In this document: piece after piece, positions 1-46,757 of the stretch
Layout: each line of letters begins with the position of its first letter
Position numbering within the stretch: position 1 is the first letter of the stretch
Assembly: GCA_021831685.1 (NCBI GenBank)
Contig: JAKBMG010000178.1
Span: forward strand, 1-46,757
DNA: 46,757 bases
Reading direction: 5' to 3'
From: Bacteroidota bacterium
Lineage (GTDB): Bacteria; Bacteroidota; Ignavibacteria; Ignavibacteriales; Ignavibacteriaceae
Notes under the pieces: generated by a model
Told to the model about the DNA's origin: nothing
What the model saw: the letters and a program-made list of their open reading frames with translations, nothing else
Databases searched by the model: none
Translations under genes and position numbers: made by a program

Positions 1-2
1 AA

Positions 3-761
3 AAATCATTCGGATTAAACAAAGCCGTTGAGATTATTGAAAAAGTTAAGAATCTTACAACTTTGCGCGGCTTCGATGTATTGAAAAAGGCGGACTCCAG
101 TCAGCTTATTAGCTTTTTGAATAAGGAGCATCCTCAAACAATTGCGTTGATACTTTCGCATCTTCATCCCGATCAAACAGCATCCGCTTTGAAAGAATTA
201 ACGGAGCCTTTGAGGACTGATGTTGCTTTTAGGATTGCTACCTTAGGAAAAATTTCTCCTCAAACATTAAAACAAATTGAAAAAGTTGTGGATGAAATGG
301 CTGGCTTAAGTATGGGGCAATCTCTAAGCAAGATTGGCGGTACGAAAAGTATAGCTGCAGTGTTAAACAGAACGAACGTCGGTTTGAGCAAAGAGATAAT
401 GTTCGGAATAGAAAAAAGAGATCCCGATGTAGCTTATGAAATTAAAAGATTAATGTTCCTGTTTGACGATATAATCAATATCCAGGATAAAGATATTCAA
501 AAAATATTACGTGAAGTTGATAGAAAAGATCTTGCTCTTTCTTTAAAAATTGCTGATGAAAAATTGAAGGAAAAAATATTTACTAATATGTCAGAAAGGG
601 CATCGGATTTATTGAAAGAAGAACTACAATATATGGGAATGGTTAAACTGAAAGAAGTTGAGTCGGCGCAAGCAAAAATTATCGACGTAGTAAAAGCGTT
701 GGAGGAAAGCGGAGAAATTGTTTTGAGCATGCGTGCAGGTTCGGAAGAAGTATATGTCTGA
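3..761 (+). CDS. fliG: Flagellar motor switch protein FliG (5' end cut by window)
   Basis: C-ring switch protein that couples the MS ring to the stators. The open frame runs from the first bases without a start codon, so about 252 C-terminal residues are seen of a usual 330 or so. The middle-domain EHPQ motif lies near base 126 (EHPQTIALILSHL), and the C-terminal domain has the LMFLFDDI segment plus the charged stretch DKDIQKILREVDRKDLALSLK that in the family contacts MotA. A TTG at 63 is internal and not the start. FliG overlaps fliH by 8 bases. Family assignment is firm; the N-terminal FliF-binding domain is outside the window. Confidence 0.96.
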   Translation, partial: KSFGLNKAVEIIEKVKNLTTLRGFDVLKKADSSQLISFLNKEHPQTIALILSHLHPDQTASALKELTEPLRTDVAFRIATLGKISPQTLKQIEKVVDEMAGLSMGQSLSKIGGTKSIAAVLNRTNVGLSKEIMFGIEKRDPDVAYEIKRLMFLFDDIINIQDKDIQKILREVDRKDLALSLKIADEKLKEKIFTNMSERASDLLKEELQYMGMVKLKEVESAQAKIIDVVKALEESGEIVLSMRAGSEEVYV

Positions 762-1383
762 TATTGTTAAGCTAAATGTAAAATCAAAGAAAATTAATGT
801 AACGTTGCGCAATAAATCTGGCAGCGATCAAATTAAGCAGGAAAGCAGTGAAGGTTTTTTACAGTCTCAGTTCCTACAATATTACGAAAAGGGCTTTGAC
901 GAAGGACAAAAATCTGTGGCTGCTCAATTAGAAAAAGATTTCTTTGAAAAATTAAATAAAAAGTATCAGGATGTAGGAAATATTATTGCTGAATTTGATC
1001 GCCTTGCAGACGAATACAGTCAGTCTTTTGAAAAATTGGTAATAAATTTGTCTCTTGTGATTGCTGAAAAAATAATCAAACGGGAAATATCTCAAGATTC
1101 ATCAATTGAAAATGTATTGAGTGATGCTATTAAAAGAGTAATCGGGTCAAATAAAATTCTGGTAAAACTAAATCCCACTGATCTTAGGAATTTAAATGAG
1201 GAAAGTAAAAATTTAATTTTCGGTGATTCATATTCTAAAATCAACTTTGAACCAGATGAAAGGATTGAAGCCGGAGGTTGTTTAATAGAAACAGAAATAG
1301 GTAATGTTGATGCTCGAATTTCAAATCAACTAAGTGAATTAAAAAAGCAATTAGAATCAATTTTCATTCCGGGAAATTCTTAA
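754..1383 (+). CDS. fliH: Flagellar export ATPase regulator FliH
   Basis: Stator-like peripheral subunit that dimerises and holds the export ATPase FliI at the export gate in the cytoplasm. The 209-residue protein has a charged N-terminus, a long helical middle (YYEKGFDEGQKSVAAQLEKD) and a FliH/YscL-like C-terminal domain (LVIAEKIIKREISQD). I chose the ATG at 754, which overlaps the fliG stop and follows a GGAAG purine run. An in-frame ATG at 733 would add seven residues deep inside fliG. The identification rests on both sequence pattern and position between fliG and fliI. Confidence 0.9.
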   Translation: MSDIVKLNVKSKKINVTLRNKSGSDQIKQESSEGFLQSQFLQYYEKGFDEGQKSVAAQLEKDFFEKLNKKYQDVGNIIAEFDRLADEYSQSFEKLVINLSLVIAEKIIKREISQDSSIENVLSDAIKRVIGSNKILVKLNPTDLRNLNEESKNLIFGDSYSKINFEPDERIEAGGCLIETEIGNVDARISNQLSELKKQLESIFIPGNS

Positions 1384-2712
1384 ATGGAATTGGTAGAGAA
1401 AATCTCAAGAAAATATAAAAGGATCATCGAAAGATTTGATCCCGTTATTGTTAGCGGAAAAGTTACCGATGTGGTTGGGCTAGTCATTGTTTCAATGGGG
1501 CCTAATGCATCACTTGGCGAAATTTGCGTTGTGACAGACAGAGAAGGAAATGAAGTTTGCAAGGCAGAAGTAGTTGGTTTTAAGGATGGCAAAGTTTTAT
1601 CAATCGCCTTAGGAGAAGTGCAAAACATTTCGCCCTCATGTGAAATTAAAGCATTAGGAAAGAATTTTCAAATTGGCGTCGGTATGGAATTATTAGGACG
1701 TGTTATAGACGGGCTCGGCAACCCGATCGACGGCAAAGGAGAAATTAAATGTACCGCTTATTTGCCTATTCATAGCCAACCACCTAATCCGCTTGAACGC
1801 GAAAGAATCTTAGAACCTTTGCAAACAGGCGTTAGATCGATTGATGGATTACTAACTGTGGGCAAAGGGCAGAGGCTTGGAATTTTTGCAGGCAGCGGTG
1901 TCGGAAAAAGTGTAACGATGGGAATGATTGCTCGTTATACCAGCGCAGATGTTAATGTGATTACATTAATCGGTGAGCGGGGAAGAGAAGTAAGAGAATT
2001 TATCGAAAAGGATTTGGGTGAAGATGGTTTGAAAAAATCTGTCGTAATTGTTGCGACTAGCGATAAGAGCGCACTAATAAGAATGAAAGGAGCATTCATC
2101 GGAACAACAATGGCTGAATATTATAGAGATCGGGGTATGGACGTGGTCTTGATGATGGATTCTATTACAAGATTTGCAATGGCTCAAAGGGAAATTGGAT
2201 TGACGGTCGGCGAGCCTCCGACTACTAAAGGCTACACCCCTTCAGTGTTTGCTATTCTTCCCAAGTTACTTGAAAGAGCAGGAAATACAAAGAGCGGCTC
2301 TATTACAGGTTTTTATACCGTACTTGTTGACGGAGACGACATGAACGAGCCGATTGCTGATGCGGTTAGATCTATTCTGGATGGTCATGTGGTACTGTCG
2401 CGACGACTTGCAAATAAAGGACAATTTCCTGCTGTAGATCCTTTGCAAAGTATAAGCCGTGTAATGCCCGATATAGTAAGTAGCGATCATAAAAAAAGAG
2501 CTGTCGCCTTTAATGAAATTTTGGCAACGTATAAAGAAGCCGAGGATCTTATAAATATCGGAGCATACGTTAAAGGAAGTAATCCGCAGATTGACCACGC
2601 TCTTACTAAAATAAATCTTTTGAGAAATTTTCTTAAACAAGAAATTACGGAGAAAGCGGTATTTGAAGAAACGGTTTCAAGGTTAAATCAGATAATTGAA
2701 AAACCATTATAA
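1384..2712 (+). CDS. fliI: Flagellar type III export ATPase FliI
   Basis: Hexameric cytoplasmic ATPase that unloads export substrates from chaperones at the base of the flagellar export apparatus. The 442 residues are normal for FliI. The Walker A loop GSGVGKS sits at residues 170-176, followed by the F1-beta-like GERGREVREFIE segment, Walker B VVLMMDSITRFAMAQRE, and a C-terminal domain ending IIEKPL. The ATG follows the fliH stop directly, and fliJ begins six bases after its stop, so it is translated as part of the fliG-flgE operon. Confidence 0.97.
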   Translation: MELVEKISRKYKRIIERFDPVIVSGKVTDVVGLVIVSMGPNASLGEICVVTDREGNEVCKAEVVGFKDGKVLSIALGEVQNISPSCEIKALGKNFQIGVGMELLGRVIDGLGNPIDGKGEIKCTAYLPIHSQPPNPLERERILEPLQTGVRSIDGLLTVGKGQRLGIFAGSGVGKSVTMGMIARYTSADVNVITLIGERGREVREFIEKDLGEDGLKKSVVIVATSDKSALIRMKGAFIGTTMAEYYRDRGMDVVLMMDSITRFAMAQREIGLTVGEPPTTKGYTPSVFAILPKLLERAGNTKSGSITGFYTVLVDGDDMNEPIADAVRSILDGHVVLSRRLANKGQFPAVDPLQSISRVMPDIVSSDHKKRAVAFNEILATYKEAEDLINIGAYVKGSNPQIDHALTKINLLRNFLKQEITEKAVFEETVSRLNQIIEKPL

Positions 2713-2718
2713 TAAATT

Positions 2719-3156
2719 ATGACAAAGTTCATCTATAAATTTGAAGCAATTAAGAATGTCAAGGAAAATTTAGAAAAAAAAGCTCAAAAGGAAGTTGCAC
2801 TAATTGAGATTGAAATTAACAAGTTGAAGAAAGAATATGACCTAATTCTGGAAGAAGAGATGGTCAGCCGAAGAAAAGACTTTGAAAAAGGAGTCCGGGT
2901 AGGTGATATAAAATTTAAAAAGAGTTACGAGTCAAATTTGAACAAAAAAAGATCGCAAATTTTAGAAAAAATAAATCAACTTAATAATAACAAAAAAATA
3001 AAATTAACAGAACTTACTCAACGAAGTAAGGAGCATAAAATTTTTGATACTCTTGAAGAAACATTGTTAGAAGATTTTAATCAAGAGCAAAAGCATATCG
3101 AATCAATTTTCACGGATGAATTGGCAAATCAGAAATTTATTAGGCAGAAAAAGTGA
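2719..3156 (+). CDS. fliJ: Flagellar export chaperone FliJ
   Basis: Small coiled-coil protein that sits in the FliI ring like the gamma subunit of F1 and escorts chaperones. The 145 residues are Lys/Glu rich and almost wholly helical (heptad-like from about residue 8 to 125), as in FliJ, where sequence is poorly conserved. Position directly after fliI and the KFIYKFEAIKNVKENLEKKA start support the call. The stop overlaps the next gene's GTG start. Confidence 0.85.
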   Translation: MTKFIYKFEAIKNVKENLEKKAQKEVALIEIEINKLKKEYDLILEEEMVSRRKDFEKGVRVGDIKFKKSYESNLNKKRSQILEKINQLNNNKKIKLTELTQRSKEHKIFDTLEETLLEDFNQEQKHIESIFTDELANQKFIRQKK

Positions 3157-3764
3157 AATCTAAAATAATATATATAGTTTCATTTATAGCGGCTTTCTTA
3201 TTGACGACCGTGTTAATCGTATATCTCAATTCTACATATAAAAATATATTTCAATTCGACTTTTCTGCTCTCCCTCAAAATGTTAATAGTACTTCAATTA
3301 GCGACACATCTAAAGTCACTCTTGGGCAGTTAAAAGATTTTATGCAGAATGAATTAAAAAATGAATTGTTGGATTCACTTCGTGCTATTTACGCCGGAAA
3401 TAATCATGATACAATTTATGCAAACCAGCAGGCCGACTCTGTTTTAATTGACAGCTTGAGAGTCTTAGAATTGGCTCTTAAGCAAAAAAATCTTGCATCA
3501 GTCAAGCAAATAAAGCAAAAACAAGTTGTGCCGCCTCAAAAAAGTGATGTTAAAGCAAGGACCGATACGGGTTATGTCAGGTGGACTAAAGAAACCGCAA
3601 AACTTTACGAATCGATGGATCCTCAACAAGCGGCTAAAATAATTCAAAGTTATTCCGATAATGTCGCAAGAGACATAATTTATTCGATGAGGCAGAAAAG
3701 CGCCGCACAAGTTTTGTCGGCTTTAAATCCTGAAACAGCAAACAAAATAACATTAGCAAAATAA
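3153..3764 (+). CDS. MotE-like flagellar protein (MgtE-N-like domain)
   Basis: A 203-residue protein with one N-terminal membrane helix (about residues 4-26), a Ser/Asp-rich periplasmic-type middle and a C-terminal segment (about 145-203; KLYESMDPQQAAKIIQSYSD, then MRQKSAAQVLSALNPE). That end resembles the MgtE N-terminal-like repeat found in MotE and in proteins encoded between fliJ and fliK in many flagellar operons. In alphaproteobacteria MotE is a MotC chaperone; here the exact job is not known. It starts with GTG overlapping the fliJ stop, so it is probably translationally coupled. Confidence 0.72.
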   Translation: MKSKIIYIVSFIAAFLLTTVLIVYLNSTYKNIFQFDFSALPQNVNSTSISDTSKVTLGQLKDFMQNELKNELLDSLRAIYAGNNHDTIYANQQADSVLIDSLRVLELALKQKNLASVKQIKQKQVVPPQKSDVKARTDTGYVRWTKETAKLYESMDPQQAAKIIQSYSDNVARDIIYSMRQKSAAQVLSALNPETANKITLAK

Positions 3765-3765
3765 A

Positions 3766-5841
3766 ATGAATTTTAACCCAATATTTGTTCAGCTATCCGG
3801 TCAAGCGGAAACGATAGATTTGCCGAAACAGTTGAAGCTAAATAATCCAACTTATTTATTTTCAGACATAATAAAACTGGTTAGTGAAAATTCAAATAAT
3901 AAAACACCTGCGCAGACAAACACAAACAGCGCCTTGCTTGGTTCTGTTCAAGATGAATTACAAAATATGCTTGCAGAATTAACTAAGTCATCTGAAACTG
4001 GCACTTCAGTAAGTAAGCTGAGTAATGCACCTGTCGATAATATTAATAACGGTCAATTGGAGTCAATCGAGAATGCGATTACTGCGTTGTTTAATTCAAG
4101 TTCGAAACAACCTATCGGGAAAGAAAAATCAGTTAAAACTGTTACGGAAAAAACCAAGAACAGTACTGCCCTGGCAGCTAATATATTAAGCTTACTTCAA
4201 TCTAGTAATCCGCTAATATTAAAGCTTAACCTGGAAGGCTCTGACTTTACCCTGAAAATCTCTAAACCGTCGGCTAATGAAGTTACATTTAACGACGTAA
4301 GATCTTCTGACTTTAACTCTGCAAATTCTACAGTTGCAATTGAATCGGTATTATCGGATGGTGCATCATTTATAAGTTCTCAAAATAATAAGCCAAGTGC
4401 GTTTCAACAAATGCTAGGTGCCAATTCTCAAAAACAATCGACTGAAAAATTACTTCAAACACAATCTCTAAGTTCTGATGGAGTTAATGATGTTTCAAAT
4501 TCCAGTTTATATACTCAACTAGGCACAAATGAAAAATTAAATGCCAAGGAAATTGAAAAAAGTATCAAAAACATTAACCCAACAACTAGCCAAACACCTC
4601 AGAATAAATTCGGAAATGACGCTAGTAGCAAAACTCAACTTCCCGAAATATCTAATCCGAACACAGAAAGTAAATTATCCGGCGCTGTACTTAATAAAAT
4701 AAGCACAAATAAAATGTCTATAGACGCTTCTGGATTGAACGAACAGCCAGGTCAGAAAATCTATATCTCAGTTTCAAAAGACAACAAATTAATTGCTGGA
4801 CAAGACTCAAAGCCAATAAAGTCTTTATCATCAAAAATTGGGAATGGAGATTGGATAGAAATATCTCTTAACAATACTGAACAGCCAAACTCTCCCACTC
4901 AATCAATCATAACTGATAAATATCAAAACGGAGAGTTCTTAAATAATCTGAAATCTAAACCCGGGAATGAAACCTCTTCAAGTCCTAAAATAAATGACAT
5001 TAAAAGCTCAGATTCAATATCTAAGATCACTCAAAATTACTCATCCAAGGCAGATTTTACCTTATCTAAAAGCAATACTGCACCTAACGAATCTGTTCCC
5101 ACTAGTGCTGACTTAATAAACGACACTTCATCAAACATAGGAAATAAGTTACAACCTGTAATCGTTACTCCAAATAGTACAGCTCAAAATTCTACCGAAG
5201 CAACTAATAGTGGCTTGATTTCCGCAACTCAAAATTCAAATGGACCAAAAATCAATTTGAATGACAATCTGAAATTCAGTAATCAAAATGAAGGACAGAA
5301 TCAAAAGCAGACCTTGGATAAGAAACAAATTAATTATGATCAGAATATTTCAGGCCAATCGTTTACTCACGACATAACTGTAGCATTAAAAAATGATACC
5401 CCCGCGCAATTACCTTCTTTGCCCGCCGACGTAATGAAGACAGTTAAAGCCAATGAGCTAATGAGCGAAATAAATAGGTTTGTTCAACAAGGAAATTCAA
5501 AAAGTGCTTTACTAAAATTAGACCCGGAGAACCTTGGTAAAGTTAAAATAGTTCTGGATGTAGTTGATAAGTCAGTGCATGCTAGCGTCGAAGTTGAAAA
5601 CGATAATGTTAGGCAAATTGTTCAAAACAATATCAACGAATTAAAACAGTCACTTAATCTAAGCGGTCTTCAGCTCTCTTCGGTAAACGTTTCACTTAAT
5701 AATAACGATGAAAATACTAATAAATCTCTTACTCAGAAGAAAAAATCAGGCTACAATCAATATGAAAGAAAGATAGAAGAGCCCGCAGGTGCGGTTTCCT
5801 CTAAGAGTATGGGATACAATACTTACGATTATTTAATATAA
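3766..5841 (+). CDS. fliK: Flagellar hook-length control protein FliK
   Basis: Molecular ruler that ends hook export and switches the export gate to filament substrates. At 691 residues it is long for the family. Residues 1-560 are low-complexity and Ser/Asn/Gln/Thr/Lys rich, as expected of a disordered ruler. The conserved C-terminal FliK domain is at roughly 565-650 (LLKLDPENLGKVKIVLDV, then NNINELKQSLNLSGLQLSSV). It lies two bases after the MotE-like gene and 12 bases before flgD. The long linker fits a hook that is long or folded differently, but length cannot be predicted from this. Confidence 0.92.
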   Translation: MNFNPIFVQLSGQAETIDLPKQLKLNNPTYLFSDIIKLVSENSNNKTPAQTNTNSALLGSVQDELQNMLAELTKSSETGTSVSKLSNAPVDNINNGQLESIENAITALFNSSSKQPIGKEKSVKTVTEKTKNSTALAANILSLLQSSNPLILKLNLEGSDFTLKISKPSANEVTFNDVRSSDFNSANSTVAIESVLSDGASFISSQNNKPSAFQQMLGANSQKQSTEKLLQTQSLSSDGVNDVSNSSLYTQLGTNEKLNAKEIEKSIKNINPTTSQTPQNKFGNDASSKTQLPEISNPNTESKLSGAVLNKISTNKMSIDASGLNEQPGQKIYISVSKDNKLIAGQDSKPIKSLSSKIGNGDWIEISLNNTEQPNSPTQSIITDKYQNGEFLNNLKSKPGNETSSSPKINDIKSSDSISKITQNYSSKADFTLSKSNTAPNESVPTSADLINDTSSNIGNKLQPVIVTPNSTAQNSTEATNSGLISATQNSNGPKINLNDNLKFSNQNEGQNQKQTLDKKQINYDQNISGQSFTHDITVALKNDTPAQLPSLPADVMKTVKANELMSEINRFVQQGNSKSALLKLDPENLGKVKIVLDVVDKSVHASVEVENDNVRQIVQNNINELKQSLNLSGLQLSSVNVSLNNNDENTNKSLTQKKKSGYNQYERKIEEPAGAVSSKSMGYNTYDYLI

Positions 5842-5853
5842 GGATAAAAGATT

Positions 5854-6537
5854 ATGATTAGTTCAGTAAACACGACAACGAATAACACTCAACCTTCATC
5901 ATCCAGTACGAGCTCTACTACTGCCAGCAATACTTTAGATAAGAATTCGTTTATGAAATTACTAATTGCACAAATGCAAAATCAAGACCCGATGAGCCCG
6001 ATGGACGGAACCCAATTTGCAGCACAACTTGCACAATTCAGCTCCCTTGAACAGCTTCAAAATCTGAATACATCAATGACAACTAGTATAAACGCAAATT
6101 ATGCGTTGACACAATCCATCAATAATACACTTTCTTCCACTCTGATTGGAAAGAATGTAAAATTAGGAGGAGGCGGCTTTCAAAATAACGGACAAGGTTC
6201 TATTGACCTTGGCTATACTCTTCCATCTAATGCTTCTTCTGTCTCAATTAGTGTATTGGATTCAAATGGAAATGTGGTTAAAACTTTGAACAATTTGCCA
6301 ACCGCCTCAGGCGACAATAAACTTTCTTGGGATTTCTCCGATAATAATGGTAATACACTGCCACAAGGTAGTTATACATACACGGTTGATGCAACAGGAT
6401 CGGACGGAAGTACAATGACAGCAACACCATTTATCGAAGGAACTATTTCAGGAGTACAGTTTGGCGCCAATGGTGCAAGCCTAATGGTCGGAAATTCTCA
6501 GTATCAACTTTCAGATGTTATGGAAATTTTTAATTGA
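5854..6537 (+). CDS. flgD: Flagellar hook cap / hook assembly protein FlgD
   Basis: Scaffold that caps the growing hook and inserts FlgE subunits. The N-terminus is Ser/Thr rich, followed by the classic FlgD segment at about residues 28-70 (FMKLLIAQMQNQDPMSPMDG, then QLAQFSSLEQLQNL). The C-terminal half is a Tudor/fibronectin-like beta region (SVLDSNGNVVKTL, LPQGSYTYTVDATGSDG). The 227 residues are normal. A weak GGATAAAAG purine run precedes the ATG. It is grouped with fliK and flgE as usual. Confidence 0.95.
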   Translation: MISSVNTTTNNTQPSSSSTSSTTASNTLDKNSFMKLLIAQMQNQDPMSPMDGTQFAAQLAQFSSLEQLQNLNTSMTTSINANYALTQSINNTLSSTLIGKNVKLGGGGFQNNGQGSIDLGYTLPSNASSVSISVLDSNGNVVKTLNNLPTASGDNKLSWDFSDNNGNTLPQGSYTYTVDATGSDGSTMTATPFIEGTISGVQFGANGASLMVGNSQYQLSDVMEIFN

Positions 6538-6556
6538 AAATTATAAGTAAATCAAT

Positions 6557-6931
6557 ATGACAGAAATAAATGGAATAAGCGTACCTTTTATTCCTATAAC
6601 TCAAAATGAAGATTTAGGAAATAGCGCTGCTAAAAATAGCATTGATAGCTTTAGCTCAATTTTTCAAGAAGAGTTGAGCAAGGTGAAATTCTCTAATCAT
6701 GCTTTGAAAAGATTAGATTCAAGGAATATTCAGCTTAATGACAACGAAATAAATAAAATTCAAAATGCAGTTCAAAAAGCTGAATCTAAAGGTTCTAAAG
6801 ATTCATTAGTTATGATGAATAATACTGCATACATAGTTAATATCCCAAACAGAACTGTAGTTACAGCACTACCGATGGGCGATAGCAATGAAAATATTTT
6901 TACGAACATAGATAGTGTGGTTTTTGCATAA
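6557..6931 (+). CDS. Flagellar operon protein of the TIGR02530 (Flg_new) type
   Basis: A 124-residue soluble protein matching the small family found between flgD and flgE in Firmicutes, Thermotogae and others. The hallmark C-terminal part reads FSNHALKRLDSRNIQL, then KAESKGSKDSLVMMNNTAYI and NRTVVTALP, ending in ENIFTNIDSVVF. The molecular role is unknown; position suggests hook assembly. The N-terminal 30 residues are variable. Translation could be coupled to flgD, 19 bases upstream. Confidence 0.85.
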   Translation: MTEINGISVPFIPITQNEDLGNSAAKNSIDSFSSIFQEELSKVKFSNHALKRLDSRNIQLNDNEINKIQNAVQKAESKGSKDSLVMMNNTAYIVNIPNRTVVTALPMGDSNENIFTNIDSVVFA

Positions 6932-6953
6932 TTAAATAATTAATCAACAATAT

Positions 6954-7033
6954 AGAGCGGGACCTTTCGAGGGCGCTCTTAATCCGGATGACTGATTGAT
7001 TCCGGGTTAAATAACTATAAACCTTAGGAGGTT
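6954..7033 (+). promoter_or_regulatory. Structured leader of flgE: three hairpins, the last covering the Shine-Dalgarno site
   Basis: The 105-base gap before flgE holds three successive dyads. Hairpin 1 pairs AGAGCG (6954-6959) with CGCTCT (6974-6979) and carries an inner CCT-TTCG-AGG tetraloop stem. Hairpin 2 pairs AATCCGGA (6981-6988) with TCCGGGTT (7001-7008), with one G-U pair. Hairpin 3 pairs AACCT (7020-7024) with AGGTT (7029-7033) around loop TAGG, so the AGGAGG ribosome site (7026-7031) is inside it. GGA trinucleotides occur in all three. The dyads are seen directly; a role in CsrA or other translational control is inference. Confidence 0.6.
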
Positions 7034-7036
7034 AAA

Positions 7037-8713
7037 ATGGCACTTCTCAATTCTCTTTTCTCTGGCGTATCCGGCTTGCAAAATTTGCAATCGATGATGG
7101 ATGTTATCGGTAATAATATTGCTAACGTAGATACTATCGGTTTCAAAAGCTCAAGAGTTACTTTTAGTGATACTTTTAATGAACTTGTTAAATCAGGTAC
7201 CAATCCAACAGACTCTACTGGCGGTACAAACAGTTTTCAAGTCGGCTTAGGTATGAAAATAAATTCCATCGACAGAAACTGGAACCAAGGCACTTTTCAA
7301 ACTACCGGCATATCTACAGATTTAGCTTTGCAAGGTCCTGGAATGTTCATCCTTAACAGTAACGGACAAAATTTTTACTCTCGCGCAGGCGCCTTTGAGT
7401 TTGACTCCAATGGAAAACTTGTTGACCCTCAGAACGGTGCAGTTGTGCAAGGTAAAGTTGCTAACGGCTTAGGGCAAATTCCTCAAGGAACAACGATTCA
7501 AGATATAGTTGTTGATAAAAACTTAAAGCTGCCCGCAATAAAGACTTCTAATATTGCATGGGGCGGAAATCTTCAAAGCAGCTCAGCTACAATTGCAACT
7601 AATACTGTCAATCTTGATGATAGTCTTGCTGGCAGCACTCCTTATACCGCTCCGCCTTCTCCTACTTCTACTCAGATAGTTGGAAAAGACGGTACTGCTT
7701 ACACAGTAAAAGTTTCTTATTCAAATACTGCGGGAGCCTGGACACCAAGTTATCAAGTGTACGATGCTTCAAATAGTTTGTTATCTTCTCAGCCTACTGT
7801 AACTCCCGCTATTACACCATTAACTTTTAACTCGTCAGGTAATTGCACAAGTGCTCCTGTTCAAATAACTAGTACAGATCCTCAACAAAACATCAATTTT
7901 AGTTTAGATTTTTCAAAAGTCACTTTATCTGCAAGCTCAACGACATCAACAAGCATTCCTTCTATAGTGAACCAGGGTGGGGTTGAAGCACCTGTGATTG
8001 GCTCTGTAAGTGTTTATGATTCATTAGGAAATGCGCACACCTTGAGCGTTCAATTTGATCACAGTTATGGCAATACATGGTCATGGAAAGTATCCGTACC
8101 CGCAACCGATGGCGGTACTTTTACAGGAGCTACTTCAGGTTCAATGACATTTGACCCTAACGGACAAATACAATCAATTACTCAAGGCGGAGTAACTGTT
8201 CCCGGAATTCCTCCTATTCCTCAAATTACTTATACACCGGGTAACGGCGCTGAAACAGAACCAATAAATCTAAACTTTGGCTCAGGCACTGCCGGCATTA
8301 CACAAACATCTCTTTCATCTCAGGTTGCGGCATTAAGCCAGGATGGATCACCTTCGGCAACGCTTACAAATTTAAATATTGACCAATATGGAAATGTTGT
8401 CGGAGTATTTTCAAACGGTAATTCAAGAACATTAGCCCAGGTAATGGTTGCAACATTTACCAATCCAAATGGTTTAGTAAGCGCCGGCAGTAACATGTAT
8501 TCGGTAGCTGCAAATTCCGGTACCCCGAGAATAGATACCCCGGGAGAAAACTCTGCAACTACAATTCAATCCGGTGCTTTAGAGCAATCTAACGTTGATC
8601 TATCACAGGAATTTACCAATATGATAGTATCACAAAGAGGCTTTGAAGCAAATGCAAAAGTAGTAACTACTTCAGACACGCTTTTGCAAGATATTACAAA
8701 CCTTGTAAGATAG
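7037..8713 (+). CDS. flgE: Flagellar hook protein FlgE
   Basis: Structural subunit of the hook. The N-terminal rod-type motif is at residues 1-40 (LLNSLFSGVSGLQNLQSMMD, then IGNNIANVDTIGFKSSR), and the C-terminal helix ends EANAKVVTTSDTLLQDITNL. It is large (558 residues). The middle holds two D2-like blocks in tandem, at about 215-297 (KDGTAYTVKVSYSNT) and 325-415 (VYDSLGNAHTLSVQF). A strong AGGAGG site lies six bases before the ATG, within a structured leader. It is the last gene of the fliG operon and is followed by a terminator. Confidence 0.96.
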   Translation: MALLNSLFSGVSGLQNLQSMMDVIGNNIANVDTIGFKSSRVTFSDTFNELVKSGTNPTDSTGGTNSFQVGLGMKINSIDRNWNQGTFQTTGISTDLALQGPGMFILNSNGQNFYSRAGAFEFDSNGKLVDPQNGAVVQGKVANGLGQIPQGTTIQDIVVDKNLKLPAIKTSNIAWGGNLQSSSATIATNTVNLDDSLAGSTPYTAPPSPTSTQIVGKDGTAYTVKVSYSNTAGAWTPSYQVYDASNSLLSSQPTVTPAITPLTFNSSGNCTSAPVQITSTDPQQNINFSLDFSKVTLSASSTTSTSIPSIVNQGGVEAPVIGSVSVYDSLGNAHTLSVQFDHSYGNTWSWKVSVPATDGGTFTGATSGSMTFDPNGQIQSITQGGVTVPGIPPIPQITYTPGNGAETEPINLNFGSGTAGITQTSLSSQVAALSQDGSPSATLTNLNIDQYGNVVGVFSNGNSRTLAQVMVATFTNPNGLVSAGSNMYSVAANSGTPRIDTPGENSATTIQSGALEQSNVDLSQEFTNMIVSQRGFEANAKVVTTSDTLLQDITNLVR

Positions 8714-8735
8714 TACCCATAAATTCCTTCCTAAC

Positions 8736-8768
8736 TAAAGGAGCTCTGTAAAAAGAGCTCCTTTATCT
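8736..8768 (+). terminator. Intrinsic terminator after flgE
   Basis: A perfect 11-base-pair stem, TAAAGGAGCTC (8736-8746) with GAGCTCCTTTA (8755-8765), encloses an 8-base loop and is followed by a short T-containing run (TCTTA). It starts 22 bases past the flgE stop and closes the first operon. The T-tract is short, so some read-through is possible. The stem is nearly symmetric and could act on either strand, but no gene converges here. Confidence 0.75.
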
Positions 8769-8851
8769 TAAAAATTCAACCAGGTGTTTAATAATAACCA
8801 ATTTTGTCCTTTTCCCGCGCTTTGATTTGTAATTTTTATCGATTAAAGAAT

Positions 8852-8867
8852 TGGCATATCAATTGAG
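8852..8867 (+). promoter_or_regulatory. Possible sigma-54-like promoter before fliL
   Basis: TGGCAT, five bases, then TTGAG resembles the -24/-12 consensus TGGCAC-N5-TTGCA with correct spacing, but the normally invariant GC of the -12 element reads GA. It lies about 30 bases before the fliL ATG, in the only gap between the flgE terminator and the long fliL operon, where a promoter is expected. The rest of this 182-base gap is AT-rich with no other clear element. No sigma-54 activator gene is in the window, so this is weak. Confidence 0.25.
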
Positions 8868-8895
8868 ACTATTATAGAAAAAATTAAAGAATTAT

Positions 8896-9450
8896 ATGCC
8901 ATTGAAAGAAGAGTCATTAGACAATATTAAGCCGGAAGATATTAAAGTAAAGCCTGAAAAATCTTCAGTGAACTTAAAAATTTTACTTATCGGCATTCCG
9001 ATTTTTATAATTCAATTAGCTGCCGTTTATTTTATCACCGCAAACATTTTAATGAAACGGTTTGAAGGGCAGATAGCAAGCGCTAAAAAAAAAGATGTTT
9101 CAAGTGCTGTACAAACATCCAATGGACAAAATAATCAGGTTGATTTGGGAAAATTTATCTATTCAATTGATGATATTATAGTTAACCCCGCCGATACTGA
9201 TGGTAAGAGATTATTGCTCACTTCGGTCGGTTTTGATTTGCCTAAACTTGAAATGGAAAATGAATTGAAAACCAGAGAAGCAATGGTAAAGGATGCGGTT
9301 ATTTCAACGCTTTCAAGTAAAGATATTGTACAACTGGATGATTCTGCTTACAGGGATACGCTTAAGATGGAAATTACTGGTAAATTGAAAAAAACAATTC
9401 CTGACGTCACAATTAACAATATTTATTTCAGCAAATATATTCTTCAATAA
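8896..9450 (+). CDS. fliL: Flagellar basal body-associated protein FliL
   Basis: Inner-membrane protein that surrounds the stator units and supports torque. The 184 residues have a charged cytoplasmic head, one membrane helix at about 27-50 (ILLIGIPIFIIQLAAVYFIT), a linker, and a periplasmic domain (YSIDDIIVNPADTDGKRLLL, then REAMVKDAVISTLSSK). It is the first gene of a new transcription unit after the flgE terminator and lies three bases from fliM. Confidence 0.92.
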   Translation: MPLKEESLDNIKPEDIKVKPEKSSVNLKILLIGIPIFIIQLAAVYFITANILMKRFEGQIASAKKKDVSSAVQTSNGQNNQVDLGKFIYSIDDIIVNPADTDGKRLLLTSVGFDLPKLEMENELKTREAMVKDAVISTLSSKDIVQLDDSAYRDTLKMEITGKLKKTIPDVTINNIYFSKYILQ

Positions 9451-9452
9451 TT

Positions 9453-10439
9453 ATGGCTGAAGTTTTATCACAACAAGAAATAGATTTACTTCTAAACAAA
9501 GTAAAAAGCGGCGAAGAACAAAACACAGCACAAAATACTGAAAAGGAAGCGCTACTTTTTGATTTTCGTTTACCTAATAGAATTTCTAAGATTCAGCTTA
9601 GGACGATAAGAAGTTTAAACGAAACATTTGCTGAAGGTTTTGCCTCGTTTCTCGTTTCAAAACTTCAATGCATTGTTAATATGAACGTAACTTCAATTGA
9701 TCAAATTTACTATTCCGAATATATCCTTTCTGTTTCCAACCCTGCTTGTCTTTATACATTTGAAATTAGGAATACTGATATTAAAGGAATCCTAGAGCTG
9801 AATTCGGACTTAGCATTAATTTTGGTCGAAAGACTATTAGGCGGTAGTGGAACAGGCACAAAACAAGCTTCAGTTATAACTCCGATAGAGCAAAAGGTAC
9901 TTCAAGTAGTAGCTGACAGGGTGATGCTAGATTTGCGTAAGGCTTGGCAAATGGTAGATAATTATGATTTTGGGGTTGAAAGATTTGAATCGGACATTGA
10001 TTTTGCCCAAATAACTTCACAAAGTGAATCAGTTTTATTAATTACATTTGAAGTAATTATTGCTGAAAAAGCTTATATGATGAACTTGTGTTTTGCCACG
10101 TTTGCGTTTGATAAAATACTTTCAAAGTTAACTTCTCAAAATTTATCCACGGTACGGCACACAAAATATTCCGGCACAACTTCAGGCGAAATTTTGACAA
10201 ATCATCTTTACAATACTAATCTGCCTATAACAGTTGAATTCGGCACTTCCAAAATTTCTATGAAAGATATATTTGAACTTGAAAAGGGCGATATAATTAA
10301 GTTAGATACCATGGTCGGAGACGAACAAACTATCAAGGTCGGAAATAAACCGATCTTCTTTGGTCGTACGGGAGTGTTAAATAGTAAGAAAGCAATTAAA
10401 ATTACAAGAAAAATTGACTCAAACAATAAAATAGAATAG
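9453..10439 (+). CDS. fliM: Flagellar motor switch protein FliM
   Basis: Middle component of the C ring and docking site for CheY-P. The N-terminus has the conserved CheY-binding peptide LSQQEIDLLL at residues 5-14. The CheC-like middle domain follows (RTIRSLNETFAEGFASFLVS, ELNSDLALILVERLLGG), and the C-terminal SpoA domain runs from about 240 (LPITVEFGTSKISMKDIFEL). The 328 residues are normal. The intact N-peptide implies that a CheY acts on this motor even though no cheA or cheY is next to it. Confidence 0.96.
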   Translation: MAEVLSQQEIDLLLNKVKSGEEQNTAQNTEKEALLFDFRLPNRISKIQLRTIRSLNETFAEGFASFLVSKLQCIVNMNVTSIDQIYYSEYILSVSNPACLYTFEIRNTDIKGILELNSDLALILVERLLGGSGTGTKQASVITPIEQKVLQVVADRVMLDLRKAWQMVDNYDFGVERFESDIDFAQITSQSESVLLITFEVIIAEKAYMMNLCFATFAFDKILSKLTSQNLSTVRHTKYSGTTSGEILTNHLYNTNLPITVEFGTSKISMKDIFELEKGDIIKLDTMVGDEQTIKVGNKPIFFGRTGVLNSKKAIKITRKIDSNNKIE

Positions 10440-10448
10440 GCAATTGTG

Positions 10449-10874
10449 ATGGAAGATTTAAAAGAAGACGAAAATTTGTTGAATCATCAGGATTTGAATA
10501 TTGACTCGGATAGTTTTGCAACGACTGATAACCGCAATGGAAATTCCAAAGTTATAGCGGGAGTTGCAGATTTTGAAGAGTTTGACGATGCAAAAATTAG
10601 GGGTACCGGAACAAATGAAAAGTTGGATTTTCTTAAAGATCTCCAGCTAAATGTTTATATCGAACTCGGCAGAACACAAATGCAGATCAAAGAAATTTTA
10701 GAACTTGAAAGAGGTTATGTTATTGAACTTGATAAACTTGCAAGCGAGCCTGTTGATATATACGTAAATAACAAGAAAATTGCCGAGGGTGAAGTTGTTG
10801 TAATAGATAAACATTTTGGTATCCGAATAACAAATTTAAATGATGCTTCAAGCAGACTTAAAGGATTATACTAA
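10449..10874 (+). CDS. fliN: Flagellar motor switch protein FliN
   Basis: Lowest part of the C ring, built from a SpoA domain. The first 60 residues are acidic and variable; the SpoA domain is at about 65-141 (LQLNVYIELGRTQMQIKEIL, then EPVDIYVNNKKIAEGEVVVI). No phosphatase (CheC-like) domain is attached, unlike FliY. GTG at 10446 and ATG at 10449 are adjacent in-frame starts; I took the ATG. The stop overlaps the fliO start by one base. Confidence 0.94.
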   Translation: MEDLKEDENLLNHQDLNIDSDSFATTDNRNGNSKVIAGVADFEEFDDAKIRGTGTNEKLDFLKDLQLNVYIELGRTQMQIKEILELERGYVIELDKLASEPVDIYVNNKKIAEGEVVVIDKHFGIRITNLNDASSRLKGLY

Positions 10875-11215
10875 TGTCTTTTCTAGATGTTATAAAAGCA
10901 ATAATTCCCCTTTTTATAATTGTTGGATTACTTTATGGAGTTCTATTATTTGTAAAGAAGTATGGAATTACACTCAAAGGAAACAGAGCCGGCTCTATTC
11001 CTATAAATGTTTTAAGCTCTCAAATGATTATGCCTAAAAAATTTATTTCTATAGTTAAAGTCGAAGATAAATTATTAGTGCTTGGAATAAGTGAACAATC
11101 TATAACCCTGCTCAAAGAATTAGACCAGCCTGCAGAACCTCAAAAACCAGCCGGCAGCTTTGAAGAGAAAAATAATTTTTTGGATGTATTAAAAAGGAAT
11201 CTTGGACTCAGATGA
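10874..11215 (+). CDS. fliO: Flagellar export apparatus protein FliO
   Basis: Small membrane protein that helps assemble the FliP ring. The 113 residues contain one N-terminal helix (about 6-27, IKAIIPLFIIVGLLYGVLLF) followed by a cytoplasmic FliO domain (SIPINVLSSQMIMPKKFISI, then VLGISEQSITLLKEL). Sequence similarity in FliO is low, so the call leans on pattern and on its place between fliN and fliP. The stop overlaps the fliP start. Confidence 0.86.
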   Translation: MSFLDVIKAIIPLFIIVGLLYGVLLFVKKYGITLKGNRAGSIPINVLSSQMIMPKKFISIVKVEDKLLVLGISEQSITLLKELDQPAEPQKPAGSFEEKNNFLDVLKRNLGLR

Positions 11216-11970
11216 AAAAGGTAGTGTTAGTTTTTTTTATTATGTTTATAATTTTAAGCCCGGCAGTATTACATGCTCAGCAATCAACCTCGATACCCTT
11301 TCCCAAAATTGGTATAAATGTCGGTACCTCAAGCAAACCTGGAGATGTTTCTGTTACCCTGCAAATTCTTTTACTTTTAACTATACTATCATTAGCGCCC
11401 TCTATAATGATAATGACAACATCGTATCTAAGAATAATCATCGTCTTCAGTTTTCTAAAAACAGCAATGGGCACTCCCCAAATGCCTCCAAGCCAGCTTA
11501 TAGCTGGTATTTCTCTTTTCCTTACTTTTTTTGTTATGGCACCTACATGGAATAAAGTAAACGTAGAAGCCTTGAAACCATATATGAATGGTCAAATTTC
11601 TGCTGAGCAGGCTTATGACACCGGCATAGAGCCAATTAGAGATTTCATGTTCCGCAATGTAAGGAATGAAGACCTTGAATTATTTATAGGTCTTGCAAAT
11701 CTTAAAAGACCAAATGACAGGAAGGATTTACCAACCTATGTTGTAATTCCTGCTTTTGTATTAAGCGAATTACGAGCAGGTTTTATTATCGGATTTTTCC
11801 TTTTCATTCCTTTTATAATGGTAGATATGATTATCGCAAGCATTCTCATGTCAATGGGTATGATGATGCTTCCTCCGACTTTAATATCGTTACCTTTTAA
11901 GATTTTACTTTTTATTCTTGTAGACGGCTGGCATTTAGTAATCGGTTCAGTAGTAAGGAGTTTTTCTTAA
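11212..11970 (+). CDS. fliP: Flagellar export gate protein FliP
   Basis: Core of the export gate channel (FliP5Q4R1). The 252-residue protein begins with a signal peptide (about 1-23, ending VLHAQQ). The family block follows: MIMTTSYLRIIIVFSFLKTA and GTPQMPPSQLIAGISLFLTF. The C-terminal helices include VDMIIASILMSMGMMMLPP. Its start overlaps fliO by four bases and it abuts fliQ, as in most flagellar loci. Confidence 0.97.
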   Translation: MKKVVLVFFIMFIILSPAVLHAQQSTSIPFPKIGINVGTSSKPGDVSVTLQILLLLTILSLAPSIMIMTTSYLRIIIVFSFLKTAMGTPQMPPSQLIAGISLFLTFFVMAPTWNKVNVEALKPYMNGQISAEQAYDTGIEPIRDFMFRNVRNEDLELFIGLANLKRPNDRKDLPTYVVIPAFVLSELRAGFIIGFFLFIPFIMVDMIIASILMSMGMMMLPPTLISLPFKILLFILVDGWHLVIGSVVRSFS

Positions 11971-12239
11971 TGACGGAAGAGTTAATAATAGAAATCTTAA
12001 AAGAAGTATTTTATACCACCTTCATAATTTTGCTGCCAATTCTTGGCGTTTCTCTTATCGTTGGAATTACGGTCTCAATATTTCAGGCAGCCACATCCAT
12101 TCAGGAAATGACATTAACTTTTGTCCCCAAAATTTTTGCTACTGTAATAACCATAATATTTTTGATGCCGTGGATAATGGATAAAATTATAGCCTTTACC
12201 ACAAAAATGTTAACGATGTTTGTAACAGTAATAAAATGA
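11970..12239 (+). CDS. fliQ: Flagellar export gate protein FliQ
   Basis: Two-helix membrane protein wrapped around the FliP/FliR channel. The 89 residues match the family in length and pattern: LKEVFYTTFIILLPILGVSL, IVGITVSIFQAATSIQEMTL and the FVPKIFATVITIIFLMPWIM helix. The start overlaps fliP by one base and the stop overlaps fliR by four. Confidence 0.96.
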   Translation: MTEELIIEILKEVFYTTFIILLPILGVSLIVGITVSIFQAATSIQEMTLTFVPKIFATVITIIFLMPWIMDKIIAFTTKMLTMFVTVIK

Positions 12240-13012
12240 TTAACATTCCTGAATTTGATTTCATAATTGTTCTACTAATCTTTTTGAGAATATTTTCTGC
12301 TTTTGTTTCCTCGCCGGTGTATAGCCATAAAGCAGTGCCGGTTTTAATGAAGGTATTTTTATCTCTAATAATTTCCTACATAGTATTTCTGACGATAGAC
12401 AAATCCAAAATTGTAGTTGAGACAAATCTAGGATGGTTATTTACCAATGCTATGACTGAAATTTTCACTGGTCTTGTGATTGGTTTTATGTTAAATTTTG
12501 TTTTCCATGGAATTTCTTTTGCGGGCTCTTTAATAGGTTTTAATATGGGTTTGTCGATGGCTGAAGCTCTCAATCCTGTTGATGGTTTTAGCAATAATGT
12601 AATCGGAAACCTCCTTTCGATGGCTTCCCTAATACTCTTTATCTTGATAAACGGGCACTTATACGTAATAAGCGGATTGTTTTATTCCTTCTCAATTGTT
12701 CACTTAGGAAAAAATACTTTTACTGATCCGGTCTATCAATTATTGATTCGATATTCAGCCGGCATTTTTATAATTGCGGTAAAAATTGCTTCGCCGTTTA
12801 TTGTTTCCTATTTCCTTGTTTATATTGCCGAAGGAATAATGGCGAGAGTTATTCCTCAGATGCAGGTATTTTTTGTCTCGCAGCCAATAATGCTGGGTCT
12901 TGGGTTTGTACTTCTTGCAACCCTTGTCCCTATTTACTTTTATGTAATAAAATTCTTATTAAGAGGTTACGAAGATAATCTTGTTTCCTTAATTAAGGCG
13001 ATGGGGCAATAA
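12236..13012 (+). CDS. fliR: Flagellar export gate protein FliR
   Basis: Single-copy plug-side subunit of the export channel with about six membrane helices in 258 residues. Family blocks seen are LLIFLRIFSAFVSSPVYSHK at the start, GLVIGFMLNFVFHGISFAGS near residue 80, and IPQMQVFFVSQPIMLGLGF near 205, ending in a cytoplasmic tail. The overlapping start with fliQ and direct abutment with flhB suggest coupled translation. Confidence 0.96.
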   Translation: MINIPEFDFIIVLLIFLRIFSAFVSSPVYSHKAVPVLMKVFLSLIISYIVFLTIDKSKIVVETNLGWLFTNAMTEIFTGLVIGFMLNFVFHGISFAGSLIGFNMGLSMAEALNPVDGFSNNVIGNLLSMASLILFILINGHLYVISGLFYSFSIVHLGKNTFTDPVYQLLIRYSAGIFIIAVKIASPFIVSYFLVYIAEGIMARVIPQMQVFFVSQPIMLGLGFVLLATLVPIYFYVIKFLLRGYEDNLVSLIKAMGQ

Positions 13013-14098
13013 ATGGCTGAAGTTGACGGTCAAGAAAAAACCGAACAAGCTTCCGGTAAACGGCTAAACGAGGGCAGGGACAATGGAAGAGTAGCAAAAA
13101 GCAGTGAAATAAATTCCTTTGCTATCTTTTCTGCGGGCATGTTAATGATTTTTTTTACTCAGCATTATATGAGTAAACAAATTTCAGATATGACGATTAA
13201 CGCTTTTAATTCTCTAGATGTTCATAATATCAACCAAGAAACTTTTACTTACATAATTAAAGATACTATTCTAACTTTCCTCCTTACCGTAGCCCCCATT
13301 TTAGGAGTATTGTTCGTAGTTGCACTTGTGGCTGGTATCGGACAAGTCGGCTTCCACTTTAGTTTTAAGGCGCTAATGCCGAAATTTGAAAAATTTAATC
13401 CGTTTACCGGCATAAAAAAAATCTTAATTTCAACAAGATCTCTTATTGAAGTCGTAAAATCGTTAATAAAGCTTGCTATTATCGGTGGACTTACATATTC
13501 CATACTATCTCAATTTGTACTTAATTCAGAAACTCTTGTAGAGTTATCAATTCCTCAAATTCTTTCATACATGATAGAAGCTGCATACACTTTAATTTGG
13601 AAACTTGCATTGGCTTATTTCTTAATTGCAGCGATCGATTTTGTATATCAGAAGATAAAATACAAAAAGGAAATGATGATGACCAAACAGGAAGTAAAGG
13701 AGGAGAACAAACAAACGGAAGGCGATCCTCAGATAAAATCAAGGATACGTAAAGTGCAATTTCAAGCTGCCAAAAATCGGATGATGCAAAAAGTTCCCAA
13801 AGCAGACGTTGTGATTACTAACCCGACGCACTATGCAATCGCTTTGAAATATGATATGTCAAAAAATGTTGCACCAAAAGTTTTGGCTAAAGGTGTAGAT
13901 GAATTGGCTCAGAGAATAAAACAAATAGCAATAGAAAATAGTGTGCCTCTGCATGAGGATCGTGAGTTGGCAAGAGCTTTGTATAGAATTTGCGATGTGG
14001 GAGATGAAATTCCGTCAACGCTTTTTAAGGCCGTGGCACAAGTTTTGGCGTATGTTTATCAACTGAAGAATAATAAGAAAAGAAAACTTATTGCGTAA
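13013..14098 (+). CDS. flhB: Flagellar export switch protein FlhB
   Basis: Substrate-specificity switch of the export gate, with four membrane helices and a self-cleaving cytoplasmic domain. The N-terminus EKTEQASGKRLNEGRDNGRV is typical. The autocleavage motif NPTH is intact at residues 270-273 (VVITNPTHYAIALKYD), followed by the conserved LAKGVDELAQRIKQIA and VPLHEDRELARALY. The 361 residues are normal. FliK, encoded upstream, is expected to trigger its switch. Confidence 0.97.
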   Translation: MAEVDGQEKTEQASGKRLNEGRDNGRVAKSSEINSFAIFSAGMLMIFFTQHYMSKQISDMTINAFNSLDVHNINQETFTYIIKDTILTFLLTVAPILGVLFVVALVAGIGQVGFHFSFKALMPKFEKFNPFTGIKKILISTRSLIEVVKSLIKLAIIGGLTYSILSQFVLNSETLVELSIPQILSYMIEAAYTLIWKLALAYFLIAAIDFVYQKIKYKKEMMMTKQEVKEENKQTEGDPQIKSRIRKVQFQAAKNRMMQKVPKADVVITNPTHYAIALKYDMSKNVAPKVLAKGVDELAQRIKQIAIENSVPLHEDRELARALYRICDVGDEIPSTLFKAVAQVLAYVYQLKNNKKRKLIA

Positions 14099-16147
14099 AT
14101 GAAAAACATTGGAAAAAATACCGACATCATTTTAGCCTTTGCATTAATTTTTATGCTGGGGTTAATGATTATTCCACTTCCGGCTTATCTGCTTGATTTT
14201 TTTCTTGCATTGAACATAACTTTGTCCGTTTTAATACTTATTGTTTCTCTATATATTCAGTCCCCTTTAGACATTTCGATTTTTCCCGGATTGCTATTAG
14301 TCCTTACTCTTTTTAGGCTTTCGCTTAATATCAGTTCGGCAAGATTAATTTTGCTTGACGGATATGCCGGAAAAGTAATTGATACATTCGGCGCATTCGT
14401 AGTGGGAGGAAATTATGTTGTCGGCTTTATAATTTTCATAATCCTGGTAGTAATCCAATTTATTGTAATTATAAAAGGATCGGGAAGAATATCGGAAGTT
14501 GCAGCTCGTTTTACCCTTGATGCAATGCCAGGCAAGCAAATGGCGATTGATGCCGATTTGAATACCGGTTTGATTAACGAATCGGAAGCGAGGCAAAGAA
14601 GAGAATCCATCGCAAGAGAAGCGGAATTTTACGGAGCAATGGATGGCGCAAGTAAATTTGTAAAAGGAGATGCCATTGCAGCGCTTCTTATAAATGTGAT
14701 AAATATAATAGGAGGGTTTATAATAGGTATAGCTTCCAAGGGTATGTCTTTTACGGATGCCATTCATACTTATACAATTTTAACAATCGGGGATGGTCTC
14801 GTTTCTCAAATTCCCGCATTGTTAATAGCAACCTCAGCAGGTTTAGTTGTAACAAGAAGTGCTGCCGGTACTGCACTTGATAAGCAAATGAAAACCCAAT
14901 TACTTTCAAACCCGCGTGTCTTAGGAACAGTTTCCGGAGCGATAGGCCTTTTTGCTTTGATACCAGGCATGCCTGCAATTCCATTTCTTTTGCTTAGCAC
15001 GCTTTTAGGAACACGCGCTTTTCTTACAAAGAAAAGCCAGGGAAATTCTACCGATTCCGCAGAAGCGCAAGTTACAGAGGTTGAACCGGGTGAAGAAAAG
15101 GTTGAGCAGTACTTGCAAGTCGATCCTGTCGAAATTGAAATTGGTTACGGACTAATAAATCTTGTTGATGAAAAACAAGGAGGAAACTTATTTCAAAAAA
15201 TATCTTCTACAAGAAAATATATAGCTCTGGAATATGGAGTATTAATTCCTCCTGTACGTGTTAGGGATAATTTACAACTTGAACCGAACGAATATATAAT
15301 TAAAATTAAAGGAAATATAGTTGCATCTTATGAAATATACACCGATAGATTCCTTGCTATGAATCCTGGAAATATTATTGAACCTTTAAATGGAATTCCG
15401 ACAAAAGACCCTGCGTTTAATCTATCCGGCTTTTGGGTTACGCGGGAAGAAAAAGATAAAGCCGAGCTTTTAGAATATACCGTAGTAGATAGTATTTCGG
15501 TATTATCGACGCATCTTCAAGAAACATTAAAGAAAAACTTCGATAAGATTTTGACAAGGCAAGCTGTAAAACAACTCTTAGAAAACTTAAAGAAGGAATA
15601 CCCGGCAGTAATCGAAGACATAAATTCTGATGCATTATCGCTCGGCACAATTCAAAAAGTGCTCCAGAATTTATTAAAAGAATTAATCCCGATTAAAGAC
15701 CTGGTTCAAGTGTTGGAAGCTTTGATTGATTATTCAAAGGTAACGAAAAATATTGATGTGCTTACTGAGTATGTAAGACATGCAATGGGTGAAACAATTG
15801 CAAACTTGTATAAAGATAATAACGGCATCATTCATGCTATTTCGCTTGGTGAAGAAATAGAATCGTTTATTACGAAAGCTCTGCAAAATCAAAAAGAAGC
15901 GGTGCAAACACTTGGATTAACCCCGGTAGTTTTACGCGAGCTAAATAATAGAATTCAAAACTTTGTAGAAAAGTTTAAGATGCTTGGTTATATTCCTATA
16001 GTAATTACATCTGCTACTATCAGACCATATTTTTACAGGCTTATTAACGCAAGCTTCCCCGATGTTGTTATCCTTTCATATTCAGAGCTTCCTTCTCATA
16101 TGGAAATTGAGTTCATTGAAAAATTAGAGGTAATTAATGCAAATTAA
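14099..16147 (+). CDS. flhA: Flagellar export gate protein FlhA
   Basis: Large nonameric export-gate subunit that couples proton flow to export. The first 310 residues hold about eight membrane helices. The FHIPEP-family block is in the loop after helix four (AARFTLDAMPGKQMAIDADL, then INESEARQRRESIAREAEFY). A long cytoplasmic domain receives chaperone-substrate pairs. Length 682 is normal. The flhF ATG lies inside its 3' end in another frame (11-base overlap). Confidence 0.97.
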   Translation: MKNIGKNTDIILAFALIFMLGLMIIPLPAYLLDFFLALNITLSVLILIVSLYIQSPLDISIFPGLLLVLTLFRLSLNISSARLILLDGYAGKVIDTFGAFVVGGNYVVGFIIFIILVVIQFIVIIKGSGRISEVAARFTLDAMPGKQMAIDADLNTGLINESEARQRRESIAREAEFYGAMDGASKFVKGDAIAALLINVINIIGGFIIGIASKGMSFTDAIHTYTILTIGDGLVSQIPALLIATSAGLVVTRSAAGTALDKQMKTQLLSNPRVLGTVSGAIGLFALIPGMPAIPFLLLSTLLGTRAFLTKKSQGNSTDSAEAQVTEVEPGEEKVEQYLQVDPVEIEIGYGLINLVDEKQGGNLFQKISSTRKYIALEYGVLIPPVRVRDNLQLEPNEYIIKIKGNIVASYEIYTDRFLAMNPGNIIEPLNGIPTKDPAFNLSGFWVTREEKDKAELLEYTVVDSISVLSTHLQETLKKNFDKILTRQAVKQLLENLKKEYPAVIEDINSDALSLGTIQKVLQNLLKELIPIKDLVQVLEALIDYSKVTKNIDVLTEYVRHAMGETIANLYKDNNGIIHAISLGEEIESFITKALQNQKEAVQTLGLTPVVLRELNNRIQNFVEKFKMLGYIPIVITSATIRPYFYRLINASFPDVVILSYSELPSHMEIEFIEKLEVINAN

Positions 16148-17273
16148 AAAATATTTGGCACCAACTTTAAAACAAGCTTCAGCTCAGATGAAAGAAGAGT
16201 TGGGCGGTGATGCAGTGATTTTAGGGACGAGGGTAATTTCGGGCGAAGACAAATATGGCTCAAAAAAAATGTTTGAAATTACTGCGGGTTTTGAAGAAGA
16301 AATCATTTTTGAAAATACAGGAAATTACGGGAAGAGTTTAAAGACAACTGCAAAGGAGAGTTTTTCTGATGAACTAAAAAAGTTATCCGATAAAATTTTC
16401 ATTAATCCTTCGTCAAACAATAATTTTCCTTCGGAATTCGGGGAAAAATTAAAACAGTCCCAGATTAAAAAAACGTCAACAAACATTCATCAAAAAGAGC
16501 TAAAGGAAATTATTGACACATTGTATCACCACGAAGTTCAGAAGCGTGTTTTAACATCGGTTATAAATCAACTAAAAAAGTTTGACGGATTTTTAGAGCC
16601 TTCAAATATGGAAAGCTATGTTTTATCAAGCATTTCTTCGATGATTCCAACCTATAATTTTGAAGTCAATAAAAATAAAAAGCCTAAGAAAGTTGCATTG
16701 GTTGGTCCTACCGGAGTCGGGAAAACAACTTGCATAGCTAAGCTGGCGGTTATTTCTAAAATACTTCACAACTTAAATGTTGGACTGATTTCAATCGACA
16801 CATACAGGTTAGGAGCTATAGACCAGCTTAGAATATTTTCTGAAGTCAGCAATATTGATATGCTGGTTGCCTATGAGCCATCCGATATTCCTCATCTAAT
16901 GAATTCATTTAAAAATAAGGATATAGTTTTTATTGACACAGCCGGTAGAAGTCAAAAAAATATTGAACATCTAACAAAGGCAAAAGAATTTTTGACCGCG
17001 GGTAAAGTTGATGAAACTTATCTTGTCTTAAGTGCGACAGGCACGTCAAAAAATCTTTTTGATGTTGCTGAGAAATTTAAATTGTTCGATTATAATTCGG
17101 TTATTTTTACAAAAATTGATGAGGCTGTATCCTATGGGAATATTTTAAATATTGTGACAAAATTTGATGTCCCCGTCTCCTTTTTGACTAATGGTCAGGT
17201 AATTCCAGATGATATAATCTCTGCTGATCCGGAATTCATTTCTAAGATGATTTATACAGGAAAAATAAATTAA
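16137..17273 (+). CDS. flhF: Flagellar placement SRP-like GTPase FlhF
   Basis: GTPase that decides where a flagellum is built. The N-terminal B domain starts MQIKKYLAPTLKQASAQMKE. The NG domain has P-loop GPTGVGKTT from residue 190, then IDTYRLGAIDQLRIF and G3 DTAGRSQKN. The 378 residues are normal. It is followed directly by its partner FlhG, sharing one base with the FlhG start, so the pair is co-produced. Confidence 0.95.
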   Translation: MQIKKYLAPTLKQASAQMKEELGGDAVILGTRVISGEDKYGSKKMFEITAGFEEEIIFENTGNYGKSLKTTAKESFSDELKKLSDKIFINPSSNNNFPSEFGEKLKQSQIKKTSTNIHQKELKEIIDTLYHHEVQKRVLTSVINQLKKFDGFLEPSNMESYVLSSISSMIPTYNFEVNKNKKPKKVALVGPTGVGKTTCIAKLAVISKILHNLNVGLISIDTYRLGAIDQLRIFSEVSNIDMLVAYEPSDIPHLMNSFKNKDIVFIDTAGRSQKNIEHLTKAKEFLTAGKVDETYLVLSATGTSKNLFDVAEKFKLFDYNSVIFTKIDEAVSYGNILNIVTKFDVPVSFLTNGQVIPDDIISADPEFISKMIYTGKIN

Positions 17274-18121
17274 TGACCGGTCAAGCCGAAAGAGTATTTG
17301 AACTGGAAAGTTTAAAGAACAACGAAGCTTTAAGATATTCCTCAAAAATTGTCGCTTTTACATCGGGCAAAGGAGGGACAGGCAAAACATTTATTTCGGT
17401 TAGCCTTGCTTATGCAATTTCAAGATTGAATAAAAAAGTCTTATTTATTGATTTAGATTCCAACCTTTCTAACGCCAATATTATGCTAAATGTTGTTGCA
17501 GGTAAAACACTATATGATTTCTTTACCGGAAGAAGCTTACTTCATGAATTAATTACCAAATACGAACCTAATTTACATTTTATTTTTGGCGACTCTGGAA
17601 AATCGGATTACCCAAAACCAAAAGCCGAATTTGTCGGTCAACTATTTAATCAAATAAGAGCTCTTCAGAACGATTATGATATTGTTTTGTTGGATACCGG
17701 TGCGGGTGCAGGAGAAGACGTTATATCGGTATTATTAAATGCTGATAAAAATATATTAGTTACTACCCCCGAACCGACAGCCGTAATGGACGCTTATGTA
17801 ATTATAAAATTTTTAAGCAGTCGTAATTATTCTGGCGAAAAAATGGTGATTATAAATAAGTGTGTTGATCGTAACGACGGAGAGGTTACTTTTAATAATC
17901 TTTCCCTGGCAGCAAATCATTTCTTAAAGGAGAAAATAGATCTGCTGGGCGAAATTAAATATGACAACACAATAAGTAAAACAATTAAAGCCCAAGAACT
18001 ATTTATAAAAAAGTATCAGCGGACAGAAGCAAGTCTTCAAATCTTAAAGACAGCTAAAAGACTTTCTGAAATCATTCAAGTGGCTAATATTCACCATCCT
18101 AACAAAAAATCATTTCTGTAA
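17273..18121 (+). CDS. flhG: MinD-like flagellar number regulator FlhG (YlxH/FleN)
   Basis: ParA/MinD-family ATPase that limits flagellar number and stimulates FlhF. The deviant Walker A is KGGTGKT at 33-39, with FIDLDSNLSNANIML and LLDTGAGAGEDVISVL as switch regions. In the family an N-terminal DQAxxLR-like helix activates FlhF; here it reads GQAERVF, only partly matching. It ends the fliL operon; no terminator is evident in the 96 bases that follow. Confidence 0.92.
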   Translation: MTGQAERVFELESLKNNEALRYSSKIVAFTSGKGGTGKTFISVSLAYAISRLNKKVLFIDLDSNLSNANIMLNVVAGKTLYDFFTGRSLLHELITKYEPNLHFIFGDSGKSDYPKPKAEFVGQLFNQIRALQNDYDIVLLDTGAGAGEDVISVLLNADKNILVTTPEPTAVMDAYVIIKFLSSRNYSGEKMVIINKCVDRNDGEVTFNNLSLAANHFLKEKIDLLGEIKYDNTISKTIKAQELFIKKYQRTEASLQILKTAKRLSEIIQVANIHHPNKKSFL

Positions 18122-18217
18122 ACATCATTTTTATGTCTATTTTAGCCCTATTACTAAGCTAAATTAAAGGCTTATGCTGGTATAGAATTTGAGTTTTCAT
18201 AACAAAATATAAGATGT

Positions 18218-18442
18218 ATGAATAAAATAATACTACAGCTTGGAATGTTGGCCTTTTTTCTTTCGGTAATCTTTTTTAGCCGGATGGGTTTACCGATTAC
18301 GGAATTATTTTTTAAGTCATTTGTGGTTTTTGTCGCTACTACTGTTATGCTTAGTATTATAATTATGGCATTTATAAAAGCAATAAATAAGACTTCATTC
18401 GAGAAGAAAAGAGATATAACAAAAAACATTAATGGGAAATAA
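18218..18442 (+). CDS. Small two-helix membrane protein, unknown
   Basis: A 74-residue protein that I do not recognise. It has two hydrophobic helices (about 5-22 and 31-53) and a basic tail (KTSFEKKRDITKNINGK), predicting both ends on the cytoplasmic side. It lies between flhG and fliA in the same direction, five bases before fliA. Codon use and position support a real gene. Short membrane proteins occur at this position in other flagellar loci, but I cannot name a family. Confidence 0.6.
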   Translation: MNKIILQLGMLAFFLSVIFFSRMGLPITELFFKSFVVFVATTVMLSIIIMAFIKAINKTSFEKKRDITKNINGK

Positions 18443-18447
18443 TTCAA

Positions 18448-19077
18448 ATGAATACTGCAACACTTTGGGATGAATTTAAAGCTGAGCCGACTGCAAGTCT
18501 AAAGAAGCAGATTATAATGAATTATATAAAATTAGTTCATTACGTAATTCATCACTCTAAATTTGTAAGTCTGGAAATCCTGGATGACCGAGATTATTTC
18601 CAGTTTGGTGTTGAAGGATTAAGTGAAGCAATTGACCGGTTTGATCCCCAATACGGAACAAAGTTTGAAACTTATGCTATCCAAAGAATTAGGGGGAAAA
18701 TAATTGATGAGCTAAGAAAACTTCAAATAAAACCGCGTTCTAACGCTCAGGATTCGGAGCAAGTGAATTTTTACTCAAATGTATCTTTGACGAGCTCGGT
18801 TGATGATGAAGACGGTTATTTATTGTACGAAATAATTCCGGGCAGCTCGGAAGTTCCAGACCAATCAACTGAAAAAAATCAAGTGAAAGAAATTCTTGTA
18901 GATGCTATCAAACAATTAGACGAAAGGGACCGCTTGATCATCACTTTATATTATTATGAAGACTTAAATTACAAAGAGATAGCAAAGGTCTTGAATATTA
19001 CAGTCTCAAGAGTTTCTCAAGTTCATTCAAGAATAATTGACATGCTAAAAACCAAGCTGGCTTATATAAATGATTAA
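18448..19077 (+). CDS. fliA: Flagellar sigma factor FliA-type, region 3 apparently missing
   Basis: Sigma-28-type factor for late flagellar genes. Region 2 is at about 17-92 (YFQFGVEGLSEAIDRFDPQY, then FETYAIQRIRGKIIDELRK) and region 4 at 145-205 (LDERDRLIITLYYYEDLNYK, EIAKVLNITVSRVSQVHSRI). Between them only about 50 mostly polar residues remain, against about 95 in FliA/SigD, which run through sigma region 3 after the PRS position. Total length is 209 rather than about 240-255. The reading frame is clean. It may recognise promoters with relaxed or altered rules. Confidence 0.9.
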   Translation: MNTATLWDEFKAEPTASLKKQIIMNYIKLVHYVIHHSKFVSLEILDDRDYFQFGVEGLSEAIDRFDPQYGTKFETYAIQRIRGKIIDELRKLQIKPRSNAQDSEQVNFYSNVSLTSSVDDEDGYLLYEIIPGSSEVPDQSTEKNQVKEILVDAIKQLDERDRLIITLYYYEDLNYKEIAKVLNITVSRVSQVHSRIIDMLKTKLAYIND

Positions 19078-19948
19078 TAAATACCCGCCAAATATTAACG
19101 AAAAGAAAACCTACCTCCGGCTATTATCTAGTATTCGGAATCTTCCTTCAATTCCCATAGTGATTTTTGAAGTTTCCAAGCTTTTAAATAATCCGAAAAC
19201 TAGTGCTTCCGACCTCGGTAGAATGATAAGCCAAGATCAGGGAATGGTTGCGAAAATATTAACTGTAGCCAACTCTCCTCTTTATGGGTTGCCGAGAAGA
19301 GTTTCTACAATTGAATTTGCCATTGTAATCCTTGGCTTTGAACACATTAAAAATATCGTTATTGCGCTTTCGATGATTGAAGCGTTTAAAAAAGAAACTG
19401 GAAAAAATTGGGATAGCAAATCTTATTGGAACCATTCTATTATGACTGCCAGCGCAGCAAAAAAAATAGCTGATGATCTAAACTATCCCAAATCCGGTGA
19501 GGCTTTTACTGCTGGGCTTTTACATGACCTTGGCATTTCAATCACCCAGAGGTATTTCAACATGGAGTTTAAAGCCATTTGCGATCTTGTTGATAAGGAA
19601 CAAATGAGATACTTGAAAGCTGAAGAACAAATTTTAGGATTAACACATCAAGAGATCGGCAAATTTTTAATCAGCAGATGGAATCTTCCTGAGTTCCTTG
19701 GAGATGCGATTTACCACCACCATTGCCCTTCCAAATCTGAAGAAAGTAAAGTGCTATCCTCGATTGTTCATCTTGCAGATTATATGACACAAAAGTTTGG
19801 AGTAGGATGTTTTTATTGGGACGAAAATATAGAACTTGATGAAAATATTATTCAAATTTTAAATTTCGGAAACGAATCCAACTTAAATAAATTTATTGCT
19901 AACTACGAGGAACCTTTTAAAAATCAAATTGAAACAACAATCTTTTAG
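19070..19948 (+). CDS. HDOD-domain signalling protein, copy 1
   Basis: A 292-residue single HDOD domain (about 20-240). HDOD proteins are signal-transduction outputs related to HD-GYP domains, often linked to motility and development. Typical motifs are LPSIPIVIFEVSKLL and VAKILTVANSPLYGLPRRVS. HD-type residues remain: H122, H152-D153, H193, H216-218 and D237. Whether these bind metal or hydrolyse anything is unknown. It overlaps fliA by eight bases, so is probably coupled to it. It is paralogous to the next gene. Confidence 0.88.
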   Translation: MINKYPPNINEKKTYLRLLSSIRNLPSIPIVIFEVSKLLNNPKTSASDLGRMISQDQGMVAKILTVANSPLYGLPRRVSTIEFAIVILGFEHIKNIVIALSMIEAFKKETGKNWDSKSYWNHSIMTASAAKKIADDLNYPKSGEAFTAGLLHDLGISITQRYFNMEFKAICDLVDKEQMRYLKAEEQILGLTHQEIGKFLISRWNLPEFLGDAIYHHHCPSKSEESKVLSSIVHLADYMTQKFGVGCFYWDENIELDENIIQILNFGNESNLNKFIANYEEPFKNQIETTIF

Positions 19949-19957
19949 TGAAACATT

Positions 19958-20842
19958 ATGATGACATTTACAATGACAGAACAGAAAAAAAGAGAAAAAA
20001 CAGAACTAGTATTGAGGAATATTTATAATCTTCCTCCGATTCCTGATGCTATTAAACAAGCCCTTGAAATGCTTGATAGACCGGTACTAAATAGCAATTT
20101 GTTGTCAAATATTATTTCGAAAGACCAAGGACTGGTAACCAAAATCCTTACCATCGCAAATTCACCTTTATACGGACTACAGAGGAAAGTAACTACTGTT
20201 GAATTTGCAATTCTAGTGCTTGGGTACAGCGAACTTAGGAATATTATTTCGGTTCTTTCGATTGTTGAAGCATTCAAAAATAAAACTGATACATTTCTGA
20301 GCCAAAAAGAATTTTGGCTTCATTCTTTTCTGACAGGCTCTGCATCAAAAAGATTGGCTGAAGATTTTGACTTCCCAAATAGCGGTGAAGCATTTATTGC
20401 CGGGTTCTTGCATGATTTTGGTTTTTCAATAATCCATAGATTCTTTCATGCTGATTTTATTGAAATCTATAAGTTGGTTAACGAAAAAGGGTTCGAATTC
20501 TGGGAAGCTGAACTGGAAATTCTTGGAATGACTCATCAGCAGATCGGAAATTATTTAGCTGAAAAATGGAATTTTCCCGAAACACTTTGTGAAGCTATTT
20601 TGTTTCATCATAATCCGGAAGAATCTAAACAAAATAAAGTACTTGCTTCAATTGTTCATCTTGCTGATTTTATGACGGAAAGATTAAACATTGGTAACTC
20701 GTACTGGGATAAAAATTTAGTTCTAAGTGATTCGGAAGTTGGCGTGCTAAGGTTTAGAGAACATGAACAGGTAGATAAGTTTATCGAAAATTACAGAGAA
20801 ATATTTATCGAACAGGTTAACACTGTAAGGTTTTTGAATTGA
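19958..20842 (+). CDS. HDOD-domain signalling protein, copy 2
   Basis: A 294-residue paralogue of the preceding gene, aligning without gaps over residues 20-240 (VTKILTIANSPLYGLQRKVT). It keeps the same HD-type residues: H122, H152-D153, H193, H217-218 and D237. It starts nine bases after copy 1, and the next gene starts inside its stop, making one tight unit with fliA. The pair looks like an old tandem duplication, since flanks and many surface residues differ. Function unknown. Confidence 0.88.
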   Translation: MMTFTMTEQKKREKTELVLRNIYNLPPIPDAIKQALEMLDRPVLNSNLLSNIISKDQGLVTKILTIANSPLYGLQRKVTTVEFAILVLGYSELRNIISVLSIVEAFKNKTDTFLSQKEFWLHSFLTGSASKRLAEDFDFPNSGEAFIAGFLHDFGFSIIHRFFHADFIEIYKLVNEKGFEFWEAELEILGMTHQQIGNYLAEKWNFPETLCEAILFHHNPEESKQNKVLASIVHLADFMTERLNIGNSYWDKNLVLSDSEVGVLRFREHEQVDKFIENYREIFIEQVNTVRFLN

Positions 20843-22146
20843 GAGTAATTAAACAAAATACTTTAAGCTACGAGTCCTTTCATAAGTCATTGCCTAACAT
20901 GACAAGAAGCGGTATCTCCGGAAGAACTCTTAGGCTCATTCAATATAATCACAGCGCCGGAAAGGAAACCGATAGAAATAAATATTATCTGGCTTTGCAA
21001 GCTATTCTTAATTTCGAAGAAAAAATTAAAGGGTTGAATGACCCGACAAAAATAATTGAAGAATTTAATCTGGGCCTAAAAAGTATTATCAATTATCAGG
21101 AAGTAGATATTCTAATCTTCGATGATCAGAAAAAAATACTAAGGGGATTTTCGAATAAAGTTTCTTTAAGTGCAAAAAGAATTTTGGGAAAACCGGCTGT
21201 ATTGGAAACAATTGAAGAAATTTTTAGAACCCAAAAATTTGTTTTGCTTTTAGACCGGGCTTCTACCAGCGGTTCTGAAAATGGGGTTTGTATCTTGCTG
21301 CCAGCACTAACCGTATCAAAGCAAAAAATTGTTCTTTCAATTTTGACTAATGCAAAGTTGGCGCCGGAAACTCCGATGGAAATTCCTTTAATCCAAACGG
21401 CTCTTCAAATTTTGTTATCTAAAAAAGAGCTTTTGGCAAAGCAAGAAGAATTAATCCACGCGTATGAAAGTCTTCAAGTTTACCAATCAAAACTTGCAAA
21501 TGATTACAAACTTTCTGCTATAGGCGAACTGACAACCGGTATTGTCGACGAAATTCTTTCTCCTTTGCAAGTAATTATTAGCTATGCAGAGTTTCTAAAA
21601 AAAGATAATCCTCATTCTGATAATAAAATTGTAGATACTATTCAGCTTCAAGTTAAAAAGGTCGAAAGAGTTATTAACCGTTTAGTACAATTTGCAAATA
21701 CCGGGGATAATAAAACAAAGGTTCAGTCTTGTGATGTTAATAAGCAAATTACCGAGTTTTATGACGTGGTTATCTCATCCTTAAATAATAATAATTACGA
21801 ATGCATCTTAGACTTAGATGAGAAAATTCCTTCTATGCTTAGCCATCCAAACGTAATAGACCAGATACTGACAAATTTGTTTTCTTTTATAGTTAATGAC
21901 GAAAACAAACCGGGCGGCTTTGTTATTCAAACAAGATTTCAAAATGAAAATATAGTATTAAAATTCCTTTCGACAGATAATCTGAACGACATAAAAGATG
22001 AAAACTTAAAATCTGCTAAACACTTAAATCTGAAATTGGTAAAAAACTTGATGGACCAGCATCAAGGTGAAATAAGAATTGAATCTGATAACATCAGAGG
22101 TACGATAGTTACGCTTTTATTCCCATTAAAGAGGAAAATAAATTAA
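20839..22146 (+). CDS. GAF-like protein with decayed histidine-kinase module (pseudokinase)
   Basis: A 435-residue soluble protein. Residues about 50-200 look like a GAF-type sensor. Residues 220-300 have the DHp pattern, but the phospho-accepting His is Asp237 (IGELTTGIVDEILSPLQVII; usual form AHEINNPL). The ATPase half keeps the fold-type end (LKLVKNLMDQHQGEIRIES, GTIVTLLFP), but the N-box Asn and the glycines of the G boxes are gone. It is therefore unlikely to autophosphorylate. It overlaps HDOD copy 2 by four bases, so it may be that pair's partner or sensor. No specific family name is claimed. Confidence 0.8.
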   Translation: MRVIKQNTLSYESFHKSLPNMTRSGISGRTLRLIQYNHSAGKETDRNKYYLALQAILNFEEKIKGLNDPTKIIEEFNLGLKSIINYQEVDILIFDDQKKILRGFSNKVSLSAKRILGKPAVLETIEEIFRTQKFVLLLDRASTSGSENGVCILLPALTVSKQKIVLSILTNAKLAPETPMEIPLIQTALQILLSKKELLAKQEELIHAYESLQVYQSKLANDYKLSAIGELTTGIVDEILSPLQVIISYAEFLKKDNPHSDNKIVDTIQLQVKKVERVINRLVQFANTGDNKTKVQSCDVNKQITEFYDVVISSLNNNNYECILDLDEKIPSMLSHPNVIDQILTNLFSFIVNDENKPGGFVIQTRFQNENIVLKFLSTDNLNDIKDENLKSAKHLNLKLVKNLMDQHQGEIRIESDNIRGTIVTLLFPLKRKIN

Positions 22147-22766
22147 TGAAAATCATTTTTCTTTTAATTATTTCAGGATTTTTTACTACTGCAGTCCTGG
22201 GACAAAAAACAATTAATAATGTTTTGCTTAAGAGCGAGCAATTGGATACAACTGCCTTTAACTCTGCTGGAACTGATTCGGATACTGTAAATATTAGTCA
22301 AATGGTTGCAGCGCAAATTGATGCGGCACGCAAAAAAGAAGAACAGATCAATAATAATCCGGCACTGGTAATTCAATCCAACATAACACAAAACACTAAA
22401 CCCGCTTCATTAAACCTTTATGACGAATTAAAAACTAGATTTTCTATTCCTGAAGATGTCATGATGAAGGCTTCTATTCTTGCTACTGCCTCGTTTATTT
22501 CAGCCGCAGTTATTTTTATAAGAAGAAGGAAAAGTAAACGCAAGAAACAACCCGCTAATAAAAATCTAAAAGAAAATATTAAATCCTTGAGAGAAGAAAA
22601 AATTCAAATTAAGGGCAGCAGCAAGCTTTCTAGCGTTAGGAATAGATTAGCAGAAAATACTCCGGCATATAATTTAACTCAAGGTGATATTTCAAGAACC
22701 GCTAAAAGGTTGAATATATCCAAGGAAGAAATATTACTTGCCCAAAGGTTAAAACGGATGCGTTAA
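22146..22766 (+). CDS. Unknown membrane protein with C-terminal HTH-like end
   Basis: A 206-residue protein with a signal peptide (1-19, ending VLGQ), a short Asn/Thr-rich outside part, a membrane helix at about 108-125, then a very basic cytoplasmic stretch (RRRKSKRKKQPANKN). The last 30 residues are helix-turn-helix-like (GDISRTAKRLNISKEEILLA). Flagellar loci of Firmicutes carry SwrB/YlxL (DUF6115) with one membrane helix and a similar C-terminal helix pair; this may be an analogue, which is inference. Its ATG overlaps the pseudokinase stop. The topology is unusual for a DNA-binding protein. Confidence 0.65.
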   Translation: MKIIFLLIISGFFTTAVLGQKTINNVLLKSEQLDTTAFNSAGTDSDTVNISQMVAAQIDAARKKEEQINNNPALVIQSNITQNTKPASLNLYDELKTRFSIPEDVMMKASILATASFISAAVIFIRRRKSKRKKQPANKNLKENIKSLREEKIQIKGSSKLSSVRNRLAENTPAYNLTQGDISRTAKRLNISKEEILLAQRLKRMR

Positions 22767-22837
22767 CATGTTAATAAATTATTTACCCGAGATCGAAATC
22801 AATTTTATGAATAAAAATTTTTATCAGAATATTTTAA

Positions 22838-23542
22838 ATGATTAAAGGAATATATACTGCAGCACGTGGTCTAGATGCCCGTATGAAAAATCTTGAAGTT
22901 ATTGCCAATAATCTTGCAAATTTAAACACTACCGGATTCAAAAAAGAAATGCCTTTTTCTGAAGTTATGAATCAGTATGGTCAAACACAGATTCAGCAAG
23001 TTACCGATTTTAGACAAGGCGATTTGGCGCAGACAAACAATCCTACAGATGTAGCAATATCCGGCAAAGGATTTTTTGTTGTTCAAACAGAAAACGGCCA
23101 AGAATTTACGCGCAACGGTAGTTTTAAAATTTCCGATAATGGCTATCTTGTCGACCAGCAAGGGAATAAAGTTATGGGGCATAACGGATCGATTAAAATA
23201 GATATGCTTTCATTTGAAAAACAAAAAAATTTTACAATTTCTAATAACGGTGAAATAAAATTCGGCAATAATGTTATTGATTCACTCATGATCGCTAAAA
23301 TGAATGATCAGCAAGATTCCGCAAGGGATTCCGGAACTAACTTTTCCGCTACCGGGGGATTCCAAGTAGCTAATCAAAATGATTTTCAAATAAAGCAGGG
23401 GTATCTCGAAGAATCAAACGTAAATCCGATTAAAGAATTGGAAAATATGATCCAGGTGAATAACGAATATCAATCAGCAAGTAAGATGATTACATTTTTA
23501 GATAAGTCACTTGACGAAGCTAATCAAATAGGAAAAGTATAG
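22838..23542 (+). CDS. flgF: Flagellar proximal rod protein FlgF
   Basis: Rod subunit. The N-terminal rod motif is at 1-38 (IKGIYTAARGLDARMKNLEV, IANNLANLNTTGFKK), followed by GDLAQTNNPTDVAISGKGFF and the C-terminal motif GYLEESNVNPIKELENMIQV. At 234 residues it is shorter than FlgG and lacks the MIAAQRAYE ending typical of that protein, so FlgF fits better. No clear Shine-Dalgarno site precedes the ATG. It heads the flgF-flgL block. Confidence 0.92.
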   Translation: MIKGIYTAARGLDARMKNLEVIANNLANLNTTGFKKEMPFSEVMNQYGQTQIQQVTDFRQGDLAQTNNPTDVAISGKGFFVVQTENGQEFTRNGSFKISDNGYLVDQQGNKVMGHNGSIKIDMLSFEKQKNFTISNNGEIKFGNNVIDSLMIAKMNDQQDSARDSGTNFSATGGFQVANQNDFQIKQGYLEESNVNPIKELENMIQVNNEYQSASKMITFLDKSLDEANQIGKV

Positions 23543-23558
23543 ATAAGGAGTAATAAAA

Positions 23559-24359
23559 ATGCCAACACGAGCACTAAGAACCGCAGCATCCGGAATGTAT
23601 GCGCAGGAGTTAAATATTGAAGTTATTTCTAACAACATTGCCAACATTAACACAACCGGATTTAAAAAAAACCAAGCAGAGTTTCAGGATCTAATGTACC
23701 AGCAAGTTAACGTTAGCCCGGTTAATTCATCTGTTCAAGGAGCAGCTCAAAATTCATCCACGGCGATTCAAGTTGGTAACGGCGTTCAACCGACTGCTGA
23801 CGAAAAAATATTTACCCAAGGAGATGTAACTCAAACTAACAACCAGCTTGACCTTGCAATTCAAGGTGATGGTTTTTTCCAGGTGCTTAAACCGGACGGA
23901 ACTTATGCTTACTCTCGTGACGGTTCTTTCCAGGTAAATGCTGACGGAAAAATTGTAACTTCAAGCGGCTACGCTTTAGACCCTCCAATTACACTTGACC
24001 AAAATTCTCTTAGCGTATCAATCGGTAAAGATGGAACCGTTACAGCCCAACAGGTTGGAGGTAGTTCAAAAGTCATCGGCAATATTGAGCTTGCAAGGTT
24101 TATGAACCCCGGCGGATTAAAATCTTTGGGAGATAATTTATATGCGCAAACCGATGCATCAGGAACACCAATTATCGGTACACCCAACAAAGATGGTTTC
24201 GGTTCTATAAATCAAGGTTATCTCGAATCTTCAAATGTTGATATCGTTCAGGAAATGATTGCAATGATTGCCGCTCAAAGAGCTTATGAGATAAATTCTA
24301 AAACCGTGCAAACGGTTCAAGATATGATGACAATGGCTAATAACCTTAAACAAAATTAA
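23559..24359 (+). CDS. flgG: Flagellar distal rod protein FlgG
   Basis: Distal rod subunit running through the P and L rings. The motifs are complete: LRTAASGMYAQELNIEVISN, NIANINTTGFKKNQAEFQDL, GDVTQTNNQLDLAIQGDGFF, and C-terminal GYLESSNVDIVQEMIAMIAA followed by QRAYEINSKTVQTVQDMM. The 266 residues are standard. An AAGGAG site lies nine bases before the ATG. Confidence 0.97.
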   Translation: MPTRALRTAASGMYAQELNIEVISNNIANINTTGFKKNQAEFQDLMYQQVNVSPVNSSVQGAAQNSSTAIQVGNGVQPTADEKIFTQGDVTQTNNQLDLAIQGDGFFQVLKPDGTYAYSRDGSFQVNADGKIVTSSGYALDPPITLDQNSLSVSIGKDGTVTAQQVGGSSKVIGNIELARFMNPGGLKSLGDNLYAQTDASGTPIIGTPNKDGFGSINQGYLESSNVDIVQEMIAMIAAQRAYEINSKTVQTVQDMMTMANNLKQN

Positions 24360-24365
24360 AATGTG

Positions 24366-25019
24366 ATGTATACTTTTTTATTAATCATATTGTCTTTCGC
24401 AGGTCAAGGAAAAAATTCTTTTAGCGACGATCTGAATAATTATCTGATGAAAAATTTATCCGGAAAATTTGAAGATTATAAGTATGAAGTTTTACAGATG
24501 CCAAAGTCTTACGATAAAATAGAATTCTTGAAAACGGATGACTTCAATCTAAGCCGAAATATGGTGTATATACCAGTAAAAATATTTCAAAAAAATTCAC
24601 GGGTGATTGAATCAATACTTTCTGTTAAATTGAAAATCTTCAAAAAAGTGATGGTTGCTTCAAAGGATATTTTAACACGTCAACAATTGGATGATAAAGA
24701 TTTTTGTCTGAAGAAAAAGGACGTTTCACTTATTAATGGAATTCCTCTTACTTCTTTTAAGAGCATTAATAATTTAAGAAGTACTGAATTTATTAAAGCT
24801 GGTGAAATTCTTACTAAAGAAATGGTAGAACCTGTTCCGATAATTAAAGCCGGAGATCCTGTAACTGCAAAATATATTGAAAGTAATGTACTCATAACTT
24901 TTAATGCGCTCTCCCATCAGGATGGAGCTTTAGGCGATGTAATTACAATTATCACAAAAGATAAAAAATTGTATAAAGCAAAAATAATAGACGCAAAAAA
25001 CGTAATTATAATAGAGTGA
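24366..25019 (+). CDS. flgA: P-ring assembly chaperone FlgA
   Basis: Periplasmic chaperone for FlgI. The 217 residues start with a hydrophobic export signal (MYTFLLIILSFAGQG), then a variable region, then the SAF/FlgA domain at about 90-216 (VMVASKDILTRQQLDDKDF, then FIKAGEILTKEMVEPVPII and KAGDPVTAKYIESNVLITF). The adjacent GTG at 24363 is an alternative start. It lies between flgG and flgH as in many Gram-negative loci. Confidence 0.92.
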   Translation: MYTFLLIILSFAGQGKNSFSDDLNNYLMKNLSGKFEDYKYEVLQMPKSYDKIEFLKTDDFNLSRNMVYIPVKIFQKNSRVIESILSVKLKIFKKVMVASKDILTRQQLDDKDFCLKKKDVSLINGIPLTSFKSINNLRSTEFIKAGEILTKEMVEPVPIIKAGDPVTAKYIESNVLITFNALSHQDGALGDVITIITKDKKLYKAKIIDAKNVIIIE

Positions 25020-25023
25020 TAAA

Positions 25024-25596
25024 ATGAAAAAAATAATTTTATTCGGAATGATAATATTTTCAACGCATCTCTTTGGGCAAGATATGAGGCAAAATTCATT
25101 CTCCTCACTTTTTTCGGATCAAAAAGCAAATAGAGTAGGTGATGCTGTTACAATCCTTGTTGTTGAATCTTCTCAAGCTTCAAATGACGCTGAAACTTCA
25201 GCAGGAAGAACAAGTAATTTAGGTTTAACAGGTCAATTAAATACGGGCGCTGCCACCGCGCCCGGTGTTGCAGCTAATATAGGCACTACTAACGATTTTA
25301 AGGGCACTGGTTCTACAACATCCCAAGGTATGATAAATACAAAAATTAGTGCGACAGTGGATTCTGTTCTTGCTAACGGAAATTTAGTCATTGATGGAAG
25401 TAGAAAAATTGTTATTAACGGGCAAGAACAAACTGTAAGCATTAAAGGAATTGTCAGACCGGCGGATATTGCTGCTGATAACTCGGTTTTGTCATATAAT
25501 ATTTCTGATGCACAAATAGTTTTTAAGGGCGAAGGGCTAATTAACAGTGCCCAGTCACCTGGCTGGCTGACTAAATTTTTACATTGGATATTTTAG
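25024..25596 (+). CDS. flgH: Flagellar L-ring protein FlgH, without a lipobox
   Basis: Outer-membrane L-ring subunit. The core matches the family: SLFSDQKANRVGDAVTILVV, ATVDSVLANGNLVIDGSRKI, GIVRPADIAADNSVLSYNIS and a GWLTKFLHWIF end. The signal peptide (about 1-19, FSTHLFGQD) has no Cys, and the whole 190-residue protein has none, so it cannot be lipidated as enterobacterial FlgH is. Anchoring to the outer membrane must differ. It sits four bases after flgA. Confidence 0.94.
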   Translation: MKKIILFGMIIFSTHLFGQDMRQNSFSSLFSDQKANRVGDAVTILVVESSQASNDAETSAGRTSNLGLTGQLNTGAATAPGVAANIGTTNDFKGTGSTTSQGMINTKISATVDSVLANGNLVIDGSRKIVINGQEQTVSIKGIVRPADIAADNSVLSYNISDAQIVFKGEGLINSAQSPGWLTKFLHWIF

Positions 25597-25603
25597 GCTG
25601 AAA

Positions 25604-26692
25604 ATGAAAAAGTTAATTGTTTCTTATTTGCTAGTTAGTATCTCTTTTATTTACGGACAAAGGATAAAAGATATTGCCTACATCACCGGTGAAGGATCGG
25701 AACAAATTATAGGCTATGGACTGGTTGTTGGTTTAGCCGGTAGTGGAGATACACAACGTTCTACTTTTACTATACAATCAATAACAAGCATGTTAAAGCG
25801 TTTCGGTATTACTGTATCGCAGGATAATTTATTAACAAGAAATGTTGCTGCTGTTATGGTAACCGCTACGATTAACGATTATTTAAAGTCGGGTGCTAAA
25901 TTTGATGTAACGGTGTCTTCAATGGGTGATGCAACAAGCCTTCAAGGGGGAACTTTATTGATGACCCCGTTATCAAGCATGACCGGAAAAGTATACGGCT
26001 ATGCCCAGGGATCAATTTCGGTCGGCGGATTTGATGTTAGAACCCCGACTGGAAATAGGGTTTCACAAAATCATTCACTTGCCGGAAGAGTCCCAATGGG
26101 GGGCATCCTCAATTATGCCCTTGAGAAAGATAGTATTCCGAATCAAAATATTAGTGTCTTTTTAAGAGAACCTGATTTGACAACATCAAATAATGTAGCA
26201 AATGCAATTAATGCAAAGTTTGGCAACAACGTAGCACTTGCTAAAGATGGTGCCGAAATAGATGTAAAAATTCCAACATCCAAACAAAATAATATTGTAG
26301 CATTTCTTTCAGACTTGGAGACCATCACTGTTCAAAAAGATGAAGTTGCCAAAGTAGTACTTGATGAAAGAACCGGTACAGTCGTTGCGGGGAATAATGT
26401 TAAAATTCTTCCAGCTACTATTACTCACGGAAATTTAAACATCACCATTAGATCATATCCTATAATTTCTCAACCAAATGCTTTCTCAAGCGGAACTACA
26501 CAAGTATTTAATAATTTGGTTCCCTATGTAACTGAGGATTCAACTAGCACTATTGCAATCCAGGGTGCCTCGACAGTGCAGCAAGTTGCAGCAGCGTTAA
26601 ACTCTTTAAAAGTATCGCCTCAAGACATAATCTCAATTTTCCAGGCACTTAAAAAAGCCGGAGCTTTAATAGGAGAATTGGATATTATATGA
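25604..26692 (+). CDS. flgI: Flagellar P-ring protein FlgI
   Basis: Periplasmic P-ring subunit around the rod. Signal peptide is at about 1-18 (VSYLLVSISFIYGQ), then the conserved start RIKDIAYITGEGSEQIIGYG, LVVGLAGSGDTQ and SMGDATSLQGGTLLMTPL. The C-terminal block is VVLDERTGTVVAGNNVKILP. Length 362 is normal. Its stop overlaps the flgJ start by four bases. Confidence 0.97.
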   Translation: MKKLIVSYLLVSISFIYGQRIKDIAYITGEGSEQIIGYGLVVGLAGSGDTQRSTFTIQSITSMLKRFGITVSQDNLLTRNVAAVMVTATINDYLKSGAKFDVTVSSMGDATSLQGGTLLMTPLSSMTGKVYGYAQGSISVGGFDVRTPTGNRVSQNHSLAGRVPMGGILNYALEKDSIPNQNISVFLREPDLTTSNNVANAINAKFGNNVALAKDGAEIDVKIPTSKQNNIVAFLSDLETITVQKDEVAKVVLDERTGTVVAGNNVKILPATITHGNLNITIRSYPIISQPNAFSSGTTQVFNNLVPYVTEDSTSTIAIQGASTVQQVAAALNSLKVSPQDIISIFQALKKAGALIGELDII

Positions 26693-27528
26693 TAGGAAAT
26701 TTAGAACTTAAAATAACAGATCCGCAAAAGCAAATTGCTAACCCGGCAGAGGTGCCGGATCACTATACGGATGCTCAAAAAGCAAAAATTGAAAATGCAG
26801 CTAAACAGTTTGAAAGTCTTTTAACTTCTATGATGTTAAAAAGCATGACAAAAACTTCTGAAGGAATGTTTGGCGATAAAAGTTTTGGCGGAGATTACTT
26901 CGATACTGTATTTCAAAATGAAATCGCCTCATTCATATCTAAAAATAAAAGTATGGGAGTTGCTAATGTCCTTTATAAGAAAATTACGGGCGAAGATATG
27001 GATTCTAAAGCTCAAAGTAGTCAGCTTTCTCCTTTAAATAATGGATCGAACTCTGATCTCAAATTAAATAATGATTCTATTCCTATTACGCCAAGCACTA
27101 AATCGACTGATAGGCTTAGCCGGTATGATGATATAATTAATTCGGCATCACAGCAATTTGGCGTTGATAAAAACTTAATAAAGTCTGTTATCTTAACTGA
27201 GTCCGCCGCAAACGAAAGAGCAGTTTCAAGTGAAAAAGCAAAAGGTTTAATGCAGCTTATAGACTCCACTGCTAAAGAAATGGGAGTTTCAAATGTGTGG
27301 GATCCCAAGCAAAATATTTTAGGAGGAACAAAATATTTAGCTCAAATGCTTCAGAAATTTAATGGGAATGTAGACCTTGCGCTTGCATCTTACAATGCCG
27401 GACCTCAAAACGTCGAAAAATATGGTGGCGTTCCTCCATTTGAGGAAACTCAAAATTATATTAAAAGAGTTATGGGTTATTTAAACCATTTAAAAGGAGC
27501 AGCAAATGGAACTGAACAATCTATTTAA
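26689..27528 (+). CDS. flgJ: FlgJ: rod-binding domain fused to a lytic transglycosylase
   Basis: Rod cap with built-in peptidoglycan hydrolase. Residues 30-105 are the rod-binding domain (AAKQFESLLTSMMLKSMTKT, then GGDYFDTVFQNEIASFISK). Residues 145-275 form an SLT (goose-lysozyme-like) domain with catalytic Glu171 (SVILTESAANERAVS), KAKGLMQLIDSTAKEMGV and LALASYNAGPQNVEKYGGVP. Enterobacterial FlgJ carries an N-acetylglucosaminidase instead. FlgN starts inside its 3' end in another frame. Confidence 0.93.
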   Translation: MIGNLELKITDPQKQIANPAEVPDHYTDAQKAKIENAAKQFESLLTSMMLKSMTKTSEGMFGDKSFGGDYFDTVFQNEIASFISKNKSMGVANVLYKKITGEDMDSKAQSSQLSPLNNGSNSDLKLNNDSIPITPSTKSTDRLSRYDDIINSASQQFGVDKNLIKSVILTESAANERAVSSEKAKGLMQLIDSTAKEMGVSNVWDPKQNILGGTKYLAQMLQKFNGNVDLALASYNAGPQNVEKYGGVPPFEETQNYIKRVMGYLNHLKGAANGTEQSI

Positions 27529-27958
27529 TGACCTTAAAAAACAGCATGAATTGCTGCAAAAATTTTTGGACTTAATTTCTTTGCAACAAAATGCGATAAT
27601 TAATAGTGATATCAAAGCTTTAGAAGAAACACTTAAAATAGAAAGCACTTTCTTTAACGAAATCGAAATTAGTCAAAAACTGATGATTGAAACTATCAAA
27701 AATCTCTCTGAAAAGTATTCTTTGAATCTAAAATCAAATAAATTATCAGATTTTCTGGAAGCGCTGAAAGATAAGAATGAGGTAAAGCTCGGTGGTTTCT
27801 TCAAACTACAAGCTTCTCTAAAAAAATTAATTAGTAACATTAATAATGTAAACAACCAGAATAAAATGTTAATCAGCCAGGCAAGAAATTTTATTAAAGA
27901 GATCATCGGTGTATTTGCAAACTCAAATAAAAGTCCAATTTTAGATAGGAAAGTTTAA
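27506..27958 (+). CDS. flgN: Flagellar export chaperone FlgN
   Basis: Cytoplasmic chaperone for the hook-junction proteins FlgK and FlgL. The 150 residues are wholly helical, with the FlgN-type opening (LNNLFNDLKKQHELLQKFLD) and a helical end (KKLISNINNVNNQNKMLISQ). Conservation is low, so its place directly before flgK and flgL is the main support. A GGAG site precedes the ATG, which lies inside flgJ (23-base overlap). No flgM is beside it, unlike many loci. Confidence 0.85.
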   Translation: MELNNLFNDLKKQHELLQKFLDLISLQQNAIINSDIKALEETLKIESTFFNEIEISQKLMIETIKNLSEKYSLNLKSNKLSDFLEALKDKNEVKLGGFFKLQASLKKLISNINNVNNQNKMLISQARNFIKEIIGVFANSNKSPILDRKV

Positions 27959-29320
27959 ATGAGTATAAGCAGTGTATTTGACATATCGCAAAAAAGTCTC
28001 GCAGCATACCAGGAGGCGCTTGATGTTACATCTAATAATATTGCTAATGCTTCAAACACGGATTATTCAAGGCAGCAAGTTGTTCTTACTCCTTCACAAC
28101 CCCAGCAATTAGGGAATTTTATATTTGGTACAGGTGTTGAACTTGGAAGTATTCAGCGCGCTTCAGATGCTTTAACTAACAGCCAGATAAGAACAAACAA
28201 CCAAAAATATTCTGATAATAATCAACGAAGTACTATTCTTAACCAGGTTCAGCAGCTATTCTCGGAACCTTCGTCCACCGGCTTATCGAGCCTTAGCACG
28301 GCATTTTTTAACTCATGGCAACAGCTTTCTGTAACTCCAAATTCTACTGCTCTAAGAAATAATGTAATACAGGCAGCGCAAAATTTAAGCAGCCAAATCC
28401 AAAATATTAACGATGGATTGAATTCCGTAAAATCCGATTTGACTTCCGAAGCCAATGGGCAGGTAACTCAACTAAACGCCGATATTAAACAGGTTCAAAA
28501 TCTCAACGCTCAAATATTTCAGGCGCAAAACTCAGGACAGCAACCTAATGATTTGCTGGATCAAAGAGATAAAGTGCTTAATGATTTAAGCAATATTGCC
28601 AATGTTCATATTAGTTTTGACTCAGGTAACTCTGCTCAAGTATCAATCGGCGGAGTTTTTGTTGCGGATCGAGCGACTTATACTCAGCTTCAATTATCAA
28701 ATACTAACGGAAAGATTAGTCTAACTACCACAGACGGCTCAGCTACTGCTTCATTGAATGGCGGTACACTCTTTGCTTTAACCGATATGTATGATAATAC
28801 AATTCCGTCGTATCAATCATCGCTTGATGATTATGTAAATAATTTGATGAACAGTGTAAATGCTCAGCATTCTACGGGCTATACTATAAACAATCCCCCG
28901 CAAACCTCGGTCAATTTCTTTAGCAGCTATCAGAGTGGCACTCTGACAATAAATCCGGCAATTGTACAAGACCCTAATAAAATTGCGGTGTCCAGTGATG
29001 GGACTGCGGGAAACGGAAACATAGCCTTAAATATTGCAAACCTTATTAATCAAAAAAATGCAAACGGTACCTCTTTGCTTGATACTTATAATCAGCTAAT
29101 TTCAAAAATAGGAAATGATACTCAAAGTGCTACTAATTCGGCTCAATCGTATCAATTGGTCCTAAAACAATTGCAAACACAAAAGGCTTCTATTTCCGGC
29201 GTATCCACGGACGAAGAGATGTCCAATGTAATTCAATATCAAAAATCTTATGATGCATCTGCCAAAATAATGTCGATTGCAAGCCAGATGTTGGATACTC
29301 TAATAGCGATGGTGGTATAA
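27959..29320 (+). CDS. flgK: Hook-filament junction protein FlgK (HAP1)
   Basis: First junction protein between hook and filament. The N-terminus has the rod/hook motif (LAAYQEALDVTSNNIANASN, TDYSRQQVVLTPSQP). A long helical region follows, with LNADIKQVQNLNAQIFQAQN and PNDLLDQRDKVLNDLSNIAN, and the C-terminus is GVSTDEEMSNVIQYQKSYDA, SAKIMSIASQMLDTLIAM. Length 453 is modest, without large inserted outer domains. It abuts flgN. Confidence 0.95.
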   Translation: MSISSVFDISQKSLAAYQEALDVTSNNIANASNTDYSRQQVVLTPSQPQQLGNFIFGTGVELGSIQRASDALTNSQIRTNNQKYSDNNQRSTILNQVQQLFSEPSSTGLSSLSTAFFNSWQQLSVTPNSTALRNNVIQAAQNLSSQIQNINDGLNSVKSDLTSEANGQVTQLNADIKQVQNLNAQIFQAQNSGQQPNDLLDQRDKVLNDLSNIANVHISFDSGNSAQVSIGGVFVADRATYTQLQLSNTNGKISLTTTDGSATASLNGGTLFALTDMYDNTIPSYQSSLDDYVNNLMNSVNAQHSTGYTINNPPQTSVNFFSSYQSGTLTINPAIVQDPNKIAVSSDGTAGNGNIALNIANLINQKNANGTSLLDTYNQLISKIGNDTQSATNSAQSYQLVLKQLQTQKASISGVSTDEEMSNVIQYQKSYDASAKIMSIASQMLDTLIAMVV

Positions 29321-29324
29321 AATT

Positions 29325-30581
29325 ATGAGAATATCAGACAGTATTTTTAATACGGATTATCTTAATAATCTAAATACAATAAAAAATAATGTGACGACTC
29401 TTCAGAATCAATTGGCTACTGGTAATAAAATTCAACAGCCGTCAGACTCGCCTTCCGGCACGAGTGAATTGCTTAGCTGGAATAGTCAATTAGATCAGAT
29501 GACTACATATTCAAGTAATATCGATAGTGCAACTTCGTTTGTCACTGATACTACTAACGCGATGCAAAGTATTCAAAATGAAATAACCACCGATTTAACG
29601 CAACTTACCTCGGTTAACAGTGCAACGGTTAGCAATACCGATCTTACTAACTATGCTAATAAAATGAATCAATCTCTACAGACAATATTGGACCTGGCTA
29701 ATTCACAATCGGATGGGAAATATGTTTTTGGCGGGACAGATTTTGCGTCGGCGCCTTACAGCCTTTCTCCCGGTAATTCTTCCGTAGGTGTAAATACTGA
29801 CGTATCCGGTTCACAATCAATTAGAACATCTCAGAATGTTTTGCAGAAAATAAATATGAGCGGCTCTGAAGTGTTCGGAACAATTCTTTCTCAAAACGGA
29901 AATATTGATCCCACGACTGCTGTCGGGGCCACAGTTTCAGACCAAACAAGTGTTTACGATACTTCAGGGGCACAATATACTTTCAAAACAAATTATACGA
30001 AGACCACAGCAGATACTTATTCAATGACTTACGACATTGTTGACGGCAGCGGAAATACTGTCCTTGCTCAACCGCCGGCACCAAAATCATTTGTATTTAA
30101 TTCAGCTAATGGTTCACTGCAAACAGTAAACGGGCAAACACCTGCTCCGATTCAAATTAACCTCCCTTCTAAAAATATCTATTTTACTTTTGATCCAACT
30201 GGGATAAATGAAAACACAGGAGCCTCATCTTTATCAACTTCTGCTAACCAAACTACGGACATTTTTAATACTTTGATTGCTGTAAGAAATAATCTTCAAG
30301 CCGGAACAAAACCGACTGCTGCTCAAATTCAAGCTATAACAGATTTTAATAACAGGCTTTTAGATAATATTGCTAAAGCAGGCAACAATACTAACCAACT
30401 TAGCAATTCAAAAACCTTGTTAACAAACCAACAAACTCAATTACAAAGTATGATTTCAAATGTTCAGGGAGTTGATGTTGCTAAATCGGTTGTTGACCTT
30501 CAGAATCAACAAAATGTTCTTCAGGATATTTACCACATGGCGGCTATGGTCAGCTCAAATTCATTATTGAATTACTTATGA
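29325..30581 (+). CDS. flgL: Hook-filament junction protein FlgL (HAP3) with a hook-like inserted domain
   Basis: Second junction protein, flagellin-like at both ends: MRISDSIFNTDYLNNLNTIK, TLQNQLATGNKIQQPSDSPS, and C-terminal GVDVAKSVVDLQNQQNVLQD. It has 418 residues, against about 300 usually. The extra block at about 208-295 (VYDTSGAQYTFKTNYTKT, FVFNSANGSLQT, KNIYFTFDPTG) resembles the D2-type block of FlgE in this window. The start lies four bases after flgK and the stop overlaps the first motA. Confidence 0.93.
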   Translation: MRISDSIFNTDYLNNLNTIKNNVTTLQNQLATGNKIQQPSDSPSGTSELLSWNSQLDQMTTYSSNIDSATSFVTDTTNAMQSIQNEITTDLTQLTSVNSATVSNTDLTNYANKMNQSLQTILDLANSQSDGKYVFGGTDFASAPYSLSPGNSSVGVNTDVSGSQSIRTSQNVLQKINMSGSEVFGTILSQNGNIDPTTAVGATVSDQTSVYDTSGAQYTFKTNYTKTTADTYSMTYDIVDGSGNTVLAQPPAPKSFVFNSANGSLQTVNGQTPAPIQINLPSKNIYFTFDPTGINENTGASSLSTSANQTTDIFNTLIAVRNNLQAGTKPTAAQIQAITDFNNRLLDNIAKAGNNTNQLSNSKTLLTNQQTQLQSMISNVQGVDVAKSVVDLQNQQNVLQDIYHMAAMVSSNSLLNYL

Positions 30582-31357
30582 TTAGAAAACTTAGCACACT
30601 GAGTGGTTTAGCTTTAGGAATACTTTCAATATTCGGAGCTTTCTTTTTGGAAGGCGGGACTTTTAGCGCCCTCTTCTTGATTCCTCCTTTGATCATTGTT
30701 TTTGGGGGAACATTTTCGACTGTAATTATTGGGTTTGGGTTTGAAAAGTTCAAAAATATTTTGAAGCTAACAAAGTTGGCTTACTTTCCCAATAAATATA
30801 ATTTACATAGACTTATAAATAATTTGATAGATATTTCGATAATATCAAGGAAGGAAGGTCTTCTTTCCATCGAAAAAAGATTAGACATGATTGATTATGT
30901 CTTTCCAAAAAAATTATTGAGGTATGCTATTGACGGAACTGACGCTGACTCTTTGCTAAGCCTTGCATCTTTGGAAATAAAATCAATGCAAGAACGTCAT
31001 TACTCAAACATTTTTATTTTTACGAAAATGGGCGGCTATGCTCCAACAATGGGCATTATCGGCACTGTTATGGGCTTGATAATGACGCTTGCAAATGCAG
31101 GCGGAGATCCAAATTCTTTAATTAAAAATATTGCCTCGGCATTTATTGCAACACTTTGGGGCGTTTTTAGTGCAAATATTTTATGGTTACCAATTGGCGA
31201 TAAGTTAAAAAAATGTCATCTGGAAGAAAAACATATGATGGAAATCTCGCTGGAAGGTATTTTAGCCTTACAGAGCGGAGAGATACCCTCAATAGTAAAA
31301 GCAAGGCTAATAAGCCTGCTTCCGCAAAGAGAGCAATTAGAACTGATGACTCCTTAG
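30578..31357 (+). CDS. motA: Flagellar stator protein MotA, first copy (Bacillus/PomA-like type)
   Basis: Four-helix stator subunit that forms the ion channel with MotB and pushes on FliG. The 259 residues include KLSTLSGLALGILSIFGAFF, SRKEGLLSIEKRLD, the TM3 motif GGYAPTMGIIGTVMGLIMTL and the TM4 region IASAFIATLWGVFSANILWL, ending LEGILALQSGEIPSIVKARL. This pattern is closer to Bacillus MotA/MotP and Vibrio PomA than to E. coli MotA. The coupling ion cannot be read safely from sequence. Confidence 0.93.
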   Translation: MIRKLSTLSGLALGILSIFGAFFLEGGTFSALFLIPPLIIVFGGTFSTVIIGFGFEKFKNILKLTKLAYFPNKYNLHRLINNLIDISIISRKEGLLSIEKRLDMIDYVFPKKLLRYAIDGTDADSLLSLASLEIKSMQERHYSNIFIFTKMGGYAPTMGIIGTVMGLIMTLANAGGDPNSLIKNIASAFIATLWGVFSANILWLPIGDKLKKCHLEEKHMMEISLEGILALQSGEIPSIVKARLISLLPQREQLELMTP

Positions 31358-32028
31358 AACTTGAAGAATCGCCTTTTCATGAAAGCGGCGATAAGGATCG
31401 TTATTTAATTACTTATGCAGATTTAATTACTCTTCTGCTGGGATTGTTCATTATTCTTTACACAATTTCTAATATTGATGCGCACAAATATCAAAAGGTT
31501 GTCAATGCAGCCGGCGATATTTTTGGAAGCCGGAGCAAGATTGTAAATCTAAATAATAATATTGTTAACAAACCTTCTGTTCCGGAATTAAGTTTGAAGG
31601 CTGAATTAACTAAACTTATTGATAAGTATCATTATAATAACTCAATCAGACTAGAACAAAATGCAAGAGGTATTACGATCCACATCTTGGACGATATTTT
31701 ATTTGCATCCGGAAGTGCAAATTTAGCAGATGGTTCTTTGATGATTCTTAATAGGTTAGCTAAAATTTTGAAAGAATTACCGAATGATATTAGAGTCGAA
31801 GGTCACACTGATAATGTACCAATTAATACGTCTGCCTTTCCCTCAAACTGGCATCTTTCGGTTGCACGGGCATTAAATACAGCTTATTATCTAATTAAAA
31901 ATGAAGAGCTAAACCCGGAGAAGATTTCAATCGTAGGTTACTCCGAATACAAACCGATTGATTCAAATGCTACGCCTGAAGGTAGAGCAACAAATAGAAG
32001 AGTTGATATTGTAATAATAAAAAAGTAA
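31213..32028 (+). CDS. motB: Flagellar stator protein MotB, first copy (start uncertain)
   Basis: Stator subunit anchored to peptidoglycan. The single helix carries the ion-binding Asp (YLITYADLITLLLGLFIILY; D70 in this numbering). The OmpA-like domain is at about 165-270 (DDILFASGSANLADGSLMIL, EGHTDNVPINTSAFPSNWHL, GRATNRRVDIVII). The only in-frame ATG is at 31213, which overlaps motA by 145 bases and adds about 45 residues before the usual start. There is no in-frame GTG or TTG; an ATT at 31336 would give a normal length. Confidence 0.88.
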   Translation: MSSGRKTYDGNLAGRYFSLTERRDTLNSKSKANKPASAKRAIRTDDSLELEESPFHESGDKDRYLITYADLITLLLGLFIILYTISNIDAHKYQKVVNAAGDIFGSRSKIVNLNNNIVNKPSVPELSLKAELTKLIDKYHYNNSIRLEQNARGITIHILDDILFASGSANLADGSLMILNRLAKILKELPNDIRVEGHTDNVPINTSAFPSNWHLSVARALNTAYYLIKNEELNPEKISIVGYSEYKPIDSNATPEGRATNRRVDIVIIKK

Positions 32029-32033
32029 AGGCT

Positions 32034-32417
32034 ATGAAAATTAACACAAGACAATTTGGCGAAATTGAGTTTAGTCCGGAATTAATGATTAATTTTAGTA
32101 CCGGAATTTTTGGATTTGAAAATCTAAAAAATTATTTGCTTATAAAAGTTGACGATGATTTTTTCTATTGGCTGAATTCTGTGGAAGAACCGGAAATTGC
32201 ATTCCCGCTTGTTGGCGTTAGGGTGATTGATGATAAATATCCCTTGGAGAATGAACACGAAGCTTTCGGAATTGTTACAATGAATCCTGACATCCTAAAT
32301 ATCTCGATTAATTTGAAAGCCCCTGTTTATATTAACCAAACAAATAAAACAGGGTTTCAAAAAATACTGGATAGTGAAAAATACCCGGTGAATTATAATT
32401 TATTCAAAGAAGAATAG
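32034..32417 (+). CDS. fliW: Flagellar assembly factor FliW (CsrA antagonist)
   Basis: Cytoplasmic regulator that binds either flagellin or CsrA, thereby linking flagellin pools to translation. The 127 residues show the family pattern: FGEIEFSPELMINFSTGIFG, FENLKNYLLIKVDDDFFYWL, and C-terminal LNISINLKAPVYINQTNKTG. It lies 12 bases before csrA, the usual FliW-CsrA arrangement of non-enteric bacteria, and just after the first motB. Confidence 0.95.
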   Translation: MKINTRQFGEIEFSPELMINFSTGIFGFENLKNYLLIKVDDDFFYWLNSVEEPEIAFPLVGVRVIDDKYPLENEHEAFGIVTMNPDILNISINLKAPVYINQTNKTGFQKILDSEKYPVNYNLFKEE

Positions 32418-32429
32418 CGCAGGAAAATT

Positions 32430-32684
32430 ATGCTCATATTAACCAGGAAAATAGATGAGGAAATTAAGATCGGCTCTGAAATTTCAATCAAAGTTCTTTC
32501 AATTTCTGAAGGTCAAGTAAAACTTGGCATTGCAGCTCCTAATAATGTTGAGATTTTCCGGAGCGAGATTTATCAAAAAATTAAGCAGGTAACAATTGAG
32601 GCTTTACAAAACAGCAGTAATAAACCTAAAGATCTCTCGAAACTGCGTTTAAATAATATTAGAAAATTGAATAATGAAAGTTGA
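32430..32684 (+). CDS. csrA: RNA-binding translational regulator CsrA
   Basis: Small dimeric RNA-binding protein that recognises GGA in leader hairpins and blocks or stabilises mRNAs. The core is intact (MLILTRKIDEEIKIGSEIS, IKVLSISEGQVKLGIAAPNN, VEIFRSEIYQKI). The 84 residues include an extended Lys-rich tail of about 20. An AGGA site precedes the ATG. It is paired with fliW, so control by FliW is expected. The flgE leader in this window is a candidate target. Confidence 0.96.
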   Translation: MLILTRKIDEEIKIGSEISIKVLSISEGQVKLGIAAPNNVEIFRSEIYQKIKQVTIEALQNSSNKPKDLSKLRLNNIRKLNNES

Positions 32685-33399
32685 ACAAGGAAAAACAACA
32701 GTACTTATTGTTGATGATTCTGATTTAATCTGCCATACTTTAAAAACATTTTTTAGCGATTTTAATCTTGAAGTTTTAACAAGTCATGATGGATTAGATG
32801 GTATTCAAAAGGCTGCTGTTAATAAACCTGCATTAATCTTTCTCGATCTTTTAATGCCAAACTTTGACGGTATTAAAATGCTGCAAGTTATTAAGGTGTT
32901 GGATAATCTTAAAAATATCCCCGTGATTGTAATTAGTGGTAACACTAATAGAACCAACGTAGTTACTGCAATCGAGAACGGGGCAGATAGAGTAATTTCC
33001 AAACCGCTGCAACGTGAAATTATCTTAAAAAATGTTGCTGAAATTTTTGGAGAAGATTTTTTAGCTAGATTAAAGAAGCCAAATTTGTTTTCAAATAATG
33101 AAATAAAAGATATTAAAAGAGAATTGGGAGAATATTTCCTGTCAACTTTTCCTCAAAAAAAAGAAAATATATTAAGAGCTCTTGACGAAGGTGATCATGA
33201 TACCCTGAAGTTTATTATGCATGAAATCAGAGGAATCGGTGGAACCATGGGATACCCAAATCTTAGTCTGTTAGGAAGTGTTATAGAAGATCAACTTGGA
33301 GGGAAATATTTGAACTGGGAAAAGCTAAGAGTGATGTGCGATCAGGTTTTTACAGCAGTTAGAGAAATTGAAGTGTCGTTAAAGAAATCAGAGGGATAA
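32674..33399 (+). CDS. Response regulator with receiver and Hpt domains (REC-Hpt)
   Basis: A 241-residue signalling protein. REC is at about 8-125 (VLIVDDSDLICHTL, phospho-acceptor Asp58 in LIFLDLLMPNFDG, Lys110 in RVISKPLQ). A helical Hpt domain is at about 140-235 with His183 (FIMHEIRGIGGTMGYPNLSL). It has no DNA-binding or enzymatic output, so it would act as a relay. It overlaps csrA by 11 bases and abuts the second motA, so it is transcribed with stators. Partners are probably encoded just downstream. Confidence 0.88.
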   Translation: MKVEQGKTTVLIVDDSDLICHTLKTFFSDFNLEVLTSHDGLDGIQKAAVNKPALIFLDLLMPNFDGIKMLQVIKVLDNLKNIPVIVISGNTNRTNVVTAIENGADRVISKPLQREIILKNVAEIFGEDFLARLKKPNLFSNNEIKDIKRELGEYFLSTFPQKKENILRALDEGDHDTLKFIMHEIRGIGGTMGYPNLSLLGSVIEDQLGGKYLNWEKLRVMCDQVFTAVREIEVSLKKSEG

Positions 33400-33400
33400 A

Positions 33401-34255
33401 ATGTTCGTTATTATTGGATTTTTTGTTGTAATTCTTTCAATAGTTGTCGGTTTCTTTATAGCCGGAGGGAATTTTTTACTGCTTCTTCAATATGCAGAGT
33501 TAATCACCATCGGTGGAGCAGCTGTGGGAAGCTTATTAATAGCCTCCCCAATTAGCCTTCTGGAAAAAATATTTGCGGAAATTCCGAAAGCCATTAAATC
33601 TGAAAATTATACAAAAAAGGATTATTTGGAATTGCTAAAATCGTTTAACGAATTGTTTCTTGTTGCGCAAAGAGATGGACTATTAGCAATCGAAAAACAT
33701 GTCGAAGATCCCCGTACGAGCCAAATTCTTTCAGTAAATAAGAAGTTTGTTAATAATGATCTAGCCAGGAATTTTTTTGCCGATACAATGAAAGTAATGC
33801 TTTCCGGTGGTGTTCCGCCGCATGAGTTAGAAGAATTAATAGATACTGAAATTGAAACTCTTGAAATTGAATCCAAACCTGTCCCCGCTGCCTTAGCAAG
33901 AGTAGGGGATTCTTTGCCCGGCTTAGGAATTGTTGCAGCGGTTTTAGGAATTATTGTTACAATGGCATCTATTGATAAAGGGGCTGAAGTAGTAGGGCAT
34001 CACGTTGCTGCGGCTTTAGTCGGAACTTTTCTGGGTGTGTTGCTTGCTTATGGGTTTGTAAATCCGCTCGCCGCAAATATTGAACATAATATGGAAACAA
34101 GAATGCGTTTATTCACCACCATTAAGGCCTGTATTGTTGCGTATGCTAAAGGCAATCCTCCAATTATTGCTATTGAAATTGCGCGAAGAACTATTTTCTC
34201 TGACGAAAGACCCACGTTTTCAGAGTTAGAAAATTATGTTAGAGGAAGAAGTTAA
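33401..34255 (+). CDS. motA: Flagellar stator protein MotA, second copy (E. coli-like type)
   Basis: Second four-helix stator subunit, 284 residues. Motifs match the proteobacterial type: TIGGAAVGSLLIASPISLLE, DGLLAIEKHVEDPRTS, the TM3 signature LARVGDSLPGLGIVAAVLGI and VGHHVAAALVGTFLGVLLAY, ending IAIEIARRTIFSDERPTFSE. It differs strongly from the first MotA in this window, so this is not a recent duplication. It lies one base after REC-Hpt and two before its MotB. Confidence 0.95.
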   Translation: MFVIIGFFVVILSIVVGFFIAGGNFLLLLQYAELITIGGAAVGSLLIASPISLLEKIFAEIPKAIKSENYTKKDYLELLKSFNELFLVAQRDGLLAIEKHVEDPRTSQILSVNKKFVNNDLARNFFADTMKVMLSGGVPPHELEELIDTEIETLEIESKPVPAALARVGDSLPGLGIVAAVLGIIVTMASIDKGAEVVGHHVAAALVGTFLGVLLAYGFVNPLAANIEHNMETRMRLFTTIKACIVAYAKGNPPIIAIEIARRTIFSDERPTFSELENYVRGRS

Positions 34256-34257
34256 CA

Positions 34258-35034
34258 ATGTCATTTGGAAATGATACACCACCCAGGATAGTAAAAAAAA
34301 TAAAAAAGTATTCGGGAGGACATCACGGCGGCGCATGGAAAGTAGCGTATGCAGATTTTGTTACTGCAATGATGGCTTTGTTTATTGTTTTATGGGTGCT
34401 GAGTCAAGATCAAAATGTAAGAAAACTTGTAGCAAATTATTTTAAAAACCCGATTGGCTTTTCAAATAAAGGACAAAACATACTTCAAGGGAATACCCCG
34501 TCCTTAATTAAAACTGACCAGATGAGCATGCAGGACGCGCGGGAAAAAGAAGTTGAAATTCTTAAAAAAATGGGCGATGAAATTATTGGCGATTTATCCA
34601 AAGATTCTAAGTTTAGCAACTTGACGGGGCAAATTAAAATTGAATTTGTTAAAGAAGGACTAAGAATTGAATTAGTTGAAGCCGCAAAAAATTTATTTTT
34701 TGAAATTGGTACTGCTAAGCTAACTAAGGAAGCGGAGCTTCTTTTAAGAAAAATAGGAGACGAATTGGCTAAATTGCCAAATGATATTATTATTGAAGGG
34801 CATACGGATGCCCGTCCATATTCTGGGGGAACAAACGGTTATACAAATTTTGAATTAAGCGCTGATAGGGCTAACTCTGCCAGGCGCGCTTTGACTTCCG
34901 GCAATCTTCCTGATAGCCAAATTTTTGAGGTAAGAGGATATGCCGATAGAGAGTTGAGAGATCCGAAAGATCCTTTTAATTTTGTAAATCGAAGAATTAG
35001 TATTATTATTAAGTATTTGAAAAACCAAGAATGA
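34258..35034 (+). CDS. motB: Flagellar stator protein MotB, second copy (E. coli-like type)
   Basis: Partner of the second MotA. N-terminal motif GGHHGGAWKVAYADFVTAMM holds the ion-binding Asp33, followed by the plug-like segment LVANYFKNPIGFSNKGQN. The OmpA-like peptidoglycan-binding domain is at about 140-255 (LFFEIGTAKLTKEAELLLRK, IIIEGHTDARPYSGG, DPFNFVNRRISIII). 258 residues. The following receiver gene begins inside its stop. Confidence 0.95.
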   Translation: MSFGNDTPPRIVKKIKKYSGGHHGGAWKVAYADFVTAMMALFIVLWVLSQDQNVRKLVANYFKNPIGFSNKGQNILQGNTPSLIKTDQMSMQDAREKEVEILKKMGDEIIGDLSKDSKFSNLTGQIKIEFVKEGLRIELVEAAKNLFFEIGTAKLTKEAELLLRKIGDELAKLPNDIIIEGHTDARPYSGGTNGYTNFELSADRANSARRALTSGNLPDSQIFEVRGYADRELRDPKDPFNFVNRRISIIIKYLKNQE

Positions 35035-35423
35035 AAAATATTTTAGTCATAGAAGACGATCCGATAACAATAACTTTGTATAAATATATTCTCAAAAAAG
35101 CGGGTTATAATTATTATATACTTGAAGACGGAAATGAAATAATAAACCTTTTGGAAGATGTAAAAATCCATTTGATTATCATGGATATTAGTTTAAGGAA
35201 CTCCTATCTTAATGGTCAAAAAATGGATGGAATTAAGCTTTCGAGTTATATAAAAGGAAACTCCAGGTATGAAAATATTCCAATTATTATCGTTACTGCA
35301 TATTCTGCGAAAATTGAAGGCGATGATTTTTTCAAAAGAAGCTTTGCTGACGATGTTTTAACAAAACCCATTGTGGATTTTAATTTATTTATTAGTAAAA
35401 TAAACACACAAATAAAAAATTGA
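35031..35423 (+). CDS. Single-domain response regulator (REC only)
   Basis: A 130-residue stand-alone receiver: ILVIEDDPITITLYKYILKK with acidic pair Glu8/Asp9/Asp10, phospho-acceptor Asp52 (HLIIMDISL), and Lys in DVLTKPIVDF. About eight extra residues (RNSYLNGQK) sit between the Asp52 loop and the usual DG turn, which might affect partner choice. It is not clearly CheY; the switch-binding surface cannot be judged. It overlaps motB by four bases, and the next gene's TTG start by its own stop. Confidence 0.88.
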   Translation: MKNILVIEDDPITITLYKYILKKAGYNYYILEDGNEIINLLEDVKIHLIIMDISLRNSYLNGQKMDGIKLSSYIKGNSRYENIPIIIVTAYSAKIEGDDFFKRSFADDVLTKPIVDFNLFISKINTQIKN

Positions 35424-36085
35424 AAAAGAATACTATCCTAATAGTTGAAGATGAAAAAGACACTCTATTCATTCTCGATAAACTTCTTACAAAAAACGAC
35501 TTCCAAGTTTATACCTCTACAAATGGACAAGAAGCTCTAAAATTACTCGATGAAGTTTTGCCTCAAGTGATAATTGCTGACTGGACTATGCCGGTCATGA
35601 GCGGTCTTGAGCTTTGTAATACGATTAAGAAAAACGAAAAATTTAAATCCATTTATTTTATTATCCTCACTGCCAGAGCTTCCTTAAAAGATAGAGTTAC
35701 TGGTCTAGATTTAGGAGCTGACGACTTTCTGGTTAAACCTGTTCAAAACCAGGAATTGCTTGCACGGATTCGTTCAGGTATACGTATTTATAATCTCCAA
35801 AACGAGCTCATTAAAATTGAGCATAATAAAGCCCTTATCGAAATGGCTTGCACAATCGGACATAAAATTAACAACCCTTTAAGTAGTTTAGTAGTTTCTA
35901 TCCATAATATTGAAGAAGAAATTAAGAGAATTGAAAAAACTGAGAAAAAATCCTTTGCTGAAGACTTCAATGTAATATCCCAATCAATCGAACGGATAAA
36001 AATTTTAGTAAATGACCTTACTCACCTGCAAAATCCGAAAATTATCGATTATACTTCTGATAATAAAATGCTGAAACTCGACTGA
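35420..36085 (+). CDS. Receiver plus DHp-like domain without kinase catalytic domain (REC-DHp)
   Basis: A 221-residue protein. REC is at about 4-125 (ILIVEDEKDTLFILDKLLTK, Asp54 in IIADWTMPVMSGLE, Lys in DDFLVKPVQ). A DHp-type helix follows with His148 (LIEMACTIGHKINNPLSSL). The frame stops after a second helix (residue 221), with no HATPase domain. The His-bearing helix could serve as a phosphotransfer or dimer domain. It starts with TTG overlapping the previous stop, which suggests coupled, lower translation. Confidence 0.85.
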   Translation: MKKNTILIVEDEKDTLFILDKLLTKNDFQVYTSTNGQEALKLLDEVLPQVIIADWTMPVMSGLELCNTIKKNEKFKSIYFIILTARASLKDRVTGLDLGADDFLVKPVQNQELLARIRSGIRIYNLQNELIKIEHNKALIEMACTIGHKINNPLSSLVVSIHNIEEEIKRIEKTEKKSFAEDFNVISQSIERIKILVNDLTHLQNPKIIDYTSDNKMLKLD

Positions 36086-36139
36086 TTTCGATATCCCCTA
36101 AATTATTTTCCCATTTTTTCGATTATAATTTGAGGAATT

Positions 36140-36805
36140 ATGGGTATACTAAATAAAATTGATAATATATCAGCTGGAAGCGGCTATAATAAGGCTTCTA
36201 AGACGGCTAATTCCGGCAATTTATTAAATATTAATTTTGCCCGCCGCTTAGATTTGCACGATAAGGTGGATTTTTCACCCTCGCTTAAGTATGTTAACCA
36301 AATCAATTGGAAACTGAAGGAATTTAAGCATGTTGTTAATGATAAACTTTTCCTCGATTTTGTAGTCTCAAATTTAGAATTCCAAACTACAATTGACCTG
36401 GCAAATTATAGTAAACTGGAGCTACTAAACTATTTGGTAATCAAAGAAATTGACAGCAAGAAACCCAAGAAAAAAATTATTACAGATATTTCTTCATATA
36501 TCGGTAGAACAGACTATAACCAGGATCCATTATTTATAAAGTTTTTGTCACTTAACTTATTCTTTCAAAGAGTAGAAGATTCAAATCTATCCGGTGATAT
36601 TACGATAAGAGATAAATTTGTCCTTGATGATTTTGTTAACGACATCATAAACGGAATTATGAAAGAGTTTGACTTATTAAATAATCAAATTTTTATTTTC
36701 ATTGACAAACTTGCAAATTTGAAATTGAGTGTAGCTGAAAAAAATAAGAATAACCACGGCGATTTATTAGTTATTAAGAAAATTAACGTATCCAAAATTG
36801 ACTGA
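36140..36805 (+). CDS. Unknown soluble protein next to the PAS kinase
   Basis: A 221-residue protein that I do not recognise. It has no signal peptide or membrane helix. The N-terminus is Asn/Ser/Gly rich (about 1-35), and the rest is a mixed helical region with many Lys, Asp, Leu and Ile (FVVSNLEFQTTIDLANYSKL, ELLNYLVIKEID, FVNDIINGIMKEFDLLNNQI). The following kinase starts with TTG eight bases inside it, so the two are probably made together and may interact. Confidence 0.7.
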   Translation: MGILNKIDNISAGSGYNKASKTANSGNLLNINFARRLDLHDKVDFSPSLKYVNQINWKLKEFKHVVNDKLFLDFVVSNLEFQTTIDLANYSKLELLNYLVIKEIDSKKPKKKIITDISSYIGRTDYNQDPLFIKFLSLNLFFQRVEDSNLSGDITIRDKFVLDDFVNDIINGIMKEFDLLNNQIFIFIDKLANLKLSVAEKNKNNHGDLLVIKKINVSKID

Positions 36806-38684
36806 ATTTAACAACAATAAAGATAATAACGAACCTAAGAGTTTCATCTCTTTTTCGGAATTTGAATCCTTTTACCACATGTCTGATAGCAGCCCACTTG
36901 CAATTGTCGATGCTACATTCCGGATTATTTTTTCAAATAGTTCCTTTTTAAAAATCTTTAAATTTTATCACAATCAAAAATTCTTTGAGCTTAACTCCGA
37001 GCCGGACTTGCGTAACATGCTGTTAATTTTAACGAACAGCAGCTATAACAATATGCAGTTCGATCTTTTTTACTCCCCCGAACATAACTTAGAATCCAGT
37101 GATTTTAACGTTCAAGCCGAAAGAATCTTTATTGAAGAACATGAATATTTTGTCTTGGTCTTCAAATCACTAAAAGAAAAAAACAAGCTTGAAGATAGAA
37201 TAAACAACCTCCACAATGCCCTGGAATATGGGAATGTGCCAATTATCATTACAAATGAATCCGGAATAATTACTTACTCTACCACCTCCTTTGAAAAAAT
37301 ATTAAAAACTGGAATTGAAATTATCTATAATCAATCCGTCGTTGATGCGCTTGCTTTTTATTTAACCAACGAGGACAAAAAGGAGCTGCAAGATGCGATA
37401 AATAAAGTTGAGGTGTGGAATAAAATTATTTCCTCTACCGGTACTGATGGCAATACGCTCTATGAAGAGTTGAAATTAAATCCAATTTTTATTGAAGGTA
37501 AGGATACCCTTAATTTTATTTTAACTGCAAACGATATTACTAACTATATCCTAAAAAATCTCTTCATTAGAAAGTCTGAAAGACGCCTTAAATCCATTAT
37601 TAATAATATTTCCGATTTGCTTTTCATCTTTAAGAACAAAGACGGACAATTTTTATTTGAAAACGCAAATGAAAATTTCTGCAGAATATTTTCAATAAAC
37701 AAAGTAACCGCTGTTAAAAAAGAGATTGATTCAGTCTTAAATCCAAAATTTTTAAATGAGATAAAGAATTCAATAAAACAATTTAACGGCAACGATAAAT
37801 CTTTTGTCGAATTTAAGTTTGTTAATTCTCTTAACAGCCAGTATAGTGTAAAAATTTCGATAATCAAGGATGATCTTGAAAAAGAAGATATTTACGTTGT
37901 CGGTATGCATGACATTACTGATCAAATGCTTTACCAGGAGAGACTTAAAAAAGCCTACGAGAAAGAAATTAGTCTGAATAAAATGAAAACGGCTTTCTTA
38001 GAAAATATGTCCCATGAAATTCGTACACCTTTTAATGCTATTGTAGGATATTCCGAAATAATAGATGATTGCATCAAGAATCAAGAATATGATGCAATAT
38101 TAGAATTGATAAGTTCCTTCAAAGATGTGTTAAGCCGTGTACTCAATCTGTTTAATAATATTGTCGAAGTCTTTCAAATATACTCAGGAGAAGTTGAGCT
38201 TGATCTGGTAACGCTTAATTGCAACCAGGTGCTTAAGTCTGTTTACAATAAGAAATTGTTAGAAGCCGAAAAGAAAAATCTGGTATTTCAATTAGCGCTG
38301 GACAGCGAAATTCTGAATGTAAAAACGGACTGGATAAAGTTAGAAAAAATAGTTGACTCGTTGGTTACCAATGCTATAAAATATACCGATACCGGAAAAA
38401 TTGTTATCAATTCAGGCTCTGAAATCGATAAGGTGAAAATCACAATCTCAGATACCGGAAAGGGAATTGAAGATATAGACATTAAAAGGTTATTTGAGCC
38501 CTTTGTTCAATCTGAAGACGCCTACGTTCGTAATTATGAAGGCGCCGGGCTAGGTTTAACAATTGCATACCAGCTTACCAAACTATTGAACGGCGATTTT
38601 GAAATTCAAAGTGAAAAGAATATGGGGACCAAAATTATTTTAACTTTTCCCAAAATTGAAGAATTCGTCGCCGCTGATCTTTAA
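36798..38684 (+). CDS. Soluble multi-PAS sensor histidine kinase
   Basis: A 628-residue kinase without membrane helices. Three PAS-like regions lie at about 20-125, 130-250 and 260-380 (IIITNESGIITYSTTSFEKI, FIFKNKDGQFLFENANENF). The DHp domain has His406 (FLENMSHEIRTPFNAIVGYS), and the ATPase domain is complete: N box VDSLVTNAIKYTDTG, G1 DTGKGI, F box LFEPFVQ, G2 GAGLGLTIAYQL. The start is a TTG within the preceding gene. It is the only evidently active kinase near the receiver proteins of this locus, so it may feed them. Confidence 0.9.
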   Translation: MTEFNNNKDNNEPKSFISFSEFESFYHMSDSSPLAIVDATFRIIFSNSSFLKIFKFYHNQKFFELNSEPDLRNMLLILTNSSYNNMQFDLFYSPEHNLESSDFNVQAERIFIEEHEYFVLVFKSLKEKNKLEDRINNLHNALEYGNVPIIITNESGIITYSTTSFEKILKTGIEIIYNQSVVDALAFYLTNEDKKELQDAINKVEVWNKIISSTGTDGNTLYEELKLNPIFIEGKDTLNFILTANDITNYILKNLFIRKSERRLKSIINNISDLLFIFKNKDGQFLFENANENFCRIFSINKVTAVKKEIDSVLNPKFLNEIKNSIKQFNGNDKSFVEFKFVNSLNSQYSVKISIIKDDLEKEDIYVVGMHDITDQMLYQERLKKAYEKEISLNKMKTAFLENMSHEIRTPFNAIVGYSEIIDDCIKNQEYDAILELISSFKDVLSRVLNLFNNIVEVFQIYSGEVELDLVTLNCNQVLKSVYNKKLLEAEKKNLVFQLALDSEILNVKTDWIKLEKIVDSLVTNAIKYTDTGKIVINSGSEIDKVKITISDTGKGIEDIDIKRLFEPFVQSEDAYVRNYEGAGLGLTIAYQLTKLLNGDFEIQSEKNMGTKIILTFPKIEEFVAADL

Positions 38685-38768
38685 ATGGATACCCTCATTT
38701 ATCTGACTCTGAAAGCACAAATAATTTGATTTGCCTTTACTCTTTGAAAGAAAAAATCATGTGACAAT

Positions 38769-38806
38769 TTGCATTTACATGCAATTGAATATTTTTATTA
38801 TATTTG
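38769..38806 (+). promoter_or_regulatory. Candidate promoter with overlapping dyad before the 120-residue gene
   Basis: TATATTTG at 38799-38806 matches the Bacteroidetes-type -7 element TAnnTTTG. The matching -33 TTTG is poor. A dyad TTGCAT-N4-ATGCAA (38769-38784) lies at the -33 region and could be an operator. The rest of the 206-base gap after the kinase shows no clear terminator. The downstream gene starts at 38891, leaving a leader of about 80 bases. Confidence 0.35.
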
Positions 38807-38890
38807 AGACAAAACTTATCTATAGAAATTAAGCATTCAAAAAACTATTAAAATTATTATTGAGAATTTATTTAGAAGGGCTCAAAGGGA

Positions 38891-39253
38891 ATGGGAAAAA
38901 AAATCTTAGAATATTATATTTCTGATCAAGATAAAAACAATTCAAACCCTAAAAAAAATTCTTCTCAACCCAAGAAGGCAAAGGTCATTATACCCGATAA
39001 ATCAAATAAGCTTTGTCAAATGATATTAGAAAAAATTGAGTCGTCAAAACCAAAGGTTGTTCCTGACAATTACCAACAAAATATTGAAATTGTTAAATCG
39101 TCGATTGCTATTCTTTCGGAATGTTCTAATTTGTTACTCCAACATAAAAAAGAAATGAAAAACCAGCATATTAGAGATTGCCGCACTGCTATTAAAAATA
39201 TGTATAAAATTCATATGGAAATTAGAGAACAATTAGAATCGGGGAAGAAATAA
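38891..39253 (+). CDS. Small basic helical protein, unknown (weak FlgM-like pattern)
   Basis: A 120-residue protein with a disordered Lys/Asn/Ser-rich front (1-45) and a helical rest (QNIEIVKSSIAILSECSNLL, MYKIHMEIREQLESGKK). No family is recognised with confidence. A short stretch, ILEKIESSKPKVVPDNY, loosely recalls the FlgM core pattern (KEAIxxGxYKVDxxxxA), but the rest does not help. It has its own upstream gap with a promoter-like element and ends 43 bases from the convergent lptG. Confidence 0.6.
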   Translation: MGKKILEYYISDQDKNNSNPKKNSSQPKKAKVIIPDKSNKLCQMILEKIESSKPKVVPDNYQQNIEIVKSSIAILSECSNLLLQHKKEMKNQHIRDCRTAIKNMYKIHMEIREQLESGKK

Positions 39254-39296
39254 ATCCATACCTTTATCACAGAATTTAGATTTTGAATGACCAATC

Positions 39297-40379
39297 TTAT
39301 TGCGGTGCTTTCATCAAGCTAAAAATTGCCGCGGCAAGAAAGATAAGATTTGCTGACCAAGCAGTTAAAAGCGGACTTAGCGCTCCATTCTTTCCGAAGG
39401 CTTCACTAATTTGCATAAATACCAAGTAAATAAAGGTAACAAGAATGTTTACGCCCATCTGCACCGCTAAACCGCCTCGCCTTTTGTTTGCAGAGATCGG
39501 CAAACCGAATAACACAACTACGAGGCTTGCTAATGGAAATGAAAATCTTGAGTAATACTCAATTAAAGTGCTGGTAGGATCGCTGCCGGATGTTTTTTCA
39601 GAATTAATTAAATCACTCAACTGAGCAAGATTCATATCTTCCGGGCGCTGCTGCTTTGTGATTAAATCATGTGGGGAAAAATTTAGGTAACTGACTTTCA
39701 TTGAAGGAAAATATTGAGCGGTTTGTGATGAGTCGTTAAATACTCTTTGAACAACATTGCGTAGAAGCCATGAACGGCTTGTGGAATCATAAGTCATGCT
39801 TGCTGCATCAATCCGTGATACCATTCTTGTTAAATTGTTTTTATCAAACTCTTCTATACTTACACGGTTAGCTTGATTTCTTGAGTTGTCAAAGTAAACA
39901 ATTGTTACAATTCTTGTTTGAGAATCTTGAAAGAAAAGATTATTCCCGCTATCATTATAACCGGAATTAAGATATTTCATTTCAATCTGCTGTTTTGTTT
40001 TGTTTGCCAGGGGAACAACGTAGCCAGCAAAATAAATTGAAAACAGGCTAACGAAAAAAGTCACGATTAAAAACGGGACCATAAATCGGTAAAGACTTAC
40101 ACCGCTTGATTTAATTGCTGTTAACTCGCTAAGGTTCGCTGCTTTACCGACTACGAATAGAGCTGCAAACAGTACCGCTACTGGTGTCATCAGTTTTATA
40201 ATATCAGGGCTGAAAACAATATAATAATAGGCAATGAACTGCCAGGGCACGTTTTGATCTAAAAAACTGCCTAGGTTTTCAAGCATGTTTAAGACAACAA
40301 AAATCAGCGTAAATGAAATTAATCCAAATAAAATTGTCTGAATAAATTGCTTGATTAAATATTTATCTAGTATCTTCAT
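39297..40379 (-). CDS. lptG: LPS export permease LptG-type (YjgP/YjgQ family)
   Basis: Inner-membrane subunit of the LptB2FG transporter that moves lipopolysaccharide to the outer membrane. The 360 residues have the six-helix pattern, starting MKILDKYLIKQFIQTILFGL and containing ELTAIKSSGVSLYRFMVPFL, a periplasmic beta-jellyroll, and C-terminal FPLASLVVVLFGLPISANKR. It directly follows its partner on the minus strand. Assignment as LptG rather than LptF is from order and start motif. Confidence 0.88.
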   Translation of the reverse strand: MKILDKYLIKQFIQTILFGLISFTLIFVVLNMLENLGSFLDQNVPWQFIAYYYIVFSPDIIKLMTPVAVLFAALFVVGKAANLSELTAIKSSGVSLYRFMVPFLIVTFFVSLFSIYFAGYVVPLANKTKQQIEMKYLNSGYNDSGNNLFFQDSQTRIVTIVYFDNSRNQANRVSIEEFDKNNLTRMVSRIDAASMTYDSTSRSWLLRNVVQRVFNDSSQTAQYFPSMKVSYLNFSPHDLITKQQRPEDMNLAQLSDLINSEKTSGSDPTSTLIEYYSRFSFPLASLVVVLFGLPISANKRRGGLAVQMGVNILVTFIYLVFMQISEAFGKNGALSPLLTAWSANLIFLAAAIFSLMKAPQ

Positions 40380-41756
40380 CTAGTTTTCTTCGGATTCTTC
40401 CGGGTAACTTCGCCATTGTTTTGGTATAAACCTTTTCAGTGCGGATAAATTAATTGTAACCGTTTCTTGAATCGTTTTTGTGGTTAACAAAAGTCCTACA
40501 ATTACTAAAAGAATATTCGCAGACCACATTCCCCAGAAGGGAGTAATAATATTTCGATCGGCAAGCTTCTCCCCGCCGATTAAAAATGCCCAATAAACAA
40601 CAAAGAAAAACAAACTAATGCTTGCCGCAATCCCGAATCCTCCTTTTCTTACCATTACGCCAAGCGGTGCACCTATCAAAATAAAAACTATACATGCAAC
40701 CGGCAAAGCATATTTCTTATGAACTTCAACTGTGTAAGAATTTATCTCATCCTGAATAGATTGCCAGACTCTGTAATTTGCCGTAATTACATTTTGCGCT
40801 GTCCTAATCTGTTGTAATGCATTTAAATAAAGAAGATTTCGCGATACTGATTTAGGAAAATTTGTAGGATTAAGAGCCGAAGCGGTATCGATAAACATAT
40901 ATTTATTTGTTTCGGCAGTTAAATTTTTTAGAGCGTTGTTCCGGATCTGGTTAAGACTGTCAATTATGGTAACCATGGCGCCGGTGCTTAGTTCGCGGTC
41001 ACCGCGCGGTGCTCCAGGTGCAGATTGTTGAAATGAAAACTGATCGCCATTCATAATTATTCGATGCTTCTGAAATTTTATTTCCCGGTAATAATTGGTC
41101 TGCACTGCATCAGATTCGTGGATCTCTCCGTTCCATAAATCCATAATTAATTTTGACTGGTCCTTTGAAAAATAAATTTTTCCTCTTTGGGCAGTAACCA
41201 CATCTACCCTGGTTGGATTAGTGTAATCATAAATTACTACGTTGTGAAGCTCGTTTGTGCTTTTATCAATTTCTCGCGCAAGAATTGCATAGTTGGCTAC
41301 ATCCTGTGAAAATACTCCCGGCTGAAGCGAGAGCGTAGGTTTCTGCCGTGAGATATCTTCCATTAAGATTTTCGCCTGGTGGTTAGCATCCGGAAGAACA
41401 TCATTATTAAAAAGAAAAAGTAGATATGCTACTACAATGCTTGCTATAAAAGGAGCAGCCATCATTTTTTTAAGACTTACACCTGAGGACTTTAATATTG
41501 TTATTTCATTATTTTGGGACATACTGCCGAAAGCCATGAGTGTAGATACTAGAGTTGCCATTGGTACAACAAGCACTACCATCCACGCAAGATTAAAGGT
41601 TATCAATTTTATTATTACCCAAACTCCCAAACCTTTTCCGATAAGCCGGTCAGCAAACTTCATCATGAATTGAAGCAGGAAAATGAAAATCAAAGTAATG
41701 TTTGAAAAAACAAACGGTACTATGTGGTTCTTTAATATGTATCTCGATAAAATCAT
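40380..41756 (-). CDS. lptF: LPS export permease LptF-type (YjgP/YjgQ family)
   Basis: First gene of a two-gene minus-strand unit. The 458 residues include ILSRYILKNHIVPFVFSNIT, VPMATLVSTLMAFGSMSQNN, EITILKSSGVSLKKMMAAPF and a C-terminal IVFILIGAPLGVMVRKGGFG. The periplasmic part is longer than in LptG and contains an extra helical region (about 265-345; MVTIIDSLNQIRNNALKNL). Stop and start of the pair abut. The presence of LptFG implies an LPS-type outer membrane. Confidence 0.88.
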   Translation of the reverse strand: MILSRYILKNHIVPFVFSNITLIFIFLLQFMMKFADRLIGKGLGVWVIIKLITFNLAWMVVLVVPMATLVSTLMAFGSMSQNNEITILKSSGVSLKKMMAAPFIASIVVAYLLFLFNNDVLPDANHQAKILMEDISRQKPTLSLQPGVFSQDVANYAILAREIDKSTNELHNVVIYDYTNPTRVDVVTAQRGKIYFSKDQSKLIMDLWNGEIHESDAVQTNYYREIKFQKHRIIMNGDQFSFQQSAPGAPRGDRELSTGAMVTIIDSLNQIRNNALKNLTAETNKYMFIDTASALNPTNFPKSVSRNLLYLNALQQIRTAQNVITANYRVWQSIQDEINSYTVEVHKKYALPVACIVFILIGAPLGVMVRKGGFGIAASISLFFFVVYWAFLIGGEKLADRNIITPFWGMWSANILLVIVGLLLTTKTIQETVTINLSALKRFIPKQWRSYPEESEEN

Positions 41757-41823
41757 GCAGTCAATATATAAAAGCGGTAAAAGTTTAACAAGAAGACTTC
41801 CTTTTTATAAACAAAATAAATTA

Positions 41824-41870
41824 TTGACCTCATTGCAAATTCTTTATTAGAAATAATTTTTATATGTTTG
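41824..41870 (+). promoter_or_regulatory. Candidate promoter region for the M20 peptidase gene
   Basis: The 242-base divergent gap between lptF and the peptidase is very AT-rich. TTGACC at 41824-41829 could be a -35 element, with the weak TTAGAA 17 bases on. TATGTTTG at 41863-41870 matches the TAnnTTTG -7 form, without a good -33. Both point toward the peptidase. I see no convincing promoter for lptF on the other strand and no repeat. Confidence 0.22.
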
Positions 41871-41998
41871 ATCACTAAAACTATCGGGAATTAGTAACCA
41901 ATAAGTTAAAAGAAAACTTTACAAAGTTAATCTTTTAAAATCAAAATTGATTTTTACAAAAAATCACATAATCATTTAAAAAACAAAGGAGCTTAATT

Positions 41999-43363
41999 GT
42001 GCAGGAAGTAATTAATTATATCGAAAACAACCAGCAAAGTTATATCGAAGAGCTTAAAGAATTTTTAAAGATTCCAAGTATTAGCACCTCGATAGAAAAT
42101 AAAAGCGAAGTAAACCGCTGCGCAGACTTTGTAGCATCAAAATTGAAAGATGCCGGCATGAGTCACGTAGAAATTTTTAAGACTGAAGGACATCCTCTTG
42201 TATACGGCGAGTGGCTTGGTGCACCTGGGAAACCTACTGTTTTAATTTACGGGCATTATGATGTTCAACCCGCTGACCCTATTGAACTCTGGGATAGCCC
42301 GCCTTTTGAACCTGTAATTAAAGACGGGAAAATTTTTGCAAGAGGCGCCACAGACGACAAAGGACAAGTGTTCATGCACATAAAAAGTGTTGAAGCATTT
42401 TTCAAAGTTGAAGGAAGTCTTCCGCTGAATGTGAAATTTATAATCGAAGGTGAAGAAGAAATCGGAAGCGAAAATTTGGAGCCGTTTATAATTCAACATC
42501 TTGAATTGCTTAAATGCGATGCTGTTTTAATTTCGGATACTGCTCTTTATGAAGAAGGAATTCCGACATTAACTTATGGACTTCGCGGTCTTTCTTATAT
42601 GGAAGTTGAAGTCACAGGTCCACAAAGAGATCTTCATTCGGGTACTTTCGGCGGTGCTGTAGGAAATCCCATAAATGTTTTAGCAGAAATGATTGCAAAG
42701 CTGCACGATAAAAACGGAAGAATAACAATCCCTCATTTCTACGACGATGTTTTAACTCTTACAAAAAAAGAAAAGGATAATTTCAAGCGCCTTAAGTTTT
42801 CTGAGAAGAAATTTGCTAAAGAACTCGGTGTTGCAGAACTGACAGGCGAAAAAGGTTTTTCTTCTCTTGAAAGAACTTGGGTTCGTCCAACTTTAGATTG
42901 CAACGGAATTACCGGAGGATTTACCGGACAGGGGGCTAAAACAGTTATTGCATCCAAAGCCTTGGCAAAAATAAGTATGCGTTTAGTGCCCAACCAGGAC
43001 CCCGTTAAAGTTGCTAAAGAATTTGAAAAGTATATAAAGAAAATTGCTCCTAAAACTGTAAAAGTAACAGTAAAAAATCTTCATGGAGCCTATCCTGTTT
43101 TAATTCCTCTTACCGATCATTCCACAATTGCTGCTACAAAAGCTATGGAAAAAGCCTTTGGTAAAAAAATGGTCTTTATAAGAGAAGGAGGCTCGGTTCC
43201 GATTGTTACTACCTTCGTAAAGAAATTGAAAGCCCCAACAGTTTTAATGGGGCTTGGCTTAAATTCGGAAAACCTTCACTCTCCAAATGAACATTTTAAC
43301 CTAAATCATTTCCGGCTTGGTATTATTAGTTCGGCTTATTTCCTGAAGGAATATTCATTATGA
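41999..43363 (+). CDS. M20-family metallodipeptidase
   Basis: Cytoplasmic two-zinc peptidase of the M20 family (carnosinase/CNDP-like group), probably cleaving dipeptides. Metal and catalytic residues are present: His86 in YGHYDVQP, Asp119 in GATDDKGQ, Glu152/Glu153 in IIEGEEEIGSE. A dimerisation domain follows (GPQRDLHSGTFGG), and the C-terminal metal His lies in NSENLHSPNEHFN. Length 454 is normal. The start is GTG with an AAAGGAGC site upstream. Substrate is not certain. Confidence 0.92.
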   Translation: MQEVINYIENNQQSYIEELKEFLKIPSISTSIENKSEVNRCADFVASKLKDAGMSHVEIFKTEGHPLVYGEWLGAPGKPTVLIYGHYDVQPADPIELWDSPPFEPVIKDGKIFARGATDDKGQVFMHIKSVEAFFKVEGSLPLNVKFIIEGEEEIGSENLEPFIIQHLELLKCDAVLISDTALYEEGIPTLTYGLRGLSYMEVEVTGPQRDLHSGTFGGAVGNPINVLAEMIAKLHDKNGRITIPHFYDDVLTLTKKEKDNFKRLKFSEKKFAKELGVAELTGEKGFSSLERTWVRPTLDCNGITGGFTGQGAKTVIASKALAKISMRLVPNQDPVKVAKEFEKYIKKIAPKTVKVTVKNLHGAYPVLIPLTDHSTIAATKAMEKAFGKKMVFIREGGSVPIVTTFVKKLKAPTVLMGLGLNSENLHSPNEHFNLNHFRLGIISSAYFLKEYSL

Positions 43364-43427
43364 GCCTGTGTTCTATTCTTAGATTGATAACGGAAATTCA
43401 AGTTAAGGTTTTTTAGAGGGCAAACTC

Positions 43428-43449
43428 ACAAAGGAATTTCTTTGTTTTT
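43428..43449 (+). terminator. Possible weak intrinsic terminator after the peptidase gene
   Basis: ACAAAG (43428-43433) pairs with CTTTGT (43440-43445) around GAATTT and runs into TTTTT. The stem is short and AT-rich, so this is weak. The rest of the 208-base gap before the lipoprotein gene shows no further element that I can support. Confidence 0.35.
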
Positions 43450-43571
43450 CATATTTTTTGATGGTAATCGCCGACTTTATTTAGATTTTATCAACGGCAT
43501 AATTGTTGGTAAGTATGACTAAGATTTTATTTCCACAAAAGCATCAATTGAAAAAACAATAGAATCGGAAT

Positions 43572-44429
43572 ATGAAAAAGGTATATCCTTTGGTGTTTCT
43601 AACATTATTTTCTTTCCTATTTTTCTCCTGCGGGAAAAAAGGTCAAGAGAATGTTCAGCGCAGCCAAAGCGGAGATGTTGCTACTTCGCCGAATACAGAT
43701 GCGGATATACAAATGTATAATCTACGAGTAAAACAGCAACAAGCCGGCACTCAATCCGCCTACGATACACTTTCGGTCGTTGAATATGTCCTAAAAAATT
43801 ATCCCAAAGGCTCGTACTTAGTTAATTTTGATAAGACTTTTACCTATAACATTCCTAAGCCTGCAGTAATTTATTTAAATAATCAAAATGGAACTTACGT
43901 TTTTGCAGTAGTTGCAAAATCAAAACCGGGCGAAAGGTTAATAGAGTCAAAAAATGTTGTCGGCTATGATCAAAGCTTTGTAAACTTAGATAGTACTCAC
44001 CTTGGAACTGCGTTCTTCTACCTGGTTTTGTTGAAAGCTGAAAACGGAAGCTTTACAAATATTTGGGAATCGCCTATTCCGGGACACGGCGGATTTAATT
44101 ATATGGATATGCAAAAATGGGCTTATAACGGTACGCCTTACGTCCGTGTTGACTTCCATTATGCAAGAGGCATCGGACATATCGACTATAATTATTTCCT
44201 CGTCAACGGACTTATCAACCCCCCTCATCTACTTATGACTTATGAGTGGATTGATGCCAAACGAACCATCGCAAATGTAAACGATGATAAATATCCCGAT
44301 TACTACGAATATCTTTATTATAATCTTCCGAATAGAATTTATGCTGCAGATTCAATTCCGTTTGTTTGGGATGTAAAAGACAGTCTTTACGTGAACACCA
44401 GAAATCACCGTCAAACGCAACCATACTAA
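43572..44429 (+). CDS. Predicted lipoprotein, unknown function
   Basis: A 285-residue exported protein. Signal peptide 1-19 ends in the lipobox FFSC with Cys20, so it should be a lipoprotein. After a Gln/Ser/Asp-rich linker, a globular part begins near residue 65 (VVEYVLKNYPKGSYLVNFDK). It is rich in Tyr and Asn and contains NVNDDKYPDYYEYLYYN, like short repeats of FG-GAP/VCBS-type extracellular proteins. No family is recognised. It stands alone, with gaps on both sides. Confidence 0.8.
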   Translation: MKKVYPLVFLTLFSFLFFSCGKKGQENVQRSQSGDVATSPNTDADIQMYNLRVKQQQAGTQSAYDTLSVVEYVLKNYPKGSYLVNFDKTFTYNIPKPAVIYLNNQNGTYVFAVVAKSKPGERLIESKNVVGYDQSFVNLDSTHLGTAFFYLVLLKAENGSFTNIWESPIPGHGGFNYMDMQKWAYNGTPYVRVDFHYARGIGHIDYNYFLVNGLINPPHLLMTYEWIDAKRTIANVNDDKYPDYYEYLYYNLPNRIYAADSIPFVWDVKDSLYVNTRNHRQTQPY

Positions 44430-44586
44430 CATCTACTTAATTTCAATTTTGTTTTATTGATTTCGTTATTTCAATTTTCTATCTTTGTTATAAGCAAGTT
44501 TTAACGCTGAGATCACAATAAAACTAGTCTTTCTAAAGTATTCTAAAAAAGGGAAATCAAATCAAAATAACCTTCTGTGGACATTA

Positions 44587-44640
44587 TGAATGCACTGTGA
44601 ATGCACTCTGAATACACTCATCTTCCTATACTCTTCCTAT
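44587..44640. repeat. Short 11-base periodic direct repeats
   Basis: Three tandem 11-mers, TGAATGCACTG, TGAATGCACTC and TGAATACACTC, lie at 44587-44619. They are followed, still in 11-base phase, by two copies of TCTTCCTAT (44621-44629 and 44632-44640). The repeats lie in the 461-base gap between the lipoprotein and the ygfZ-like gene. The spacing of about one helical turn would put like bases on one DNA face. Function unknown. Confidence 0.6.
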
Positions 44641-44771
44641 TAACTTGTATCTTTTCCATAGCCAAACCATAAGATTGCCCTTCATAGAAAGAGCATAACA
44701 CCTTAAAATCAAATTATTCATTACTACCATTAAGAATGTGATATGAATACAGAGATTTCTTAACGATATTC

Positions 44772-44813
44772 TTACTTAGGCATAAGTAAAATTTACTGCT
44801 AATGCTTAAGTAA
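44772..44813. promoter_or_regulatory. Nested dyad upstream of the ygfZ-like gene
   Basis: TTACTTAGGCAT (44772-44783) pairs with ATGCTTAAGTAA (44802-44813) over 12 positions with one G-T. It encloses a second dyad, AGTAAA (44785-44790) with TTTACT (44792-44797). It ends about 30 bases before a -35-like TTGCAA. It may be an operator or the end of an upstream transcript; no T-run follows. Confidence 0.45.
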
Positions 44814-44843
44814 TTATTGCTGCGTGGGATTAATTTTATTAAC

Positions 44844-44872
44844 TTGCAATAGTTTTAATCATACCGTAAATA
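44844..44872 (+). promoter_or_regulatory. Candidate promoter for the ygfZ-like gene
   Basis: TTGCAA (44844-44849), 17 bases, TAAATA (44867-44872) fits a housekeeping -35/-10 layout, about 20 bases before the ATG at 44894. An AAGGA ribosome site is at 44883-44887. The part of this gap before 44587 contains nothing that I can identify. Confidence 0.35.
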
Positions 44873-44893
44873 CTATTTAGATAAGGATATTTG

Positions 44894-45996
44894 ATGATAG
44901 ATGTTGAAATAAAACATAATTCATTGTTAGATTTTTTTGAATCTGCCGGTTATACGCCTGAAATTGTCAACGGCAAAAAGAAGTTCAAAGTATTTTCATC
45001 AGTTCAAAATGAACTAAATTCACTATGCATGGGCGTTGGGCTCAGAGACATTTCTCAAAGCGGTATAATCGAACTCAGAGGAAAAGATGTTCTTGATTTC
45101 TTGCATAGGATAACAACAAATTCACTCAAAGATTTGCAGAAAGAAAAATTAGCCGGTACAATATTTACTTCCGAGAAGGGAAGAATTATTGATACTGCAA
45201 CAATCTTTAATTTTGAAGACCATCAACTTTTAATTTACAGCGAAGCTAACCGGGAAAAAGTCCTAAGTTGGATTAATAAATATGTTATTACAGACGATGT
45301 TCATATAAACAGTTCTTCAGAAAGTTATATTCTTCTTGAAATGACCGGTCAACAGTCTGATTCGTTTTTGACCTTAGTTTGCGGAAATTCAATCAACGAA
45401 ATTATGCGAACCAGTTTAGGGTTGTACGCACAGAAGGATTAATCTTTATTGTTGCAAAGCTAAATGAACTAAATGGAAATAAGAAATATTGGATTTTAGC
45501 CGATATAAGTAACGGTATCCAGTTAACAAAATATATGATAGATCATACAGGCCCATTTGATTTTAATCTTATTGGCGAAGATGCTTATAATATTTACCGC
45601 ATTACCAAAGGAATTCCAGCAGCTCCAAACGAACTAAATGATCAGTTTAATCCTCACGAAGCTGGATTGCTAAATTTAGTGAGCTTTACCAAAGGTTGTT
45701 ACATCGGTCAAGAAGTAGTTGCCCGGTTAGAAACTTATGACAAAGTACAAAAATATTTGAAACGACTTACATTCCATCAACCGGTAGACGAAAACGGAAA
45801 ATTTCTTCTTGTGGATCAAGAAGGAAATGATGCAGGAATTGTCACTTCGGTTGCATATTCGCCAAAATTCAATAAGTATTATGGATTAGGATATGTAAGA
45901 AAAGCATATTGCCAGGATGGAAAAACTCTCTTTGCCACAAATCAATCTGATGAAAAAGTACCTGTTACAATTGGAAATATTTCTGAAACAAAATGA
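44894..45996 (+). pseudogene. YgfZ/GcvT-like folate-binding protein gene, frameshifted
   Basis: Two overlapping frames together cover one YgfZ-type protein of about 367 residues (tetrahydrofolate-binding, linked to iron-sulfur cluster enzyme maintenance). The first part (44894-45442) holds the N-terminal domain (CMGVGLRDISQSGIIELRGK, DVLDFLHRITTNSLKDL) and stops after ...GLYAQKD. The second (from about 45379 to 45996, shifted by -1) holds the diagnostic KGCYIGQEVVARLETYDK. The shift lies between about 45395 and 45440. It fits a one-base loss or a sequencing error; I see no slippery heptamer. A TTG at 45391-45410 is not a convincing restart. Confidence 0.8.
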
Positions 45997-46544
45997 AAAT
46001 CTATACAAAAACCGGAGATGAAGGTTTTACCGGATTATTCGGGGGTGAAAGGGTTTCAAAAGATTCTTCTAGAATTGAAACTTATGGAACAATTGACGAA
46101 CTAAACTCATTCATCGGACTTGCAGTAACTGAAATTAAAAATGAAGAGATAAAAAAACTACTTATAAAACTTCAAAACCAGCTTTTCATCGTGGGCTCAG
46201 ATTTAGCCACACCTATAGAAGAAAAGAATAAAAAATATAACATTACTCGAGTAACAAAAGAGTTTTATCTTGACCTCGAAAAGGAGATAGATTATTTTGA
46301 TTCAAAACTTGATCCTTTGAAGAACTTTATTTTACCCGGAGGTACAAAAGGGGCTGCGCTTTTACACGTTTGTAGATCAATTTGCAGAAGAGCAGAACGT
46401 CAAATTGTGGCTCTTAAAAGGGAAGTGAATATAGGCGATAATATCCTTATATTTGTAAATAGAATTTCAGATTTGTTCTTTGTCCTGGCTCGATATGAAA
46501 ATCACTCTTCAAATGTCGGTGATACTAAATGGGAAGCTAAATAG
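45993..46544 (+). CDS. PduO-type ATP:cob(I)alamin adenosyltransferase
   Basis: Makes adenosylcobalamin from cob(I)alamin and ATP. The 183-residue protein has the PduO/MMAB signature MKIYTKTGDEGFTGLFGGER, then RIETYGTIDELNSFIGL near 27-43, and the C-terminal ICRRAERQIVALKRE and FVNRISDLFFVLARYEN motifs. It shares four bases with the end of the ygfZ-like gene. This implies use of adenosylcobalamin-dependent enzymes such as methylmalonyl-CoA mutase or class II ribonucleotide reductase, encoded elsewhere. Confidence 0.94.
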   Translation: MKIYTKTGDEGFTGLFGGERVSKDSSRIETYGTIDELNSFIGLAVTEIKNEEIKKLLIKLQNQLFIVGSDLATPIEEKNKKYNITRVTKEFYLDLEKEIDYFDSKLDPLKNFILPGGTKGAALLHVCRSICRRAERQIVALKREVNIGDNILIFVNRISDLFFVLARYENHSSNVGDTKWEAK

Positions 46545-46559
46545 ACATTAAAATAGTTC

Positions 46560-46590
46560 TTTGAATTGATGGTGTATAATGTGAACTTTG
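46560..46590 (+). promoter_or_regulatory. Bacteroidetes-type promoter candidate for ssrA
   Basis: TTTG (46560-46563), 19 bases, GAACTTTG (46583-46590) matches TTTG-N19-TAnnTTTG except for the first T of the -7 element. A TATAAT at 46575-46580 is an alternative -10. It sits in the 61-base gap between the adenosyltransferase stop and the tmRNA, where a strong promoter is expected. Confidence 0.45.
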
Positions 46591-46605
46591 TCTAACTAAA
46601 ATTTC

Positions 46606-46757
46606 GGGGGTGAATTTGGTTTCGACGGGGTTGAAGACGCATTGAACTGCACGCCGTGTTCCCCGAGATACACGTTAAACAATTGGGAACAAAACAATAA
46701 CTGGCGAATCTAATTACGCCCTAGCCGCTTAATAAAATAAGCGACCGTTAGATCGGA
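46606..46757 (+). ncRNA. ssrA: tmRNA (SsrA), 3' part beyond the window
   Basis: Transfer-messenger RNA for ribosome rescue. The 5' end has the conserved GGGGGTGAATTTGGTTTCGA and then CGGGGTTGAAGACGC. The tag frame reads GESNYALAA, then TAA TAA, from a GGC resume codon at 46703 (46703-46732), like Bacteroidetes tags such as GETNYALAA. The window stops before the rest of the pseudoknots and the tRNA-like 3' end. Confidence 0.93.

Follow-up and report, generated by a model that had tools for sequence, protein, structure and literature searches.

The window analyzed here, 46,757 nucleotides of DNA from a member of the order Ignavibacteriales, carries a flagellar supercluster with the gene order flhB-flhA-flhF-flhG, a gap, and then fliA-HDOD1-HDOD2-pHK-orf206-flgF-flgG-flgA-flgH-flgI-flgJ. 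The pHK gene codes for a pseudo-histidine kinase. The features discussed below are as follows.

14099..18121, + strand: flhA-flhF-flhG, upstream; same gene order in orthologs
18448..19077, + strand: fliA, sigma-28, a form shortened in sigma region 3, where about 38 aa seem to be missing
19070..19948, + strand: HDOD1, overlapping fliA by 8 nt (PF08668, E 9e-62)
19958..20842, + strand: HDOD2, overlapping pHK by 4 nt, TTGA (PF08668, E 2e-52)
20839..22146, + strand: pHK open reading frame, TTG start, 435 aa
pHK residues 41-178: GAF, the sensor part of the domain layout
pHK between GAF and DHp: long linker helix
pHK residues 212-287: DHp, with Asp237 in place of His
pHK residues 296-432: CA, with the N, G1 and G2 boxes lost
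21490..21603, + strand: core of pHK DHp helix 1 (residues 218-255), with order-specific K218, N221, D222 and S248, and Asp237 at the phospho-acceptor site
22146..22766, + strand: orf206, the gene after pHK and before flgF; by eye, its N-terminus is hydrophobic and a transmembrane segment is present
22838..27528, + strand: flgF-flgG-flgA-flgH-flgI-flgJ, downstream; same gene order in orthologs

An earlier note on this DNA had described the open reading frame at 20839..22146 as a GAF-DHp-CA protein that has lost its catalytic residues, and had placed it in a unit with fliA and two HDOD genes joined by overlapping starts and stops. The frame is present, and two of the three junctions do overlap (fliA-HDOD1 and HDOD2-pHK). 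HDOD1 and HDOD2 are instead separated by 9 nt.

The DHp helix of pHK reads KLSAIGELTTGIVDEILSPLQ, with Asp237 occupying the His position; the note's reading of this site (GIVDEILSPLQ) was correct. Its report of a missing N-box Asn and missing G-box glycines also agrees with our analysis. Phe350 stands at the N-box Asn position, STDNL replaces the DxGxG motif of G1, and KHLNLKL replaces the GxGxG motif of G2. Thus, among the features that define a HisKA-type kinase enzyme, pHK lacks the phospho-accepting His, the N-box Asn and both G boxes. The overall kinase fold is nevertheless retained, as the note had held. Pfam detects HisKA above its cut-off (E 1.2e-8), while HATPase_c scores 22.3 bits against a cut-off of 26.4, and the DHp-CA part matches known folds at Z 15-18. 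An AlphaFold2 model built with 39 orthologs (mean pLDDT 74.5) shows GAF, a long helix, DHp and CA in succession, and its CA region resembles the ZraS, DivL and NtrB structures (Z 17-18, rmsd 1.8-2.5 over 123-141 residues). The GAF-like domain was likewise borne out. A 164-residue N-terminal part modeled alone reached a pLDDT of 87.7, and a fold search with residues 41-204 returned GAF domains. Pfam calls GAF in a few orthologs from the order and clearly in the sister orthologs described below.

We surveyed 59 further genomes from the same order. Full-length pHK orthologs were found in 40 of them, and FlhA was found in exactly the same 40; the other 19, including two genomes from the same genus as the window (G003 and G011), lack both. 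Wherever the contig extends that far, the ortholog lies 3' of fliA and one or more HDOD genes and 5' of flgF, so the module with fliA and HDOD genes that had been proposed from the window holds across the order. The reading frame is open in all 40 orthologs. Comparing the window with its nearest relative (78% identity) gave a dN/dS of 0.078 over the full length of pHK and 0.030 within its CA domain, values that come from one sequence pair with dS near saturation. The pHK gene is under purifying selection, with a dN/dS of about 0.08. A sporadic mutation or a pseudogene is ruled out by the 40 orthologs and this ratio.

The catalytic residues are lost throughout the order. Site 237 is Glu in 28 of the 40 orthologs, Asp in five, Asn in two, and Gly, Thr, Ser, His or Gln in one each. 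The single His belongs to L056 (genome G056), which has also lost the remaining boxes. In orthologs from sister families, the phospho-accepting His is present in 42 of 45. The N-box Asn, found in 43 of 45 sister orthologs, is absent from all 40 orthologs in the order, which have a hydrophobic residue there. The G1 Asp and Gly382 are invariant in the sister set (45/45 each) and absent from the order (0/40 each); Gly380 remains in one ortholog of the order, and the G2 glycines Gly395 and Gly397 remain in one and four. Because the loss is universal inside the order, it is ancestral rather than sporadic. The earlier note had taken intact orthologs as a sign of sporadic mutation: such orthologs do exist outside the order, but none was found within it. 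The complete catalytic set occurs in 0 of 40 orthologs, which supports the note's suggestion that the protein could be non-enzymatic. Conservation within pHK is highest in DHp helix 1, where several residues were gained and fixed in the order (K218 in 40/40; N221, D222 and S248 in 39/40) while differing in the sister orthologs. This pattern suggests that the DHp helix may have acquired a new binding role. Together, these results indicate that pHK is very probably a non-enzymatic flagellar regulator.

We traced the origin of pHK by a profile search across the phylum; every further strong homolog that it returned belongs to another family of this class. Six of these families (f4, f5, f8, f10, f52 and f55) carry an intact GAF-HisKA-HATPase kinase at the same locus, in the order flhF-flhG-fliA-HDOD-X-flgF. 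Profiles of the order and sister proteins align over their full length (hhalign probability 100, residues 8-436), and pHK shares with this kinase family its position between HDOD and flgF and its GAF sensor. The presence of an intact GAF histidine kinase at the same locus identifies pHK as its decayed ortholog. In a quick tree with long branches, the 21 sampled pHK sequences from the order form one branch with a support of 100. Three sequences elsewhere in the class also lack the His (N, K or R at the site), all from family f11 (L172, L174 and L177). Their G2 box is degraded, and two of the three lie at a fliA-HDOD locus. Since these sequences fall within a different well-supported tree group from the pHKs of the order, a second, independent decay in f11 is likely.

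The neighboring genes showed several features of their own. HDOD1 and HDOD2 retain near-complete HD-type metal ligands (H122, H152, D153, H193, H217 and D237) that are kept across orthologs. In sister fliA operons, seven loci in six genomes encode an HDOD protein that ends in a fused sigma-70 region 4 domain (L094:6504-7577; L097:6488-7654, the same locus as L176; L095; L096; two in L100; and L175). We found no sigma-70 region 4 domain in the HDOD proteins of the order itself. FliA is about 209 aa long in the order, with 42-47 residues between regions 2 and 4 (37 sequences) versus 75-96 in most sisters, and its region 3 seems to have been lost. A link between this loss and the kinase decay is weakened by G360 (f52), which combines a short FliA with an intact GAF histidine kinase. 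The fifth gene of the unit, orf206, is conserved and fast-evolving (dN/dS 0.127), and in one sister counterpart the C-terminus weakly resembles DUF6115. A scan of the window for sigma54 promoters gave 20 matches against 15.7 expected, no excess over chance. Elsewhere in the window, 35420-36085 encodes a response-regulator receiver fused to HisKA without a HATPase domain, and GCV_T and GCV_T_C (aminomethyltransferase) extend over two overlapping open reading frames at 44891-45996, perhaps through a frame break.

A second flagellar locus in the genome of the window has the order fliC-fliS-fliD-orf-flgM-HK241-NtrC-type regulator. HK241 is a 241-aa kinase consisting of HisKA and HATPase only (Pfam), and its motifs are intact (LLHEIRNPLS, DTGVGI and GTGLGL). 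A bare HisKA-HATPase kinase of 229-265 aa lies beside the regulator in 37 of 41 flagellated genomes of the order. Among the other four, the kinase frame is broken in G032, the regulator lies at a contig edge in G035, and the regulator was not found in G010 and G012. In the G032 ortholog (L114:5568-6280), the CA domain lies in a different frame, through either a break or an assembly error. Orthologs of the NtrC-type regulator are 49-72% identical in order and sister genomes. In the sister families, the kinase beside the regulator has the layout REC-PAS-HisKA-HATPase in f4, f5, f8, f10 and f55 and PAS-HisKA-HATPase in f60, f62 and f11 (four assigned by Pfam, the others read by eye). HK241 sequences form their own tree branch, grouped with these sister regulator-adjacent kinases, and the tree gave no support for a close kinship of pHK and HK241 by gene duplication. 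A kinase of a flagellum-associated two-component system is catalytic and encoded beside its regulator; pHK is neither, and HK241 has the expected position. By sequence and domain content, one flagellar kinase of the order has thus lost catalysis and the other its sensor.

Two further ideas were weakened by this comparison. A phosphorelay in which the GAF histidine kinase would phosphorylate the REC carried by the kinase beside the regulator, with joint loss of both, fits poorly with f60 and f62, where the GAF kinase is intact yet the regulator-adjacent kinase has no visible REC. A role for pHK as a stand-in for a missing anti-sigma factor is at odds with the flgM gene that adjoins HK241. Its product is 86 aa long in the genome of the window and scores below the Pfam cut-off, and a first scan for FlgM had given an apparent absence in most genomes.

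The evidence points to the NtrC-type two-component system at least as much as to the HDOD proteins or FliA, which the earlier note had suggested, as the target of pHK. The flagellar system is a candidate because its kinase is sensorless in the order. We tentatively propose, at somewhat less than even chances, that pHK is a non-catalytic sensory or scaffold subunit controlling this system. A more specific form of the proposal, to which we give distinctly less confidence, is a split sensor kinase: the sensor would reside on the dead GAF kinase of the fliA-HDOD operon and catalysis on the separate sensorless kinase beside flgM, following complementary losses in two once-complete kinases. In the ancestor of the order, a flagellar GAF-histidine kinase lost its phospho-accepting His and ATP-binding boxes while retaining the GAF sensor, the DHp dimerization helices and the CA fold. 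The DHp helices of pHK may now pair with HK241, or pHK may dock onto the NtrC-type regulator. A cytoplasmic signal would enter through GAF, and perhaps also through the co-translated HDOD proteins, and would pass first to the sigma54-dependent part of flagellar transcription and from there to the FliA-dependent part, a direction that we infer. Flagellar two-component kinases elsewhere are soluble and have divergent sensors, and in some the signal may come via an 'unidentified factor' (PMC7064773). Precedents for a dead-kinase subunit are FasC (PMC12675982), ChrS (PMC9491836) and DivL (PMC4211667).

Several observations weigh against this proposal. The pHK and HK241 genes are not adjacent, and they lie on separate contigs in G000. 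The kinase decay and the sensor loss of its putative partner coincide as a single event on the stem branch, which makes the association suggestive and not statistically independent. In f11, where the second decay probably occurred, the one regulator-adjacent kinase that was read, that of G532, keeps a PAS domain, and so decay is not generally accompanied by loss of the sensor. Finally, Campylobacter FlgS senses the MS ring directly (PMC7064773), and HK241 may need no partner.

The foremost alternative, possible but doubtful, is that pHK acts locally, binding HDOD1 and HDOD2 and through them FliA, as a sensor for FliA activity rather than for the NtrC-type system. The HDOD2-pHK junction is tight (4-nt overlap in 21 of 34, a spacing of at most 25 nt in 33 of 34, and a TTG start for pHK in 26 of 34), and fliA is upstream of the HDOD genes wherever the contig extends to it. 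The sister HDOD-sigma region 4 fusions provide a Rosetta-stone link from HDOD to sigma or to promoter DNA, and an effect of HDOD proteins on motility is known from elsewhere (PMC11004494, PMC11813219). However, a shared operon is no proof of binding, the fused sigma domain is absent from the HDOD proteins of the order, and FlgM, the ordinary inhibitor of FliA, is present, albeit below the Pfam cut-off.

We consider it improbable that pHK works as DivL does, with the dead DHp-CA part binding a phosphorylated receiver (FlgR-like or other) as input and reporting to partners. DivL offers a precedent for such a reader (PMC4211667), its DHp-CA structure ranks with the nearest fold matches (Z 17.3, rmsd 2.5 over 138 residues), and the strong conservation of DHp helix 1 despite the loss of His would suit this role. 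However, the N, G1, F and G2 boxes are still present in DivL and lost from pHK, and the receiver partner is only hypothetical.

It is more improbable still that the flagellar regulator has in pHK its own phosphatase or sink, working by means of acidic residues at the H and H+1 positions. HisKA phosphatases make use of an acidic side chain at H+1. Site 238 is acidic in 36 of the 40 orthologs, and site 237 is acidic in 33. However, the H+4 residue, Asn in 43 of 45 sisters, is Ser in 30 of 40 orthologs in the order, and the CA nucleotide site that many phosphatases need is gone. A functionless, decaying gene would account for the loss of every catalytic box, but we dismiss this explanation almost entirely given 40 open reading frames out of 40, the low dN/dS, the perfect co-occurrence with FlhA and the newly fixed residues.

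We compared pHK, in the role of non-catalytic subunit that we propose, to known systems. NifL is a kinase-like regulator of a sigma54 activator and acts by binding that regulator directly. RetS is not known to be a fully degenerate kinase. NifL, in the NifL-NifA structure (9qq6), is a fold match to pHK, as is RetS-GacS (co-complex 7n0e), in which one kinase is regulated by another through DHp pairing (discussed in PMC12675982). Pseudo-histidine kinases are already known from DivL and FasC. Caulobacter DivL (PMC4211667) resembles pHK in combining sensor domains with a DHp-CA part that lacks the phospho-accepting His, and in its non-catalytic two-component role. DivL has Tyr at the site, other boxes intact and PAS sensors, whereas pHK has lost all boxes, carries GAF and belongs to a flagellar locus. 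FasC of the FasBCAX system (PMC12675982) is a proposed dead kinase that would act as the sensor partner of an active one by DHp heterodimerization. Unlike pHK, FasC retains its His and is believed to accept phosphate, and FasB and FasC, unlike pHK and HK241, are encoded in one locus. The ChrS-CA frameshift pseudokinase (PMC9491836) is also a dead kinase that still promotes signaling through another kinase, but it is a laboratory mutant, whereas pHK represents the natural state of an order. NCBI places in Ignavibacteriales a cultivated, motile and flagellated isolate, Melioribacter roseus (PMC3534657). Few natural pseudo-histidine kinases have been described in the open-licence literature that we covered, most of them as isolated examples; the present one is carried by a whole order. 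The intact ortholog at the same locus and the apparent second decay make the route from enzyme to putative scaffold traceable. FlgS, FlrB and FleS (PMC7064773) are soluble NtrB-like kinases for flagellar NtrC-type regulators, and HK241 would be their counterpart. They are active enzymes; the gene for pHK stands elsewhere, within the fliA-HDOD operon. With the sensor lost from one flagellar kinase and catalysis from the other, the order offers a concrete and testable model of signal entry into flagellar two-component kinases, an open point in that field (PMC7064773).
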